NCBI RefSeq assembly: GCF_001485215.1 | Contig: NZ_BBWW01000001.1 | Span: 868,001-932,000 of the forward strand | Source: Leptolyngbya sp. NIES-2104 | Lineage (GTDB): Bacteria; Cyanobacteriota; Cyanobacteriia; Leptolyngbyales; Leptolyngbyaceae | Direction of reading: 5' to 3' | Length of the DNA: 64,000 bases | In this document: in pieces, positions 1 to 64,000 of the stretch | Layout of the letters: each line of letters starts with the position of its first letter | Position numbering within the stretch: the first letter of the stretch is position 1 | Made by a program: the position numbers and the translations under genes | The notes under the pieces: generated by a model | Seen by the model: only the letters and a program-made list of their open reading frames with translations | Told to the model about the DNA's origin: nothing | The model's database searches: none

Positions 1-172
1 CACCTCTCTCGATTCTTGCAATCTGCCTTTGGAATTCGTCACTCTTTTGGGAGAAATAGCGATCGAGGTTCTATCTTGTGACACGACGCAAGTTCAGCCT
101 TTGGATCGATACAGTTAGAACACAAAATATTAAATACTGTGAAGACCAATCTGTGCCAACCGTTGATTCGTC

Positions 173-1474
173 ATGATGCGACTCCCGATTCCTGTCCGCT
201 TAACGCTCAGTCAACTCGGACTCGCCGGAGTATTCCTTCTGGGTGGGTGCAATTTGATTCCAGCAGGGGATGCCCAACAGCAGCCCAATCCCCAAAATCA
301 GCAAGGTAATGCAGCCGCAGTTGATACCACAGTCGTCGAACTCGGAAGCTTGAACGAAGAGCAGACCTATACCGGAACAACCCGACCGTTTCGAGAAATC
401 TCACTGCGATCGCAAGCCGAAGGCAGAATTACGGACATTAGCGTAAATGTGGGTGATCCAGTGCAGGCGGGTCAAACGTTAGCTCGATTAGATGGCACGA
501 TCGCAAATTCGTCTGTTGCACAAGCAGAAGCAGAAGTGGCGGCACGAGAATCAGAAGTTGCAAGTTTACAAGCGGAAGTGGAGGATGCTCGAACTCAGGT
601 AGAACGGGCAAGATTAGAATTGCAACAAGCGCGATCGGATGCGGAGCGGCAAGCGATTCTGTTCCGTCAGGGTGCAACTTCAGCGCAACAAGCGGAAACC
701 GCGAGAACAGCAGCCGGAACAGCAGAACAAGCATTACGATCGGCAGAAAAACAGGTTGCGAATCGGCAGCAAGCAGTCACTGCCGCCGCGAGACGAATTA
801 CGGCACAACAAGCGATCGTCAATCAAGAGCGAGAAAGACAGTCTTTTAGTGTGTTAACTTCGCCAGTCAATGGAGCCGTTTTAGCGCGTCCGACGGAACC
901 GGGAAATTTAGCACAAGCGGGAACGGAAGTTTTACGCATCGGTGACTTCAATCAGGTGAAAGTTCAGGTGCAAGTGTCAGAGCGAGAATTTGCCACGATT
1001 CGAGTCGGGCAGAGAGCACAAGTCCGCTTAGATGCACTTCCAAATCAAATGATCGCGGGAACCGTGACGCGAATTGCTCCAGCAGCAGAAACACGAGCGA
1101 GATTGATCCCGATCGAAGTCACGATTCCAAATCCAAACGGCAGAATTGGCAGCGGATTGCTAGCGCGAGTCAGTTTTCAAGGCGGACAATCTCAGCGCGT
1201 CGTGGTTCCCGAAGGAGCGACCCAGATCGGACAGCGACCTGGACAAAGACCGCAACAAGCTCAAGAGGCTCCGAAGTCCGGTACGGTTTATGTCGTGAGC
1301 AAATCTGGTGAACAAGCGACAGTTAGCCCCCGACAAGTGCAGCTTGGTAATCGGGCAAATGGACAAGTCGAAATTTTATCGGGTGTGAATGCGGGAGAAA
1401 CGATCGTCGTTCGCAGTAGTGGCAAGTTAGAAGCGGGTGCGCCCGTTCGGTTGAGCATTTTATCGAAGGGATAA
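173..1474 (+). CDS. RND efflux periplasmic adaptor (HlyD/AcrA family lipoprotein)
   Basis: Membrane-fusion adaptor that would join the inner-membrane RND pump encoded next to an outer-membrane channel. The 433-residue protein starts with a lipoprotein signal; the lipobox LGGC places the lipidated cysteine at residue 26. A lipoyl-like half (about 75-105) precedes a long Ala/Glu/Gln-rich coiled-coil hairpin (about 105-215), the second lipoyl half and a beta-barrel ending near residue 330. These are the usual parts of the family in the usual order. It stops 6 bases before the RND pump, so the two are almost certainly one operon. No outer-membrane TolC partner is in the window. Substrate cannot be read from sequence. 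Two adjacent ATG codons (173 and 176) leave the start uncertain by one residue. Confidence 0.93.
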   Translation: MMRLPIPVRLTLSQLGLAGVFLLGGCNLIPAGDAQQQPNPQNQQGNAAAVDTTVVELGSLNEEQTYTGTTRPFREISLRSQAEGRITDISVNVGDPVQAGQTLARLDGTIANSSVAQAEAEVAARESEVASLQAEVEDARTQVERARLELQQARSDAERQAILFRQGATSAQQAETARTAAGTAEQALRSAEKQVANRQQAVTAAARRITAQQAIVNQERERQSFSVLTSPVNGAVLARPTEPGNLAQAGTEVLRIGDFNQVKVQVQVSEREFATIRVGQRAQVRLDALPNQMIAGTVTRIAPAAETRARLIPIEVTIPNPNGRIGSGLLARVSFQGGQSQRVVVPEGATQIGQRPGQRPQQAQEAPKSGTVYVVSKSGEQATVSPRQVQLGNRANGQVEILSGVNAGETIVVRSSGKLEAGAPVRLSILSKG

Positions 1475-1480
1475 AGCATT

Positions 1481-4400
1481 ATGACTATGCAGTCTTCTCA
1501 ATCGCGGGGGTTTAGTATTAGCTCGATCGCGATTCGACGACATATCGGGACTTTGATGGTGACGCTGACTGCGATCGTCATTGGTCTGTATTTTCTATCG
1601 AGTCTTCAGGTCGATTTGCTGCCGTCGATTACCTATCCTCGGATCGGGGTGCGCGTTAATTCTCCTGGAATTTCGCCGGATGTTGCGGTCGATGAAGTGA
1701 CTCGCCCACTCGAAGAAGCCCTTTCTGCAACAGAAGGTGTAGTGCAGGTTTATTCCCAGACTCGTGAAGGACAGGTCAGCGTCGATTTGTTCTTTCAGCC
1801 CGGCGGAAATATTGATCAAGCGTTGAATGATGCGACTGCGGCATTTAACCGAGCGCGGGGAAACTTGCCGGATACGATCGAAGAACCGACCCTGTTCAAA
1901 GTTGATCCTTCCCAGCTTCCAGTGTATGAATTTGCTGTTACTTCTCCTTCTTCAGAGTTGGTGGATTTGCGGGTGTTTGCGGATGAGGAATTAGCGCGGG
2001 AATTGGGCGTAGTCGAAGGAGTGGCGGCAGTTGATGTCTCTGGAGGAGTCGAAGAAGAAGTTCGGGTGATTGTGGATCTCGATCGACTTCAAGCCTTGGG
2101 AGTGGGATTAAATAGCGTTCTACAAGAATTAGAAGAAACGAACCAGGATATTTCTGGAGGACGGATTCTAGGCAGAAATTCTGAGCCGTTGACGAGAACG
2201 ATCGGGCGGTTCAAGGATGCCGCGGAAATTCAGAATTTATCGTTTCCAGTTGCGGCTACACCGACTTCAACGCAATCAACAAGCGGAACGACAACCGAAT
2301 CGACAACGCCTGCTCCCCAAGAACGAGTTTACCTTCGTGATTTTGCTGAAGTTTCTGATGGAACGCAGAAGCAGCGAGTTTTTGTAAATTTGAACGGTCA
2401 GCCTGCGGTAAAAGTCAGTATTCAGAAACAACCGGACGCAAACACGATTCAAGTCGTCGAAGGTGTAAAACGCCGGATCGAGGAACTGCGTGGATCGGGT
2501 GTCATTCCTCAAGACATGCAGCTTCTTCCAACGCTGGATGAATCAACATTTATTCAAGCGTCTCTCAATAGTGTGACCGAATCTGCATTGTCAGGAGCAG
2601 CGCTCGCAGCATTGTCAGTCTTATTGTTTTTGGGATCGCTCAGACAGACCTTTATCATTACGCTCACGATTCCACTTTGTACACTAGTCGCAATCACGGC
2701 GATGAAAGTTAGCGGTTTCTCGCTCAACATCTTTAGCTTGGCAGGCTTAGCGATTAGTATCGGTCAGGCGGTCGATACGTCTGTCGTGATTCTCGAAAAT
2801 ATTGATAAAAAAGCTGTGGGGCAAGGGGGTGCAGCAGGGTTAGCCGCACAAGGCAAGGGAGCCGCGATCGATCTAGTCGAAGACAGTAGCCAAGAAGTTG
2901 AATCCTCACTCGTTGCAGCGACTGGAGCAAACTTAGTTTCAGTCTTGCCGTTTATTTTAATCGGCGGCTTTATCTCGCTGTTGTTTAACGAATTGATTCT
3001 AACGATTTGTTTTGCGGTTGCGGCTTCGTTGGTGGTTGCGGTCACTGTCGTACCGATGCTGGCATCCCGATTGTTATCGATTCGCTGGTCGAGTCGAATT
3101 AATCGCTTTTGGTTATTTCGGCAGTTTGATCAGCGATTAGCAGGCGGAACTCGTCGCTATGCGGGACTCCTCGCTAAAATTACTCGCAGACCGATTTTAG
3201 CGATCGTGCTCACGGTCATTCTTCTGGGTGGTAGCGGTTTCTGGATGGTCGGTCGAATTCCTCAAGAAATTCTGCCGCGAATTAGTACCGGACAAGCGAA
3301 TTTGTTTGCTCAATTTCCGCCGGGAACTCCGCTTGCAACTAGTCAGCGCGTGATGCAAGAAGTAGATAAAATTATCCAAGCTCAACCGGAAACCGAATAT
3401 GCGTTTACAACGGTCGGGGGCTTCTTGTTCGGCAGTAATACGAGTGAAAACCCGCTGCGGGCTTCGAGCAATATTACCTTAAAGCCAAAAACCGATGTCG
3501 AAGCGTACGTCGAGAAAATCAATCGAGAATTTCAGCGGTTGAACTTAGTCGATGTCACATTGCGGCTCAGTCCCGGACAAGTTCGAGGCTTAATTCTGAA
3601 TAACTCTCCAGTTCGGGGTGCAGAGATCGATGTGATCTTGCAGGGTCAAAACACCGATGAACTCGAAGCCGCAGGGCGACAAATGTTAGGAGCGTTGTCA
3701 CAAGCAACTTTGGCGCGATATCGACCGGATGCGGATCAACGTCAGCCCGAAATCCAGATCGAACGCGATCGAGAACGTGCCGATGCTCTCGGATTGAATA
3801 CACTTGCGGTTGGAGAAACGATTCAAACCGCGATCGAAGGAACGATTCCAACTCAAATTCAGCGCGGAAATCGTTTAGTCGATGTCCGAGTCGAACTCAA
3901 CGAAGACGCGATTCAAAATGCTTCTCAAGTCGAACGGATTCCACTGTTTACGAGTGACAATCAAATCGTGCGATTGAGTGATGTTGCAACCATTCGCACC
4001 GGACAAGCACCTGGACAGATTCAGCGCATTAATCAGCGGCAAGTGTTTCAGATTGCTGGCACGTTGAATCAAGGGGCGAGTTTGGGAGCGGCTTTAGAAG
4101 AAGTCGATCGCATTTTCCAAAATACTCAATTACCACAAGGCATTTCTCGCTTACCAAGTAGTGCCGCAGAAAGTAACCAACAACTGCAACAAGCCTTACC
4201 GCTCTTGGGTGGCTTGGCGGCATTCCTGGTCTTTGTCGTGATGGCGGTTCAGTACAATTCGCTGATTGATCCGCTGGTGATTATGTTTACGATTCCGCTG
4301 GCGTTGTCGGGCGGCATTATTGGATTGTTTGCGACTCAAACGGCGATCGGGGCAACGGTGGTCGTCGGAGCCGTTCTACTGGTTGGGATTGTGGTGAACA

Positions 4401-4780
4401 ATGCGATCATCATGGTGGAAACGGCGAACGAGATTTATGAGGCTGAAGGGATTGATCGTCGATCAGCAATGCTCAGAGCCGCGCCAGAACGATTACGCCC
4501 GATTTTGATGACGACTGTGACAACGGTTCTCGGTATTTTTCCACTCGCTTTAGGATTAGGCGAAGGCGGCGAATTTCTCCAACCTTTGGGAATTGTGGTG
4601 TTTTCTGGATTGTCGTTAGCAACTTTGCTGACGCTGTTTATTATTCCGTGTTTCTATGTGCTGCTGCATCATTGGCTCGATGGTGGGAAAGCGCAAAAAA
4701 TACGATCGACGCGATCGATTCCAAAGGTGGAGGAACCGATTTCGTCGATCTCGAAGACATCACAGGATGGGGCTTTATAG
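1481..4780 (+). CDS. RND efflux pump, inner-membrane permease (AcrB/MdtB-like)
   Basis: Proton-driven efflux transporter of 1099 residues, close to the usual 1020-1100. Hydrophobic segment 1 is near residues 25-45, the two periplasmic halves follow, and the other helices cluster around 370-560, 590 and 900-1070, giving the duplicated 12-helix plan. The helix-4 proton-relay region reads GQAVDTSVVILEN: the first Asp of the AcrB Asp-Asp pair is kept and the second is Thr. The helix-10 region reads VVNNAIIMVE, with Asn where AcrB has its relay Lys. Both changes are known in non-AcrB RND subgroups, so they suggest a distinct subgroup rather than a dead pump. A Gly/Ala-rich insertion after helix 4 (about residues 445-460) is unusual. 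It follows its adaptor by 6 bases. Substrate unknown. Confidence 0.94.
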   Translation: MTMQSSQSRGFSISSIAIRRHIGTLMVTLTAIVIGLYFLSSLQVDLLPSITYPRIGVRVNSPGISPDVAVDEVTRPLEEALSATEGVVQVYSQTREGQVSVDLFFQPGGNIDQALNDATAAFNRARGNLPDTIEEPTLFKVDPSQLPVYEFAVTSPSSELVDLRVFADEELARELGVVEGVAAVDVSGGVEEEVRVIVDLDRLQALGVGLNSVLQELEETNQDISGGRILGRNSEPLTRTIGRFKDAAEIQNLSFPVAATPTSTQSTSGTTTESTTPAPQERVYLRDFAEVSDGTQKQRVFVNLNGQPAVKVSIQKQPDANTIQVVEGVKRRIEELRGSGVIPQDMQLLPTLDESTFIQASLNSVTESALSGAALAALSVLLFLGSLRQTFIITLTIPLCTLVAITAMKVSGFSLNIFSLAGLAISIGQAVDTSVVILENIDKKAVGQGGAAGLAAQGKGAAIDLVEDSSQEVESSLVAATGANLVSVLPFILIGGFISLLFNELILTICFAVAASLVVAVTVVPMLASRLLSIRWSSRINRFWLFRQFDQRLAGGTRRYAGLLAKITRRPILAIVLTVILLGGSGFWMVGRIPQEILPRISTGQANLFAQFPPGTPLATSQRVMQEVDKIIQAQPETEYAFTTVGGFLFGSNTSENPLRASSNITLKPKTDVEAYVEKINREFQRLNLVDVTLRLSPGQVRGLILNNSPVRGAEIDVILQGQNTDELEAAGRQMLGALSQATLARYRPDADQRQPEIQIERDRERADALGLNTLAVGETIQTAIEGTIPTQIQRGNRLVDVRVELNEDAIQNASQVERIPLFTSDNQIVRLSDVATIRTGQAPGQIQRINQRQVFQIAGTLNQGASLGAALEEVDRIFQNTQLPQGISRLPSSAAESNQQLQQALPLLGGLAAFLVFVVMAVQYNSLIDPLVIMFTIPLALSGGIIGLFATQTAIGATVVVGAVLLVGIVVNNAIIMVETANEIYEAEGIDRRSAMLRAAPERLRPILMTTVTTVLGIFPLALGLGEGGEFLQPLGIVVFSGLSLATLLTLFIIPCFYVLLHHWLDGGKAQKIRSTRSIPKVEEPISSISKTSQDGAL

Positions 4781-4977
4781 GGTGTTCTAGAACCTCTCGC
4801 TCCGATTCAGTCCCGCCCCGGAATGGAATTCGGGGCTAATCGAACAAAGTCTACTAAAGGGGACTGAAGAAACTAGATTGAACGTCTTGAGTCCTTTTCA
4901 AAGGACTTCGCACCGTTAGCCCCGAATTCTATTCCGGGGCGAGCGAACAACGCAGCGAGAAGGTTCTAAAACACGCT
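4779..4977. repeat. Structured inverted-repeat element, copy 1 (between convergent genes)
   Basis: The core has two 26-base arms, 4814-4839 and 4916-4941, that are reverse complements with one mismatch. Inside lie two 18-base palindromic boxes: AGTCCTTTTCAAAGGACT at 4890-4907, and a degenerate one at 4848-4865. Each box is 8 bases from its arm. An outer, less perfect pair of arms (near 4780-4802 and 4953-4977, sharing TTCTAGAACC/GGTTCTAAAA and TCTCGCT/AGCGAGA) extends the structure to the stop codons of the RND gene and leuA. A second copy with the same spacing is at 57769-57895. It could act as a bidirectional terminator or be a MITE/REP-like mobile relic; the sequence does not decide. Confidence 0.85.
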
Positions 4978-6583
4978 AGTTTGCCGTCTGAGACGCAACC
5001 GCTTGTTTATTTTCGTTCTGCAACGAGGCATACAAACGATTCAACGCATTCACATACGCTTGCGCTGATGCCACGATAATGTCCGTGTTCGCAGAATGTC
5101 CAGAGTAAATCCGATCGCCATATTTCAACCGAATCGTCACTTCCCCGATCGCATCAATTCCCGCTGTCACCGATTGCACCGAGAATTCGATCAGTTGATT
5201 TGGCACATTCACTACGCGGTTAATCGCTTTGTAAACGGCATCGACTGGACCCGTTCCCGTTGCTGCGTCGGTTAACTCTTCGCCATCAGGATTGAGCAAT
5301 CGAACGGTTGCAGTCGGACACGTGGAACTTCCACAAGAGACTTGCACCAGGTCTAAGCGGAAAAGTTCGGGGACTTGTTGAACTTCATCATTGACAATCG
5401 ACTCTAAATCGCGATCGGTGACTTCTTTCTTTTTGTCCGCCAGTTCTTTGAATCGAACAAAAGCTTTGTTGATTTCTTGGTCGGTCAATTCAAAGCCCAG
5501 TTCATTCAACCGAGAGCGGAACGCATTTCGTCCGGAGTGTTTACCCAGAACTAATAACGTATCGGTCAGCCCGATCGTTTTCGCATCCATGATTTCGTAG
5601 GTTTGCCGATTCTTCAGCATTCCGTCTTGGTGAATTCCGGATTCATGGGCGAAAGCGTTTGCGCCCACGATCGCTTTATTCGGCTGTACGAGCATTCCAG
5701 TCAGGTTCGACACCATGCGCGAGGTTTTGTAAATCTCTTGGGTGTTGATGTTCGTGAGCGGTGTTTCCGATTCGACCGAACGATCCAGATAGGGATTGAA
5801 ATACGATCGACGAACGTGCAGCGCCATCACCAATTCTTCGAGCGAGGCATTTCCAGCCCGTTCGCCAATTCCATTGATCGTACATTCAAGCTGACGCGCT
5901 CCATTTTTGACCGCTTCGAGGAAGCAAGCGACGGCTAACCCCAAATCGTTGTGACCGTGAACGGAAATAATCGCTTGATCGACATTTGGCACATTTTCCT
6001 TGATGCCGCGAATCATGGCACCGAATTCGCTCGGAGTCATGTAGCCAACCGTGTCCGGAATATTGATCGTTTTGGCTCCAGCCGCGATCGCAGCTTCTAA
6101 CACCTGATACAGATATTCAGGGTCAGACCGCGCCGCATCCATCGGCGAAAATTCCACATCATCGACGAATGATTTCGCATAAGCGACCATTTCTTGCGCG
6201 ATCGCCAACACTTCCGCACGAGTTTTTTTCAACTGATATTCCAAATGAATATCTGAAGTGGAAATAAACGTGTGAATTCTCGGTTTAGCCGCGGGTTTGA
6301 GCGCTTCAGCAGCAGCTTTGATATCCGCTGGAATTGCCCGCGCCAAACTGCAAATGGTGGGACCATCCGGAGTGCCAACCGCCTGAGCAATTTTCTGAAC
6401 TGCCTCAAAATCTCCAGGACTCGCAAACGCAAAACCCGCTTCAATAATGTCCACACCGAGTCGAGCAAGCTGACGCGCGATCGTAAGTTTTTCATCCACA
6501 TGAAGGGTTGCGCCGGGGCACTGTTCGCCATCGCGCAGAGTGGTATCGAAAATCAGAATGCGATCGAAATGAGATGCGTTCAT
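4976..6583 (-). CDS. leuA: 2-isopropylmalate synthase
   Basis: First committed step of leucine biosynthesis: condenses acetyl-CoA with 2-oxoisovalerate. The 535-residue length matches the long bacterial LeuA form. The N-terminal HMGL-like TIM barrel carries [13 protein letters not shown] at residues 12-24 and the metal-binding HGHNDLG near residue 211. The C-terminal third (about 400-515) is the allosteric LeuA dimer domain through which leucine inhibits. The catalytic-region sequence fits LeuA better than homocitrate or citramalate synthase. It is a single gene: the upstream NYN gene ends 136 bases away, on the same strand. No leader peptide or attenuator was recognised. The stop codon is embedded in the outer arm of the repeat element at 4779-4977. 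Confidence 0.96.
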
Positions 6584-6719
6584 AGCTCGACTGTGTGTAG
6601 TTGTAGTGTACTGTCGTTACGAATCGGTTCGCGCCGTTTATCGAATCGAGCGCGAAACTGTAGTGATTGTAACGCTTATTGTAGTACGCTGCTTTGTCGA
6701 GTCAGCACATCTTGACCTT

Positions 6720-7226
6720 TCAGTAATCGGCTTTCTCGATATGAGGACGAATGTCGTTCAAATCAATATAGCGATCGGTCACATTCCGCAATTCACGTGC
6801 GATCATGCCTTCGGTTGAAACTACAGTGATGTGAGTGTTTTTCGATCGCAATTGTTCGATCGCTCGTTCAAAATCACCGTCACCGCTAAAGAGAATTACG
6901 CGATCGTATTGCTCTACGGTGTTGAACATATCGACGACAATTTCGATATCGAGATTGGCTTTTTGAGAATAACGACCGGAAGTATCGTCGTAGTACTCTT
7001 TCAAAATCTTGGTTCTTACTGTGTATCCAAGGCTGATCAAAGCATCACGAAAGCCGCGTTGGTCTTGGGGATCTTTCAATCCGGTATACCAATAAGCATT
7101 GATCAATTCGACACTTTTTTCAGTAGTAAAATGTTCTAAGACGCGCTTGGGATCAAAAAACCAGCCATTTTTCTGCTGTGCATAGAACATATTGTTTCCG
7201 TCTACAAAAATAGAAAGACGGTTCAT
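6720..7226 (-). CDS. NYN-domain protein, LabA-like (DUF88), paralogue 1
   Basis: NYN (PIN-like) domain protein of 168 residues from the chosen ATG; the reading frame is open to 7295, but the domain begins MNRLSIFVDGNN. The acidic pocket residues of the NYN fold are visible: FVDGNN at the first strand, the NLDIEIVVDM block, and the FSGDGDFERAI loop. The C-terminal part ends VTDRYIDLNDIRPHIE. Cyanobacterial members include LabA, a circadian output factor of Synechococcus, so a role in RNA processing or clock output is possible but unproven. A second family member at 47532-48149 shares the same motifs. It lies upstream of leuA on the same strand, with 136 bases between. Confidence 0.82.
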   Translation of the reverse strand: MNRLSIFVDGNNMFYAQQKNGWFFDPKRVLEHFTTEKSVELINAYWYTGLKDPQDQRGFRDALISLGYTVRTKILKEYYDDTSGRYSQKANLDIEIVVDMFNTVEQYDRVILFSGDGDFERAIEQLRSKNTHITVVSTEGMIARELRNVTDRYIDLNDIRPHIEKADY

Positions 7227-7708
7227 CGAGTAATGCATAGAAGCTAAAGACCTAAAATTTGTAGAAGCAAAAATGTGAATAATTAATTCTAGCAACGGAA
7301 AACTGAGAGCGGGCTAGAAATTGATGGAATTTCGAGCAGTTTTACGATAAAATCTGCCGCTCCATCAATTGTCTACGCTTCTTCAGCGGCTCTCATCGTC
7401 AATCCCCACACAAATCCACTCTGTTTCATCTGGAGAAAAAACCAGAGTGCTGGATTTGAGCGAGTTTGACGATCGCTGCCAAATTGTCGAGGTTTTCCTA
7501 ACATTTTGAATTGGATTTATACCACAGCAAGATATAGCGCTTTACATTAGTTAATTAAAGCAATTAAAACAGATCCTCAGCTATTAGACGGATTTTTTTA
7601 TAAGATAGTTGAGATTCTGTGGCGATTTCGGAACAGGGAAGGTTGCGAAATCGTCCTGAAACAGTCTAGACGCGCTTGATTGATCAAACGTGCCCGGTTT
7701 TCTCAGTC
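7227..7708. other. Divergent intergenic region with an imperfect inverted repeat
   Basis: The 482 bases between the NYN gene (minus) and the CHASE2 kinase (plus) must hold both promoters. An inverted repeat pairs ATTGATGGA at 7320-7328 with TCCATCAAT at 7361-7369, with partial pairing further inside. A second weak pair (AAATCCACTCTG near 7424 with a diverged partner near 7447-7462) follows. No convincing coding sequence was found, and the role of the repeats is unknown. Confidence 0.45.
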
Positions 7709-10159
7709 ATGAGTAAAAAAGTATCGCCTTCAGCTTTGATTCAAGCGTTAACGTTGACGCTGCGGTCTGGATTGTTTCGAGTAACGACGGTCAAACAACC
7801 GGAAAATCAGCCGACCGAAACGATGCCGATCGATTCCAAAGTCGATCGTGCGATCGCAGTGACAGAAGCCCCAAAGAAAAAAGACCCTCGATTCGTGCGT
7901 TTGGGTCACGCTTTGATGCTTGGATCTGCGATCGTGGCTGGATTGACGACGGCGTTTCAGCCAAAAGAGGCGCAGTATTACTGGGAACGTGAAATTCAAG
8001 CGGCAATGTTTAATTTGCGGGGTGAAGTTGCGCCACCGGACGATATTGTAATTTTGGCGATCGATGATGAAACGCTGCTACAACTGTCTGGATCGAGTCG
8101 ATTGCTCAGACGCAGTGATTATGCGCGGGTTATTGATCGAGTGATGCAAGCCGGAGCAAAAACGGTTGGAGTTAATCTGATTCTCGATTTGCCCAGTTTT
8201 ACACAGACGGAACCTTCGACCGATTGCAGCGATCCGAATTTGAAAGTATCAGACGACGATCGCCAATTACAGCGAGTTTTAGAGCGATACGATGGGCGCG
8301 TTACATTGTCGGTGAACACAGATCGACTCGATAACCGTCAAGGGGAACAAGTGCGGCTTGTTCTGCCGTTCTGTCCGTTTCGCACTTCCAAGGCTTCCTA
8401 CGGATTCATCGAGTATCGCACCGAAACGAATGGCAAAATTCATCGCTTGGGGAGTGAAGCGATCAAGTATGAACGAGCATCGCGAGAAATGGCGGCACTG
8501 TTTGATCAAGAGAAGGTCATTTCGTTTGCAGATGTAACAATTCGATCGGCAAATTTACCCGTTCCGCGCCCCAGCGGTGAAAATCTTTTCTTTTACGGTA
8601 GAGATGGCACGTTCAGCCGCGTGACGATTCCGTTTTGGAATGTGTTATCGGAAGAAAACTGGAACAGTGACTTTCTCAAACGTGGGCAAGTGTTCAAAGA
8701 CAAGATTGTGCTGATCGGAGTTACCGCGTCGAATTTGGGCAGCGAGGAAAATACGCCATTCGGACTGATGTCTTCGGCTGAGCTTCACGCCAACGCGATC
8801 GCGACTTTGCTCAACAATCGATCGATTCGGAATGCGATTCCCAATTCGCTCTTTTCAGGTTTATCCGTTGCCGCTCTAGTGCTGATTGCAGGACTGATTC
8901 AAATTCAGGCGAAACAACCAACCGCAAGATTGGGATGGGCAGGCACGATCGCGCTTTTTTGGGGCGGAATCGGCTATGCGACTTTTACCCAAGGATTGAT
9001 GATTTTGCCGATCGCAGTTCCGATCGCTGCAATTTTATTTACGGGTATGTCTTATCTCGGAACCGGACTCGCCCATGACTATCGCAACAAGCGCCAATTC
9101 CGTAAGACGCTGAAACAGTTCGCCAGAGCGCCAATGGTTCAAGAACTGATTCGCGACCAAGAAGACTATCAAGATTTGCTGAACGAACACGATCAAGAAA
9201 TCATCGGTAAGAAACTTCAAGGACGCTACAGAATTACGAAAATTCTGGGTTCTGGTGGCTTTGGTCAAACGTACATTGCAGAGGACACACAACGCCCTGG
9301 AAGCCCCGATTGCGTCGTAAAACATCTTAGACCCACCAGCAACAATCCCAAGCATTTACAGCTTGCTCGTCGATTGTTTCGATCGGAAGCTCAAAGTTTA
9401 GAAAACTTGGGAGAGCATGACCAAATTCCGCGACTGTTAGCGTACTTCGAGGAAGAGGGCGAATTCTATCTGATTCAAGAGTTTGTTTCTGGAACAATGC
9501 TGAGTGCAGAACTGACGATCGGGCGACATCTTGCCGAAGTTCGGATCGTGGCACTGCTCCAAGATTTGCTGCAAATTCTCGATTTTGTGCATCGGCGCAA
9601 TGTGATTCACCGCGACATTAAACCGAGCAATATCATTGTGCGATCGCACGATCAAAAATTAGTCCTAATCGATTTCGGTGCGGTGAAAGAACTCCAGCAT
9701 CAACTCACTGAAACTGACATCATGACGGCTACAATCGGGATTGGCACTCAAGGCTATATGCCACCCGAACAATGTGCTGGAAATCCGAGACTAAACAGCG
9801 ATCTCTATGCGGTTGGAATGATTGGAATTCAAGCGCTAACTGGATTGCCACCGAGCCAACTTAGAGAAGATTCGGAGACGGGTGAAATTGTGTGGCGCGA
9901 TCGAGCGATTGTGAGCGGTTCACTCGCTACGATTTTGACCAAGTTAGTGCAGCGAGATTTTCGACAGCGCTATCAATCCGCAGAAGCAGCCCTTCAAGAT
10001 CTCAATCAACTCACGAATCTATCAACTCTGACATTGCCACCGGAATTTTTTGTTGCAGCCTCGATCGAGGTTGAGGATGATATCACTACGACTCGTCCTT
10101 GGCCCCAAACCTTCGGAGAAGAGGAGCTTCCACCGACCGAACCACCCCCAGAAAATTAA
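7709..10159 (+). CDS. Membrane CHASE2-domain serine/threonine protein kinase
   Basis: Receptor-type eukaryotic-like kinase of about 816 residues. One N-terminal transmembrane segment (about 65-85) is followed by an extracytoplasmic CHASE2 sensor domain to about residue 375, a cluster of three membrane helices (about 380-460), and a cytoplasmic kinase domain from about residue 505. Kinase motifs are complete: glycine loop GSGGFGQTY near 512, VVKHL lysine near 537, HRDIKPSN near 633, DFGAV near 654. The tail is acidic and Pro-rich. CHASE2 plus kinase is a common cyanobacterial architecture; the ligand is unknown. An in-frame TTG at 7676 is a weaker alternative start, and an ATG at 7823 also fits. 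Its stop overlaps the convergent truB stop by 4 bases. Confidence 0.92.
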   Translation: MSKKVSPSALIQALTLTLRSGLFRVTTVKQPENQPTETMPIDSKVDRAIAVTEAPKKKDPRFVRLGHALMLGSAIVAGLTTAFQPKEAQYYWEREIQAAMFNLRGEVAPPDDIVILAIDDETLLQLSGSSRLLRRSDYARVIDRVMQAGAKTVGVNLILDLPSFTQTEPSTDCSDPNLKVSDDDRQLQRVLERYDGRVTLSVNTDRLDNRQGEQVRLVLPFCPFRTSKASYGFIEYRTETNGKIHRLGSEAIKYERASREMAALFDQEKVISFADVTIRSANLPVPRPSGENLFFYGRDGTFSRVTIPFWNVLSEENWNSDFLKRGQVFKDKIVLIGVTASNLGSEENTPFGLMSSAELHANAIATLLNNRSIRNAIPNSLFSGLSVAALVLIAGLIQIQAKQPTARLGWAGTIALFWGGIGYATFTQGLMILPIAVPIAAILFTGMSYLGTGLAHDYRNKRQFRKTLKQFARAPMVQELIRDQEDYQDLLNEHDQEIIGKKLQGRYRITKILGSGGFGQTYIAEDTQRPGSPDCVVKHLRPTSNNPKHLQLARRLFRSEAQSLENLGEHDQIPRLLAYFEEEGEFYLIQEFVSGTMLSAELTIGRHLAEVRIVALLQDLLQILDFVHRRNVIHRDIKPSNIIVRSHDQKLVLIDFGAVKELQHQLTETDIMTATIGIGTQGYMPPEQCAGNPRLNSDLYAVGMIGIQALTGLPPSQLREDSETGEIVWRDRAIVSGSLATILTKLVQRDFRQRYQSAEAALQDLNQLTNLSTLTLPPEFFVAASIEVEDDITTTRPWPQTFGEEELPPTEPPPEN

Positions 10160-11007
10160 ACAGGTTCGTAAACCATCTGCGGCACCAACACGCCATCAGA
10201 TCGAACCTCCCCAATTCCCAAAAAACTATCGTTCTTCACCCGCACCATTCCCGATCGTTCAGACTCGATCGCGATTTTTTGCCCCTGACACCATCGCCGC
10301 GCCAAATCACTTGTCAACACCATTTCCGGTAAGTGCAACAATGCTGATTCTGGTTCCATTAAAGGCACCGGAAGCTGTTCGATCGAGGAACTCCCTGCCA
10401 ATTCAAACCCGCTACTCTCCGTTCTTAGCAGTTTCGCCAAAGTCGCCCCAGTTCCCAGTTCTGCACCGAGGTCACGAGCGATCGAGCGAATATAAGTTCC
10501 ACCGCCACACGCGATCTCTAAATCCAATTCAGGAAAGTCACCCGGTCGAAACGCTAAAATCTTCAAATCTAAAATCTCGACTGTACGAATCGGAGCTTCG
10601 ATCGCTTGTCCCGATCGCGCAAGTTCATACAATCGCTTTCCTTGCACCTGAATCGCACTATAGTTCGGTGGAATTTGCTGAATCACGCCTTGAAACAGCG
10701 GTAACTTTTCCTCAATTTGCGATAGTTCTAAATTCGGAACCGCTTGCTGCGTCAGGACTTCACCTTCTAAATCATCGGTTGCGGTCGTCACTCCAAATCG
10801 AATCGTCGCTTGATAGGCTTTCTCGTGTCGGAGATACTGCAACAATCGGGTTGCACGTCCGATCGCGATCGGTAACACTCCGGTAGCAGCGGGATCGAGT
10901 GTCCCCGCATGACCCACTTTTTTCAATTGATAAATTCGCCGCACTTTTGCCACACAATCATGTGAAGTGAACCCAAACGGCTTATTGAGATTGAGAAACC
11001 CATCCAC
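10156..11007 (-). CDS. truB: tRNA pseudouridine synthase B
   Basis: Isomerises uridine 55 in the T loop of tRNAs. The 283-residue protein has the TruB start DGFLNLNKPFGFTSHDCV and the catalytic motif GHAGTLDPAATGVL, whose Asp (near residue 40) is the nucleophile. The conserved GGGTYIRSIARDLG block is near residue 170. The C-terminal part matches the TruB-specific substrate-binding region. It lies 5 bases downstream of the DUF1400 hydrolase on the same strand and may be co-transcribed with it. It overlaps the end of the convergent CHASE2 kinase gene by 4 bases. Confidence 0.96.
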   Translation of the reverse strand: MDGFLNLNKPFGFTSHDCVAKVRRIYQLKKVGHAGTLDPAATGVLPIAIGRATRLLQYLRHEKAYQATIRFGVTTATDDLEGEVLTQQAVPNLELSQIEEKLPLFQGVIQQIPPNYSAIQVQGKRLYELARSGQAIEAPIRTVEILDLKILAFRPGDFPELDLEIACGGGTYIRSIARDLGAELGTGATLAKLLRTESSGFELAGSSSIEQLPVPLMEPESALLHLPEMVLTSDLARRWCQGQKIAIESERSGMVRVKNDSFLGIGEVRSDGVLVPQMVYEPV

Positions 11008-11012
11008 GCGAC

Positions 11013-12662
11013 TTAATCCTGATTCAACTGCGCCACAGTTAGTGACTGTATCAGACTTAACGGTAACGGATTTTGCGATAAGGCGCGGGCATAAGTCGAA
11101 GACAGAAACGGGCGATACTCCGATCGATTCGCAATGTACGTTTGGAAAAACGCTAGACTCAACGCATTCGTATATCGACGCGCCAGATTAGGAGCAGGAC
11201 CAATCACTTCCGGCGGAACGGGAACGCCCTCAGCATCGCCTTCTTCAAGCGTCGAAAAATGTGTTCCACGATCGATGACTGCTAAATAGCGATCGGGAGT
11301 CTGCAACCACGTAAACGGCTGAATCTGTTCTGGTAACGCAGGCGCAACCGTATCCGCATTCCCCGCCATGATCAAAGTCGGGACTTTAATCTGACTGATC
11401 GAACTTTGTCCGAACACACTACTGGTAATCGGATTAATCGCAATAATTGCTTTCACACGCGGATCGCTCAAGTTGTAGTTAATCGGAGGCAATCCGGCAG
11501 CCCGACATTGCAGAAGTATGGAGAGATTTAAAGTACGATCGATTTCCGCTGGCTGACAAGATTGCTGGAGTTGCTGAAAATTGATCGTTGCTCCTACAAG
11601 TGCCATCGCAGTATATCCACCAAAAGACTGTCCGAGCACACCCACTTGTTTGAGATTCAATCGGCTGTAGCGCGAATCGGAACTGGCTCGGCGCTGAAGT
11701 TCATCGAGTAAGTATTTGATATCTAAAGGTCGATCGATAAATTCACTCGGACTGGTCACTTCGTTCACTGTTCCAGCCACCAACGCCTGAAGCTGTCTCG
11801 CATTACTACCAGGATGTTCAGGAACCGCGACCGCAAACCCCCATGAGGCAAGATGTTCCGCCAGATATCGAAACGTGCCGCGATCGGAGCCTAAGCCATG
11901 TGAAATCACAATCACTGGAATCGCACTCGGCAACGCTTGACGACGGGCGAACGGGAGATAAACATCCACCGGAAATACCCGCTCTCGTCCTAACGCCTGC
12001 ACGAAAGCTCTCGATCGATCGACTAATCTCAACGTCTGCCGCTCGAATCCATACGGTCCACGAGCAGCAAGATCGGGACGATTCCCAGGTAGCGATGTAT
12101 TTTCTTGGCTGGCAAGATCAGCGATCGTTTGAGTGGCACGAGTGGTTCGATTAATCAGGTCGCCAAAATCGCCTGCAATGTCCAAACTCCGCTGTAAATC
12201 AATTCGCAGTGCGCGAGTCGGAAACTTCCGCAGCACGTTTAAAAGCGTCAATCCTTCCGGGTCAGCCGCCGCTAAAATCACTGCCCCCCGAATCGCAAAA
12301 AATCCAGTATCCCGCGATTCCGGTTGAATCACTTGTCCTAAGCGACGCAAGAGAATTTCGCCTTGCTGCGTGTAAAGGAACTGAGAAACCGCGATCGGAT
12401 CAACATCCGCCCGTGTCAACAATGCTCTTCTCAGGATTTGAAGCTGTCGCGGAGTCACATACTGCGAATAAACATAGAGATCACTATCGAGTGCACCTGT
12501 GCGGGCATAAGTTTCAAGTGCGGACACAGAAATCGATCGCTCTAAAATGCCATACGACAGAAAGACTCGTTCTGCACTCACAGCCGGACGACTCAATACC
12601 GCGATCGACATCACGCTTGCGATCGCAGACAGCATCCATTTCAACCCCTTCACTTGCCGCAT
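11013..12662 (-). CDS. Exported alpha/beta hydrolase with N-terminal DUF1400 domain
   Basis: Predicted secreted or periplasmic esterase/lipase-type hydrolase of 549 residues. It begins with a signal peptide (MRQVKGLKWMLSAIASVM). A DUF1400 domain, a cyanobacterial lead domain of such hydrolases, covers about residues 30-180. The alpha/beta-hydrolase core follows, with oxyanion region VIVISHGLGSD, nucleophile motif GQSFGG (Ser about 346), acid region MAGNADTVAP and a catalytic-His candidate in DRGTHFSTL. It most resembles PAF-acetylhydrolase/dienelactone-hydrolase type proteins. The frame is open to 12806, but the start at 12662 puts the signal peptide at the N-terminus. Substrate unknown. truB follows after 5 bases. 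Confidence 0.88.
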   Translation of the reverse strand: MRQVKGLKWMLSAIASVMSIAVLSRPAVSAERVFLSYGILERSISVSALETYARTGALDSDLYVYSQYVTPRQLQILRRALLTRADVDPIAVSQFLYTQQGEILLRRLGQVIQPESRDTGFFAIRGAVILAAADPEGLTLLNVLRKFPTRALRIDLQRSLDIAGDFGDLINRTTRATQTIADLASQENTSLPGNRPDLAARGPYGFERQTLRLVDRSRAFVQALGRERVFPVDVYLPFARRQALPSAIPVIVISHGLGSDRGTFRYLAEHLASWGFAVAVPEHPGSNARQLQALVAGTVNEVTSPSEFIDRPLDIKYLLDELQRRASSDSRYSRLNLKQVGVLGQSFGGYTAMALVGATINFQQLQQSCQPAEIDRTLNLSILLQCRAAGLPPINYNLSDPRVKAIIAINPITSSVFGQSSISQIKVPTLIMAGNADTVAPALPEQIQPFTWLQTPDRYLAVIDRGTHFSTLEEGDAEGVPVPPEVIGPAPNLARRYTNALSLAFFQTYIANRSEYRPFLSSTYARALSQNPLPLSLIQSLTVAQLNQD

Positions 12663-12868
12663 GACTCGCCCACCGAATTCTCTCTGTCCGACCCATTCTG
12701 ACGTACAGAACCTAGAGCGACAATAAAAATCTGCCTTTTGATAAATAGGCAAAATTGCGACCTCTGTTTTAGGTTCTACGTAATGTCCTCTAGGAGACAC
12801 TCGCACGACAACGCCCGTCGATACGATCGCTCTAGTCGATCCCGTTGCATTTCCCCGTACGCCGCATC

Positions 12869-14629
12869 ATGACCGAATTCTGGAGTCGTTTTTTTGATTC
12901 AAGTTCTTACATGCCTCATGGACATTGCTACCTGTGGCAGACGGGATTGGTTTGGCTGCACATTACAGGCGATGCGCTGATTGCACTGTCTTACTATTCG
13001 ATTCCTCTAGCGATCGTCTTTTTTGTCAGAAAGCGAGAAGATCTCCCGTTTAACTGGATTTTTCTACTCTTTGGCGCGTTCATTGTTTCTTGCGGAACGG
13101 GTCACATTCTTGATATCTGGACGCTGTGGAATCCGGATTATTGGCTTTCTGGGGCAGTCAAAGCCTTTACCGCACTCATCTCTGTGCTCACAGCCGTTGA
13201 ACTCTTTCCGCTGATTCCCAAAGCATTAGCGCTTCCGAGTCCCACTCAGTTAACCTTGACCAACCAAGCCCTGCAACTCCAAATTGGCGAACGTCGCCAA
13301 GCCGAACTTGAACTAAAACGCTATCAGGATCAGCTTGAAGAATTAGTCGCTCAACGAACTGCTGAATTAACGCAGACCAACACACGCCTGCAAGCAGAGA
13401 TTGTTGAGCGGCAACGGATTCAGGAAGCGTTGGAATCGTCTTTGCAGCGAGAGCAGCGATTGCGTGAACAAGCAGAATCAGCAAACCGGGTGAAAGATGA
13501 ATTTCTCGCGGTGCTATCTCATGAATTAAGAACGCCGTTAAACCCGATTTTAGGCTGGACGAAGCTTTTACAGAAAAAGCAATTAACGCCAGAGAAAAGC
13601 GCGATCGCACTCGATACGATCGAACGCAACGCTAAACTTCAATCGCAACTGATCGAAGACTTACTCGATATTTCTCGCATCATGCGCGGGAAATTAATGC
13701 TGAATACGGCAGCAATGGATCTGAAAACGGTGGTGAAAGCTGCGATCGGGACTGTCTCTCTCGCGGCTGAAGCAAAACAGATTCAAATCGAAACTCACCT
13801 CGAATCCGAAGTTGGACAAGTTCTAGGTGATGCTGGACGCTTACAGCAAGTCATCTGGAATCTGCTGGCGAATGCGGTGAAATTCACACCCGATGGCGGT
13901 TGTGTGGAAGTGACTTTAACCGATGAAGACTCAAGCCACGCCAAAATCCTCATTCGCGATAATGGGAAAGGCATCGATCCGAATGGGTTGCAATATGTGT
14001 TCGATCGCTTTTGGCAAGAGGACAGCACCAATAAGCGGCAATTCGGTGGATTGGGCTTAGGGCTTGCCATCAGTCGCCAAATTGTTGAACTCCACGGCGG
14101 GACGATCACCGCAGAAAGCGCAGGGCAGGGACAAGGTTCGACGTTCACCGTGAGATTGCCGCTCCGAGCCGCTGTCCCCGTATCAGAACCCGTTCGATCG
14201 ACGACCCGCGAAAATTCGACTTTAGAAGGGCTGCGGATTTTAGTCGTGGATGACAGTGCAGATTCGCGTGAGTATGCTGCCTTCGTTTTGAGTGAAGCAG
14301 GCGCACAAATTAGAACCGCCGATTCAGCAAGTTCCGCGATCGCTGCGATGAATCAAGAGTTACCGGATATTGTCGTGTGCGATATTGGACTGCCTGAAAC
14401 CAACGGATATGACTTGATCCAACAGATCCGATCGCGTCCTGTGGAAGCGGGTGGAGGTGTCATTGCGATCGCGCTGACTTCTTACGCTGGCGATTATGAC
14501 CAAAAGCAAGCGATCGCAGCGGGCTTTCAGCAACACTTATCGAAACCCGTTGAACCGGAACAACTGATTAAAACAATTTCAGCCATTTCTCCGAATCGTT
14601 CTCTAAATGGCTCGTCCGTGTTAAATTAG
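12869..14629 (+). CDS. Hybrid histidine kinase with ethylene-receptor-like (ETR1) membrane domain
   Basis: Sensor kinase of 586 residues. The first about 115 residues hold three transmembrane helices with the ETR1 ethylene-binding pattern: helix 1 has Asp in HITGDALIALSYYSIPL, and helix 2 has Cys75 and His79 in FIVSCGTGHILDIW. This reproduces the Cys/His four apart that hold copper in plant ETR1. A coiled coil (about 145-205) leads to HisKA with His218 (SHELRTPLNPIL), a full HATPase domain, and a C-terminal receiver with phospho-Asp505 (VCDIGLPETNGYD). Known cyanobacterial relatives such as Synechocystis Slr1212 bind ethylene; this one has no GAF/phytochrome part. The ATG at 12869 fits the family start better than the TTG at 12845. 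Output partner unknown. Confidence 0.9.
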   Translation: MTEFWSRFFDSSSYMPHGHCYLWQTGLVWLHITGDALIALSYYSIPLAIVFFVRKREDLPFNWIFLLFGAFIVSCGTGHILDIWTLWNPDYWLSGAVKAFTALISVLTAVELFPLIPKALALPSPTQLTLTNQALQLQIGERRQAELELKRYQDQLEELVAQRTAELTQTNTRLQAEIVERQRIQEALESSLQREQRLREQAESANRVKDEFLAVLSHELRTPLNPILGWTKLLQKKQLTPEKSAIALDTIERNAKLQSQLIEDLLDISRIMRGKLMLNTAAMDLKTVVKAAIGTVSLAAEAKQIQIETHLESEVGQVLGDAGRLQQVIWNLLANAVKFTPDGGCVEVTLTDEDSSHAKILIRDNGKGIDPNGLQYVFDRFWQEDSTNKRQFGGLGLGLAISRQIVELHGGTITAESAGQGQGSTFTVRLPLRAAVPVSEPVRSTTRENSTLEGLRILVVDDSADSREYAAFVLSEAGAQIRTADSASSAIAAMNQELPDIVVCDIGLPETNGYDLIQQIRSRPVEAGGGVIAIALTSYAGDYDQKQAIAAGFQQHLSKPVEPEQLIKTISAISPNRSLNGSSVLN

Positions 14630-14836
14630 CCCAATTGCCTAAATAGACCGTGATTTTACGGATAAATTGTCAAATTGCGACTTTCGATCGACATCGAATT
14701 CGCGATTTAGTCGTACAACAATGAGATACAGAATTCTTAATTATGTTTTTTCGTTGGGAATCGCACTTAGGCAAAACTTTAGTGATAGTATAAACTCCCT
14801 GAAATTCAGCACTTTCATGTAGGACAGGTCATCCAA

Positions 14837-15061
14837 ATGACAGTTTTATCTTCAGAAATGAGTGGGCAAACTCAGACCGAACCAACCGACACACCGCTAA
14901 TTCGCTATCTCAAAGAAGAGTTAGTGCTGTCAGAAGACTTGATCGAGCTTGCCCTGCGCCACTGTGAACAAGAACGCGGCACGTTACCGATGGTGCTGTG
15001 GCGGTATGGCTTTGTCTCGATCGACCAATTGAATCAAATTTTTGATTGGATGGCGCAGTAA
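14837..15061 (+). CDS. DUF2949 family protein
   Basis: Small cyanobacterial protein of 74 residues. The core PLIRYLKEELVLSEDLIEL...LPMVLWRYGFVSIDQLNQIFDW is the DUF2949 pattern; its helices resemble the N-terminal domain of type II secretion/pilus ATPases in overall feel only. No signal peptide or membrane segment is present. An AGGACAGG stretch lies 8 to 16 bases before the ATG. It ends one base before the stop of the convergent DUF3611 gene. Function unknown. Confidence 0.85.
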   Translation: MTVLSSEMSGQTQTEPTDTPLIRYLKEELVLSEDLIELALRHCEQERGTLPMVLWRYGFVSIDQLNQIFDWMAQ

Positions 15062-15062
15062 G

Positions 15063-15620
15063 TTACTGCTTGCCCATTTTGTTCAGTAGCCAGAGCGAGG
15101 TCGAAATCGCCACAAACTGAGCCAAAACAACGTTAGCGCTGGCTTGCACCACGAATACATCGATCGGCTGAATAAATTTAGATGGGTCAACATTAATAAA
15201 TCCACCCACCCCCTGACTGAGTGCTTTCGCAGCAAGTAACCCGACGATCGTTTGTGTCCCCAGTAGCGCCACTAATGTCCCGATCAAACTTGCAGTTAAT
15301 CCAATCCGAATCACTTGAATGGCTTCTGATTTTTTTGGTCGTGCTACGGGTTCTGCGTTCAGCCGCCGCCCGATCGCTACATATTTTGTGAGCGACCAGA
15401 ACATATTGAACCCTAAAATTGCAATTCCGCAGATTGTTAGTACTACTCCAACTCCGGTTCCTGGATTATTGGCAGTAGGATTTCTGATCGAAACTGACGC
15501 AAATAGGAGAATCACGCTAGAAACGATCGCCAGCACTAACTGAAACCAAAAACTAAACCAGCCTGCAAATCGAAAGGTACTTGCGATTTCTCTGAGGGTG
15601 GGAGCGTCGGATTTCGTCAT
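15063..15620 (-). CDS. DUF3611 family membrane protein (Tic21/PIC1-like)
   Basis: Membrane protein of 185 residues with four hydrophobic segments at about 20-45, 55-80, 105-130 and 155-178. The N-terminal block REIASTFRFAGWFSFWFQ is characteristic of DUF3611. To my knowledge this family includes the chloroplast envelope protein Tic21/PIC1, for which roles in protein import and iron permeation have both been proposed. The bacterial function is not settled. It stands alone, tail to tail with the DUF2949 gene. Confidence 0.85.
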   Translation of the reverse strand: MTKSDAPTLREIASTFRFAGWFSFWFQLVLAIVSSVILLFASVSIRNPTANNPGTGVGVVLTICGIAILGFNMFWSLTKYVAIGRRLNAEPVARPKKSEAIQVIRIGLTASLIGTLVALLGTQTIVGLLAAKALSQGVGGFINVDPSKFIQPIDVFVVQASANVVLAQFVAISTSLWLLNKMGKQ

Positions 15621-15750
15621 AGGAAGTTTTACAGAAGCTAGATCCAGCTTATATCAATGATGGAGCGATCGCAGGAATTTGACCGCCTTAGACTGCGATC
15701 GTATTTCAGCGAACATTCACCCGGATCATCCCTTACGGTAGGATGGGATT

Positions 15751-16647
15751 ATGCCTACCCTCACCATTTCGGGAGTTCCTCACGTCTACGAGCTGACGGC
15801 TCCCACCTCAAAACCTGAAGTCCTTGTGTTCGTCCACGGTTGGATGCTGAGCCGCAATTATTGGCAGCCTCTGATTGAGCAATTGTCTCAAGAGTATCAG
15901 TGCTTGTCTTATGATTTGCGCGGTTTTGGTCAGTCCCAGCCACAGGATGCGGTGCCGACCTTCTCAGAATCCGACTCTGGCAATGTTGCCGTTGCGACTC
16001 AAACCGCGATCGCTCAGTACAGCCTACTTTCCTACGCCAGAGATTTAGGAATGCTGCTAAGAGCGCTTCAAATCTCGAAAGCTTGGTTGATCGGACATTC
16101 GCTTGGTGGGTATGTGGCACTATGGGCAGCCGATCAGATGCCAGAACAGATTCAAGGCGTGATTTGTCTCAATTCTGGCGGCGGGATTTATCTCAAAGAA
16201 GCTTTTGAGCGCTTTCGATCGGCAGGACAGCAAATGGTGAAACTGCGCCCGAAATGGTTGCCGCAAATTCCCTGTTTAGATCTAGTGTTTACGCGGGCAA
16301 ATGTCGCAAGCACGATCGCTCGATCGTGGGGACGGCAACGGGTGGTTGATTTTGTCAGTGCGAATCCAGAAGCCGCGATTGGAACGCTTTTAGATTCAAC
16401 CACAGAAGCGGAAGTGCATCGTTTACCGCAAGTGGTAGCGCGTCTGTCTCAACCGCTTCACTTCATCGCTGGAGCCAAAGACACAGTGATGGAGCCGAAA
16501 TATGTTCGACATTTAGCCAGCTTTCATCCGTTGTTTGGCGATTGTGCGGATAATGTGTTGGAAATTCCTGACTGTGGGCATTTGTCGATGCTAGAAAAAA
16601 CGGATGTGGTTGAATCGCGGATTCGAGAGATTTTACGATCGCATTAA
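15751..16647 (+). CDS. Alpha/beta-fold hydrolase
   Basis: Cytoplasmic hydrolase of 298 residues. The fold is clear: FVHGWMLSRNYW near the oxyanion hole, nucleophile elbow LIGHSLGGYVALW (Ser near residue 115), acid region AGAKDTVMEPKY, and catalytic His in PDCGHLSMLE. It resembles the prolineiminopeptidase/epoxide-hydrolase-like branch, but substrate cannot be assigned. An AGGATGGG ribosome-binding stretch lies 5 bases before the ATG. The stop overlaps the stop of the convergent small gene by 4 bases. Confidence 0.9.
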   Translation: MPTLTISGVPHVYELTAPTSKPEVLVFVHGWMLSRNYWQPLIEQLSQEYQCLSYDLRGFGQSQPQDAVPTFSESDSGNVAVATQTAIAQYSLLSYARDLGMLLRALQISKAWLIGHSLGGYVALWAADQMPEQIQGVICLNSGGGIYLKEAFERFRSAGQQMVKLRPKWLPQIPCLDLVFTRANVASTIARSWGRQRVVDFVSANPEAAIGTLLDSTTEAEVHRLPQVVARLSQPLHFIAGAKDTVMEPKYVRHLASFHPLFGDCADNVLEIPDCGHLSMLEKTDVVESRIREILRSH

Positions 16648-16973
16648 CCAACTTGCTCAAGCTGCGGTTGTTTGTGCGTGAGAAACTCATTCCATAGCTC
16701 AAAGAATCGAACGATCGCATCGCGTTCATTTTCAGCATGGGAAAGAATAATGCTTGACCAAAGCTGCCCCGTCTCGACCTTAAATCGATCGCGTATCCAC
16801 TGCAAAAATGTCTGAAATTCTTGCTCTTGCTCAGTGAGTGGAATTCCTAATTCGCGACGTGCAAAATAATAGCCGTCTAGAAAAGCCTGAAGACTAAAGA
16901 TCGAGTTTTGTCCAAGATATAGCGCGGGTCTTTTCTTGATCTTTTCAAGCAAATCGTAGAAATTATCTGCCAT
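16644..16973 (-). CDS. Conserved hypothetical protein (RPxLYLG start)
   Basis: Small soluble protein of 109 residues, not recognised. Its start has a strong ribosome-binding site (CCCAGGAGAACG directly before ATG), which supports expression. The N-terminal KKRPALYLGQ...LQAFLDGYYFARRELG resembles small proteins of the RPxxYLG type, some of which are immunity-like; this is only an impression. The rest is helical and rich in acidic and aromatic residues. It is alone on its strand, with a divergent GT39 operon upstream and a convergent hydrolase downstream. Confidence 0.72.
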   Translation of the reverse strand: MADNFYDLLEKIKKRPALYLGQNSIFSLQAFLDGYYFARRELGIPLTEQEQEFQTFLQWIRDRFKVETGQLWSSIILSHAENERDAIVRFFELWNEFLTHKQPQLEQVG

Positions 16974-17077
16974 CGTTCTCCTGGGTTAATTTTTAATTTT
17001 ACGGTCTTTGCGATCGCGACTTTTCAAGTGGCTCGTTCCATGTCAAACTACCGCATGATTTGATCTTGGACTGAGCT

Positions 17078-18781
17078 ATGAGCGATCAGATTGACGTGCC
17101 AGAGAAAAAACGATCGAGCATTCTTGAACTCGTTTTCGCACTGGTCTGGGTGTTGGCGTTGGGCGGAATTACGTTTTTTAATCAGTTGGGCAGCATTGGA
17201 TTGGTCGATGAAACTGAACCGCTCTTTGTTGAAGCGGCGCGACAGATGACCGTTACCGGGAATTGGATTACGCCGTATTTTAATGAGGTAACGCGGTTTG
17301 ATAAGCCGCCATTGATTTATTGGCTGATGGCGATCGCGATGAAGACGATCGGCGTAAATGAGTGGGCAGCTCGGTTGCCTTCTGCGATCGCGGGAACGGC
17401 TTTGGTCGGTTTTTGCTTTTATGCGATTAAACGGTTCGTGCCTTCTAGAGTTGCACCGTATTTAGGATCAGCGATCGTGGCTTTCAATCTGATCACGCTG
17501 TTTTTTGGACGGTTGGGCTACTCGGATATGTTGCTGAGTGCCTGTTTTGGTGGATCGCTGCTGGCGTTTTTTCTCGGTTATGTTGAATCGAATCGGCGCT
17601 GGTATCGAGCTTTTTATGTGCTGATGGGATTGGCAGTTTTAGCAAAAGGTCCGGTCGGGGTCGTGTTGCCAAGTGCGATCGTGATTCTTTTCCTATTTTG
17701 GGCTGGGAGATTGCGCGAAGTGCTGCGCGAAATGAAACCGATTCAAGGGATTGGAATCTTTTTACTGGTGAGTGTTCCTTGGTATGTGCTGGCTTACATT
17801 CAGAATGGAAATGCGTTTATCGAATCATTCTTTGGGGTGCATAATGTTGAGCGCTTTACCAATGTTGTGAATCAGCATTCAGGACCTTGGTACTATCATT
17901 TGATCATTGTGCTGGTTGGATTTTTTCCTTGGTCGCTGTGTCTGCCTGCTGCAATTGTTCATGTGCTGAGACAGTCGAAATGGAAGCAGGAAGAACGATC
18001 TCAGCATTTCGGTAAGTTTGCGCTGGTCTGGTTTGCGGTGGTTCTAATCTTTTTTACGATCGCAGTCACAAAATATATCACTTACACATTACCGCTTTAT
18101 CCCGCAGCAGCGATTCTCGTAACGGTGTGGTTTGTGCATCATCTCTCAGTCGATCGCCAATCGAATTTGCTTAAATTAACGATTTACTTCAGTATTGCGA
18201 TTTCTATTGCCGTTGGAATTTGCATTTTTTACAGTCCGGATTGGCTCAATCGTGATCCAGCGATGCCAAATTTAGGATTGAGAATGGAGCAAACCGGACT
18301 GCAACATATCGGAGCATCGATCTGGATTACAGCCGCGATCGCTGGATTAATTTTAGCGGTACAGTCTCGATTACGTTGGTATTGGGCAATCAATCTCGTT
18401 GCTTTTGCTGCATTTATTCTCTTTTTTATTACGACTGCCGTGGGTGTGATTGATTCAGTTCGACAATTGCCGCTTCGTCAGATTGCCGCAGGAACGATCG
18501 AGGATCGAAAACCGAATGAACCGATCGTCATGGGAACCGATGCGTTTGAGAAACCGAGTTTGGTCTTTTACACTCGTCAGCCGATTACGTTTATTAATCG
18601 CGCTCGGTTGATTCAACCGTATCTACAGCAGTTGCAAAAAGAAGGAAAAGTTCAATCGATCCTTCTAATCACAACGCCAACTGCATTACAAGGGGCGAAC
18701 TTGAAACCAAATCAGTACCAACCGCTTCAACAATATAGTCAATATCGCCTTGTGCGCGTTCCCATTCGGACAGTGAAATAA
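17078..18781 (+). CDS. Membrane glycosyltransferase, family 39 (ArnT-like)
   Basis: Polytopic glycosyltransferase of 567 residues with about 11-12 hydrophobic segments and a soluble C-terminal tail. The first external loop has the GT39 signature VDETEPLFVEAARQM followed by the RFDKPPLIYWL block that is typical of ArnT-type enzymes. Such proteins use a polyprenyl-phosphate sugar donor and act on the periplasmic face, modifying lipid A, proteins or glycans. The acceptor here is unknown. A second GT39 gene follows after 4 bases, so the two form an operon. Confidence 0.9.
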   Translation: MSDQIDVPEKKRSSILELVFALVWVLALGGITFFNQLGSIGLVDETEPLFVEAARQMTVTGNWITPYFNEVTRFDKPPLIYWLMAIAMKTIGVNEWAARLPSAIAGTALVGFCFYAIKRFVPSRVAPYLGSAIVAFNLITLFFGRLGYSDMLLSACFGGSLLAFFLGYVESNRRWYRAFYVLMGLAVLAKGPVGVVLPSAIVILFLFWAGRLREVLREMKPIQGIGIFLLVSVPWYVLAYIQNGNAFIESFFGVHNVERFTNVVNQHSGPWYYHLIIVLVGFFPWSLCLPAAIVHVLRQSKWKQEERSQHFGKFALVWFAVVLIFFTIAVTKYITYTLPLYPAAAILVTVWFVHHLSVDRQSNLLKLTIYFSIAISIAVGICIFYSPDWLNRDPAMPNLGLRMEQTGLQHIGASIWITAAIAGLILAVQSRLRWYWAINLVAFAAFILFFITTAVGVIDSVRQLPLRQIAAGTIEDRKPNEPIVMGTDAFEKPSLVFYTRQPITFINRARLIQPYLQQLQKEGKVQSILLITTPTALQGANLKPNQYQPLQQYSQYRLVRVPIRTVK

Positions 18782-18785
18782 CGTT

Positions 18786-20354
18786 ATGCGATCGAAATGG
18801 TGGAAAGACCGAACCAATCAGCAAGTTCTTGCAATTCTATTAGCGGGGTTTTTGTTTCGTAGTTTTATTGCGTTCTGGTTACCGCCAGGATTTGATGAAG
18901 CGTACTACTACATCTATACGCTGAATCCGGCTCTCAGCTATTTCGATCATCCGCCGCTCGTGAGTTTCGTAACTGCGATCGGCATTTGGCTAACAGGCGA
19001 TGTGACTCAATTTAGTATTCGGCTTGGCAGTCTCTTACTGTTTCCATTCACGTTGTATTTTCTGTACCGCGCCACAGCTTACCTATTCTCGATTCGGGTG
19101 GGATTGATTACGTTAGCGATCGCATCTGTGATCCCAATCTTTCAACTCGGTTTCGGAACGTTCACGCTGCCTGATTCACCGCTGATGTTCTTCTGGGCAT
19201 TAACGCTATGGGTAGGCGCGATCGAGTTTTTCCCACGTGAGCGTGAGTTTGTTCCTTCCTACCGAATTGCGGTGATCGGTCTGCTCGTGGGTTTAGCTTG
19301 TTTAGGTAAATATCACGGATTTCTACTTGGATTCGGATTGCTCGGATTCTGCATCACCAGTCGGCAGCATTGGGCAGTATTTCGATCGCCCTGGACAATT
19401 CTGAGTTTTCTATTATTTCTCGTTGCATTCTCGCCTGTATTGTATTGGAACAGTCAGCACGAATGGGTTTCGTTTGTGTTTCAGGGAAATCGCAGCGTTC
19501 CCGATCGCACTTATAGCCTAATGGGTGCTTTTAATGTTGCGTTGATGGCTTCACTCTATTTATTCCCAACTTTCGGATTTCCGCTTTGGTTTATTAGTAT
19601 TCGAGAGATTGTCTCAGTTGTAAAATCGCGCTTTTCTCATTCGATTCACTCATTCATTCTCTGGAATTCTGCTCCAGTCTTTCTGATTTTTACAATCATT
19701 GGCGGCTATCAGCAGATCTTACCCGGTTGGACAATGCCGGGATTTTTTGCAATTACGCCACTTCTAGGTTTAGCAGCATCGAGATGGCGATCGACAACGC
19801 TTAAACGCTGGCTAAATGGATCAACGATCGCAGTGACCGCATTAATGCTACTTGCGTTGTCTCACATCGTGCTTGGAACGCTGCAAAAACCAAGTCAGTA
19901 TGCAATTTTGGGTGGCGTTGTTGCACCGACAGAGGATGCTTCGATTCAACTGATTGACGTGGGACAACTGCGCCGGGAATTTCTACGATCGCCTGAACTC
20001 GTCGCGGCTCTAAAAAACGCAGATTTCATGTTCAGCAATCGATTCCATTTAGCGGGACACATTGCGATGGCACTGACTCCGATCAATTCAACACCGATTA
20101 CTTGTTTCGATCGACGCGATTTGCGCGGCTTTGCTCACTGGTCAACCGCAGAACAATGGGTCGGTAAAACTGCGCTGTATATTACGACCGATGAGTTTCA
20201 AACTCGTGAGGATTCTGCCGCAGGCTTTGCACCCTATTTTGAGACATTCACAAAGCTTGGAGAAGTGCTTTTACGACGGGGTGGCGTAGTTGTCGATCGA
20301 ATTCATGTGTTTCAAGGAACGAACCTACTGAAACCGTTTCCTCGCCCTTACTGA
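18786..20354 (+). CDS. Membrane glycosyltransferase, family 39 (second of pair)
   Basis: GT39-type protein of 522 residues with about ten membrane segments. The catalytic loop reads PPGFDEAYYYIYTLNPALSYFDHPPLVSF, with the acidic pair replaced by FDEAYY as in the PMT-2 subgroup. The C-terminal soluble part (about 390-522) is longer than the loops of its neighbour. The two paralogues are only distantly related, so this is not a recent tandem duplication. It starts 4 bases after the first GT39 gene. Donor is presumably a polyprenyl-phosphate sugar; acceptor unknown. Confidence 0.88.
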   Translation: MRSKWWKDRTNQQVLAILLAGFLFRSFIAFWLPPGFDEAYYYIYTLNPALSYFDHPPLVSFVTAIGIWLTGDVTQFSIRLGSLLLFPFTLYFLYRATAYLFSIRVGLITLAIASVIPIFQLGFGTFTLPDSPLMFFWALTLWVGAIEFFPREREFVPSYRIAVIGLLVGLACLGKYHGFLLGFGLLGFCITSRQHWAVFRSPWTILSFLLFLVAFSPVLYWNSQHEWVSFVFQGNRSVPDRTYSLMGAFNVALMASLYLFPTFGFPLWFISIREIVSVVKSRFSHSIHSFILWNSAPVFLIFTIIGGYQQILPGWTMPGFFAITPLLGLAASRWRSTTLKRWLNGSTIAVTALMLLALSHIVLGTLQKPSQYAILGGVVAPTEDASIQLIDVGQLRREFLRSPELVAALKNADFMFSNRFHLAGHIAMALTPINSTPITCFDRRDLRGFAHWSTAEQWVGKTALYITTDEFQTREDSAAGFAPYFETFTKLGEVLLRRGGVVVDRIHVFQGTNLLKPFPRPY

Positions 20355-20676
20355 GTCCAGAGTAATACTGTTAAAAAGGTATATGTCGCTTGAGTGTTTT
20401 AGTCTAATTATTAGTTTTGCAATTAGACCGAATCTCGATCGATCAATCCACTAGATATGACTAAGATTTCTTCAGAACATAAAGTTTAAGGAGTTTTTAT
20501 TGATAAAATCAAAATGAATTTAAATTTATTTTGAAGTAACTAAAAGCTAGGCATAGTGAGGGATATAGATTTTCCTACGTAATCAGTCTAGGAAAATCGT
20601 ATCGAAAATAACTTGCGTATCTCACAAGAACGGGTTACTGTCTTCATCGAGACTTCACACCTAGGAGAGATACGTA
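20355..20676. other. AT-rich intergenic region before CAP-domain gene
   Basis: About 320 bases, clearly richer in A+T than its neighbours. No open frame of interest and no RNA gene was recognised. It should contain the promoter of the CAP-domain gene, but I could not pick convincing -35/-10 boxes. Confidence 0.5.
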
Positions 20677-21228
20677 ATGCTGAATAACCACCCCAGCAAA
20701 ACCGTGCAAACCTTGGCAATGTCGCTTGGCATTGTGTTTGCCGGAATCAGCGGCATCGCAGTTCAAACCCAAGCCCAAACTCCCATACTAGGGATGACTA
20801 CACCGCGATCAACAACATTCCAGATTGCAGATGCAAGCACGATCGCAGAGATGGAGCGAGCAATTTTCAACCGCATCAACGAATATCGCACCGCTAAGGG
20901 CTTACGTCCGATGGTCTGGAACGATGAAATTGCTCGTCAAGCCCGCGAACACAGCCGCAACATGGCGAAAAAGGTTGTGCCCTTTGGTCATCAAGGGTTT
21001 GAAAAGCGGGCAAAAGAGCTGAGTGCAGCGATTCAATCGCGTGGAACTGGCGAAAATGTTGGTTGGGTGGCAAGTAAGCGTGATCCGGCGGGAATGGTGA
21101 TTGATGCTTGGATCAAGAGCCATAAGCATCGTGACAACATCGAAGGTGATTTCAGCATGACTGGAATCGGCATCGGAATCAGTGCAATGGGTGAATACTA
21201 CTTCACGCAGGATTTTGTTCGTCGCTAA
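20677..21228 (+). CDS. Exported CAP-domain (SCP/PR-1-like) protein
   Basis: Secreted protein of 183 residues. A signal peptide (about 1-32, cleavage after QTQAQ) leads to a CAP domain beginning at MERAIFNRINEYRTAKGL. The CAP His/Glu cavity residues are visible in HSRNMAKK, GENVGW and HRDNIEG...GIGIG, as in the bacterial SCP-like family. The AGGAGAG ribosome-binding site lies 9 bases before the ATG and settles the start. Function of bacterial CAP proteins is poorly known; lipid binding or protease-like roles have been proposed. It is a single gene. Confidence 0.9.
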   Translation: MLNNHPSKTVQTLAMSLGIVFAGISGIAVQTQAQTPILGMTTPRSTTFQIADASTIAEMERAIFNRINEYRTAKGLRPMVWNDEIARQAREHSRNMAKKVVPFGHQGFEKRAKELSAAIQSRGTGENVGWVASKRDPAGMVIDAWIKSHKHRDNIEGDFSMTGIGIGISAMGEYYFTQDFVRR

Positions 21229-21258
21229 ATTGCAGGTGTAAGATACGTGAGTTGTAGA

Positions 21259-21900
21259 ATGACTCACCTTATGCAGCCGCATGAATTCCAGATTTGCGAT
21301 CGCGATCTGACCCCCGAACTTTTTGAGCAGTACCAATCCGTAAATGCGATCGCGGTCGATACCGAAACGATGGGGCTTCTACCACAGCGCGATCGACTTT
21401 GTTTAGTTCAACTGTGTGATGAGAGCGATCGGGTTGCTGTTGTGAGAATCGATCGTGGGCAGACTGAAGCTCCCAACTTGAAACGATTGTTGGAAGCTCC
21501 GAAGATTACAAAAATTTTCCATTTCGCCCGATTTGATATCACAACGCTGCGCTATCACTTGGGAATTCACGTCACACCCATCTTTTGTACGAAGCTTGCC
21601 AGTAAGCTAATTCGTACATATACGCCGCGTCACGGGCTAAAAGATTTGGTGCAGGAATTATCAGGGGTGGAACTCGATAAGAGCGCTCAAAGCTCAGATT
21701 GGGGCAATGCGATGCACTTATCTGAGGCACAACTCAAATACGCGGCGAACGATGTGCGTTATCTGATCGAAGCGCGATCGAAGCTCACGGTAATGCTAGA
21801 ACGCGAGGAACGTTTAGAACTCGCAGAACAATGTTTTCAAGCGTTGCCTGTGTTTGCTCAGCTTGATATTTTGCAGTACCAGAACGTTTTCGAGCACTAG
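21259..21900 (+). CDS. RNase D-like 3'-5' exonuclease
   Basis: DEDD-type exonuclease of about 213 residues. The three Exo motifs are complete: VDTETMGLL (Asp, Glu), HFARFDITTL (Asp), and YAANDVRYL (Tyr and the last Asp). The protein ends soon after the exonuclease domain and lacks the HRDC domains of full RNase D, so it is the short cyanobacterial type. It probably trims RNA 3' ends, such as tRNA precursors. GTG at 21247 and ATG at 21271 are other possible starts. Its stop overlaps nadE's stop by 4 bases, tail to tail. Confidence 0.9.
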   Translation: MTHLMQPHEFQICDRDLTPELFEQYQSVNAIAVDTETMGLLPQRDRLCLVQLCDESDRVAVVRIDRGQTEAPNLKRLLEAPKITKIFHFARFDITTLRYHLGIHVTPIFCTKLASKLIRTYTPRHGLKDLVQELSGVELDKSAQSSDWGNAMHLSEAQLKYAANDVRYLIEARSKLTVMLEREERLELAEQCFQALPVFAQLDILQYQNVFEH

Positions 21901-23561
21901 ATTCGAGCGATCCAACGACTCGCGATCGGCATTCTCCACCCGGTTCCAAAGGCGCGATCGGTGACTTTTAATCCGGGCGGTGCCTGCTTGCGTTTGAATT
22001 CCGAAATTCGGACTAATTTCACGACTCGATCGACGATCGCGCTTTCATGTCCGGCGGCGACGATTTCTGCTGGAGATTGATGCTGATGAATGTATCGATC
22101 GAGGATGTCATCTAGCACTTCATAGTCAGGAAGCGAATCTTGATCTTTTTGACCGGGTTTTAGTTCTGCACTCGGTGGCTTGATCAAAACATTCGTCGGA
22201 ATGATTTCTTGCGATCGATTAATCCATTCACAAAGTTTATACACTTTCGTTTTCGGAACATCTGCGATCGCGGCTAATCCTCCATTCATATCACCGTACA
22301 GCGTGCAATAACCGACCGCAATTTCTGATTTGTTTCCGGTTGAAACTAATAGATGCCCAAACTTATTCGATACCGCCATTAATAAAGTGCCGCGAATCCG
22401 AGATTGCAAATTCTCTTCGGCTAATCCAAATGGTGTTCCTGCAAAGAGTGGATCGAGTGTGCGATCGAAACATTCCATCACCGTACCAATTGGTAAAGTT
22501 TGCGTCTGAATTCCTAAGTTTTGAGCCAGATCCAGCGCATCTTGAATCGAATGATCTGAGCTATACGGCGAAGGCATTAAAATCCCAAGCACGTTTTCTT
22601 TCCCGACAGCTTCAGATGCGATCGCAGCAATCAAAGACGAATCAATCCCACCACTCAAGCCCAAGACAATCTTAGAAAAGCCACATTTCCGGGCATAATC
22701 TCGCACACCTAAAACCAATGCAGACCAAAGTTCAGCCTCTTCACAATCGGGAGCAGGCGCGACTGAACTTTTCTCAAAGTCCTGCCCGTTGTATTCAATC
22801 ACCAGCCAATCCTCATCAAAACTGATCGCTCTTGCAATCAATTCGCCTGATTTGTCGATCGCAATACTCGCACCGTCGAAAATCAAATCATCATTTCCAC
22901 CGACCTGATTCGCATAAATCAACGGCTGATTGAATCTCACGGCTCCATGTCGCAACATTGCTTCTCGAAGTTTTTGCTTTCCAACCGTATAAGGTGAAGC
23001 GGAGAGATTAATCGTGAAGTTTACGCCTGATGCGGCTAAATCAGCGATCGGGTTCAAGTTATAAGTCCGTTTTCCCCAAAATTCCTCATCGTTCCAAAGG
23101 TCTTCGCAGATCGTCACTCCAATGTGAACGCCATCTAGCTCAAAGTGATTCGGCTGATTTCCCGGTTCAAAGTAGCGATCCTCATCGAATACGTCATACG
23201 TCGGCAGCAGTCGCTTGTGAAAGATTTTGAGAATATTACCTTTCTCGATCAACGCCACACTATTAAATAGAGGTTTGCCACCTGTTGAGATTGCTTTCGC
23301 GTTTGGCTCAACGGTTCCCACTAACACCGCGACTCCTTCAGGCAAACTCGATGCCAGTTCCGCGAGTTGTCTTGCCATTGTTTCGACAAAGTTTGGATCA
23401 AGCAACAAATCGCGAGGCGGATAACCACAGAGTGAAAGTTCTGGTGTTAGAAGTAAGCGAACTCCTTCAGCGGCAGCACGATCGGCAGCTTTGAGAATTT
23501 TGTCAGCGTTGCCTTGGAGATCTCCGATCGTCGGATTGAGTTGTGCGATCGCAATTTTCAT
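21897..23561 (-). CDS. nadE: Glutamine-dependent NAD+ synthase
   Basis: Last step of NAD biosynthesis: amidates deamido-NAD with ammonia released from glutamine. The 554-residue protein has a nitrilase-like glutaminase domain (1 to about 255) with the Glu-Lys-Cys triad in LTPELSLCGYPP, FHKRLLPTY and VTICEDLW. It is followed by an ATP-pyrophosphatase synthetase domain with LGLSGGIDSSLIAA. The frame is open to 23639, but the start at 23561 gives the canonical MKIAIAQLNPTIGDL. That ATG overlaps the hepT stop by 4 bases, so translation is probably coupled to the toxin gene. It is the last gene of the pncB-nadD-nrtR-mntA-hepT-nadE run. Confidence 0.96.
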   Translation of the reverse strand: MKIAIAQLNPTIGDLQGNADKILKAADRAAAEGVRLLLTPELSLCGYPPRDLLLDPNFVETMARQLAELASSLPEGVAVLVGTVEPNAKAISTGGKPLFNSVALIEKGNILKIFHKRLLPTYDVFDEDRYFEPGNQPNHFELDGVHIGVTICEDLWNDEEFWGKRTYNLNPIADLAASGVNFTINLSASPYTVGKQKLREAMLRHGAVRFNQPLIYANQVGGNDDLIFDGASIAIDKSGELIARAISFDEDWLVIEYNGQDFEKSSVAPAPDCEEAELWSALVLGVRDYARKCGFSKIVLGLSGGIDSSLIAAIASEAVGKENVLGILMPSPYSSDHSIQDALDLAQNLGIQTQTLPIGTVMECFDRTLDPLFAGTPFGLAEENLQSRIRGTLLMAVSNKFGHLLVSTGNKSEIAVGYCTLYGDMNGGLAAIADVPKTKVYKLCEWINRSQEIIPTNVLIKPPSAELKPGQKDQDSLPDYEVLDDILDRYIHQHQSPAEIVAAGHESAIVDRVVKLVRISEFKRKQAPPGLKVTDRAFGTGWRMPIASRWIARI

Positions 23562-23902
23562 GATGATTGGTTCAGGTCTTGCAAAATAGCAGTAATGTTT
23601 GTTTTCAATTCGGGTAGATTCTGCTCTACCACTTGCCACACTTCTTCAGAATCAACACGCACATAATCATGAATCAACACATCCCTTAATCCTGCAATTC
23701 GTTTCCAAGGAACATCAGGGTAACTTTCTCTAAATGAAAGTGGTAGCTGTTTCGTTGCTTCTCCAATCACTTCAAGATTGCGAACAACCGCATCCCGCAT
23801 CATACGATTCTGTAGAAAGGCTGCACGTCCCTCAGCGGTGTAAGATTCAATCCAGCCGATGCACTCAAGAATGTCGCTCAGTAACAGCCGAGGCTCTCTC
23901 AT
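23558..23902 (-). CDS. hepT: HepT-family toxin (DUF86, HEPN RNase) of HepT/MntA module
   Basis: HEPN-domain protein of 114 residues, all helical. The active motif of HepT toxins, RX4HXY, is intact as RDVLIHDY (about residues 73-80). The start region MREPRLLLSDILECIGWIESYT is typical of DUF86. Characterised HepT proteins are RNases that are neutralised when MntA adenylylates the tyrosine of this motif. The gene overlaps the mntA stop by 4 bases upstream and the nadE start by 4 bases downstream, which embeds it in the NAD operon. Toxicity is inferred from family; the sequence shows no damage. Confidence 0.88.
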   Translation of the reverse strand: MREPRLLLSDILECIGWIESYTAEGRAAFLQNRMMRDAVVRNLEVIGEATKQLPLSFRESYPDVPWKRIAGLRDVLIHDYVRVDSEEVWQVVEQNLPELKTNITAILQDLNQSS

Positions 23903-24192
23903 AACGGCACTGCCTCTCTAATGACGCGCTCTCGAATCAGTTCGTGCAAATTCTCAATTCGTGCCACATCCACTTTTCGTCCTAACAAATCCTGAAGATC
24001 TTGAATCAGAGCAACTCGATCAAGCAAACTATGATCTGCCATTTCAACCAAGAAATCAACATCGCTGTCTGAGGTCGCTTCTCCTCGCGAAACAGAACCA
24101 AAAATTCGGATATTAGAAGCCTTGTACTTTTTAGCGATCGCTAAAATCTCTTCTCGTTTATCCGCTAACAATTCCTCAATTCCAAGTCCCAT
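23899..24192 (-). CDS. mntA: MntA-type nucleotidyltransferase antitoxin
   Basis: Minimal nucleotidyltransferase of 97 residues. The GSX10DXD catalytic motif is complete in FGSVSRGEATSDSDVDFLV (about residues 31-49), so adenylylating activity is expected. In the known HepT/MntA systems this protein uses ATP to modify and silence HepT. The last codons overlap hepT by 4 bases, and 10 bases separate it from the preceding nrtR. Antitoxin-first order is the usual order for this module. It has the same strand and tight spacing as the surrounding NAD genes. Confidence 0.88.
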   Translation of the reverse strand: MGLGIEELLADKREEILAIAKKYKASNIRIFGSVSRGEATSDSDVDFLVEMADHSLLDRVALIQDLQDLLGRKVDVARIENLHELIRERVIREAVPL

Positions 24193-24202
24193 AATCTTGA
24201 AC

Positions 24203-24910
24203 TCAAATAAACACTAAAGGCTTATCTTTGAAGGGCGCAAATGCTTCAGCATCAAAGCGATATAGACTTGCAGGTCTTCCCGCACCTCTTGAAACTTTTA
24301 CACCTGTATCTGAGAGAAAACCGAGCTTTAATAACCGCGATCGAAAATTAGAATAATCTGAAAAGTTTTCTCCTAAAACAGTCGTATAAAGCTGAAATAA
24401 ATCGCTTAATGTAAACAGTTCAGGCAAGACATCAAATGCAACCGGGCTGTACTCTAATTTGTTTCTTAAACGACGATGACCATACTCTAAAATCTTGTTG
24501 TGATCGAATGCAAGTTGCGGCAATTGATCGACCGGATACCATGCAATTCCACTCACACCATCTGCAATCAATTCCGCTTCCGCAAATCGAACTAAAGCAA
24601 AATAACTCACCGATAAATACCGCACTCCGTAACTTTCTTCAGACTCACGCGGATCGCGATCGGGACCGCCAAACGTATAAAGCTGCTCCAAATAAAGATT
24701 CTTCACTCGGATTTTTTCCGACAGAATTCGATACGCCGCATCTTCGAGTGATTCCCCTTTTCGGACCAATGTTCCGGGTAAACTCCACTGTCCCAAAAAC
24801 GGCTCCTCATGCCGCATCACGAGCAAAACCAGTAAACGATTCTGCGCGGTATCGACTGAAAAAATGGCGTTATCTACTCCGACCCTAAAATCTGCAAGCT
24901 TTTCCCCCAT
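24203..24910 (-). CDS. nrtR: NrtR-type Nudix-related transcriptional regulator of NAD metabolism
   Basis: Two-domain protein of 235 residues: a Nudix-like domain (about 5-145) and a C-terminal winged helix (about 155-235) with FTLSDLFQLYTTVLGE and the RGAGRPASLYRF wing. The Nudix box is degenerate: where hydrolases have REUxEE, this one reads RILSEK. Loss of hydrolase residues is the hallmark of NrtR repressors, which sense ADP-ribose and control NAD genes. Its position between nadD and mntA in a NAD operon supports that role. The start at 24910 overlaps the nadD stop by one base (TGATG); a longer frame to 24946 would overlap nadD further. An ADP-ribose hydrolase is the alternative call. Confidence 0.85.
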   Translation of the reverse strand: MGEKLADFRVGVDNAIFSVDTAQNRLLVLLVMRHEEPFLGQWSLPGTLVRKGESLEDAAYRILSEKIRVKNLYLEQLYTFGGPDRDPRESEESYGVRYLSVSYFALVRFAEAELIADGVSGIAWYPVDQLPQLAFDHNKILEYGHRRLRNKLEYSPVAFDVLPELFTLSDLFQLYTTVLGENFSDYSNFRSRLLKLGFLSDTGVKVSRGAGRPASLYRFDAEAFAPFKDKPLVFI

Positions 24911-25497
24911 CAGTGAACTGGTTGTTTTTCTGTGTGTGCGTGGCATTGATAAAGTTGCTCCCGATCGATATAAGCCTGAATCGAAGCTGTCACCCCGGAT
25001 AAGTCACAGCCTTCGCGATATGCAGTTGACGAAACATCCGGAACTGTCGCAGGCGCGATCGTCGTTTTCGCTCCTAATGCTTCCAACCGCTGTAAATCTT
25101 CTGCTTCAAATTGATAGCGCGATCGCGGAATCACCAGAACCTGAACGCGCTGTAGAAGTTCCGCCACCCGATACCATTTCGATAACTGTTGCGCCACATC
25201 AAACCCGACGACTAGCGTTAATTCTGCATTCGGATAGCGCTCTTGAATGCGATCGACCGTGACGATCGTTCTTGGATGGCTTAATTCTGGATGCACTTGC
25301 ACATTCGGACAATTCAACTCATCTACTAGAATTTGCAACATCGCTGTCCGTCGTGCTAACTCAGTTTGATGCAATTTAAATGGATTATCCGCCGCCCACA
25401 CTGCAACGTGATCGAACTGTCCAGAGAGCCAGCGCAAAATCTCTAAGTGTCCCGTTGTAGGCGGATCAGCACTGGTTCCAAAGAGGGCGATTTTCAT
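24910..25497 (-). CDS. nadD: Nicotinate-nucleotide adenylyltransferase
   Basis: Adenylylates nicotinate mononucleotide to deamido-NAD, the substrate of NadE. The 195-residue protein starts with ALFGTSADPPTTGHL, the nucleotidyltransferase motif with its catalytic His, and has the second motif near VIPRSRY and SSTAYREG toward the C-terminus. It is slightly diverged from classical NadD but of typical length. The ATG overlaps the pncB stop by 4 bases, and its own stop overlaps the nrtR start by one base. Both suggest translational coupling. Confidence 0.88.
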   Translation of the reverse strand: MKIALFGTSADPPTTGHLEILRWLSGQFDHVAVWAADNPFKLHQTELARRTAMLQILVDELNCPNVQVHPELSHPRTIVTVDRIQERYPNAELTLVVGFDVAQQLSKWYRVAELLQRVQVLVIPRSRYQFEAEDLQRLEALGAKTTIAPATVPDVSSTAYREGCDLSGVTASIQAYIDREQLYQCHAHTEKQPVH

Positions 25498-26837
25498 GAT
25501 AGATGTCTCCGTTGGCGAGTGCGATCGGTTAACTCAGAAAGCGCGTGAGAAAGTTCGACTGGAAAAGCAATCGGGTTTTCTAACTGTCGAGCGGGTTCGG
25601 GCAGGCTTTGAACACTTTTCGTTGCGCGATCGCGAATTTGAGCGATCGTCTCTGATTCTGCGATCCGCTGTCCCTGCTTGAAAACTAATTGTAATAAAGG
25701 AATTTCTCCGTTTGCATCTTCGTTCATTAGTCCTAAGCGATCGCTCACTCCTGCTTGTCTGAAAATCTGCTTACGTCCGGGATAAGTTACTTTCCCGGTT
25801 GCTTCCTTCATCACCGGAATTCCATCAATTTCAACTAATTTATAAACGCCATTCACAGGTGCACCCGTCACTAGCTGAGTCCCCAACCCATAGCCATCAA
25901 TCTGAGCACCCTTCGCTTTCAAGTCTGCAATTCGATATTCATCGAGATCACCGCTGGCGAAGATCGAAACTTCGGGTAACAGCGGTCGTACTTTCTTCGA
26001 CAGTTCCAACAAATCACCCGAATCGATCCGCACCCCTGCAAGCTGAATTTCTCCGGCTTTCAGTTGTTTTGAAAGTGTTTCTGCTGCTGCGATCGTGTCA
26101 TAGGTATCAATTAACAGAGGTGCACCAGGAAAATAGTGATGAAATGCGGTGAACGCTTGGGATTCAGTGCCTTCCAGTGCATTCAATGCCATCACCAGCG
26201 AATGTGCCATCGTCCCCGTCGGTTTCCGCCCCAATTTCAACGCCGCTAACACATTCGAGGTTGCATCCAATCCACCCGCCAACGCTGCACGAGCCGCCCA
26301 AACTGACCCCTGGGGACTAAATGCCCGTCGAGTTCCAAACTCTAGTAAAGTTGCATTTTCGCCTGCTACATCTCGCATTCGAGCCGCACGAGTCGCCACC
26401 AACGTCTGATAGTTAATTGTATTGAGCAAGTAAGTTTCTGCAATCTGCGCTTGCCACAAAGGAGCCTCCACCCGCAGCAACGGTTCATTCGCAAACACCG
26501 CTGTTCCTTCTGGGACTGCCCAAACATCCCCTTCAAATCGAGAACCCTTTAACAGTGTCCAAAACTGTTCGGGTGCATGGTCAAAAATGCCCGATGTTTG
26601 TAACGCTGAAATCTGAGCTTCACTAAACTGAAACTTCTCTAAATATTCCAGAACTTGTGCGAGTCCCATCGCGATTAAATAGCCGAATCCTTTCGGTAAT
26701 CGCCGCACTGAAAGTTCAAAACTTGCCCGTTGTTGATCTAATTTTTCTCCAACGTAACAGGCTGTCATTGTTAACTGATATAAATCAGTCAATAAACTGT
26801 AATCTTCTGGACGAATCACGAGTTCGAGATCTTCCAC
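25494..26837 (-). CDS. pncB: Nicotinate phosphoribosyltransferase
   Basis: Entry enzyme of the Preiss-Handler salvage route: makes nicotinate mononucleotide from nicotinic acid and PRPP. The 447-residue protein has the family start LLTDLYQLTMTACYV, the LEFGTRRAFSPQ and GTMAHSLVMALNA blocks, and the VRIDSGDL phosphoribosyl-binding segment. I chose GTG at 26837 because an AAGGAGAAATT ribosome-binding stretch lies just upstream; this stretch would be inside the coding region if translation began at the TTG at 26858. It heads the NAD operon and is preceded by a promoter-like region (26900-26930). Confidence 0.92.
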   Translation of the reverse strand: MEDLELVIRPEDYSLLTDLYQLTMTACYVGEKLDQQRASFELSVRRLPKGFGYLIAMGLAQVLEYLEKFQFSEAQISALQTSGIFDHAPEQFWTLLKGSRFEGDVWAVPEGTAVFANEPLLRVEAPLWQAQIAETYLLNTINYQTLVATRAARMRDVAGENATLLEFGTRRAFSPQGSVWAARAALAGGLDATSNVLAALKLGRKPTGTMAHSLVMALNALEGTESQAFTAFHHYFPGAPLLIDTYDTIAAAETLSKQLKAGEIQLAGVRIDSGDLLELSKKVRPLLPEVSIFASGDLDEYRIADLKAKGAQIDGYGLGTQLVTGAPVNGVYKLVEIDGIPVMKEATGKVTYPGRKQIFRQAGVSDRLGLMNEDANGEIPLLQLVFKQGQRIAESETIAQIRDRATKSVQSLPEPARQLENPIAFPVELSHALSELTDRTRQRRHLS

Positions 26838-27278
26838 CCAATTTCTCCTTGGATTCAAAAGGGTTAGTCAGAGTTAGGGGCAGATTGAGGTTGCTTGTCT
26901 TAAATTATAGTCGATTTAACCAAAAGTCAAGACCCAATTAAAGGAATATTTTTGAAAAATCTGGATTAAATTGGCAGAATTATAGTAATTGAAACATAAA
27001 TGAAACTACTCCTAGCTTCTATTTTTGAAAATATTGATGTAAAGGAAATGTATCGATCGCATAATCAATCACTCCACTTCTATGACCTTATTCATCTAAA
27101 GAATGCAAACCTTCAAGAACAATTAACGAACGCAAACATCATCTAAACAATTGCTGCGATCGCTGGTAAAGAATCGGAAAATTTCTCATAATGAATCATT
27201 CTTAAATCTAAGAACGAACCATTCATTCAATCACAGATTTCTTGTTCCATTTAACGCACACTTCAGAGGTGGTTTCCC
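26838..27278. other. Divergent intergenic region upstream of pncB
   Basis: About 440 bases, AT-rich past 26940. It holds the pncB promoter candidate at 26900-26930 and must hold the promoter of the small gene at 27279. A short inverted pair (TTCTTA and TAAGAA near 27199-27214) lies upstream of that gene. Nothing else was recognised. Confidence 0.45.
26900..26930 (-). promoter_or_regulatory. Candidate promoter and operator of the pncB-nadE operon
   Basis: On the minus strand a TTGACT (26925-26930) precedes TATAAT (26904-26909) with a 15-base spacer, which is short but plausible. A perfect 6-base inverted repeat, TTAAAT (26900-26905) and ATTTAA (26914-26919) with an 8-base spacer, covers the -10 box. 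That is a reasonable place for a repressor such as NrtR, but matching to the NrtR consensus was not possible here. Confidence 0.45.
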
Positions 27279-27440
27279 ATGTCGATTCCAAAAGTAGTAG
27301 ACGGATTGATGGACTATTTTTCGGGCGCTGTCACTCGGATTTTTGGCTTGAGTGACGATGCCTATCCTGAAACCGGATTTCAACCTTTTAGCGGCGATGT
27401 TTATGACAAGAAACACGTAAAGAAACACTTCGAGCGCTAA
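27279..27440 (+). CDS. Small conserved cyanobacterial protein (53 aa)
   Basis: Small frame of 53 residues: it starts MSIPKVVDGLMDYFSG, continues with AVTRIFGLSDDAYPETG, and ends with a Lys/His-rich tail. The composition and the GAVTRIFG...YPxTGxQPF pattern look like a conserved small cyanobacterial protein that I have met only as hypothetical. Support for expression: GAGG about 9 bases before the ATG and an intrinsic terminator 40 bases after the stop (27480-27514). No membrane segment. Function unknown. Confidence 0.7.
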   Translation: MSIPKVVDGLMDYFSGAVTRIFGLSDDAYPETGFQPFSGDVYDKKHVKKHFER

Positions 27441-27479
27441 CACTACAACGCGCCGAGATTCTAAATCTGTAAGACCTCG

Positions 27480-27514
27480 ATCGGTAAAAGTTTCATTACT
27501 TCTACCGATTTTTT
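27480..27514 (+). terminator. Intrinsic terminator of the 53-aa gene
   Basis: ATCGGTA (27480-27486) pairs with TACCGAT (27503-27509), with partial pairing in the loop, and is followed directly by a run of T. Confidence 0.75.
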
Positions 27515-27588
27515 ATTGAAATTCCTCTACCTACTTCACAGCAAAATGGTATAAGGACAGAATTAAAAGCTGTATCGGCTCAAAGGGA

Positions 27589-28281
27589 ATGACTGAACTC
27601 GATTTTGTTCTACTCACAGTCTATTTTTTGTGCGTCACCTATGTGCTCTACCAAATGGTGACTTCATTCAACGATGAATTTACGATTTGGCTCGATCAAG
27701 ACTACCTCAACGAGCAACTCGAAACCCTGAACCTAAGGGAAGCGGTTGGCATCAGCTTCAAGTTTGAAAATCGCTACGAATTCGACAAGCTCAAAAAACT
27801 CCAAATCCGCATCAACAATAAACTACAAGATCAAGCGATTTACGTGGATTGGGACTACTGCGCCATGACTGATCAATATGAGCCACCTCGATCGCGTCGC
27901 ATCACTCGCGGAGTCGCGGGCAACCCAACTGATGTATTTCCGCGTCAAGCCTTTAGCGCGATCGCTCCCGGCAAAACCTTGACGGAAGACTTATTTGCAG
28001 AAGATATGCTTTCTCGAAAAGATGGGAGTAGCGCTTTGCAAGGAGATGAAACAGTACTCAGCTTCAAAAAACCTGCAAAAACTGCTTCCGCTGCCAAAAA
28101 GAGGCTTTATCAAGATTTTATGAACGGCGAAGCGCTATTTAAGTTCGAGCTTTACCTCGTCCTGCGCTTTATGGGATTCGGAGCCTCTGCGGGTGGCGAT
28201 CGTGTCTCGATCGTCTGTCGTCTCAACGTCCGCAAACTCGATTGGACTGCTGGACTCCCGTGGAATCCCAAATTTCCCTAA
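27589..28281 (+). CDS. Conserved hypothetical protein with N-terminal membrane anchor
   Basis: Protein of 230 residues, not recognised. One hydrophobic segment at the N-terminus (about 5-25) should anchor it, with the rest in the cytoplasm. Visible blocks are FTIWLDQDYLNEQLETLNLREAV, VDWDYCAMTD and the C-terminal RLNVRKLDWTAGLPWNP. No catalytic motif is evident. It reads toward rnpB, whose 5' end begins about 20 bases after the stop, so readthrough into rnpB is possible. Confidence 0.75.
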   Translation: MTELDFVLLTVYFLCVTYVLYQMVTSFNDEFTIWLDQDYLNEQLETLNLREAVGISFKFENRYEFDKLKKLQIRINNKLQDQAIYVDWDYCAMTDQYEPPRSRRITRGVAGNPTDVFPRQAFSAIAPGKTLTEDLFAEDMLSRKDGSSALQGDETVLSFKKPAKTASAAKKRLYQDFMNGEALFKFELYLVLRFMGFGASAGGDRVSIVCRLNVRKLDWTAGLPWNPKFP

Positions 28282-28300
28282 TCAGCTACACTCTATGTTG

Positions 28301-28773
28301 GAGAAGAGTGAGCGAGGCGGTTGCGGATTCAAATTGAATCTGAGGAAAGTCCGGACTCCCAAAAACCCAGACTTGCTGGATAACGCCCAGTGCGCGTGAG
28401 CGTGAGGATAGTGCCACAGAAAAATACCGCCTGGAGAGGTGCGGGGTATGGGGTATGAGGTGCGAGATGTAAAAAATCTCCCTCATACCTCACACCTCAT
28501 ACCTCACACCTCTTCCGGGTAAGGGTGCAAAGGTGCGGTAAGAGCGCACCAGCAGTATCGAGAGGTACTGGCTCGGTAAACCCCGGTCGGGAGCAAGGTC
28601 GGACGAAACAAGGGTTGGGTTTTTTCCTGTTTCGGCTGTTCACTAACTTCTTCGGAAGTTCTGTGAGCGAGAACCGCTTGAGGTTGGAGGTAACTTCAAT
28701 CCCAGATAGATAACTGCCCTTTGTTGCATTGAGCAACACAAGAACAGAATCCGGCTTATGTCTAACTCTTCTC
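28301..28773 (+). ncRNA. rnpB: RNase P RNA (class A)
   Basis: Catalytic RNA of RNase P, which removes tRNA 5' leaders. The conserved cores are unmistakable: GAGGAAAGTCCGG near 28349, AACGCCCAGTGCGCGTGAGC near 28383, GGTAAGAGCGCACCAGC near 28536, GGCTCGGTAAACCCC near 28570 and the 3' CCCAGATAGATAACTGCCC near 28700. Helix P1 closes as 9 perfect pairs, 28301-28309 with 28765-28773, which sets both ends; the exact mature ends are inferred. The P12-position helix (28443-28512) is enlarged by heptamer repeats, giving about 473 bases. Confidence 0.96.
28443..28512 (+). repeat. Heptamer (STRR-type) repeats inside rnpB
   Basis: The 3' arm holds four tandem heptamers alternating CTCATAC and CTCACAC (28482-28509) plus CTC. 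The 5' arm holds GGGGTAT, GGGGTAT and GAGGTGC (28443-28463), which can pair with them, so the repeats form a long hairpin at the P12 position. Short tandem heptamers at this place are known from rnpB of heterocystous cyanobacteria. Confidence 0.85.
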
Positions 28774-29025
28774 TTTTCCGAAAGCATACTGAAACTTCAT
28801 CAAAACTTTGCGGAAAACACGTAACTTTTTGCGCGATCGACCCTTCAATTCTAGTAACGCCACCTTTTAATTCTCGACATTGCTTTAAACTGCGTCGAGC
28901 AATATGTAGATTCAGCAAAGTCCGATTGATTCCTGATTCCGATCCAGTTGCCCGGTCTAGGATGTAAAGTGTCAAGCCTCTCAATCCCAGGCAATTTCTC
29001 ACCTACAGCCGAGTAGGGTCAGTCT

Positions 29026-29634
29026 GTGAAAAGCCAAGCTTCTACTCTCGAACCCCCGACTTTCTGTGACCTTCCCCCAGCACAGGAACCGCTCTTTGCG
29101 ATCAGTGAACATAAAAAAAGTGGATTAATTCTCTGTAAGCAATATCACGCAGAGTTTGCAGGTCCTGGTGCTGCGGTCAACTGCACGGTTGAGCCTGCTT
29201 ATCGTGCGGTGATTGCGATCGGCTCTCCCGAACTCATCGCGACCACCACGTTCGAGGATCGTCGTCGCGCTTACGGGCGCAGAATTCAATGGGGACGCTG
29301 GTTACAGAGAATCGTCGAGCAGCCTGATCCGATGATTCGCGCTGAGAAGTTACTTGCCGGATTTGAAGAATTTTTCGGGCGACAGGTGGTAATTGGATTG
29401 CCGAATGAAGTTTTGGCATTACTTGCAGGTGTATTTCCTGGCACGATCGAACAAGTGCGATCGCAACATTGGCGCAGCAGTAAGATCGGCACAATGCCCT
29501 TTCTTCCTGGTTCTGATCAACTTAAAGTCACAACTATTTCCCTAAACACCGAAGAAATTCCCGCCGTTCCGCTTCTCACGACTGCAACCGTCAGCGAGAT
29601 TGAGCGCACTTATGCGGTGTTGAAATCTGCGTAA
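29026..29634 (+). CDS. Conserved cyanobacterial hypothetical protein
   Basis: Soluble protein of 202 residues starting at GTG; not recognised. It has ordinary codon use and a stable globular composition, with blocks SGLILCKQYHAEFAGPG, RRRAYGRRIQWGRWLQRI and LPNEVLALLAGVFPG. No signal peptide, membrane helix or catalytic motif was seen. It lies between rnpB and RNase III on the same strand, 60 bases before rnc; a link to RNA processing would be speculation. Confidence 0.75.
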   Translation: MKSQASTLEPPTFCDLPPAQEPLFAISEHKKSGLILCKQYHAEFAGPGAAVNCTVEPAYRAVIAIGSPELIATTTFEDRRRAYGRRIQWGRWLQRIVEQPDPMIRAEKLLAGFEEFFGRQVVIGLPNEVLALLAGVFPGTIEQVRSQHWRSSKIGTMPFLPGSDQLKVTTISLNTEEIPAVPLLTTATVSEIERTYAVLKSA

Positions 29635-29694
29635 TTTGTCTGAGAGCCGATTCACCCCCTACGATGGTAATCAGCCTGATTTTTGATTGCACAG

Positions 29695-30417
29695 ATGACC
29701 ATCGCCTATCCGCGCCGCCAGCAGGAACTTCGCACCCTCATTCAACGCCTCGGAATTTCGCAACTCGACGCGATCGATTGGAGTCTCATGGATTTGGCGC
29801 TGATTCATGTCACGTATTCCGCCGATCGCAATTATGAACAACTCGAATTCGTCGGTGATGCAGTTGTGAAATTAGCAGCGGCAGAATTCTTACTCAAGAC
29901 TTATCCAGATTTGAAAGTCGGAGAATTTACGGCATTGCGATCGGTCTTAGTCAGCGATCGTATTCTGGCTCAAATTGCGGATTCTTTTGGATTCGATCGC
30001 TACCTCCTCGTTGCTCCCAGTGCCAAATCTGATCCCGCTGGACGCGCTTCCCGTCTTGCTGACTCTCTCGAAGCCGTTCTTGCTGCTCTTTATCTCAGCA
30101 CACAGAATCTCACCTTGATTCGTTCCTGGCTCGACGAGCAGTTCCAACCGCTTGCCGAAGAAATTCTCGCCGATCCCGCCCGTCAAAACTACAAAGCCGC
30201 CCTGCAAAACTGGACACAAGGACACCAGAAAACCCTTCCTGAATATCGCACTCAAGAAACCGGGAATACTCACAACGATCCCCATCGCTTTGTTGCAGAA
30301 GTCTGGATTCAAGGACGCTGCATGGGACAGGGGACGGGTCGATCGCGTAAAGCTGCCGAGCAAGCAGCCGCACAAGAAGCGTTTATCGTGCTGAGTAGTC
30401 AGGAATCATCGCTCTGA
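29695..30417 (+). CDS. rnc: Ribonuclease III
   Basis: Double-strand RNA endonuclease that matures rRNA precursors and other structured transcripts. The 240-residue protein has the signature motif as YEQLEFVGDAVVKLAAAE (about 46-63), a relaxed form of NERLEFLGD, and the second metal site in LADSLEAVLAALYL, with the catalytic Glu. A double-stranded RNA-binding domain fills the C-terminus (about 160-235, ending GTGRSRKAAEQAAAQEAF). A TTG at 29683 also lies in frame, but the ATG at 29695 is preferred. It follows rnpB in the window, though transcription linkage is not shown. Confidence 0.93.
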   Translation: MTIAYPRRQQELRTLIQRLGISQLDAIDWSLMDLALIHVTYSADRNYEQLEFVGDAVVKLAAAEFLLKTYPDLKVGEFTALRSVLVSDRILAQIADSFGFDRYLLVAPSAKSDPAGRASRLADSLEAVLAALYLSTQNLTLIRSWLDEQFQPLAEEILADPARQNYKAALQNWTQGHQKTLPEYRTQETGNTHNDPHRFVAEVWIQGRCMGQGTGRSRKAAEQAAAQEAFIVLSSQESSL

Positions 30418-30448
30418 CATACCAGCCGAACCTTTTAAGGAGTCTGGT

Positions 30449-31429
30449 ATGTCATCGATCGCACTTTTCGGCGTTGGACGTTGGGGCAGTCATTTATTAC
30501 GGAATTTTCTACAGCATCCAGAAGCGCGAGTGGTCGCGATCGTTGATCCGTCTCTAGAACAATTAGAGTCCGTTGCCCAACGATTTGAATTCGATCAGCG
30601 CGTGTTTTTGACGACTCAATGGCAAGACGCTTTGGAGTTGAGCGGATTAGAAGCAGTGGCGATTACAACGCCTGGAACCACTCACAATGAACTGATCACA
30701 GCCGCACTCAAACAAAATCTTCATGTTCTGGCAGCAAAACCGCTCACTTTAAGCTTTTCCGAGTCGATTCAACTTTGCAAACTTGCAGAACAGCAACAGC
30801 GGCAATTGATCGTAGATCATACTTATCTGTTTCATCCTGCGGTGATTCGGGGACGGGAAGCGGTTCGGAAACTTGGCAAGCTGCGGTATGGGTGTTCAAC
30901 GCGATCGCATCTCAGCCCCGTTCGCTCTGATGTCGATGCTCTCTGGGATTTAGCGATTCACGATATTGCAATTCTGAACTTTTGGTTAGGAGAAAGTCCC
31001 TGTGCGGTTGAAGCAAAAGGATCGGTTTGGTTACAGGAAGGTTTAGCTGACACCGTATGGGCAACTTTGACTTATCCGAGCGGCTTTCAGGCAACACTTC
31101 ATCTCAGTTGGTTGAATCCTGATAAGCAACGTCGATCGTGCATCGTGGGCGAAAATGGCTCTCTAATTTTTGATGAATTGGCACAAGATCAATTAACAGT
31201 GCAATGGGGAAAATTCGACGCGCAGTTTAAACCGATCGAGCAAAGTCGAGAAATCCTTGAAATTCCCAAACAAGAACCTTTACAAGAAGTCTGCAATCAT
31301 TTTCTAGACTGTGTGAAGCACGATCGAGCTTCTGAGATTTCTTCAGGTTGGCTCGGTGCGGAACTTGTGCAAATCTTGGTCGCGTTGTCGGAATCGATGC
31401 GATTGGGGAAAGCGATCGACATTAAATAA
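30449..31429 (+). CDS. Gfo/Idh/MocA-family NAD(P)-dependent oxidoreductase
   Basis: Oxidoreductase of 326 residues. The N-terminal Rossmann fold shows FGVGRWGSHLLRN, and the EKP-type loop reads HVLAAKPLTLS, keeping the Lys-Pro. The C-terminal GFO/IDH domain includes DLAIHDIAILNFWLG, with the His-Asp pair used by many members. Such enzymes act on sugars or inositols, often in UDP-sugar or glycan pathways; substrate cannot be read. An AAGGAG stretch lies 8 bases before the ATG. Confidence 0.9.
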   Translation: MSSIALFGVGRWGSHLLRNFLQHPEARVVAIVDPSLEQLESVAQRFEFDQRVFLTTQWQDALELSGLEAVAITTPGTTHNELITAALKQNLHVLAAKPLTLSFSESIQLCKLAEQQQRQLIVDHTYLFHPAVIRGREAVRKLGKLRYGCSTRSHLSPVRSDVDALWDLAIHDIAILNFWLGESPCAVEAKGSVWLQEGLADTVWATLTYPSGFQATLHLSWLNPDKQRRSCIVGENGSLIFDELAQDQLTVQWGKFDAQFKPIEQSREILEIPKQEPLQEVCNHFLDCVKHDRASEISSGWLGAELVQILVALSESMRLGKAIDIK

Positions 31430-31500
31430 ACCTCTAAAAATTGCCGCAATTTGGAAAGGCGCGATATTTTTGAGTACGGTAAGTTTCTGGAATTGTTCTT

Positions 31501-31932
31501 GTGACTCCGACTTTCACGCGCCGAATTCATCCGAAATCTGAGCCAGATTACATTTTGTCATTGACGGCTGAAGAAAGGATGCGATCGCGCTTTCTCTTCC
31601 AATCCGACGACGGGCGAGAGGTGTACTTCAATTTACCCAGAGGCACAACGCTTCGAGATGGCGACTGGCTAGAATCTGACGAAGGTGAACTTCTCAAAAT
31701 CCAAGCTAAACCCGAACCTGTTTTAACAGTAACAACTTCAGCATTTCTGAATTTATTACAAGCTGCATACCATTTAGGTAATCGCCACGTACCACTAGAG
31801 ATCACAGATTCATATTTAAGACTATCACCTGATCCAGTTCTGCAAGACTTACTAGAGCATCGTGGACTAGAAATCAAATCTGAAACTGCACCATTTCAAC
31901 CTGAATCCGGCGCTTATGGACACGCTCACTAA
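31501..31932 (+). CDS. ureE: Urease accessory protein UreE (nickel chaperone)
   Basis: Nickel-binding chaperone for urease assembly, 143 residues. The peptide-binding N-terminal domain has [23 protein letters not shown], and the ferredoxin-like metal domain includes [17 protein letters not shown] with the conserved dimer-interface His. The histidine-rich tail of some homologues is reduced to GAYGHAH. It starts with GTG and overlaps ureF by 17 bases. The urease subunits and ureG are not in the window. Confidence 0.94.
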
Positions 31933-32584
31933 TCCAGCATTATTACGTCTATTACAGTTAGCTAGTCCGGCTTTACCTGTCGGAGCCTATAGCTATTCAG
32001 AAGGATTAGAAACGTTAGTCCATACAGGTATCGTTCAAACCGTAGATGATTTAGAACATTGGATCATTCAGGAATTGAACTATGGTGCGGCTCGATTAGA
32101 AGCAGCAATGTTAGTTCGATCGCATCGCGCCACGATCGCTCAAAATTTCGATCAACTCCTCTACTGGAATGACTGGTTTACCGCCGCACGAGAAACCGAA
32201 GAACTCCGATCGCAATCTCTCCAAATGGGCGGTTCCTTGATCCGATTATTCCGATCGCTCCACCCCGATCCGATTCCGAACTTTGAAGATGGCTGTAATT
32301 TCGCGATCGCGTTCGGACTCGTCGCCGCACTTTGGAAAATCGATGAATCTGCCGCCCTAATTGCCTATCTCCACAGTTGGACAACGAATCTAGTGAGTGC
32401 AGGCGTGAAACTCATTCCGCTCGGACAAACGGCAGGGCAGCAGCTTTTGTTGAAATTGGGTGAGGTGATTGGGGAGAATGCGATCGCTGATCTTGAAGAT
32501 TCGGAGCTTGAGAGTTGTGGGTGGGGATTGTCGATCGCGAGTATGAAGCATGAAACGCTCTACAGTCGCTTATTCAGAAGTTAG
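31916..32584 (+). CDS. ureF: Urease accessory protein UreF
   Basis: Urease activation factor of 222 residues that works in the UreF-UreH-UreG complex. The start [24 protein letters not shown] is diagnostic, and the helical body ends with the [15 protein letters not shown] tail. It overlaps ureE by 17 bases, so the pair is co-translated. In many cyanobacteria ureG follows; here the next gene is an unrelated hypothetical, so ureG must be elsewhere. Confidence 0.95.
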
Positions 32585-32599
32585 CTAATTTAGTTCAAG

Positions 32600-33172
32600 T
32601 TGAACGAGATGAACAAAAAACAGCCTAATCCCATCAATCAAATTCAGAGACAAGGCGAAGCAAGTACTTTTCTGAATCGTGTTCTTCAATGGATTTGTAG
32701 TTTGCAATCTAAAGAGATTGAGCTTTTTGAAGAAGAACGGATTGCCGAACTGGGTCAATTAATGGCGAAGGAGCTTGGCGTAGTTGTCTTTTGTGACCTC
32801 GATCGTAACTATCGCACTGCCCATAATCTAAGAATTCTGATTGATGAAAAAGGCAAAGCGCCATCAATGTCGAAAGAGCGCAATTACTACAACTCACTAA
32901 AAGTAAGCCAGTTTGAAGTGCGAGTCGATATCAGTCGCAAAGGTGGATTCTTTTGTATTCGTTCTTATGCCCGCTCTGACGATGGCAGTTTTTATACTCT
33001 TGCTCAGAAAAAGCCCAAATATTTACTTAAAGTCTGTGATGAAGTCGTTAACTTTCTAACAGAAAATGACCTGATTCAAATTCCTGATGAGTTTCTTGAT
33101 CGTCAGATCGATGGGCGAAATGAATTGGGTGGTGAAGTAACAGTGATGACTCAGCTTTTTGGCGAAATCTAA
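32600..33172 (+). CDS. Hypothetical protein (190 aa)
   Basis: Soluble protein of 190 residues, not recognised. It is Lys/Glu/Asn-rich and lower in G+C than the urease genes before it, which hints at an accessory origin. Blocks include LNRVLQWICSLQSKEIELFEEER, a hydrophobic strand LGVVVFCDLDR, and a C-terminal QLFGEI. There is no signal peptide or membrane segment. It starts 15 bases after ureF and could be read by the same transcript; no functional link is apparent. Confidence 0.65.
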   Translation: MNEMNKKQPNPINQIQRQGEASTFLNRVLQWICSLQSKEIELFEEERIAELGQLMAKELGVVVFCDLDRNYRTAHNLRILIDEKGKAPSMSKERNYYNSLKVSQFEVRVDISRKGGFFCIRSYARSDDGSFYTLAQKKPKYLLKVCDEVVNFLTENDLIQIPDEFLDRQIDGRNELGGEVTVMTQLFGEI

Positions 33173-33304
33173 GCGAATTGCGTTGATATACTGCGTAAGC
33201 CTAGGTGAACCAGAATGCTTACTTCCAATGTGCGATCGCTAAGTCAAAATTGCCTCGTGGGTTAGGATGAAGAAGTCAATGAGTTCGCGATCGAGGCTCA
33301 GACC

Positions 33305-33580
33305 ATGCAACCACTTTTCCTAAGCCGTGAAGAAGTCGCCCGAATTGCCAAGGAATTGTACGAAAACACCCTTCGTCATGAAATCGAGACCGAAGAAAAT
33401 ATTGGCAAAATGGTGATTATCGACATCGAAACAGGCGACTATGAAATTGACGAGACTGGGTTAGAAGCCTCCCGTATTCTCAGGGAAGAGCGACCCCTTG
33501 CCCGTCTTTTCGGAATCCGCATTGGGTACAACGTTGCCGCTACTTTCGGCGGTGGTGTAATGGAGCGGATCAAACGGTGA
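33305..33580 (+). CDS. Small protein upstream of a retropepsin-like protease
   Basis: Protein of 91 residues, acidic in the middle (ETEENIGKMVIIDIETGDYEID) with a Gly-rich end (IRIGYNVAATFGGGVME). I know the general type only as a small cyanobacterial partner of aspartic-protease-like genes. The stop overlaps the next start by 4 bases (ATGA-like arrangement), so the two are translated together. No HTH or ribbon motif was recognised, so an antitoxin call would be a guess. Confidence 0.7.
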   Translation: MQPLFLSREEVARIAKELYENTLRHEIETEENIGKMVIIDIETGDYEIDETGLEASRILREERPLARLFGIRIGYNVAATFGGGVMERIKR

Positions 33581-33942
33581 TTTCTGGAATCGTCATCGAT
33601 AGACGACCGATCGTTGCAATACCTGTTTTTCTTCCAAACGGTGCAACTTTCCCGATCGAGTTCGTAGTAGACACAGGATTTAACGCTTACCTTTGTTTAC
33701 CGCCTGATGCGGTTGCCCTACTACAGCTACCATTTTTTCACGATCTCCCGATTAACTTAGCGGATAACAGCGAGACTTCAGTAGCGGTTCATCGAGCCAT
33801 GATTCTCTGGAATGGAGAAGAACGAGCCGTTCCTGTCTTTGCAACGGGACAGCGACCTTTACTTGGAACGGCTTTACTCGATGAGCAAGAACTGGTGATT
33901 CAGTTCACAGAAAATGGATTAGTCACGATCGACGAACTCTAA
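33577..33942 (+). CDS. Clan AA (retropepsin-like) aspartic protease
   Basis: Single-domain protein of 121 residues with the retroviral-type aspartic protease signature: VVDTGFNAYLCLPPD carries the Asp-Thr-Gly triad near residue 29, after a short beta-rich lead. The second half shows the hydrophobic strand and GTALLDEQELVI, the usual LLG/GTALL region. Retropepsin-like proteins of this size would work as homodimers. It begins with GTG, overlapping the small upstream gene by 4 bases. Substrate unknown; activity is inferred from the motif only. Confidence 0.82.
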   Translation: MISGIVIDRRPIVAIPVFLPNGATFPIEFVVDTGFNAYLCLPPDAVALLQLPFFHDLPINLADNSETSVAVHRAMILWNGEERAVPVFATGQRPLLGTALLDEQELVIQFTENGLVTIDEL

Positions 33943-34070
33943 AAATTCCTTACCGTGTCATAGAGAACATACCCTTCTTCAATAGGAAAAATTGCTTAAT
34001 CATCTGTAACCCTTCAGTGATAAGCTAACTTGTGGCGAATAGGCGCAATTCGCGCATACACAATCGTTGA

Positions 34071-35552
<1,482 letters not shown>

Positions 35553-35613
35553 CTCTTCAGGGTGCGGATTGATTCTGCACCCATTCGTTGTTCATTATTC
35601 ATCCTTAATTACT

Positions 35614-36024
35614 ATGGCTTTAACGGTTCGCGTCATTGCGCCAGATAAAACAGTCTGGGATTCTTCGGCTGAGGAAGTGATTCTTCCGAGCACTACAGGA
35701 CAACTTGGTATCTTATCGGGTCACGCTCCTTTATTAACGGCACTCGAAACGGGCGTATTGCGCGTTCGATCGGACAAAAACTGGGTGCCGATCGCGGTCA
35801 TGGGCGGCTTTGCAGAAATTGAAAAGAACGAAGTGACGATTTTGGTGAATGGAGCGGAGCGCGGCGAATCGATCGATCTCGAAGCGGCTCGCACTGCCTA
35901 CACCGAAGCCGAAGCGAAGTTCGCTCAAGCGGATCAAAGCGGCTCGAAACAAGAACAATTGCAGGCAACTCAAGCTCTAAAACGCGCTCGTGCCCGTCTT
36001 CAGGCGGCTGGCGGTCAGGCTTAG
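35614..36024 (+). CDS. atpC: F-type ATP synthase subunit epsilon
   Basis: Regulatory F1 subunit of 136 residues that couples the rotor to the catalytic head. It starts [17 protein letters not shown] with the beta-sandwich block [25 protein letters not shown], and ends with the two-helix domain (about 85-136). An upstream in-frame ATA/ATG run to 35569 adds only unrelated residues, so the ATG at 35614 is preferred. An intrinsic terminator follows 25 bases after the stop. In chloroplast naming this is atpE. Confidence 0.96.
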
Positions 36025-36049
36025 AGTTTAAACTTAGAAGATTGGAAAG

Positions 36050-36072
36050 GAGGGACAAGTGCCCTCTTTTTT
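36050..36072 (+). terminator. Intrinsic terminator of the atpD-atpC operon
   Basis: GAGGG (36050-36054) pairs with CCCTC (36062-36066) and is followed by six T. The T run overlaps the stop codon of the convergent Uma2 gene. Confidence 0.8.
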
Positions 36073-36892
36073 ATTGCGTAAATTGTCTTACTTGGTCGAT
36101 CGATAAATTGAGCGCGATCGCAATCTGCTCAACACTCAGCCCCATTTCTGCTAAACGAGAAATTGCCTCGTATCGCGCTTGTTCTGCTTCTTGTCGTGCC
36201 TGTTCTGCTTCCTGTCGTGCCTGTTCTGCTTCCTGTCGTGCTTGTTCTGCTTCTTGCCGTGCCTGTTCTGCCTCCTGTCGTGCTTGATCCGTTTCAGCGT
36301 GAGTCAAAAGTTTCGTCTCAGTTTGCGGCTCGTAATATCGCAACTTCCCATCCGTTACCCTTAATTCAAGACCTAAACTCTGGCTGTAAAGCGACAAACT
36401 GCCATCGGGTAAAGTCGTGAGCGGAATCAACTCGTATCGGTTCTCTACCAAACGCGAACCTTTCAGCGGCGGGTTTAGATAATCTCCGGTTGGATCGTAT
36501 TGAAAATACTCTGATACGCCCATGCGTACATATTTCTGGGGTTTATCTTGTTCGTCGTTCCCACGAGTCGTTTTGGAAGTGACTTCTAGAACAAATGAAG
36601 GAAGTTGATTCCCTTCTTCCCAAGCTTTGTACGTGCGGCGTTGCTTCTTCTCAACTCCAAAAATGACAAATACGTCTGGAGAGACAACCGCATCCGGGAC
36701 ACCTCGTTCGTAATACACAAAGAGATTGCCTGAAACGTAAACATCAGGTCGATTCTGAAAATAAAGATTGAGCGCTTCCACGCTGTAGACCAAATAATCG
36801 CGGGTTGGATCGCTCTCTGTCATGGGATTGCCATCGGACTCCGGGTAAATCGTGTCAGGGTCGTAATTGAGCTGGCTTAAGAAAGAAGTCAT
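36071..36892 (-). CDS. Uma2 (DUF820) family putative endonuclease with heptad-repeat tail
   Basis: PD-(D/E)XK-like protein of 273 residues, a family greatly expanded in cyanobacteria. The core shows PDVYVSGNLFVYYE, VSPDVFVIFGVE and the acid-lysine part LPSFVLEVTSKTT. The C-terminal fifth is a coiled coil made of in-frame copies of EAEQARQ (about residues 200-240), followed by an HTH-like end (ISRLAEMGLSVEQIAIALNLS). Nuclease function is inferred from fold; cellular role is unknown. The frame is open to 36907. Confidence 0.85.
   Translation of the reverse strand: MTSFLSQLNYDPDTIYPESDGNPMTESDPTRDYLVYSVEALNLYFQNRPDVYVSGNLFVYYERGVPDAVVSPDVFVIFGVEKKQRRTYKAWEEGNQLPSFVLEVTSKTTRGNDEQDKPQKYVRMGVSEYFQYDPTGDYLNPPLKGSRLVENRYELIPLTTLPDGSLSLYSQSLGLELRVTDGKLRYYEPQTETKLLTHAETDQARQEAEQARQEAEQARQEAEQARQEAEQARQEAEQARYEAISRLAEMGLSVEQIAIALNLSIDQVRQFTQ
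36170..36292 (-). repeat. Tandem 21-base repeats coding the EAEQARQ heptads
   Basis: About six nearly identical 21-base units lie inside the Uma2 gene, each coding one coiled-coil heptad. Unit differences are mostly synonymous third positions. Copy number is likely to vary between strains through slippage or recombination. Confidence 0.9.
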
Positions 36893-37201
36893 CAGATTGA
36901 CCTTCACTCAATAGATTTTTCTACCATATCGCGAGTTCTTGATTTTCTAAAGCTTAAAAACGCTCATCAGTACAAAAGCAGAATCTGTTGTTACCAATTT
37001 GCCGAATAGAAGTCGATCGATAAATTTCAACCGATTTGTAGCCGATTTAACATGACAATTTTTCTTAACTAGCAGCGGGGATCACTAATAATTACATTTG
37101 AATAAATGAATAGGCACTCTGATATATTCTCCTCATCACCTGTATCGATGCGTCTCAATGAAATGCGATCGCATCGATCGACATTGTTGGAGATTGATTT
37201 G

Positions 37202-37924
37202 ATGACTCGAACACATGGCTTTATTGGACGGCGATCGTTCCTCACAGGAATGGGAGGACTTGGAATTGCCACAGCAGCAGGAAGTAATTTAATTTGGCAA
37301 CCAGAAGAAGCTTTAGCACAAAGCCCAACTACGCCCAAACCTAAACCTGTTAGCCCTGAAGCAGCATTGAAGCTCTTACTGGAAGGCAATCAGCGCTTTG
37401 TAGATGGTAAGCGTCAAAACCCGCATCAGTCTCGCTTACGCCTTCAAGAAGTTGCTGTTGCTCAATATCCTTTTGCATCAATTTTGGGCTGTGCAGATTC
37501 GAGAGTTCCGGCTGAGATCGTGTTTGACCAGGGCTTAGGGGATTTGTTCGTGGTTCGAGTTGCAGGGAATGTTGCAAGTCAAACCGCGATCGGAAGTCTG
37601 GAATTTTCGACTGCTGTGTTAGGTTCGCAGTTGATTGTGGTTGTCGGACATAGCCGCTGCGGTGCAGTGGTGGCAGCCGCAAAAGGCGATCCATTGCCGG
37701 GGCGAATCGGTGTGTTTGTGGAAGAGATTAAGCCTGCGGTGGCTCGTGTGAGAGCAAAAACAGGCAATTTAGAAGAGAACTCAATTATCGCGAATGTTCA
37801 GTATCAAGCTCAGAAACTTGCAGAGAGTTCGACGATTTTGGCTGGCTTGCTCAAGGAAGGAAAGCTCAAAATTGTGGGTGGACGCTACGACTTGGCAAGC
37901 GGAAAGTTCATTATCGTGACCTAA
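37202..37924 (+). CDS. Beta-class carbonic anhydrase with Tat signal
   Basis: Interconverts CO2 and bicarbonate; 240 residues. The N-terminus has a twin-arginine signal (GRRSFLTGMGG) and a cleavage region near EEALAQS, so it should fold in the cytoplasm and be exported to the periplasm or thylakoid lumen. Zinc ligands and the catalytic pair are intact: Cys97 and Asp99 in CADSR, His150 and Cys153 in GHSRCGA. A longer frame opens at 37106, but the Tat signal sets the start at 37202. No carboxysome genes are nearby, so it is not the shell enzyme. Confidence 0.92.
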   Translation: MTRTHGFIGRRSFLTGMGGLGIATAAGSNLIWQPEEALAQSPTTPKPKPVSPEAALKLLLEGNQRFVDGKRQNPHQSRLRLQEVAVAQYPFASILGCADSRVPAEIVFDQGLGDLFVVRVAGNVASQTAIGSLEFSTAVLGSQLIVVVGHSRCGAVVAAAKGDPLPGRIGVFVEEIKPAVARVRAKTGNLEENSIIANVQYQAQKLAESSTILAGLLKEGKLKIVGGRYDLASGKFIIVT

Positions 37925-37964
37925 GGCGACGAGAGGAGTGATCGTATTTTGTTTGTGCGATCGC

Positions 37965-39938
37965 TCATTCATTTTGATGCTCGTTGATTAATGCTTGAAA
38001 GCGATCGTCGCTGCGAATAATGTCGAAAGCTGAATTTATTTTTGCCCGTTGTCGCTGTTCTGCATTAAGAATAAAAGATGTCCTGAGATTTTCAATAGCT
38101 AACTCAACGTTATTTTGCAAAGCATAGCAACGAGCTTTGTTAAACCAGGCTACGTGATAGTTGGGTTTGTGACTAACTGCCTGATCATAACTTGCGATTG
38201 CCTCGTCGTAACAGTTCAGCTTGATAAGTGCATTACCGCGACTATTCCAAGCTTGGTGATAATCAGATTTGTGTTTAATGGCTTCATCAAAACTTGCAAT
38301 TGCTTCCTCGTAACGTTCTAATGCCGCGAGTGCCATTCCGCGAAAATACCACGCATAGTGGTCATCGGATTTGTATTTAATGGCTTTGTCAAAACTCGTA
38401 ATTGCTTCCTCGTAACGTTCTAATGCCGCGAATGCCATTCCGCGGTACCACCAAGTGTCACAGTCTCGCGGTTTACATTTGAGTATTTCATTGAAACTAG
38501 TGTTTGCATCCTCGTAACGTTTCAGTTCTCTAAGAGCATAGCCACAATTAAAGAATTCGGAGACTAGAAATACTTGGGGATACGTCGTTTTACCAACACT
38601 AGCAAGTCTCTTCAACGCTAAAGGAATATATTGCTCTACGTCAACTTGATGACCCTTTGCTTCAATCTGTCCATCCCTCGGCTTCAGAATCTTCTCGGAT
38701 TCAATTAGGAATCCTAATGCCGAACAAAGCCCTATCATTTTCGATATCCGTTTGATACCGCGTTGGCGAATAAACAGTTCTGCCGTTGCTAAGACCTGTA
38801 ATGGTATTAGCCTTAAATTCATTATTCGCAGCACTTCGATAGCATCATAAACATATTGGGATTCCCGATAGCGTTTTACAGCATTGTTGTACCGCAGCCG
38901 CCACGTTCGATCAAGCGTTTCAGAAAGTCCTTCTATACTCACAACTGATTCTTGATTCTTAGCCGTGCGTAGGTTTTCAACAATATTGCGAAACGTTCCA
39001 TCATTTTTGCGTGCAATTTGCGAAAACTCTTCGGTCTTAGCTCTCAGATGTGCTGCCGTAACACGATCGCTTAATAACTGCACGATCGCCTCATCCGAAG
39101 GTGCTTCAAGTTCATATTGACGAAACCGCTTCCAGAAATCAGAGTACTTGTCCAACTGCAATTTCTCGATTTCGCTCAGTTCATGTGGTCGATCAGGATG
39201 ACGATCGCTTTCATTTCGTGCTGTTGCAATCACCCGCACCTCATTACGGCATTCGCGCTCAAAAAATGCGATCGTTCTCAGCAAGCGCTCTTGTACTGGC
39301 ACTCTCAACGGTTGAGCCGGATCATCTGCATCTTTCGGAATTTCTCGCGGATTGCCCGGATGAACCCAGCGATTAAGATCATCTAAGAAAAATAACAGTT
39401 TTGAATTTGGATGAAGTTCGGACGGAAATTTCCGAGGCTCATCCAGCCATTCTTCAGACTTATCAGCTAAATTCAGAATCGTCCATCCTTCGTCGTTTAG
39501 TACCTTCGCTAATTGTGTGGCTTCCCGCGTTTTTCCCAATCCTGTCCGCCCTAAAATTAAGACCCACGGTTTCTCTTCAAAGGCACGTTCTAGTTCTTGG
39601 CGAACATTACGATCGGGCTGTCGCTGTAAGTAAGGAATGTTTGCGTCTGCCAGAGGATCTTTCTCGTCTGCCAGAGGACCGTTCCTGTTACTTCCTGGCA
39701 TGAGTTGTTCTAGAACGCTATTACTATTAGGTTGAATGATTTCAAACGGAAAATCACCAGAGGGAATTTCACGATGTCGCTTCTGTTTCAATCGTTGCTG
39801 TCGATGGTTTAGCCAAGGCAACACAATATTAACTAAAATAATCCCAAGAAGAGTAACAATGACAGCAAGCAACGGTGTGATAGTTTTCCAGGAATCTGCT
39901 TGCTCCGTAATCTGCTTGAAGAAATCGAATCTAAGCAT
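37965..39938 (-). CDS. Membrane-anchored P-loop NTPase with C-terminal TPR repeats (STAND-like)
   Basis: Protein of 657 residues. One transmembrane helix (about 20-43), a P-loop NTPase domain with Walker A GRTGLGKT (130-137) and Walker B LLFFLDDLNRW (181-191), a helical middle part (about 350-460) with no recognised motif, and five or so tetratricopeptide repeats from about 470 to 630 (units like AWYFRGMALAALERYEEA). The order NTPase then repeats matches STAND ATPases, which in bacteria include defence and signalling proteins. No nuclease or protease effector domain is visible, so a defence role is only a possibility. It stands alone, with an XRE gene upstream. Confidence 0.85.
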   Translation of the reverse strand: MLRFDFFKQITEQADSWKTITPLLAVIVTLLGIILVNIVLPWLNHRQQRLKQKRHREIPSGDFPFEIIQPNSNSVLEQLMPGSNRNGPLADEKDPLADANIPYLQRQPDRNVRQELERAFEEKPWVLILGRTGLGKTREATQLAKVLNDEGWTILNLADKSEEWLDEPRKFPSELHPNSKLLFFLDDLNRWVHPGNPREIPKDADDPAQPLRVPVQERLLRTIAFFERECRNEVRVIATARNESDRHPDRPHELSEIEKLQLDKYSDFWKRFRQYELEAPSDEAIVQLLSDRVTAAHLRAKTEEFSQIARKNDGTFRNIVENLRTAKNQESVVSIEGLSETLDRTWRLRYNNAVKRYRESQYVYDAIEVLRIMNLRLIPLQVLATAELFIRQRGIKRISKMIGLCSALGFLIESEKILKPRDGQIEAKGHQVDVEQYIPLALKRLASVGKTTYPQVFLVSEFFNCGYALRELKRYEDANTSFNEILKCKPRDCDTWWYRGMAFAALERYEEAITSFDKAIKYKSDDHYAWYFRGMALAALERYEEAIASFDEAIKHKSDYHQAWNSRGNALIKLNCYDEAIASYDQAVSHKPNYHVAWFNKARCYALQNNVELAIENLRTSFILNAEQRQRAKINSAFDIIRSDDRFQALINEHQNE

Positions 39939-40039
39939 ATCGAAGAGTTGAGGGCTATGCGGCGATTTTAATTACTACAAAACGAAATGTCGAGATTGTT
40001 TGGTATCAAATTAGACGCAGTTTGTTTCTTCAATCTCGA

Positions 40040-40183
40040 CTATACGCTTGTGAAAAGCTGAGATCGCTCCCTCAAATTCTCTAATTGTCTGAGCATTTGC
40101 GGTAAATCGTGAGCGTTTGCTGCGACCGCGCGTTCAATGAATGAAAGAACTCTTGCCGCCATTGATATCGTTTGTTCTTTCAT
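40040..40183 (-). CDS. Possible small protein downstream of XRE regulator
   Basis: Short frame of 47 residues from MKEQTISMAARVLSFIERAV; the frame is open to 40294, overlapping the XRE gene out of frame. Composition is helical and amphipathic. No ribosome-binding site was seen, and I cannot confirm that it is real. If expressed, it would lie in the same unit as the XRE gene. Confidence 0.3.
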   Translation of the reverse strand: MKEQTISMAARVLSFIERAVAANAHDLPQMLRQLENLRERSQLFTSV

Positions 40184-40238
40184 TAAGAGCGTTTGAACGA
40201 TCGCAGAAAACGTCGATCGCTTCTCAGTCAATCCAGCT

Positions 40239-40460
40239 TCATTCTTCAAGAATCTCGACGAGTTCTTCAACACTGACCCCCAACACACGCGCAATCTTGA
40301 TCAGCGCTACGACATCCGCCATCGACATCTCATCAGTACGGGCATAGCTTTTAACGGTGTTGTAATTTACGCCTGAGCGATCAGCGATTTCTTTCAGCTT
40401 CAAATTCTGTTCCTTAGCTAATTCGCGGATTCGCACACGAAACAAACTCGTTCTTGACAC
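40239..40460 (-). CDS. XRE/Cro-family HTH transcriptional regulator
   Basis: Single HTH domain of 73 residues. The helix-turn-helix reads LKEIADRSGVNYNTVKSYAR, followed by MADVVALIKIARVLGVSVEELV. Start is GTG. A possible minus-strand promoter (TTGAAC at 40490-40495, TGATAT at 40468-40473, 16-base spacer) would give a nearly leaderless transcript. It is divergent from the small gene at 40564. Target unknown; similar proteins act as antitoxins or phage-type repressors. Confidence 0.85.
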   Translation of the reverse strand: MSRTSLFRVRIRELAKEQNLKLKEIADRSGVNYNTVKSYARTDEMSMADVVALIKIARVLGVSVEELVEILEE

Positions 40461-40498
40461 AGGCGAAATATCACCTTTTAATGAAGAGTGTTCAAGCA

Positions 40499-40537
40499 GC
40501 GATCGCTCCTCGGTCTGGACAACTCAAGAGCGATCGC
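40499..40537. promoter_or_regulatory. Inverted repeat between XRE gene and small gene
   Basis: GCGATCGCTC (40499-40508) and GAGCGATCGC (40528-40537) are perfect 10-base arms 19 bases apart between two divergent genes. It could be an operator for the XRE protein, but the arms are built on HIP1 octamers, which are frequent here by chance. Confidence 0.3.
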
Positions 40538-40563
40538 CAAATCTCACAATGGAGACAGACATT

Positions 40564-40770
40564 ATGATACCAGTCGAACCCTCGATCAGCGCGGGTTTCA
40601 ATTATTCTGTGCAACTTCATCCCTGGTGCATTATTCGACTTTTGCCAAACTTGCAGCGCAGCGTGGTTCAGCGATTTCGGAAGCGATCAGAGGCTGAGGA
40701 ATATCTCAAAGCACTGAAGCGATTACTGCCAGAGGCGAGTCATCAAATCGTGTTTGACCCGAACTTGTAA
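40564..40770 (+). CDS. Small hypothetical cyanobacterial protein
   Basis: Protein of 68 residues with the pattern [18 protein letters not shown]...[20 protein letters not shown], which looks conserved in cyanobacteria but has no known role. A GGAG box 9 bases before the ATG at 40564 supports this start over the ATG at 40549. No membrane segment. Confidence 0.6.
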
Positions 40771-40903
40771 AGCGAAAGGGCGATATGAGATCGCCCGCTT
40801 AACGAAATTCAATCTTGAATGCTACCGATCGAACCCGCGAACCCAGTATCGTTTGGATAGGAGACACCTCCGATTCTGTCTTAGATACTTTGAAATAAAC
40901 GCG

Positions 40904-42874
40904 ATGTCACAACCGACGATCGAATCAATCCTACAAGAAGACCGCCTCTTCCCACCCAGTGCGGAATTTTCACGAAGCGCCCGCATCAAAAGCTTAGAAG
41001 AATACCAAGCGCTCTACGATCGAGCCAAAGCCGATCCGCTCAAGTTCTGGTCAGAATTAGCAGAACAAGAACTTCACTGGTTTCAACATTGGGACACGGT
41101 TCTCGACTGGAGCAATCCGCCCTTCGCGAAATGGTTTGTCAATGGCAAAATCAATCTTTCTTATAACTGTCTCGATCGACATCTCGAAACCAAAGGCAAT
41201 AAACCCGCGATCGTTTGGGAAGGTGAACCCGGAGACTCGAAAACGCTCTCTTATGCTGAGCTGCATCAAGAAGTGTGCAAGTTCGCGAACGTGCTGAAAA
41301 GCTTAGGAGTCAAGAAAGGCGACGGCGTTGGGATTTATATGCCGATGGTTCCCGAAGCCGCGATCGCAATGCTTGCTTGTGCCCGAATCGGTGCGCCTCA
41401 CTCAGTTGTGTTTGGTGGATTTAGTGCCGAGGCATTACGCGATCGATTAGTGGATGCCGAAGTGAAAGTCGTTGTCACCGCAGATGGGGGATGGCGTAAA
41501 GATGCGATCGTGCCACTCAAACCGCAAGTTGATAAGGCGCTCTCTGAAGGAACTACTGCGGTTGAAAAAGTTGTCGTGGTGAAACGGACGGAGCAGGAAA
41601 TTGCGATGGAAAGCGATCGTGATTTCTGGTGGCATGACCTCGAAAAAGATGCCTCTACCGATTGTCCGGCTGAACCAATGGACAGTGAAGATATGCTGTT
41701 CATTCTCTATACTTCCGGTAGTACTGGAAAACCCAAAGGCGTCGTTCACACCACGGGTGGCTACAATCTTTACGCTCACATGACCGCTCAGTGGATTTTT
41801 GATCTGCAAGAAGACGATGTGTATTGGTGTACTGCTGACGTGGGTTGGATCACCGGACATAGCTACGTTGTTTATGGTCCGCTCTCGAATGGTGCGACAA
41901 CAGTCATGTACGAAGGTGCACCGCGTGGATCGAATCCAGGATGCTTTTGGGATGTGATCCAAAAGCATAAAGTCTCAGTCTTCTATACGGCTCCAACTGC
42001 GATTCGTGCCTTTATCAAAATGGGCGACGAACATCCGAACTCACGCGATCTTTCTTCGCTGCGACTGCTCGGAACCGTGGGCGAACCGATCAATCCTGAA
42101 GCCTGGATGTGGTATCACAGCGTAATTGGGAAAGAACATTGCCCGATCGTAGATACCTGGTGGCAAACCGAAACAGGCGGAATCATGATCACGCCGCTCC
42201 CTGGTGCAACGCCGACAAAACCTGGATCTGCAACCCTGCCATTTCCTGGAATTCTTGCCGATGTGGTCGATCTCGATGGCAATTCTGTGCCTGCAAATGA
42301 AGGAGGATATTTAGCGGTTCGTCATCCTTGGCCCGGAATGATGCGAACGGTTTATAAAGATCCCGATCGCTTTCGTAAAACGTACTGGGAACACATTCCC
42401 CCTCAAGACGGTAACTACATCTACTTTGCAGGTGATGGAGCCAGACGCGATCAAGATGGCTACTTCTGGGTGATGGGTCGCGTCGATGATGTGATCAACG
42501 TTGCTGGACACCGTTTAGGCACGATGGAAGTCGAATCAGCGTTAGTGTCTCATCCTGCCGTGGCAGAAGCCGCAGTCGTTGGAAAGCCTGATGAAATCAA
42601 AGGTCAAGATATCGTTGCCTTTGTGACTTTGGAAGGAACACACCAACCGAGTGAAGATCTAGCAAAAGAGTTGAAAAAACACGTTGTCAATGAGATTGGC
42701 GCGATCGCTCGTCCGGGTGAAATCCGATTTGCGGATGCACTCCCGAAAACACGATCGGGTAAAATCATGCGCCGACTCTTGCGCGATCTTGCTGCCGGAA
42801 ATGAGATTTCTGGCGATACTTCAACGCTTGAGGATCGCAGTGTTTTAGAAAAACTGCGGGCTGAGGGATCATAA
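40904..42874 (+). CDS. acs: Acetyl-coenzyme A synthetase
   Basis: AMP-forming ligase of 656 residues that makes acetyl-CoA from acetate. Motifs: the phosphate-binding loop [23 protein letters not shown], and the C-terminal [11 protein letters not shown] whose Lys is the usual acetylation control site. The N-terminal ACAS_N region starts at [15 protein letters not shown]. The frame is open to 40754, but that part has no homology feel. It ends at a palindromic sequence shared with the convergent hydrolase gene. Confidence 0.96.
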
Positions 42875-42879
42875 ATAAA

Positions 42880-42912
42880 AGAGTGCGATCGCATTATTCG
42901 CGATCGCACTCT
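42880..42912 (-). terminator. Hairpin between convergent acs and hydrolase genes
   Basis: Perfect 13-base arms, 42880-42892 and 42900-42912, with a 7-base loop. On the minus strand the hairpin is followed by TTTATTTA, so it best serves the hydrolase gene; the loop contains that gene's stop codon. Confidence 0.65.
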
Positions 42913-43691
42913 TGCTCCACTAAAAACTCATGCTCTTTCAAAATCTGATACAAATTCACATCAGTTTCGAGTAAGCAGGTATGTCCGCTATTTGGTAAAA
43001 CAACGACTTCAGCATTTTGAAATGCCGCTTTGAGTCGATATCCCTCAACTAATGATGGCAACAATCGATCTTTTCCGCTTGCCAAAATCAATGTTGGAGT
43101 CGTTAGCGATCGCAGTTCTTCCACCGGAACCTCAAACTGATGCAGTAAATCCATTCGCCAAGTTGAAGTGGCTTGCGGAACTGATTTCACCGCTTCGACT
43201 AACGCTTGTCGATCAAGCGGCGCAATCTTATCAAATGCGGCTAGTAACGGTAAGAAAGAAAGCGACGACCATTGATAAAGAAACAGGGGTAAATGGCGGC
43301 TCAGTTGCGCTCCCCAACCGATCCAAGGTCTACGATTAAACGATGAAGCCGCATTCACGAGAATTAATCGATCGAATAAATCCGGTGCCATCGATGCCAC
43401 CTTCATTGCCAAACAGCCCCCGAACGATTCACCACACAGATAAACCGATCGATCTTCGTCTCCGTTCATTTCAGTCTTAACGAGATCGATTACTCGCTGC
43501 GCCAAATCCTCCCAATTCGTCAAATCGTCCGGCGGAATCGCCAAACATCGCACATCGAAACCTGCCTCTAATCCAGCCGTTTGTGCTCTGAGCAATTGCC
43601 CTGTACCATCCATTCCTGGCAGAAACACAAAGAGCGGGAACTGCGGGCGGAGGGCTTTCGGAGTCAGGAAGCAAGGAGAACTTTGAATCAT
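42894..43691 (-). CDS. Alpha/beta hydrolase of phytyl-ester-synthase type (esterase half)
   Basis: Hydrolase of 265 residues. The start FPLFVFLPGMDGTGQLLR resembles the esterase half of the plant phytyl ester synthase family. Nucleophile elbow LCGESFGGCLAM (Ser near 90), acid in ASGKDRLLP and His in NSGHTCLLE complete the triad. In plants and in cyanobacterial proteins such as Synechocystis Slr2103, this half is fused to an acyltransferase that makes phytyl or similar esters. Here the acyltransferase is a separate gene 3 bases upstream, so the pair may act as a split enzyme. The substrate is inferred. Confidence 0.85.
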   Translation of the reverse strand: MIQSSPCFLTPKALRPQFPLFVFLPGMDGTGQLLRAQTAGLEAGFDVRCLAIPPDDLTNWEDLAQRVIDLVKTEMNGDEDRSVYLCGESFGGCLAMKVASMAPDLFDRLILVNAASSFNRRPWIGWGAQLSRHLPLFLYQWSSLSFLPLLAAFDKIAPLDRQALVEAVKSVPQATSTWRMDLLHQFEVPVEELRSLTTPTLILASGKDRLLPSLVEGYRLKAAFQNAEVVVLPNSGHTCLLETDVNLYQILKEHEFLVEQECDRE

Positions 43692-43694
43692 GAT

Positions 43695-44417
43695 CTAAAA
43701 AGGTCTTTGATCTAACAGTGTCTTAATTTCAGTTTGGGCACGATCGACCAGTTCAACAACCGCCTTTTTCGCGTACTTTCCTTGATAGTCAGCACGTTGA
43801 GCCGGAGTGATCCAAATCGGATGTCCAATAAGTATATTTACTCTCTGATACCAAACTAGCGGATGCCAGCCCTCTTGGTCAAATAACGGCTCCGTAGGAT
43901 CAAAGAAACTCAGGACTTTTAACGGGATCGCAGAACTAATCGTTTCTTGCTGCGGTGAAATTGCGATCGGGAGAATGGCTAAATTCTCGATCGGTGCTCT
44001 CAATGCCAAATGAGCAAATCCCCGATGAAACTCGCCCATATGATTCGGTTTCGGTGGCTGCACCATTGGCAACGTGCCTTCAGGAAAAACGCCCACTGCT
44101 TGTCGAGATTTCAACAGGTCGATCGCTTGATGAAAAAAACTACTCTGCCGATGTTTGTCGCTATCTAAGGGAAAACACCCTAATTGCGTCACGATCTCAC
44201 GCATGACCGGAACCTGTCCCATGTAATGATGACAAGCAAATCGAATGGGACGACTGATCGCACTCATCAGCAGCAGTGCATCCATGACACTTCGATGATT
44301 ACTCACAACCAGCAGCGAAGAATTTTTCGGAACGCGATCGCAGTGATACGAATACGTCCGAGTACCCGCGCTCATCAGCATCAACTGGGAAACCTGAAGG
44401 GGAGACAAACCTGGCAT
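43695..44417 (-). CDS. PlsC-type lysophospholipid acyltransferase
   Basis: LPLAT/AGPAT-type acyltransferase of 240 residues. Motif I reads SNHRSVMDALLL, with Arg in the NHxSxxD core as NHRSVMD; motif III is VGVFPEGTLPM. It lacks the hydrophobic N-terminal segment of full PlsC, so it is probably peripheral. It precedes the alpha/beta hydrolase by 3 bases; the two together recall the fused phytyl-ester/wax synthase architecture. The acceptor may be phytol, diacylglycerol or a lysolipid. Confidence 0.88.
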   Translation of the reverse strand: MPGLSPLQVSQLMLMSAGTRTYSYHCDRVPKNSSLLVVSNHRSVMDALLLMSAISRPIRFACHHYMGQVPVMREIVTQLGCFPLDSDKHRQSSFFHQAIDLLKSRQAVGVFPEGTLPMVQPPKPNHMGEFHRGFAHLALRAPIENLAILPIAISPQQETISSAIPLKVLSFFDPTEPLFDQEGWHPLVWYQRVNILIGHPIWITPAQRADYQGKYAKKAVVELVDRAQTEIKTLLDQRPF

Positions 44418-44558
44418 GAACCTTACGATCTCAAGTGCAGAACGACTCTATATATTTATGAATCAGATTGACTCACGCCAACCATTGTCTTAAGACACAG
44501 ATGAAGTAGGAAACCCTCTTATTGTAAAGCGATCGTTTCAACTTCCAAACGCAAAAAA

Positions 44559-44582
44559 GCACCTCTTAACCATAAGAGGTGC
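44559..44582 (-). terminator. Intrinsic terminator of the PEP-CTERM gene
   Basis: GCACCTCTTA (44559-44568) pairs perfectly with TAAGAGGTGC (44573-44582) around a 4-base loop; on the minus strand a run of six T follows. It lies 44 bases after the PEP-CTERM stop. Confidence 0.85.
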
Positions 44583-44625
44583 AACCGACGGGAGTTTCTA
44601 GGCGTAACTAAATCTGTCTGCCAGA

Positions 44626-45345
44626 TTATTCTACTTGTGCCTGAGTCCGGCGCTTGAGCAACAACGCACCGCCCGCCGCCATCAAGCCCAGAACCGCAGT
44701 CGGCTCAGGAACTTTTCTCGGATCAGCCGTGTTGAACGAGTGGTTATCCGACTCAAAGCCACCGTTACCAGTTTGAGTGATCACGATGCGGTCGAAGATA
44801 TCCGATTTGTTGTCTGCATAGAAGTGCAGATAGCCATTTCCTTCACCGTAATGCTGGTCTGCTCTCACAGGAGCCACCGGATTTACATCCTCAGTTGAGA
44901 AAGATTTGACCAAGCGATCGCCTTTGAAGAACGAGAAGACGTTTCCAGAGCTAATTGCGCCCCAGTTCATGCCGAAGTAGTTCAGCGCTTTTTCGAGTTG
45001 GATTGTCACACTGCCGCCCTGAAATACTGCGAGATAGCTACCGTCGTTGATTTCTCCCTCTGCTCCTGCGGGCGACCAGCGATCAGCACGAACGCTGCTG
45101 ATTCCTGCGTTCTCAAACGTGTATCTTGCGAATCCGGTTGTCGGTGCTGAACCGGAATTGAAGTCGATCGTTTTCGTTCCGGGATTCTTCCAGAAGTCGG
45201 AATATGCACCTTGATTTGTGACACCGTTGGGACCCGCGACCCCACGAGTGATGTTGAACGAAATCGCTTGAGCGGAACCCGCTTGACTGAGAGCCGCGAT
45301 CGCAGAAATCGCGACGACTGAACAAAAACCTTTGATGAATTTCAT
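44626..45345 (-). CDS. Exported PEP-CTERM sorting-domain protein
   Basis: Secreted protein of 239 residues with a signal peptide (about 1-27, ending QAQA) and a C-terminal PEP-CTERM sorting tail: VPEPTAVLGLMAAGGALLL then KRRTQ. The tail is recognised by an exosortase, which is not in this window. The middle is a beta-rich domain (about 30-200) with YTFENAGISSVRADRW and FDRIVITQTGNGGF, similar to many cyanobacterial surface proteins of unknown role. An intrinsic terminator follows the gene. Confidence 0.88.
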   Translation of the reverse strand: MKFIKGFCSVVAISAIAALSQAGSAQAISFNITRGVAGPNGVTNQGAYSDFWKNPGTKTIDFNSGSAPTTGFARYTFENAGISSVRADRWSPAGAEGEINDGSYLAVFQGGSVTIQLEKALNYFGMNWGAISSGNVFSFFKGDRLVKSFSTEDVNPVAPVRADQHYGEGNGYLHFYADNKSDIFDRIVITQTGNGGFESDNHSFNTADPRKVPEPTAVLGLMAAGGALLLKRRTQAQVE

Positions 45346-45866
45346 ACTGTTGTCTTGCAGACTAACTCTATGCCGCTATTATTCGTCCGCAGTCATGGCA
45401 AACCTTTGAGAAAAAGTACGGAACTTTCAGGTGAATGGCTTTTATAAACGGTGGATTAAGACTGAGGCGAATCCTCCGTATGTTTCACATGGGTTTCTAA
45501 GAAAGTTCAATAAATTTACGGTGCTTTTTCGCGAAATCAAAGGTCATTGATCGTTCTCACACGGTTCGATCTCGTAACCCTACTCAGATTGAAACGAGCA
45601 CGATCAGGCTTTAAGCAAACCCATACAAGCAATTTCTCAGAACTGCGAACTTCATCAGTGTTACGGAGGCTATTCCACAAGTTGCGAATTCGCATTCAAG
45701 CCGTTTTGATTGCAGAATTTAAGATTTGATGACGTGTCTTGCACAGCGTTGCTGGTTAGAATGAGAGACGAGTTTCGATCCCGATCGCGTTCGTTGTTCT
45801 AAAAATCCAGTAAAACCCCTGCCCGGATTGATGTACTAGCTTACAGGGGTCAGCTTTAAACTATTT
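45346..45866. other. Intergenic region between PEP-CTERM gene and metG
   Basis: About 520 bases with both divergent promoters. A pair ACCCCTG (45815-45821) and CAGGGGT (45844-45850) lies 17-52 bases before the metG start and may fold in its leader. No other structure or coding sequence is convincing. Confidence 0.45.
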
Positions 45867-47462
45867 ATGACCTTATCTCTAGAAAAGCCCAACTTTGCTC
45901 TCACAACCCCGCTGTATTACGTGAATGATTTGCCTCACATTGGGAGTGCTTATCCAACGATCGCAGCGGATGCAATGGCGCGATTTCAACGCTTACTTGG
46001 AAAGCCTGTTCGATTTGTGACCGGAAGCGACGAACACGGACAGAAAATTCAGCGCACAGCGGAAAGTTTGGGACGCAAACCGCAAGAACATTGTGATTTA
46101 GTCGTCGAAGGATTTAAGCGACTGTGGACACAGTTGGATATTCAATACGATCGCTTTATTCGCACGACTGAAGAACGACATCATGCGATCGTCAAAGAGT
46201 TTTTCCAACGAGTTTGGGATAACGGTGATATCTATCTCAGTCAACAAAAAGGGTGGTACTGCGTCTCTTGTGAAGAGTTCAAAGAAGAGCGCGAACTGTT
46301 AGAAGGAAATCGCTGTTCAATTCACACGACTAAAGAAGTGGAATGGCGGGATGAAGAAAATTATTTCTTTAGGCTTTCTAACTATCAAGAGAAATTAGAA
46401 AAGCTTTATGCTGAACATCCAGAATTCATTGAGCCAGACATTCGGCGCAATGAAGTTCTAAGTTTCGTGAGCCAAGGACTGAGAGACTTTTCTGTTTCAC
46501 GAGTGAATTTTGACTGGGGATTTCCGATTCCAACTGATCCGAAACATACCATCTATGTTTGGTTTGATGCTCTGCTCGGATACATCACGGCATTGTTAGA
46601 CCCAGATCAAGAACCAACGCTAGAAAATGCAACTTCTAAATGGTATCCGTTCAATGTTCACATCATTGGAAAGGACATTCTTCGTTTTCATGCGGTCTAT
46701 TTTCCTGCGATGTTGATGTCAGCAGGATTGCCACTGCCCTATAAAGTATTTGGGCATGGATTTCTGGTTCGCGATGGCGTGAAGATGGGCAAAAGTAGCG
46801 GAAACGCGATCGATCCTGTCGCTTTAGTCGAGCGCTATGGAGTCGATGCCTTTCGATACTATTTCCTCAAAGGAATCGAATTTGGACGCGATGGCGTGTT
46901 TGATGAAACGCGCTTTGTCGATATGTGTAATGCTGACCTCGCGGACGGGTTCGGAAACTTGTTGAATCGATCACTCGGATTGATTCACAAAAACAGTGGG
47001 GGTGTGGTTCCTGATGTTGAAATTTCTGAAGATCATCCACTCCGATCGATCGCAGAAGGATTAAGCGATCGAGTCGCGAATGCGTATGATTCACTCGCAT
47101 TTAATGTCGCTTGCGAAGAAGTTTTAACGCTGATTCGACTCGGTAACAAATACATTAACGAACAAGCTCCGTGGTCGCTGTACAAAGCAGGAAAAAATCA
47201 AGAAGCTGAAGAAGTTTTGTACGCAGTGCTGGAATCTGTTCGGTTAGCTGCGTATCTTTTGGCACCGATTATTCCCCGGACTAGCACCGCTGTTTATCAA
47301 CAATTAGGTCTGAATGTTGATTTTAATGACGCTAGTTTAATTGATGTGTCAATCACCTTCCCCAATCAAGCGAGATGGGGAATACTTCGAGCTAAACAAG
47401 CACTTCAAAAGCCTCAACCTGTCTTTCAAAAACTCGAACTTCCGGTCGAAAGTTCACCCTGA
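45867..47462 (+). CDS. metG: Methionyl-tRNA synthetase
   Basis: Charges tRNA-Met; 531 residues. Class I signatures are present: PHIGSAYPT near residue 24 (HIGH) and KMGKSSGN near 309 (KMSKS). The connective peptide has a Cys-rich zinc-type knuckle, YCVSCEEF and NRCSIH. The C-terminal tRNA-binding (EMAP-like) domain of the long form is absent. An inverted repeat in the leader may be regulatory, but no T-box or other riboswitch was recognised. Confidence 0.96.
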   Translation: MTLSLEKPNFALTTPLYYVNDLPHIGSAYPTIAADAMARFQRLLGKPVRFVTGSDEHGQKIQRTAESLGRKPQEHCDLVVEGFKRLWTQLDIQYDRFIRTTEERHHAIVKEFFQRVWDNGDIYLSQQKGWYCVSCEEFKEERELLEGNRCSIHTTKEVEWRDEENYFFRLSNYQEKLEKLYAEHPEFIEPDIRRNEVLSFVSQGLRDFSVSRVNFDWGFPIPTDPKHTIYVWFDALLGYITALLDPDQEPTLENATSKWYPFNVHIIGKDILRFHAVYFPAMLMSAGLPLPYKVFGHGFLVRDGVKMGKSSGNAIDPVALVERYGVDAFRYYFLKGIEFGRDGVFDETRFVDMCNADLADGFGNLLNRSLGLIHKNSGGVVPDVEISEDHPLRSIAEGLSDRVANAYDSLAFNVACEEVLTLIRLGNKYINEQAPWSLYKAGKNQEAEEVLYAVLESVRLAAYLLAPIIPRTSTAVYQQLGLNVDFNDASLIDVSITFPNQARWGILRAKQALQKPQPVFQKLELPVESSP

Positions 47463-47531
47463 GCGCACGATGAATGTTCGTTCCTTTTTTCTGTTCAAAA
47501 CCTTTCATAAAAAATTCTGAGGATAGCAACT

Positions 47532-48149
47532 GTGCTGAACCATATCAATCACGAAACAGAGACGGTGTTTTCGCCGGAACAAGTGCTAGAAAATCGTGGA
47601 CGAGTCGCTATTTTTATTGATGGCTCAAATTTGTTTTATGCTGCGCTACAACTCGGCATCGAAATTGACTACACGAAGCTTTTAGTCCGGTTGACTTCCG
47701 GTTCTCGATTATTGCGATCGTTCTTTTACACGGGTGTCGATCGTACCAACGAAAAGCAGCAGGGCTTTCTCTTGTGGATGCGCCGTAACGGGTATCGCGT
47801 CATTTCTAAGGATCTCGTCCAACTACCAGACGGCTCGAAAAAAGCAAATCTCGATGTTGAAATTGCGGTCGATATGATGTCGCTGGTGGGATCTTACGAT
47901 ACTGCCGTGTTGGTGAGCGGAGATGGCGATCTGGCGTATGCGGTGAATGCGGTAAGTTATCGCGGGGTGCGGGTCGAGGTCGTGAGTTTACGATCGATGA
48001 CCAGTGATAGCTTGATCAATGTTGCCGATCGATATATCGATCTCGACACGATTAAAGAAGACATTCAGAAAACGCCTCGTGCTTATACGTATCGACCATT
48101 AACAAGTATCGGCTTGATGGATGAACATGACGATGAGCATTCGCCATAA
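47532..48149 (+). CDS. NYN-domain protein, LabA-like, paralogue 2
   Basis: NYN-domain protein of 205 residues starting with GTG. Core motifs are AIFIDGSNLFYAAL, KKANLDVEIAVDMM and LVSGDGDLAYAV, with the tail VADRYIDLDTI. It is longer than paralogue 1 at both ends and only moderately similar to it, so the two are old paralogues. LabA, a Synechococcus member, affects circadian output; the direct activity of this protein is unknown. It follows metG by 69 bases on the same strand. Confidence 0.85.
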   Translation: MLNHINHETETVFSPEQVLENRGRVAIFIDGSNLFYAALQLGIEIDYTKLLVRLTSGSRLLRSFFYTGVDRTNEKQQGFLLWMRRNGYRVISKDLVQLPDGSKKANLDVEIAVDMMSLVGSYDTAVLVSGDGDLAYAVNAVSYRGVRVEVVSLRSMTSDSLINVADRYIDLDTIKEDIQKTPRAYTYRPLTSIGLMDEHDDEHSP

Positions 48150-48201
48150 GCTAGAGTAGTCGGGAGCAATATCGAGATAGATTTCGTCTGGTTTATCTCG
48201 G

Positions 48202-49389
48202 TTGCTCTCTTGGTTCTCTGGCTTGAGGAATTTTATCTTGCGTCGCTCAATCTTACTGAATCTCGCTCTCATCACCCTCCTAATCGGTGCAAGCGGCTGT
48301 GGAAATCGCAGTAATCGCGCCGCTGAACAATTAAGCAAAGATACGCAAGGCGCACAGAAGTTTGACAACAACCTGACGTTTAACAATGTCACCCTAGAGC
48401 AAGCGAATGATAAAGGGCAGCTTTGGTGGCGGGTGACAGCGAAACAGGCTGTGTATGCAAAAGATCAGAAAAATGCAACCGTTCAAGAGCCGAGAGGTGA
48501 GCTTTTCCAAGACGGAAAGCCTGTATTCAAGATTGAGGCTCAGCGCAGTGAAATTCAGCAAGACGGAAAATCGATCGTTCTAAAAGGGCAAATTACCGCG
48601 ATCGATGTGCGCGACAATTCCATCCTTAAAGGGAATGAAATGGAATGGCGACCGACGGAAGATGTGCTAATTGTGCGAAATGGATTTAACGGCGATCACA
48701 AACAAGTTCAACTTGCAGCGAAAGAAGGACGATTTTTTACTCGCGATCGTCGAGTGGATGTAACCGGTCAAATCGTGGCGCAAGTGAAGGAACCGTCGCT
48801 TCAAATGCGAGGAGAGCGGTTAACTTGGCGCATTCAAGATCAGAAAATTAGTAGCGATCGACCGATTCAAGTTGATCGTTATGAAAACAAGCAAGTTACC
48901 GATCGTGGCAGTGCGGATCAGTCTGATGTGGATCTCAAAGCCAAGATTGTGACGCTGCGACAGAATGCGCGAATTGCGCTGAAACAATCGAACACGCAGA
49001 TTAGCGGCAACGCGCTGTCATGGAATGTGGATCAGAAGACACTAACGGCGAGTGAACCGATTACGATCGTTAATTCTGCCCAGCAAGTGACATTAACCGC
49101 AAATCAAGGCGATATGCAGATCGATCAGCAAGTTGCGAATCTGATCGGGAATGTACAAGGAACGGGAGAGAAAAATCAATCGCGATTAAGCGCCGATCGT
49201 GTGAGATGGTTTTTCACGACTCAGCAGTTTGAAGCGAATGGGAATGTGAGCTATCAGCAGAATAATCCGCCGTTTAGTATTGCTGGACCGCAAGCTTCCG
49301 GGAAATTGGATACGCAGCAAGTTGCGGTGAGTGGGAATGAAGCGGGAAGAGTGGAACTTCAGATCACGCCTCAACAAGGAGTGCGGTGA
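48202..49389 (+). CDS. LPS-transport LptC-like lipoprotein
   Basis: Lipoprotein of up to 395 residues, well above the about 190 of E. coli LptC. A lipobox-like GASGC lies near residue 33 after a hydrophobic helix, and the rest is beta-strand-rich with repeats of the type GRVDLTGQIVAQ that fit the OstA/LptC beta-jellyroll. The cyanobacterial form is known to be large. It likely bridges the inner membrane to the outer-membrane LPS assembly. The TTG start at 48202 is uncertain; no ATG is in the first 45 residues. Confidence 0.78.
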   Translation: MLSWFSGLRNFILRRSILLNLALITLLIGASGCGNRSNRAAEQLSKDTQGAQKFDNNLTFNNVTLEQANDKGQLWWRVTAKQAVYAKDQKNATVQEPRGELFQDGKPVFKIEAQRSEIQQDGKSIVLKGQITAIDVRDNSILKGNEMEWRPTEDVLIVRNGFNGDHKQVQLAAKEGRFFTRDRRVDVTGQIVAQVKEPSLQMRGERLTWRIQDQKISSDRPIQVDRYENKQVTDRGSADQSDVDLKAKIVTLRQNARIALKQSNTQISGNALSWNVDQKTLTASEPITIVNSAQQVTLTANQGDMQIDQQVANLIGNVQGTGEKNQSRLSADRVRWFFTTQQFEANGNVSYQQNNPPFSIAGPQASGKLDTQQVAVSGNEAGRVELQITPQQGVR

Positions 49390-49407
49390 TAGAAATTCCA
49401 CTCGCGA

Positions 49408-49794
49408 TTAGACTAACGGGGATGCTTGCAGTTGAGTTGCCTGCCACAGTTTGTAGATGGAGAACTCAACTCGATCGCCCAATGCCGTCACAAACACACC
49501 AGAGTGAGCTTCCACCGTGTTTGCAATCCAGTGACCTTGGACACTAACTTCGACAAACTGGTCATCGACGGGAACGATCGACACAGACGCGATGCGCTCT
49601 AACCGAATCAGTTTTTCCAGTTCACCAAAGCCGGGAACCTCGATCGACAATAAGAATGAGGCTCGGCTCGGTTCGACATGCAGCGTTTGACCCATTCGCA
49701 GGGCGAGAACGACTCTTTGAGACACTAATGTTTCCAAAGGGACAGTGACGCGCTCTAAGTGCAGTCCAAATTCGGTGTAGGTGAGCTTTAACAT
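49408..49794 (-). CDS. alr0857-like cyanobacterial protein
   Basis: Protein of 128 residues from the ATG at 49794; it starts MLKLTYTEFGLHLERV and includes ALRMGQTLHVEPSRASFLL. It resembles the alr0857-like family of cyanobacterial proteins, function unknown. A GCAGGAGCAACGC stretch precedes the start as the ribosome-binding site. About 35 bases upstream of the start lies an intrinsic terminator (49823-49861), so expression may depend on readthrough or on an independent promoter in a very short space. Confidence 0.82.
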   Translation of the reverse strand: MLKLTYTEFGLHLERVTVPLETLVSQRVVLALRMGQTLHVEPSRASFLLSIEVPGFGELEKLIRLERIASVSIVPVDDQFVEVSVQGHWIANTVEAHSGVFVTALGDRVEFSIYKLWQATQLQASPLV

Positions 49795-49822
49795 GCGTTG
49801 CTCCTGCTGAAATTGGCAAAAA

Positions 49823-49861
49823 ATTAACCCCCGTCTCATTTGGTTTGAGCGGGGGTTATCA
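49823..49861 (-). terminator. Intrinsic terminator/attenuator in the leader of the alr0857-like gene
   Basis: On the minus strand AACCCCCGCTCA pairs with TGAGACGGGGGTT (one bulge), followed by AATTTTTT. It sits about 30 bases upstream of the alr0857-like start and 25-60 bases downstream of a possible small gene. It can terminate the upstream transcript and gate the downstream gene. Confidence 0.8.
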
Positions 49862-49886
49862 GAACCTGGTAGGCTGATGTGCTGCT

Positions 49887-50099
49887 TCACATTGGTGTCA
49901 GACGGTAACACCACCCGCTTTTTATATTGTCTAGATTAAATTTTTCGTCTTCGCGGCTGTAGATTTCGACTGCGCCATGAATCTGGAGCGCTTGTCCACT
50001 CAGTCCTAATCCCGTGACCATCCATAACCGCGACAACGCCGCACACAGGGGTCTGTGTGTGGGTGACGGGTTGGAGTGGCGCAACGAGATAAGAAGAGT
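49887..50099 (-). CDS. Possible small protein upstream of the terminator
   Basis: Frame of 70 residues from the ATG at 50099, preceded closely by GAGGAAT. It reads MTLLISLRHSNPSPTHRPLC in the first part, then a hydrophobic stretch SRLWMVTGLGLSGQALQIHGAVEIYS. It is not recognised; the hydrophobic centre could be a membrane or amphipathic helix. The terminator 25 bases downstream gives some support for a transcript. Confidence 0.4.
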   Translation of the reverse strand, partial: TLLISLRHSNPSPTHRPLCAALSRLWMVTGLGLSGQALQIHGAVEIYSREDEKFNLDNIKSGWCYRLTPM

Positions 50100-50177
50100 C
50101 ATATTCCTCAGTAAAATTCTGCTAATCACATACTACAAGTGTAATTCAAGATTGTCCACACTTTTTGCTAGAAAAAT

Positions 50178-52886
50178 TTAGGAATCGAGGCGAATCGGCA
50201 GTAAAACCGTAAAAATGGTCTTTCCTGGCACACTTTCAAAATTAATAGAGCCATTATGCTTGTCGATGACTTGTTGAACGATCGATAAGCCTAAACCGTT
50301 TCCTTCTCCCATCGGTTTCGTCGTGAAAAAGGGCGAAAAGATTCGCGGTTGAATCTCCGGAGGAATCCCTGCTCCAGTGTCTGTAATTTCAATTTTGATT
50401 TGGTTAATTTCGGAATGAACTGCGATCGTTAATTGCCCCTGATAGTTCATCGCTTGAATTGCATTGTGAACCAGATTCATCCAAACTTGGTTTAGCTCAT
50501 CTGGATAACATTCAATCAGCGGAACCTCATCGTAGTGCCCAATGACTTCGACTCCGCGCTTCAATTGATTGCGATAGAGCGTTAGAGCCGTTTCAATCCC
50601 ATCAATGACGTTTGCTATCACAGGCTTACTTTCGGTGTTTTGACGGGCATAGGTTTTTAGAGCACGAACCACATGAGCAGCTTGATCAGATGCGATCGAC
50701 AATGTTTGAACACTGCGCTGAACACTGGTGAATTGGTAGGCAGTTTTAAGAATGACATCGCGATGGGAGTCTTTGAGCAGAGCTAGGAAAAGTTCGACTC
50801 GATCAATGACTCCGATATCGATTAATGTATCTGCGATCGAGTCGGCTGGAGTAATTTGATGTTGTTCAAGCTGTTTTGTGAGTGCTCGTTTTAGTTGTCG
50901 TTTTTCACGAGTCGATAGATATGATAAGGTCTGAGAAGATTCGTTAGAGCGCTGAATCAGTGCAGAGAAATCTTTTTGATAGTTCAGCGGCAGAGCTTGC
51001 AGCGTTTCAAGATCATGTTCCATGAAGTGTGAAACATTTTCAATGGACGATCGGATTGCTCCAAGTGGTGTATTCATTTCATGAGCAACACCCGCAACTA
51101 ATTGACCTAAAGCGGCGAGTTTCTCAGATTCAATCAGTTTTGCTTGGGTCGATCGTAGTTCGTCTAAGGTCTGTTTTAGTTCATCATGACTTTGCTGCAA
51201 TTGTTGTTCTGCTTGCTTCCGAGCCGCTTCGCGGTGCTTCGCAACGGTTACATCTCTCGATACCCAAATCACAGTTCGATCGTCGATCGGTGAAATGCTG
51301 GCATCTGACCAAATCAATTCGTCTTCAACTTGTAGAGAGTATTCGATATCGATGGTCGATCGCGTTTCTAGAGCAAGTCGAATATGTTTGAGAAAGTTAT
51401 CTGCAACCTCTTGGGGAAAAACATCATGTAGTGTTTTACCAATTCGAGTTTCTAAAGGCTTGTACAAAATGTGGGTGGCGCGGCTGGCAGGGATTTTTAG
51501 ATGTGTGCCGTCTTGATCGAATACAAAGATCAGTTGATCCATTGCACTGAAAACCGCTTCTAATTCTGCATTGGTGCGTTTGCGTTCTTCGACTTCTTGT
51601 TCAAGTTGTCGAGTGCGGTCTTTGACTTTTGCTTCAAGCGATCGCGCATATTGCTCCAGTTCCTGATGCGATCGCTGAATTTCCTGACTCATTGAATTAA
51701 ACGATCGGGCAAGTTTAACCAGTTCTCGACTTCCCCGAACAGTCACCTGCTGATCATAGTGTCCTCTTGCCATGTCTTGACTTGCATCGCTCAATCGCTT
51801 TACCGGACGAGACAACCAACGTGCCATAACAACACTGGTTAGTACTGCTGCTGATAATGCAATTAAACAGAGGATGAGTGTTATACGATTGTTCGCTTCA
51901 ATCTGTGCCATAAAGCTTGCTTGTGGAACAACCAGCACAATCAACCAATCAAGACCATACGCATCAGTAACCGGAGTTACTTCAGCAATGTGATGCTGCT
52001 GGTCAAAGTCAATGTCAAACTGTTGGCGATCGCGAATTTTCGATAGATTACTGTAAGATTGCTGCAACTGTTGAGCGGTCGTGCGGATTAAAGGATCAGC
52101 GATCGTGCCTGCATTTAATCTTTGACGCTTCTCATCGAACGGAGGTTGACTCGATGAAGCGGCAACGAGATTACCATTTCGCTCAATGATGAACACTCGG
52201 CTGGCTTCATTTGGTTGAATTTGTTTTAAGAAGTCATTGATGCCAACTAAGACAAAATCTGCGCCGATGACTCCTTTTAGTTGCTGATTCTCGTAATAAG
52301 GACGAACAAAGCTGATTCCTAAAGTTGGTGGCACATCGACAAACGTATAAATCTCTGTCCATCCTGGTGCTGCGGTTTTAGCGGCTTTGACGTACCACGG
52401 GCGCGGACGCGGATCAAAAACGCGCTGTGAATGAAGTCGCTGCGGTTTTCCTTGAGTGTTGAGATCAAAGATTTTCACAGGGGGGAGCGTGTTGCCGCGA
52501 CGTTGATTGAATTTGAACTGTTGATTGCCAAATCCGCGATACTCCACATATTCACCTGCGGCTGAACCGAAATAAACATACGCCAGCGTTTCAAAGCGTT
52601 GTCCTTGTTGAAATAGATAACTATTCCAACCGCCTAAATCATTCAGTTTGAGATCGCCGCTAGAAATTGTATTGGCGGTGAGTTGCGTGACGAGCGGCGG
52701 CGTTTCGGTATAGGTTCTGAGATAAGTTTGAATGCGATCGCTCTTTTCATTCATCAATTGCGTCGCTAAATTGTTAATCGATCGCTGACTGTTGCGAAAC
52801 GAGAAATAACTCACAAGCCCGACTGTAGTTGCAATCTGAACAATGAATGCAACGATTAAAACGGTACTCAGTCGAGGATGTTTCAT
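50178..52886 (-). CDS. Membrane sensor histidine kinase (dCache-HAMP-PAS-HisKA-HATPase)
   Basis: Sensor of 902 residues. Transmembrane helices at about 7-30 and 345-365 flank a large extracytoplasmic Cache-type domain (PRPWYVKAAKTAAPGWTEI is the typical dCache strand). A HAMP domain, coiled coil and a PAS domain (about 465-570) follow, then the kinase core with phospho-His602 in GVAHEMNTPLGAI, a long helical insert of about 120 residues, and a HATPase with NLVHNAIQAM and TGAGIPPEI. The start at 52886 overlaps the preceding response-regulator kinase stop by 4 bases, so the pair is coupled. Ligand unknown; dCache domains sense small organic molecules. Confidence 0.9.
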   Translation of the reverse strand: MKHPRLSTVLIVAFIVQIATTVGLVSYFSFRNSQRSINNLATQLMNEKSDRIQTYLRTYTETPPLVTQLTANTISSGDLKLNDLGGWNSYLFQQGQRFETLAYVYFGSAAGEYVEYRGFGNQQFKFNQRRGNTLPPVKIFDLNTQGKPQRLHSQRVFDPRPRPWYVKAAKTAAPGWTEIYTFVDVPPTLGISFVRPYYENQQLKGVIGADFVLVGINDFLKQIQPNEASRVFIIERNGNLVAASSSQPPFDEKRQRLNAGTIADPLIRTTAQQLQQSYSNLSKIRDRQQFDIDFDQQHHIAEVTPVTDAYGLDWLIVLVVPQASFMAQIEANNRITLILCLIALSAAVLTSVVMARWLSRPVKRLSDASQDMARGHYDQQVTVRGSRELVKLARSFNSMSQEIQRSHQELEQYARSLEAKVKDRTRQLEQEVEERKRTNAELEAVFSAMDQLIFVFDQDGTHLKIPASRATHILYKPLETRIGKTLHDVFPQEVADNFLKHIRLALETRSTIDIEYSLQVEDELIWSDASISPIDDRTVIWVSRDVTVAKHREAARKQAEQQLQQSHDELKQTLDELRSTQAKLIESEKLAALGQLVAGVAHEMNTPLGAIRSSIENVSHFMEHDLETLQALPLNYQKDFSALIQRSNESSQTLSYLSTREKRQLKRALTKQLEQHQITPADSIADTLIDIGVIDRVELFLALLKDSHRDVILKTAYQFTSVQRSVQTLSIASDQAAHVVRALKTYARQNTESKPVIANVIDGIETALTLYRNQLKRGVEVIGHYDEVPLIECYPDELNQVWMNLVHNAIQAMNYQGQLTIAVHSEINQIKIEITDTGAGIPPEIQPRIFSPFFTTKPMGEGNGLGLSIVQQVIDKHNGSINFESVPGKTIFTVLLPIRLDS

Positions 52887-54073
52887 ATCGGCAGGGTTAA
52901 CCAGAATTTTGCACCTTGATTTAGCCCACTGATGACTCCGATCGTTCCGCCATGTGCCTGAATAATCTGCCGACACAGATACAATCCGAGTCCAACACCG
53001 AGCGATCGACGTGCCCTGCTGCCTTGTTGATATCGCTCAAACATTAACTCACATTCTTGCTCAGGAATGCCAACTCCATTGTCTTCGACTCGGCAGATGA
53101 GAAATTGATTTTCCACCGTTGCGCTAATGTTGATGGTGATTCCAGGTGGATTGTGTTTGATCGCGTTGGTGATGAGATTCTCAAAGACTCGTCTGAGTTG
53201 AAACGCATCGACCTGAATCAGCGGCAAATCCGATGGAATCGATCGCTGCATAATCACTTGGTTCTCAGACAAGATCGGCTCTAAATCGATTTGAATTTCA
53301 TCAATGAACTTGGCAAGCTCGATCGATTCAAGCGACAGGGTAAATCCGTGTTCGTTGAGTTGTACAGCTAACAATGAATCTAAAAGCTTAAGCTGTCGAT
53401 GGTTACTTTCAATGATGCGATCGACCATTGCGCGAGGTAGTTCGACTGGATTACACGCTTGATTCTGCAAGCGCCGAAATACTAGGAGACTTCCCACGAC
53501 AGGGGTTCTTAGATCGTGGGTGACTGCATGAAGAAACTCATCTTTTAATCGGCTCAATCGCTCAAGCTCGTTCATTTTTTGCTCTAGCTCTTGAGTCCGA
53601 ACTTGAATCTGCTCTTCTAGCGATTGATTTAAAGAAGAAAGCTGCTCGGTTTGCGTTTCGATCTTTCGATCTTGGAGATAGCGCTGAACGGCTTCGGCGA
53701 TTGTTAAATTAATATCTTCTGGTGTCCAGGGTTTAGAAATGTACCGATATAACCGGGCACTCCGTAGCGCATGACTGACCGCTTCTAAATCAGCTTGTCC
53801 GCTGATCATAATATTTAACGTTTGGGGAGAGCGATCGTGAATTTGTCGTAATAACTCATCGCCCTTGAGTCCTGGCATAATGTAGTCTGCTAGAACTAAA
53901 GCGACTTCATAATCTTCATTGTCTTGAAGCTCGTCAAAAATCTCTAGTGCTTCTTCGCTGCCTTCTGCGGTTTCAATCAAGCAAGCATCCCCAAGAACGC
54001 GCTTTAGCTCGATCTTTAGGCTTTCTAAAACTAGAGGCTCATCATCTACACAGATGACTACAGGCTTACTCAT
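52883..54073 (-). CDS. Response regulator-histidine kinase hybrid (REC-HisKA-HATPase)
   Basis: Cytoplasmic protein of 396 residues. The receiver domain (1-125) has VVICVDDEP and phospho-Asp63 in LADYIMPG. A coiled coil (about 145-185) leads into HisKA with His186 in VTHDLRTPV and a HATPase domain with NAIKHNPPG and VEDNGVGIP. Receiver in front of kinase is the reverse of the usual hybrid order, and suggests it receives phosphate from another kinase before signalling on. It overlaps the next kinase gene by ATGA. The frame is open to 54187; the start at 54073 puts the receiver at the N-terminus. Confidence 0.9.
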   Translation of the reverse strand: MSKPVVICVDDEPLVLESLKIELKRVLGDACLIETAEGSEEALEIFDELQDNEDYEVALVLADYIMPGLKGDELLRQIHDRSPQTLNIMISGQADLEAVSHALRSARLYRYISKPWTPEDINLTIAEAVQRYLQDRKIETQTEQLSSLNQSLEEQIQVRTQELEQKMNELERLSRLKDEFLHAVTHDLRTPVVGSLLVFRRLQNQACNPVELPRAMVDRIIESNHRQLKLLDSLLAVQLNEHGFTLSLESIELAKFIDEIQIDLEPILSENQVIMQRSIPSDLPLIQVDAFQLRRVFENLITNAIKHNPPGITINISATVENQFLICRVEDNGVGIPEQECELMFERYQQGSRARRSLGVGLGLYLCRQIIQAHGGTIGVISGLNQGAKFWLTLPI

Positions 54074-54152
54074 AAGACTTTGCTGCAAAAGACATTCAGC
54101 GCCGTTAATGTTCCGATAGCTAATTATACAGAAGATATTCGCGCCACTTTGT

Positions 54153-54731
54153 TCAGAAGAGATGTTTGAGCGATCGCAGTTCTTCATCGGTCAAATCTCG
54201 CCATTCTCCTGGAGATAAATCCGATAGTTGAAGTTTTGCGATCGCAACTCTAATAAGTCTTAAGGTCGGAAATCCCACAGCCGCCGTCATTCGTCGAACT
54301 TGGCGGTTCTTGCCTTCGGTTAACGTGATCTGTAGCCAAGCGGTCGGGATGTTTTGACGGAATCGGATCGGCGGATCACGGGGCGGTAAATCTGGCTCAT
54401 CGAGTCGATCGACGATCGCGGGTCGAGTCCGGTAGTTCTGAATTGTTACGCCTTTTCGCAATTGTGCGATCGCTTCGTCGGTTGGAATGTTTTCAACTTG
54501 TGCCCAATAAGTTTTCGTGTGGTGAAATTTCGGGTCGCTGAGTCGATGTTGCAGTTGTCCATTGTCAGTGAGCAACATTAGCCCCTCACTGTCATGATCG
54601 AGCCGCCCGACTGGATAGACGTTTGGTACGGGAATGTAATCTCTAAGCGTCAAACGTTCGACGGGCGAATCATTTGTGAACTGACTCAGCACGTTATACG
54701 GTTTGTAGAACAAAAGATAGCGGTAAGGCAT
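54153..54731 (-). CDS. 23S rRNA pseudouridine synthase, RluE-like
   Basis: RsuA/RluB/RluE/RluF-family enzyme of 192 residues. The catalytic motif is [20 protein letters not shown], with the Asp in GRLD, and the RNA-binding [12 protein letters not shown] block follows. There is no S4 domain at the N-terminus (it begins [15 protein letters not shown]), which matches RluE, the enzyme that modifies U2457 in E. coli 23S rRNA. The exact target here is inferred. It reads into the sensor-kinase pair on the same strand, with 79 bases between. Confidence 0.88.
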
Positions 54732-54762
54732 ACAGGCTGCAATGATTCAGCGCTGTTTGATT

Positions 54763-54966
54763 CTACAACCCTAGGAGGGGTAACGAGAGCCAGCGGCGCG
54801 ATCGACCGCCATTCGGTGACGATTCCGAAACTTGTAGATTAATCTTGACTTCGCTGAGTGGCTTGGGAGTGCGGGCGATCGGCGTGTTGAACAGAAGCGC
54901 GATCGTGATCACCAGGACTAATGTCCAAGACATCGGAAATTTAATTAATGGGAGAGAGCGATCCAT
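54763..54966 (-). CDS. Possible small membrane-anchored protein
   Basis: Frame of 67 residues with one hydrophobic helix (about 12-30) and a Ser/Arg-rich C-terminal tail. It is not recognised and no clear ribosome-binding site was seen. Internal ATG at 54933 would give a shorter form. It lies 31 bases upstream of the RluE-like gene on the same strand. Confidence 0.4.
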   Translation of the reverse strand: MDRSLPLIKFPMSWTLVLVITIALLFNTPIARTPKPLSEVKINLQVSESSPNGGRSRRWLSLPLLGL

Positions 54967-55048
54967 AAGTTGAATGAAAACAGCTTGTTCATTATGCCGA
55001 AGATTTGCGGTTCTGATGCACTCGATCCAGTCGGTGGCACCACGGAAT

Positions 55049-55324
55049 TTACAACGGATGAAATTTTCGATACAGCATTGCTTTGATCGGGTGCCCTTGA
55101 ATGAGATGTCGATCGACGATCGCGCTCACTTCTTCGGGTGAAACGCGACAGTACCAAACTTCATCGGGCAGTACTAAAACCATTGAGCCATTTCCACACT
55201 GACCAAGACAGCCAGACGGCTCGATCGAGATGTGATCCGGCGCAAGAGATTGAAACGTCTTTAAAACTTTTGCAGCACCCTGTTTGCGACAAGTTTTGTG
55301 CTGGCAAATTCGCACGATCGTCAT
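55049..55324 (-). CDS. Thioredoxin-like (2Fe-2S) ferredoxin
   Basis: Small protein of 91 residues. Cysteine pattern CQHKTC at residues 7-12 and CLGQCG near 39-44 matches the thioredoxin-like 2Fe-2S ferredoxin family, also found as the small hydrogenase/NADH-dehydrogenase-type domain. Expected to carry a [2Fe-2S] cluster in the cytoplasm. It is a single gene in this window, 125 bases from its neighbours, so its redox partner is unknown. Confidence 0.88.
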   Translation of the reverse strand: MTIVRICQHKTCRKQGAAKVLKTFQSLAPDHISIEPSGCLGQCGNGSMVLVLPDEVWYCRVSPEEVSAIVDRHLIQGHPIKAMLYRKFHPL

Positions 55325-55366
55325 ACTGAATCTTGAAAGTGATCCAGCTTCATCCTAGAAAAAATC

Positions 55367-56449
55367 TCATAAAAGCGCCGACAATCGATCGAACATTCGC
55401 TGATTTTCTTCGGGTGTACCGATCGTAATTCGCAGACCGCCCCCGGTATGCCGAATGATCGTTCCTTGTTGCCGCAGTCGATCGCATAGTTGGGCTAAAT
55501 CTTTGGGCGATCGAGCATAGATAAAATTTGCATCACTCTTCCAAATCTGCAAATTTGGCAACTGATTTAATTGTTGTTGTAAGTGCGATCGCTCTTTCAA
55601 CAATTCAGCAACAACAGATAAAAGCGAATGCCGCTCAGACAAAGCAAGACGAGCAGCAGCGATCGAGAAACTCGGTAGATTAAACGGGAGACGCATTTTT
55701 TCGAGTGCTTCGATCAGTTCAGGATGAGCGATCGCATATCCAACTCGGTGCGCTGCTAAACGAAACGCTTTGGAAAAAGTTCGCAGAATAATCCAGTTTG
55801 GATGGTCTGATAATTCTCCAGCTAATGTGGTTTGACTAAACTCGAAATATGCTTCGTCAATGACCACGAGAATGTTTTGGGGCAAGCTTCGCAACCATTG
55901 GATTTCTGCATCAGTGAGTGCGTTTCCGGTCGGTGAATTTGGATGAACGACAAACACAACGCGAATCGGATTTGTTTCAATTACGCTTTGTGCCGCTGTT
56001 AAATCGATTTCAAAATTTGCTTCAGAACGATCAACGCTAATCACCGGAATTCCTAATGTCTTTGCCAGAATTCCATACATTGAGAAAGTCGGATTCGCGA
56101 CCAGAATCGAACCTTCACCGTTCAAACAAGTAGACATTAACAGCGATCGGATTAATTCATCCGAGCCATTACCAACTGAGATATTGTGATTCGTGAATTC
56201 AGTGTGTGCAGTTTCGTTGACGTATTCGGCGATCGCATCTTTTAGCGACAAATATCCGCCGTCTGGGTAACGGTTTGATTCAATTTCTGTCTGCCAACTC
56301 CAAGCGAGTTTTTGCTTCAGTTCTTCGGGTAGATCATACGGATTTTCGTTCACATCTAAGCGATCGGGATGATCCAAATGCGAATTGTCCGTGTGCTGCG
56401 TGTTGTAGGCTGCGAATTGTGCCAGATCAGAGCGAATGAACTCAAGCAT
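55367..56449 (-). CDS. hisC: Histidinol-phosphate aminotransferase
   Basis: PLP-dependent aminotransferase of 360 residues in histidine biosynthesis. The start [15 protein letters not shown] is followed by [11 protein letters not shown], the HisC substrate-recognition block; the internal lysine motif is [17 protein letters not shown] with the PLP Lys, and the C-terminal Arg is in [15 protein letters not shown] frame to 56587 is open, but the family start is at 56449. It is divergent from recF, with about 143 bases between starts that hold both promoters. Confidence 0.92.
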
Positions 56450-56592
56450 AATCGGGAAATTAGATTGGCAAACCTTGAGTTTATCAGGTGTGAGGCTGAG
56501 GTGTGGCAGATGCGAAAGATTGATACACTTGGGAAGAATTCGGAGCGCGGATTGCTCAACCGAATTCCGAATTTCCCTTTGCTGCATCCGTC

Positions 56593-57723
56593 ATGTATTT
56601 GCGCTCTCTCCATCTTCGCCACTTTCGGAACTATCGCGATCAGCACATCGATTTTACGGCTGCAAAAACAATTCTCCTCGGCAACAATGCTCAAGGGAAA
56701 TCGAACTTACTTGAAGCGGTTGAACTTCTTTCCTCGCTGAAGTCTCATCGAACTTCACGCGATCGCGATTTAATCCTCGATGGTGAAACGCTGTCTCAAC
56801 TCACCGGGCACCTAAAGCGCGAAACCGGAGAAATTGAACTGACGATGATGCTCCGAGAAAGCGGACGGCGCACCGTTGCTCAAAATGGGGTTTCTCTACG
56901 GCGGCAACTCGATTTTCTCGGCACGTTGAACATGGTGCAATTTTCGAGCTTAGATCTCGATTTAGTCCGGGGTGGACCCGATCAGCGCAGACATTGGATC
57001 GATGCACTCTTAGTTCAATTAGAGCCAGTGTATGCGTACGTTTTGCAGCAGTACAATCAAGTACTAAGACAGCGAAATGCACTGCTCAGAGCCAGATTAA
57101 AAGAAGAAAGCGAAGGGCGAACGGTTGCGGCTCCAGATTTAGCATTGTGGGATGCTCAGTTAGCGATCGCAGGATCGAGAGTAATTCGACGACGGGCGCG
57201 AGTCCTCGATCGTTTAGCACCGTTCGCTGCACACTGGCATCAAGCGATTAGCGGCAGTACTGAGAAATTAGAAATTCGATATGCGCCGAATGTTACGGCT
57301 GAAGAGGACACACCGGAAGCATTGCAGACTGCGTTTTTGGAAAAGATTCAGACAAGAGCGATCGCAGAACAACATCAAGGAACGACGTTAGTGGGAGCGC
57401 ATCGAGATGAGGTGGAATTTTTGATCAATCAAACGCCTGCACGACAATATGGATCACAAGGACAGCAGCGAACTTTAGTTCTGGCGTTGAAGTTAGCAGA
57501 GCTTAAATTGATCGAAGATGTGATCGGAGAGCCACCACTGTTGTTGTTAGATGATGTGTTGGCTGAGTTGGATCTCAATCGGCAAAATCAATTGTTAGAT
57601 GCAATTCAGGATCGGTTTCAAACGCTGATTACTACGACACATTTAGGATCGTTTGATGCTCAATGGATTGATTCAGCACAGATTTTGGAAGTGAAATCGG
57701 GAGAGCTTTTAACTTCTGCTTAA
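56593..57723 (+). CDS. recF: DNA replication and repair protein RecF
   Basis: ABC-type ATPase of 376 residues in the RecFOR gap-repair pathway. The start [17 protein letters not shown] and Walker [15 protein letters not shown] are typical; the signature [13 protein letters not shown] and Walker [13 protein letters not shown] are near the C-terminus. It ends at the second copy of the structured repeat. Confidence 0.96.
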
Positions 57724-57768
57724 GAGGGTGTTCGAGGAGTATAAAAAGTCTCTTCGCTTCGATTGTCT

Positions 57769-57895
57769 CCCGCCCTGAAATGAATTTCGGGCTAACGGTG
57801 GAAAGTCTACTGAAGTAGACTGGGAGACAGTTTTAGTTTCTTAGTCCTTTTCAAAGGACTTTCGTCGATTAGCCCGAAATTCATTTCAGGGCGGG
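57769..57895. repeat. Structured inverted-repeat element, copy 2 (between convergent genes)
   Basis: Two perfect 27-base arms, 57769-57795 and 57869-57895. Inside are two 18-base boxes: AGTCTACTGAAGTAGACT (57804-57821) and AGTCCTTTTCAAAGGACT (57843-57860), each 8 bases from its arm, as in copy 1 at 4814-4941. The left flank shares GGGTGTTC with copy 1, directly after the stop of recF. It lies between convergent recF and the DUF1818 gene. Confidence 0.88.
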
Positions 57896-57966
57896 ACGTG
57901 GCAACGAACGACCAATTTTCAAACGTATCTGAATGAGCAACAAACTGCAAAGGTGTTAAAACAGTC

Positions 57967-58326
57967 CTAAAAACCTTCGATCGTACTCAACGCCTGTCTC
58001 AATTCGATCGCATTTTCCCAATATCCTTCGGCTCTGCGCCCGGTTTGAACAATCAATCGCAGACTGTAAGCGTGGGGAAATCCTTCAGCTTCGAGCCAAA
58101 TACGATCGCTTTCTAATTCACAAGCAATTCGCTCTTCTTCCATCAATTCTTGGGCAATTTGCTCCAAAATTTCGTGCAGTTGATCACTCAAGCGACGAAA
58201 ATCGTTCCATTCTTCCTCAGTAAGTTCGATCGCCCAATTCTCGCCCCCGACTAAGCCTTTGAACTCGTTGGCGCTTGCATCCCATCCCAAACGCCAACCG
58301 TTACCAGATTTTAGAATGCGGCTCAT
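57967..58326 (-). CDS. DUF1818 family protein
   Basis: Cytoplasmic protein of 119 residues. The start ILKSGNGWRLGWDASANEFKGLVGG and the central EWNDFRRLSDQLHEILEQIAQELMEEE helix are typical of DUF1818, a cyanobacterial/plastid family of unknown function. It starts on the 4-base overlap with the preceding signal-peptide protein gene, and rpoZ lies two genes upstream. This neighbourhood of DUF1818 and rpoZ recurs in cyanobacteria to my knowledge. Confidence 0.88.
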   Translation of the reverse strand: MSRILKSGNGWRLGWDASANEFKGLVGGENWAIELTEEEWNDFRRLSDQLHEILEQIAQELMEEERIACELESDRIWLEAEGFPHAYSLRLIVQTGRRAEGYWENAIELRQALSTIEGF

Positions 58327-58772
58327 TGTGACGGGCGCGTGAACGCATCGACTAACGCTTGAATCAGTGCATCTCTTTGTTTGCGGGTGAGTTTTTGGAC
58401 AATTGCTCGATCGCTTTCAAACGGATTTTTCCGCAAGTTGTCCGAACCCGGATAGCTTTCCGCCTGCATCGATTCATTAATGCCGAGATAGTCTGCCAGC
58501 GTATACTTCCAATCGAGTCGAAAATTGACCGGACGACCTTTGATGAAATAGTGATAGCGAATCATCCGAGTCACTAGCGTATTACTCGGATCAACTCTGC
58601 CCGTCTCACGAGTGAGATACTGATTTTCGAGCGGCAGATCTGGAACTGCTTTATAAACTTGCTGCCAAACATCTTGAGTCCGAATCGATCGAGTCGGGGC
58701 AGTTTGAGCCATCACCGGACTGACCGCAAACAACAGCGTCACCACACTTGCCAGAATTAGAAATCGCTTCAT
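58323..58772 (-). CDS. Exported hypothetical protein
   Basis: Protein of 149 residues with a clear signal peptide (about 1-22, ending VMAQ). The mature part includes DVWQQVYKAVPDLPLENQYL and LDWKYTLADYLGINESM, conserved-looking but unrecognised. It overlaps DUF1818 by 4 bases and lies 48 bases after rpoZ, so the three may be one operon. Periplasmic or lumenal location is likely. Confidence 0.75.
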   Translation of the reverse strand: MKRFLILASVVTLLFAVSPVMAQTAPTRSIRTQDVWQQVYKAVPDLPLENQYLTRETGRVDPSNTLVTRMIRYHYFIKGRPVNFRLDWKYTLADYLGINESMQAESYPGSDNLRKNPFESDRAIVQKLTRKQRDALIQALVDAFTRPSQ

Positions 58773-58820
58773 CGCTTCTATGCCTAAAAAACAGGGGCGA
58801 TCGCGATCACCCCACTGAAA

Positions 58821-59066
58821 CTATTCTCCGATGATTTCGGGTTGTGTCAGTTCATCTGACATTTCGATAATCGCCCGCATTACAGGTTTCATCATCGGAT
58901 CATCGCCGCTGTCGAAATCTTCAAACCGACGGCGTTTTGCCCGATTTGCCACTTGAACGGTGATGCGATAACGATTCGACGCAGCACTGATCAGTTCATC
59001 AGCGCGGCGCATCAGTTGAACAGTATCAAACGAATTTCGTTTGTGCAGGGAGCCAGATTTTGCCAT
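58821..59066 (-). CDS. rpoZ: RNA polymerase subunit omega
   Basis: Smallest RNA polymerase subunit, 81 residues. The block [34 protein letters not shown] is the omega signature, and the C-terminal acidic region [16 protein letters not shown] fits. It leads a three-gene minus-strand run with the exported protein and DUF1818, and is divergent from the SGNH hydrolase gene. Confidence 0.93.
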
Positions 59067-59218
59067 CAGTTTTTTCTCAGTAAGGACTTGCGGAATCTAC
59101 GATCGTGACAGATTGCCAAAGCTTGTGTAAAGTTTTGAAAAAACCTGTCTAGAGTGATAGCGTCCGAGTTAGCTCAGACTCTATTAATAGCGCAGACCTG
59201 TTTCATTCGCACGGTTTC

Positions 59219-59911
59219 ATGCAAATTTTCGCGCCTTCTTCGATCGATTTAACGGCTCCTTCGACTCCTTCCTTACGCATTTTGGCGTTGGGGGATAGTC
59301 TTGTTTATGGATTTGGTGATCCTGTGGGAGGCGGATGGGTCGAGCGACTCAGGCGGCAGTGGATGAGTCCAGGTGGAACAAATCACGCGCTGTATAACCT
59401 CGGTGTGCGGGGAGATGGTGTCCGGCAGGTGGCACGACGACTCGAAGATGAATTCCGCCATCGCGGAGAGCTGCGAAATCGGGTGCCGGATTTGATTATT
59501 CTCTCGGTTGGTGTGAATGATTCGCCTCGACTGGGTAGACCGGATGGGAAGAATTTGCTGCCGTTTGAAGGATTTGAAATTGAAATCGCGGATTTGCTCG
59601 ATCGAGCTTTGCGCCTGTGTCCGGTCTTATTCGTCGGCATGATTCCAGTCGATGAAGCGAAAATGCCGTTTCTTGACTGTATGTACTACAATCACGTGGA
59701 TCAAATTCGGTACAACGCGGCGATCCGATCGGCGTGTGAAGCGCGTCAAATTCCGCATCTGGATCTACTGGAAATTTGGCGATCGAGGGGTTTGGACTGG
59801 TGCCAGCAGCAATTCACCGAAGACGGATTGCATCCTAATGTGAGCGGATATCAGGCATTATTAGAAGACATCTCTTGTTGGGATGCGTTTCGTCAGTGGA
59901 TTGAACCATGA
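59219..59911 (+). CDS. SGNH/GDSL-family hydrolase
   Basis: Esterase/lipase-type enzyme of 230 residues. The four SGNH blocks are present: LALGDSLVYGFGD (Ser near 26), LGVRGDG, SVGVNDS (Asn), and DGLHPNVSGYQ (catalytic Asp and His). No signal peptide, so cytoplasmic. Substrate unknown. Its stop overlaps the rdgB start by 4 bases. Confidence 0.9.
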   Translation: MQIFAPSSIDLTAPSTPSLRILALGDSLVYGFGDPVGGGWVERLRRQWMSPGGTNHALYNLGVRGDGVRQVARRLEDEFRHRGELRNRVPDLIILSVGVNDSPRLGRPDGKNLLPFEGFEIEIADLLDRALRLCPVLFVGMIPVDEAKMPFLDCMYYNHVDQIRYNAAIRSACEARQIPHLDLLEIWRSRGLDWCQQQFTEDGLHPNVSGYQALLEDISCWDAFRQWIEP

Positions 59912-60492
59912 CTGTTTTAGTTGTCGCAACCGGAAACCCAGGCAAAGTGAAAGAAATCGAGCCTTATCTGGAAGGGTTGGGCTGGGAATTGCAGTTGAAG
60001 CCACCGGAACTAGAAATGGAAGAAACCGGAACCACGTTTCGGGAAAATGCCGCACAGAAAGCGACTCAGGTGGCGATCGCAACGGGACATTGGGCGATCG
60101 CAGATGATTCCGGGCTAGAAGTGGCGGCACTCGATGGCAGACCGGGAATTTATTCGGCGCGATATGCAGAGTCGGATCAGGCGAGAATTGCCAAATTGTT
60201 AGGGGAACTCGGGGACAGTTCGGATCGACGGGCGCAGTTTGTTTGTGCGATCGCGCTTTCAAAACCGGACGGCTCGATCGCGCTTCTCACTCAGGGGATT
60301 TGTCCGGGTGAGATTTTGACGGCTCCGAGGGGTGGAGGTGGATTTGGTTATGATCCCATCTTCTATGTGCCTGAGAAGGGTCTGACGTTTTCGGAAATGC
60401 CTTTAGAGATGAAACAAGAAATTAGCCATCGTGGACGGGCATTTCAGGCGTTACTGCCGCAATTGAAATCGATTAGGGGCTTACAGGTGTAG
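59908..60492 (+). CDS. rdgB: Non-canonical purine NTP pyrophosphatase (RdgB/HAM1)
   Basis: House-cleaning enzyme of 194 residues that hydrolyses dITP and XTP to monophosphates. VVATGNPGKVKEI at the N-terminus, SGLEVAALDGRPGIYSARYA and GGFGYDPIF near residue 150 are diagnostic. It overlaps the SGNH gene by 4 bases, giving a two-gene operon. The downstream region is the transposase relic zone. Confidence 0.95.
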   Translation: MTVLVVATGNPGKVKEIEPYLEGLGWELQLKPPELEMEETGTTFRENAAQKATQVAIATGHWAIADDSGLEVAALDGRPGIYSARYAESDQARIAKLLGELGDSSDRRAQFVCAIALSKPDGSIALLTQGICPGEILTAPRGGGGFGYDPIFYVPEKGLTFSEMPLEMKQEISHRGRAFQALLPQLKSIRGLQV

Positions 60493-60508
60493 GTTTATGG
60501 TGAAGCTA

Positions 60509-61075
60509 TCACGATGAGTTCAAGACTAAAGCAAGCGTTGGTTGCGGAACCAGGGGGGCATCCGGATCGGTATCTGCTGGCTTAACCAGATCGGCAAGAC
60601 AATCAAACCGAGCGCAAAACAGGACAAGAGGCGCAGTTGGGGATGTTTGTGCTGGACGATGGGGACGTGGATTGGTGCCTTTGGGGACGGCGGCTTGTTC
60701 GAGTTCTGCCTGAGTGCCGAGCGTGAGCATCCACAAGGTCGCAACCGCCATCGCCAACCAATGGCGTTCCGCGCGTTTGGGGTCAGTGATGCGCGAGTGT
60801 TGCCAACCCCAGCATTCGAGCGGCTTCGTCTGGAAACAGCGCACCTGCCCCTGCCATTGTTCGTCGAGTGCCACAATCTGACGCATCGGTTGCCAATCGC
60901 CATCGCTCACGCATTGTCCCGTTTTGTTCGGGGCTTGATTAATTCGCCAGAACGGATGCCAACCGAGGGCGCGAATCGTGGCAAACAGCCAATCGTATCG
61001 AATCAGGCGATTTGCAGCCTCCCAAGCCTCACTTTGTAGAGACTCATTACTCCCTACATCAGCGATCGCACACCC
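60509..61075 (-). pseudogene. IS4-family-like transposase relic (C-terminal part)
   Basis: On the minus strand the frame 60509-61108 is open but has no credible start; it reads RYDWLFATIRALGWHPFWR, IVALDEQWQGQVRCFQTKPL and ECWGWQHSRITDPKRAERHW before LAMAVATLWML. This is the C-terminal half of an IS4-type transposase, with the first catalytic part and start missing. The tail after about residue 130 is Pro-rich and not conserved. No inverted repeats or target duplication were found. It is a dead fragment, and the 5' boundary is approximate. Confidence 0.75.
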
Positions 61076-61124
61076 GCCAAACTGGATGAAAATTAAAGGC
61101 TCTAAGTCTCAGCAAATCATGTGA

Positions 61125-61322
61125 AGCGGTTCATCCAAAGAGATCGGACAACTTGAACCTATTTTTCCGATTCTGGAGAAGCGAAAGCGCGATCGTGCAA
61201 ATGTTCCTGTGATCCAGTGTGAACTCGCTCAAACGCATCGGCAACTTGGAAGAATCAATGAAGCTGAGCAAGCGGATCGACTCGCACAAGAGTTAGCCTT
61301 ACAATCATCTTGCTCATTCTGA
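61125..61322 (+). pseudogene. C-terminal coding fragment of a lost gene
   Basis: An open stretch of 65 codons with no start (a TGA lies immediately before it) ends at TGA 61320-61322. It reads EIGQLEPIFPILEKRKRDRA, then CELAQTHRQLGRINEAEQAD and RLAQELALQSSCSF. The HRQLGRINEAEQ part resembles a tetratricopeptide helix. The rest of the gene is gone, replaced by the transposase relic. It ends 9 bases before the next gene. Confidence 0.6.
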
Positions 61323-61331
61323 TCTGGCATT

Positions 61332-62291
61332 ATGAAACTTCTCCTACCCAAAGAATTTGCTCCGATTCTTGAACCTAAGCTCTCGTCTGATCCCAGTATT
61401 CAGATCGCTTGGGTCGATTCACATGGAAACATTGAGGGAGATTCGAGCGATGCAGAAGTGTACTTTAACTGGTTCTATCTCAAACCAGATACTCTACGAA
61501 AAGTTCTAGCTGCATCGCCGAAACTGAAGTGGCATCAAGCCCCCAGTGCAGGTGTAAATCACATTCTGATTCCTGAGTATCTAGAGCGAGAGATTATTCT
61601 GACCAATGGAGCTGGAACGTTTTCGATCCCGATCGCTGAATTCGTTCTCACTTATATTCTCTATCATGCGAAAAGCTTACCTAAACTATTCACTCTTCAA
61701 GCGAATTACACTTGGCAAAAAAGTATTGAACTTCCAATTCAGGAACTCTCAGGCGCAACCCTCTTAATTATTGGTGCGGGAAGTATTGGTAGAGAAATTG
61801 CAAAACGGGCATCGGCTTTTGGTATGCGAGTTTGGGGGAGTCGTCGCAAGCCTGAACTTCTACCCAATTTCGAGCAGATTGTCGGAGCCGATGAATGGCG
61901 ATCGCTGCTTCCTGAAGCCGATTATGTTGTGTTAGCAACACCCTTAACGCCTGAAACAAAGCATTTAATGGATGAGAGTGCTTTACGAGCAATGCACTCT
62001 AATGCCTATCTGATCAATATTGCACGAGGAGCAGTTGTAGATGAATCAGCCTTAATTACTGCGCTAAAAGAAGGTTGGATTGCAGGAGCAGGACTCGATA
62101 CATTTGAAACTGAGCCGCTACCTTCAAACAGTCCGCTTTGGTCTTTGCCGAATGTGTTCATCACGCCGCACTGTTCCGGGTACTCTCCTCGAATTCCCGA
62201 TCGCATGATTGCTCTGTTTTTGGATAATCTCGATCGCTATCGAACTGGGCGACCTTTGCGGAACGTCGTCGATAAATTAGCAGAATATTAG
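61332..62291 (+). CDS. D-2-hydroxyacid dehydrogenase family protein
   Basis: NAD-dependent dehydrogenase of 319 residues. The Rossmann motif is IIGAGSIGREIAKR, the catalytic Arg is in NIARGAVVDESAL, and the catalytic His in TPHCSGYSP. The N-terminal domain begins LLLPKEFAPILEP. It resembles the glyoxylate/hydroxypyruvate reductase A-like branch, but substrate cannot be assigned. It is intact although flanked on both sides by gene fragments. Confidence 0.9.
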   Translation: MKLLLPKEFAPILEPKLSSDPSIQIAWVDSHGNIEGDSSDAEVYFNWFYLKPDTLRKVLAASPKLKWHQAPSAGVNHILIPEYLEREIILTNGAGTFSIPIAEFVLTYILYHAKSLPKLFTLQANYTWQKSIELPIQELSGATLLIIGAGSIGREIAKRASAFGMRVWGSRRKPELLPNFEQIVGADEWRSLLPEADYVVLATPLTPETKHLMDESALRAMHSNAYLINIARGAVVDESALITALKEGWIAGAGLDTFETEPLPSNSPLWSLPNVFITPHCSGYSPRIPDRMIALFLDNLDRYRTGRPLRNVVDKLAEY

Positions 62292-62301
62292 TACGTCAAC
62301 T

Positions 62302-62349
62302 GTCCGAGATCCGTTTGCGGCGCTGCGCTACAAAGATTATCGACTTTAT
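62302..62349 (+). pseudogene. N-terminal relic of an MFS transporter
   Basis: About 16 codons reading VRDPFAALRYKDYRLYAL, the start pattern of a major facilitator superfamily transporter, without a start codon and lost after about 20 residues. Too short to name a subfamily. Confidence 0.45.
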
Positions 62350-62406
62350 GCGTTGCCTTTGGTACACGGAATGTGCTCGCGCTCTTCCTTTCGGTCATGG
62401 CGAAAG

Positions 62407-62514
62407 TTAAGACCTCAGTAAAGGTCGATTCGCATTTTTCAGCAGGTGAGCCGCGACAAGTGACCCACTAAAGCCAGCGCCAACAATTGCGATCGTCAAA
62501 CCAGAAAACAACAT
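62407..62514 (-). pseudogene. N-terminal relic of an FAD/NAD(P)-binding oxidoreductase
   Basis: From an ATG at 62514 the frame reads MLFSGLTIAIVGAGFSGSLV, then AAHLLKNANRPL, and stops at 62407-62409 after 35 residues. GAGFSGS is the dinucleotide-binding start of flavoprotein oxidoreductases that are normally 450 residues or more. The rest is missing, so it is a truncated pseudogene. Confidence 0.65.
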
Positions 62515-62580
62515 TCTCAGATTCCTGATATATAGTTTTATGAATACGGTACATCGGTAGAGTCATCGATCATCATACAG

Positions 62581-63372
62581 ATGAAATCGAGCGTTTTGAT
62601 GAAAGCGGTTTCCTACTTGGCTCCAAATTGGCTGGATTATTATCAAACGATCGCCCAAGCAATCGGTCGATCGCTGCGCTGTGAGGTTGAATTTCGAGCC
62701 TGTGATCGCGATCCCTTAGAGGATTTACAAGCGGTCGATCTCGCATTTATTTGTGGTCTACCCTTTATTCGATATTGTCGAATTGCGCCTGAGCGCTTGA
62801 TCGCGATCGCGGCTCCAGTGATGCAAGCCGAGCGCTATCAGAGCCGCCCGATCTACTTTTCAGATATGGTCGTTCGCGCCGATCGTTCATTTCAAACCTT
62901 CTCTGACTTAGCAGGTACAGTGGTTTGCTATAACGATCCTGGCTCAAATAGCGGCTACTATCTACTCCGGCATCGATTGATCAAAGAACACTGCTCGTCT
63001 CATTTTTTCAAGAATGCCATACAGTCTGGTTCACATCAGCGATCGATTCGTTGGGTGATTGAAGGAAAAGCTGACTGTGCCGCAATTGATAGCACAGTGT
63101 TAGAACAAGAACTTCGCATTCATCCTGAGCTAGCTCATCAGATCCAAATTGTTGAATCAAGTCCACCTTGTCCAATGCCGCCTATCGTGATTGCTCAACA
63201 GTTCGGTCAAATTGATCAAGTTCGATCAGTTTTACTACATCCTGATGCTGAACTACAAGCAGCAATGGCTCGAATGAAGGTCGATCGCTACGAAATTGTG
63301 AACACTCGTGACTATGACGCGATCGCTCAACTCTATGATGAAGTCATCCATTCTCCTTTTAGCCAGCTTTAA
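62581..63372 (+). CDS. PhnD-like phosphonate/phosphate substrate-binding domain protein
   Basis: Protein of 263 residues with the PhnD/SsuA-type fold: VDLAFICGLPFIRYC, FSDLAGTVVCYNDPGSNSGYYLLR and KADCAAIDSTVLEQEL are the family blocks. It has no signal peptide and no transporter genes alongside, so it is probably a cytoplasmic binding or regulatory protein, not an ABC transporter part. A second ATG at 62599 (MKAVSYLAPNW) is possible. It overlaps the convergent TPR gene by 14 bases. Confidence 0.82.
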   Translation: MKSSVLMKAVSYLAPNWLDYYQTIAQAIGRSLRCEVEFRACDRDPLEDLQAVDLAFICGLPFIRYCRIAPERLIAIAAPVMQAERYQSRPIYFSDMVVRADRSFQTFSDLAGTVVCYNDPGSNSGYYLLRHRLIKEHCSSHFFKNAIQSGSHQRSIRWVIEGKADCAAIDSTVLEQELRIHPELAHQIQIVESSPPCPMPPIVIAQQFGQIDQVRSVLLHPDAELQAAMARMKVDRYEIVNTRDYDAIAQLYDEVIHSPFSQL

Positions 63373-64000
63373 AGGCGCTCCAATCCGACTCATTTTGAAC
63401 ACACGCATGCTGATAGATTTGATTAAATAGTTTTCGCTGTGTTCGACTTCCCCCAACTGCATGTAGCTTTTCTAAGCAAGGCTGAAGTTCTAAAGCGGCA
63501 ACTGACCATTCTCTTCTCGCATGTGCAATCAAACCTTTTGCAACAGGCAGAACGATTTGCCGCCAGACCGATTGGGCATCTCGTGAAACCTGTTTTGCAT
63601 GAATTGTGACTGTCCAGCTTCGCAGCAATTCATCGACCCAATCTGTGTATCCTGCACGAGCCAGCGCATAAATGTAATGCAAATCCTGAAAGGGCAGCGC
63701 ATGTTCATGTAATCGAGCAGACAGATAGGGCGCAAGCTCATTCCACCGCCGACCTACATTAACTCCTTGTAACTCTAATCTCAGTAGCGTTGCGATCGCA
63801 CCGACTTGATCTTTCGACGAGAAACGATCTGCCCGTCCCCAAACTCGCTGATCATAGAGCGCCAATACCTTGTCTGCATCTTCTAATGCAAGATAGTAAA
63901 GCGCAACGTGCCACCAATTATGCGTGTAGAGCATCGAATTACAGTGCTCCCAAGTGTCCGAGTGACTTTCCATCCAAGCAATGCCTGCCGATGGACGACC
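63359..64000 (-). CDS. Tetratricopeptide-repeat protein (TTC38-like), 5' end outside window
   Basis: The reading frame continues past the right end of the window, so this is a partial gene. The visible 214 residues include TWEHCNSMLYTHNWWHVALYYLALEDADKVLALYDQRVWG, the helical repeat pattern of the TTC38-like family. Function of these proteins is unknown. The gene is convergent with the PhnD-like gene and overlaps it by 14 bases. Confidence 0.78.
   Translation of the reverse strand, partial: GRPSAGIAWMESHSDTWEHCNSMLYTHNWWHVALYYLALEDADKVLALYDQRVWGRADRFSSKDQVGAIATLLRLELQGVNVGRRWNELAPYLSARLHEHALPFQDLHYIYALARAGYTDWVDELLRSWTVTIHAKQVSRDAQSVWRQIVLPVAKGLIAHARREWSVAALELQPCLEKLHAVGGSRTQRKLFNQIYQHACVQNESDWSAFKAG

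Follow-up and report, generated by a model that had tools for sequence, protein, structure and literature searches.

A four-hairpin repeat between convergent genes of Leptolyngbya sp. NIES-2104 as a probable IS5-type MITE with a REP-like core

What kind of element is a strongly folded repeat that lies between convergent genes, and what carried it there? The question is raised by two copies found in a 64,000-nucleotide stretch (the window, G000:C1:868001-932000) of the 6.39 Mb genome of Leptolyngbya sp. NIES-2104, for which the first-pass annotation had proposed a bidirectional terminator, a MITE or a REP-type element moved by a RAYT transposase. Copy 2 is built, on the forward strand, from an outer left palindrome H1 (CGCCCTGAAATGAATTTCGGGCTAA, 57771..57795), an inner left palindrome H2 (AGTCTACTGAAGTAGACT, 57804..57821), an inner right palindrome H3 (AGTCCTTTTCAAAGGACT, 57843..57860) and an outer right palindrome H4 (TTAGCCCGAAATTCATTTCAGGGCG, 57869..57893). 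H1 and H4 are exact complements and the interval 57771-57893, folded as RNA, reaches -88.9 kcal/mol where shuffles average -38.3 (z -12.7, with none of 200 shuffles equally stable), which bears out the strong structure and perfect arms claimed for this copy. The complete element is wider than had been described, at about 57724-57929. It begins with a terminal repeat, GAGGGTGTTCGAGGAG (57724..57739, +), three mismatches away from GAGGGTGTTTGAAAAG, and closes with a degenerate one, AATTTTCAAACGTATC (57914..57929, -), placed by eye against the common right end CTTTTCAAACATCCTC and missed by an ungapped end scan, whose best match elsewhere had seven mismatches. The left target triplet is the TAA stop codon (57721..57723, +) of an ORF with a RecF/SMC_N domain, which we take to be recF, so that the element starts right after that stop; the right triplet, TGA (57930..57932, +), is also of the form TNA and differs from the left one. 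The recF-like ORF ending at 57723 converges with a DUF1818 ORF on the reverse strand (57967-58326). Immediately to the right of copy 2, positions 57942-57975 hold GGTGTTAAAACAGTCCTAA, which resembles a type-B right end and is perhaps the remnant of an older second insertion.

Copy 1, the type-B copy of the window, follows the same four-palindrome plan in other letters (fold z -9.9), with its core at 4814..4941 on the forward strand (H1 4814-4839, H2 4848-4865, H3 4890-4907 and H4 4916-4941). Its left end, TAGGGTGTTCTAGAACCTC (4778..4796, +), stands five mismatches from either end pattern and its right end, AAGGTTCTAAAACACGCTAG (4960..4979, -), four from the type-B pattern. It lies between an AcrB-family ORF (1481-4780, +) and a LeuA-type ORF (4976-6583, -), and reading the ORFs on either side of each copy confirms that both sit between convergent ORFs. 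The statement that each copy pairs with itself holds for copy 2 and needs softening for copy 1, whose outer arms are one base off (G against T) and whose H2 is imperfect. Likewise, H3 (AGTCCTTTTCAAAGGACT) is truly a box common to both copies, but the AGTAGACT half of H2 is not, since copy 2 reads AGTCTACTGAAGTAGACT where copy 1 reads AGTCTACTAAAGGGGACT. A repeat search of the window recovered both copies as inverted repeats and also paired them as direct repeats, and showed many GCGATCGC sites, while the sole Rfam match at gathering score in the window was RNase P (28305-28773), with none for the repeat.

Counting copies genome-wide, as had been advised, reveals an abundant family. The H3 18-mer has 49 exact matches in the genome (0 for the reversed control), and a covariance model built from 36 cores finds at least 150 full-length cores, every one at E 2.6e-21 or better (150 of 2041 candidates scored). 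Among these 150, 115 are of type A, like copy 2, and 33 of type B, like copy 1, and the remaining two fall outside the typing rule and are A-like; a subtype C with the same plan and different stems, of which four copies were read, is absent from the list of 150. Across the 36 cores, which span subtypes A, B and C, 97.3% of cells are paired against 91.1 after shuffling, and 98 cells are changed on both sides of a pair against 28.1 shuffled and at most 11 when the partner is slid. Two-sided changes occur in 12 of 40 pairs (8.3 shuffled, a value of 12 being matched by 8 of 500 shuffles), and the covariation score reaches 0.208, compared with 0.096 on shuffling (0 of 500 shuffles); one measure out of the five, further pair types, gives no excess (24 against 26.3 shuffled). 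The compensatory changes noticed between the two window copies are thus real and general. Since the copies are related and the counts thereby inflated, they speak for a structure that has been kept and are not proof that a host function keeps it. Among the copies (L021, L047, L048, L029 and others), the H2 loops (TGAA/TTCA) and the H3 loops (TTTTCAAA/TTTGAAAA) occur in either orientation, as though small inversions had taken place inside the hairpins. One type-B copy (L009, 1400-1552) carries, in place of the left hairpin, a longer perfect inverted repeat that reaches the left end.

The outer layer of the element is that of a MITE, a unit of about 207 bp that ends in repeats close to GAGGGTGTTTGAAAAG and is flanked by TNA target duplications of 3 bp. 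The end pattern GAGGGTGTTTGAAAAGT, at up to two mismatches, has 170 matches in the genome against three for the reversed pattern, and among the places listed the matches pair invertedly at about 207, 82, 55 or 915 bases. The 915-bp elements are six in number, identical to one another, with the same ends as the MITE and TNA duplications in all six (TTA, TAA, TTA, TAA, TGA, TTA); they encode a transposase of the IS5 family, 263 aa long (NF033580, E 5.3e-62; PF13340; PF01609), and are the likely source of the transposase for the MITE. Both ends are present within three mismatches at 66 of the 150 listed cores, and the triplets outside them are identical in 45 of these 66, whereas shuffling gives 22.3 and reached 45 in none of 20000 trials. 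A TNA triplet stands on both sides in 49 of the 66, with the middle base agreeing in 45 of the 49, and in the offset controls, with triplets taken one, two and three bases outward, agreement falls to 0, 1 and 0 of 66. The flanking target duplications that the first-pass annotation had suggested looking for are therefore present in the family, though the window copy itself has unequal triplets (TAA/TGA). Derivatives that lack the full core, three of 82 bp and one of 55 bp, are also flanked by identical triplets (CTA, TAA, TAA, TAA), which indicates that the core is dispensable for movement.

The ends of type B are mostly different, near GGGTGTGTTTTAAAAC; the full-length IS5 partner is one for the A-type ends, all 33 type-B cores having been set aside in looking for it. 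Two cores of type B are flanked left and right by A-type ends, and cores and ends therefore look exchangeable. Over all 150 listed cores, 19 lack both ends and 38 have a single one, and some of these may have arrived otherwise or decayed. At G000:C1:2001738-2002700 (L023, L081), a 915-bp IS5-family copy lies beside or in the left end of a MITE copy, an insertion that would account for the shortened left end of that copy.

The inner layer has a different kinship. The source genome contains a single Y1_Tnp match, which has subclass 1.2 motifs and a stop inside it; this broken gene ends in a type-B right half, H3-H4, whose first bases overlap the stop codon. Two related genomes, G002 and G011, have intact Y1 genes with H1-H2 upstream and H3-H4 downstream, and in G004 the gene is broken and the right half kept. 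The protein of G011, which belongs to the same family as the source genome, is identical to one of Phormidesmis priestleyi BC1401 (L337). As the same hairpin pairs surround subclass 1.2 genes, the MITE core corresponds to a HUH element minus the gene between H2 and H3. The subclass 1.2 proteins match Y1_Tnp and solved IS608-type transposases (E 1.7e-15), and among 30 of them [DNE]H.H is found in 30, WQ in 29 and Y---Q--HH in 28, while neither Y---Q--HH nor WQ is found in any of 26 other Y1 proteins. The signature given for subclass 1.2 in the published survey is DH[IV]H, WQ and Y---Q--HH, with the table entry for REP reading 'no' (PMC6006769). By motif, and not by tree, the hairpin-flanked Y1 genes are thus of subclass 1.2. 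The foot of H4/H1 carries a conserved TTAG/CTAA, a candidate for the tetranucleotide guide of such a transposase. The IS5-type ends had no counterpart in six flanks of four HUH loci (best 7 or 8 mismatches); at one of these loci, L132, the end test of the left flank had matched an extra upstream H1-like copy and the gene-adjacent copy was judged by eye. A classical cognate RAYT was considered for the source genome and set aside, its only Y1 match being interrupted and bearing subclass 1.2 motifs; the TnpA_REP gene that had been proposed as a check is hence represented by one Y1 gene of another kind, and a broken one.

This pairing of gene and hairpins extends beyond these genomes. A Y1 search of 39 relatives (matches in 30) had IS200 mixed in and was set aside, and a phylum search at E <= 1e-10 also caught IS200-like proteins (74 of 292 genomes), so matches above 110 bits were taken as subclass 1.2; these occur in 25 of the 292 phylum genomes, the source genome included. 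The 34 rows of the flank test reduce to 30 distinct loci, four having been fetched twice (29 and 25 passes, respectively). An inverted repeat between the flanks exceeds the threshold at 25 of the 30 distinct loci and at none of the 27 rows for other Y1 genes, one of which, L286, is the source genome's own truncated subclass 1.2 gene. Mismatched upstream and downstream pairs within subclass 1.2 pass in 25% of cases because the family shares a consensus, and the folding z-scores of the flanks do not separate subclass 1.2 from other Y1 loci. The failing distinct loci are L134, L274, L284, L287 and L131, of which L134, L274 and L131 show one-sided hairpins by eye. The plan, read by eye, is CCnnnAATnnATTnnnGGCTAATAGCnnAAGTC...GACT, then the gene, then the mirror image. 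In a further set of named loci (the best 80 of 267, with one of the 80 left out for short flanks), flank repeats occur at 39 of 54 cyanobacterial loci (27 of the best 40 and 12 of the weaker 14) and at 16 of 25 others, mostly Chloroflexi bins, with mismatched pairs passing in 29% and 17% of cases, respectively. Subclass 1.2 relatives, some with similar flanking repeats, are also seen at L349, L376-L405 and L410 in named Chloroflexi and other bins; these lie outside the named phyla of the survey and, being bins, are open to contamination.

The cores themselves occur in 15 of 24 genomes searched with the covariance model, at most 147 candidates being scored in each. G002 and G011, with their intact genes, have at least 99 cores each (model R1). 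At least 43 were found in G003, 56 in G007, 90 in G010 and 23 in G014, four draft genomes in which no subclass 1.2 gene scored above 70 bits, G003 having a weak match of 31 residues.

Overall, the repeat is very probably a composite, an IS5-type MITE with a REP-like core, in which IS5 moves the 207-bp unit in trans and the HUH core is a dormant passenger. An IS5-family DDE transposase would recognise the ends near GAGGGTGTTTGAAAAG and move the MITE of about 207 bp in trans into a TNA triplet, mostly TTA or TAA, that would be duplicated on insertion; where the insertion overlaps a stop codon, the stop would be duplicated and the gene spared. The REP/BIME-like core of four hairpins, H1-H2-H3-H4, would be what is left of a HUH-Y1 subclass 1.2 element without its gene, the layout of such an element being H1-H2, transposase gene, H3-H4. 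Both assignments of enzyme to substrate, the IS5 transposase as the mover of the MITE and the subclass 1.2 protein as the one that would act on the core hairpins, are drawn from sequence comparison, and the core would have been captured by the IS5 ends rather than the reverse. Given that most copies lie inside IS5-type ends and that the sole Y1 gene is interrupted, present movement is best ascribed to IS5. The window copy itself, with its degenerate right end and unequal triplets TAA/TGA, counts against the composite reading. The MITE idea of the first-pass annotation therefore stands as regards terminal repeats, TNA duplications, a full-length IS5 element and empty sites, and has to be amended for a core of HUH-Y1 origin; the idea of a REP moved by a RAYT survives in that the core shares its build with the flanks of subclass 1.2 genes, and fails in that most copies are within IS5-type ends and the Y1 gene is interrupted.

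Could the core instead be a free REP doublet of the REPIN or BIME kind, moved directly by a HUH-Y1 RAYT, with the IS5-like ends incidental? The match of the core to the flanks of subclass 1.2 genes would suit this alternative, as would the behaviour of the H3-H4 unit of the gene in G262, which has 20 copies in G262, five of these at the locus of the gene, 44 in G138 and none in G002. Six copies away from the gene locus in G262 and G138 were read by eye, and none showed IS5-type ends; an inverted partner accompanies two of them, and two have the same left flank. In the source genome, with ends of either type accepted at up to four mismatches, neither end is present at 11 of the 115 cores of type A or at 8 of the 33 of type B. 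However, both ends are present at 80 of the 115 type-A cores (one end at 24; for type B, both at 11 of 33 and one at 14), the TNA duplications lie at the IS5-type ends and not at the core, the sole Y1 gene of the source genome is interrupted, and derivatives without the core have moved. A free doublet is thus an improbable account of this family. In the distant genomes the unit resembles a free REP, and in the source genome most type-A copies are inside MITEs.

A second alternative would leave mobility aside and see in the repeat a 3'-end structure maintained by the host, a terminator or mRNA stabiliser for both convergent genes. The strong fold, the paired changes and the position at gene ends would fit such a role. 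Moreover, one paper states that Rho is absent from cyanobacteria and that transcription units of Synechococcus elongatus mostly end by no known pathway (PMC13289151). The position can be examined at 45 reconstructed sites with identical TNA triplets, the gene context being set by a longest-ORF rule and not by gene calls. There, 21 sites overlap a stop codon that closes an ORF of at least 100 aa, 22 are intergenic and two lie within an ORF, whereas nearby TAA/TTA control sites number 31 stop-overlapping, 455 intergenic and 1295 inside an ORF; the stop overlap is hence 21 of 45, compared with 31 of 486 among non-coding TAA/TTA sites nearby (p about 2e-14). Under a stricter rule, the triplet falls exactly at the stop in 11 of the 45 and within 12 bases of it in 8 more. 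Among the 150 listed copies, the flanking ORFs are tandem at 87, convergent at 48 and divergent at 15 by the longest-ORF heuristic, against a window background of 24 tandem, 8 convergent and 11 divergent among 43 neighbouring ORF pairs. As TAA/TTA reads as a stop on one strand, an insertion there duplicates the stop and leaves the gene intact, and insertion on the stop signals of genes probably does little harm. The bias could reflect the choice of target or, alike, the survival of harmless insertions, and these cannot be told apart.

The TNA target and the duplicated stop already account for the position and so argue against the host-structure alternative. Nor did a simple scan of both strands of 57680-57980 find any intrinsic-terminator-like site (a GC-rich hairpin plus a T run), which leaves the proposed bidirectional terminator without support, and a scan for promoters at the copy 2 element was likewise empty. 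Further, the repeat is absent at tested sites in sister species. Fourteen insertions, as joined flanks, were compared with seven genomes of the same genus, and seven of the sites were read base by base; a clean empty allele, gap-free up to 20 bases from the junction and more than 65% identical there, is found at four of the seven, in keeping with the mobility test proposed at the outset and for copies other than that of the window. At C1:658250 it is found in two genomes and at C1:3700980 in five (G001, G003, G004, G006 and G007); C1:5079444 has one clean allele, a second at 26/40 and five others that show between 1 and 13 gap positions, and C1:3007300 one clean allele and one more with a single gap. 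A gap of one base is seen at site 2292965, and of 3 to 9 at sites 1849777 and 2114332. The recF-like and DUF1818 genes that flank copy 2 match separate places in the sister genomes, so that no empty allele can be read for the window copy. With these genes apart in sister genomes, their junction (57424-58330 in the window) may mark a rearrangement. A host-maintained structure is very improbable as the explanation of the repeat, and a 3'-end role may coexist with a mobile origin as a secondary effect. Finally, that the hairpin core is primarily a feature of the IS5 MITE and the HUH genes cargo inserted into such MITEs is scarcely credible, for although the gene lies between H2 and H3, at the short spacer of the MITE, hairpin pairs are widespread with subclass 1.2 genes across cyanobacteria and some Chloroflexi bins, and none of the six flanks at the four HUH loci has an IS5-type end.

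The composite reading bears on several wider matters. It provides a probable DNA substrate for a transposase subclass that the published survey had left without one, and binding and cleavage are thereby directly testable. Two unrelated transposition systems appear stacked within one small element, and cores persist in genomes in which the search met no intact HUH gene, an observation relevant to the survival of REP-like repeats. The bias for stop codons offers a simple reason for repeats at gene ends, for which no host function is required. It seems fairly probable, beyond this locus, that subclass 1.2 owns a double-hairpin REP system of cyanobacteria, and perhaps of Chloroflexi, and that in the lineage of the source genome its gene-less cores persisted beyond any intact transposase through capture in IS5 ends, a change of vehicle from HUH to DDE. 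In the open-licence part of PMC, a search turned up no paper that describes a REP-like partner of subclass 1.2 or such a core within IS5 ends; an earlier description of related repeats is possible.

Neither MITEs of insertion sequences nor REPs of Y1 transposases are new in themselves, and the small dispersed repeats of Nostoc (Elhai, 2008) are reportedly small repeated elements of cyanobacterial genomes. Nezha of cyanobacteria and NEMIS/Correia are MITEs derived from insertion sequences (PMC3733652, PMC10969869). The present element shares with IS-derived MITEs its short, non-coding nature, terminal inverted repeats, target duplications and ends in common with a full-length IS of the genome, but its interior is a conserved four-hairpin HUH-Y1 core and not degraded IS5 sequence, and its insertions favour stop codons. 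With the REPINs and BIMEs of RAYT (TnpA_REP) genes (PMC3116915, PMC6006769, PMC3733652), it shares inverted doublets of palindromes, an intergenic location, many copies and a match to the sequence on either side of a single Y1 transposase gene. In contrast to those doublets, each unit here is a double hairpin, the related protein has subclass 1.2 and not class 2 motifs, and the doublets, framed by IS5-type ends, have lasted longer than an intact gene. TIRYTs or TIRtrons are comparable in that they are Y1 genes with long flanking inverted repeats, some of them self-complementary and repeated in the genome, but those described belong to subclasses 2.1, 2.2 and 2.5, with none of 1.2 (PMC3733652, PMC6006769). 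Subclass 1.2 itself, in the survey, has the same DH.H, WQ and Y---Q--HH motifs, low copy number and occurrence in cyanobacteria, and is generally without the typical terminal structures of IS200, whereas the genes described here are flanked by pairs of hairpins (PMC6006769).
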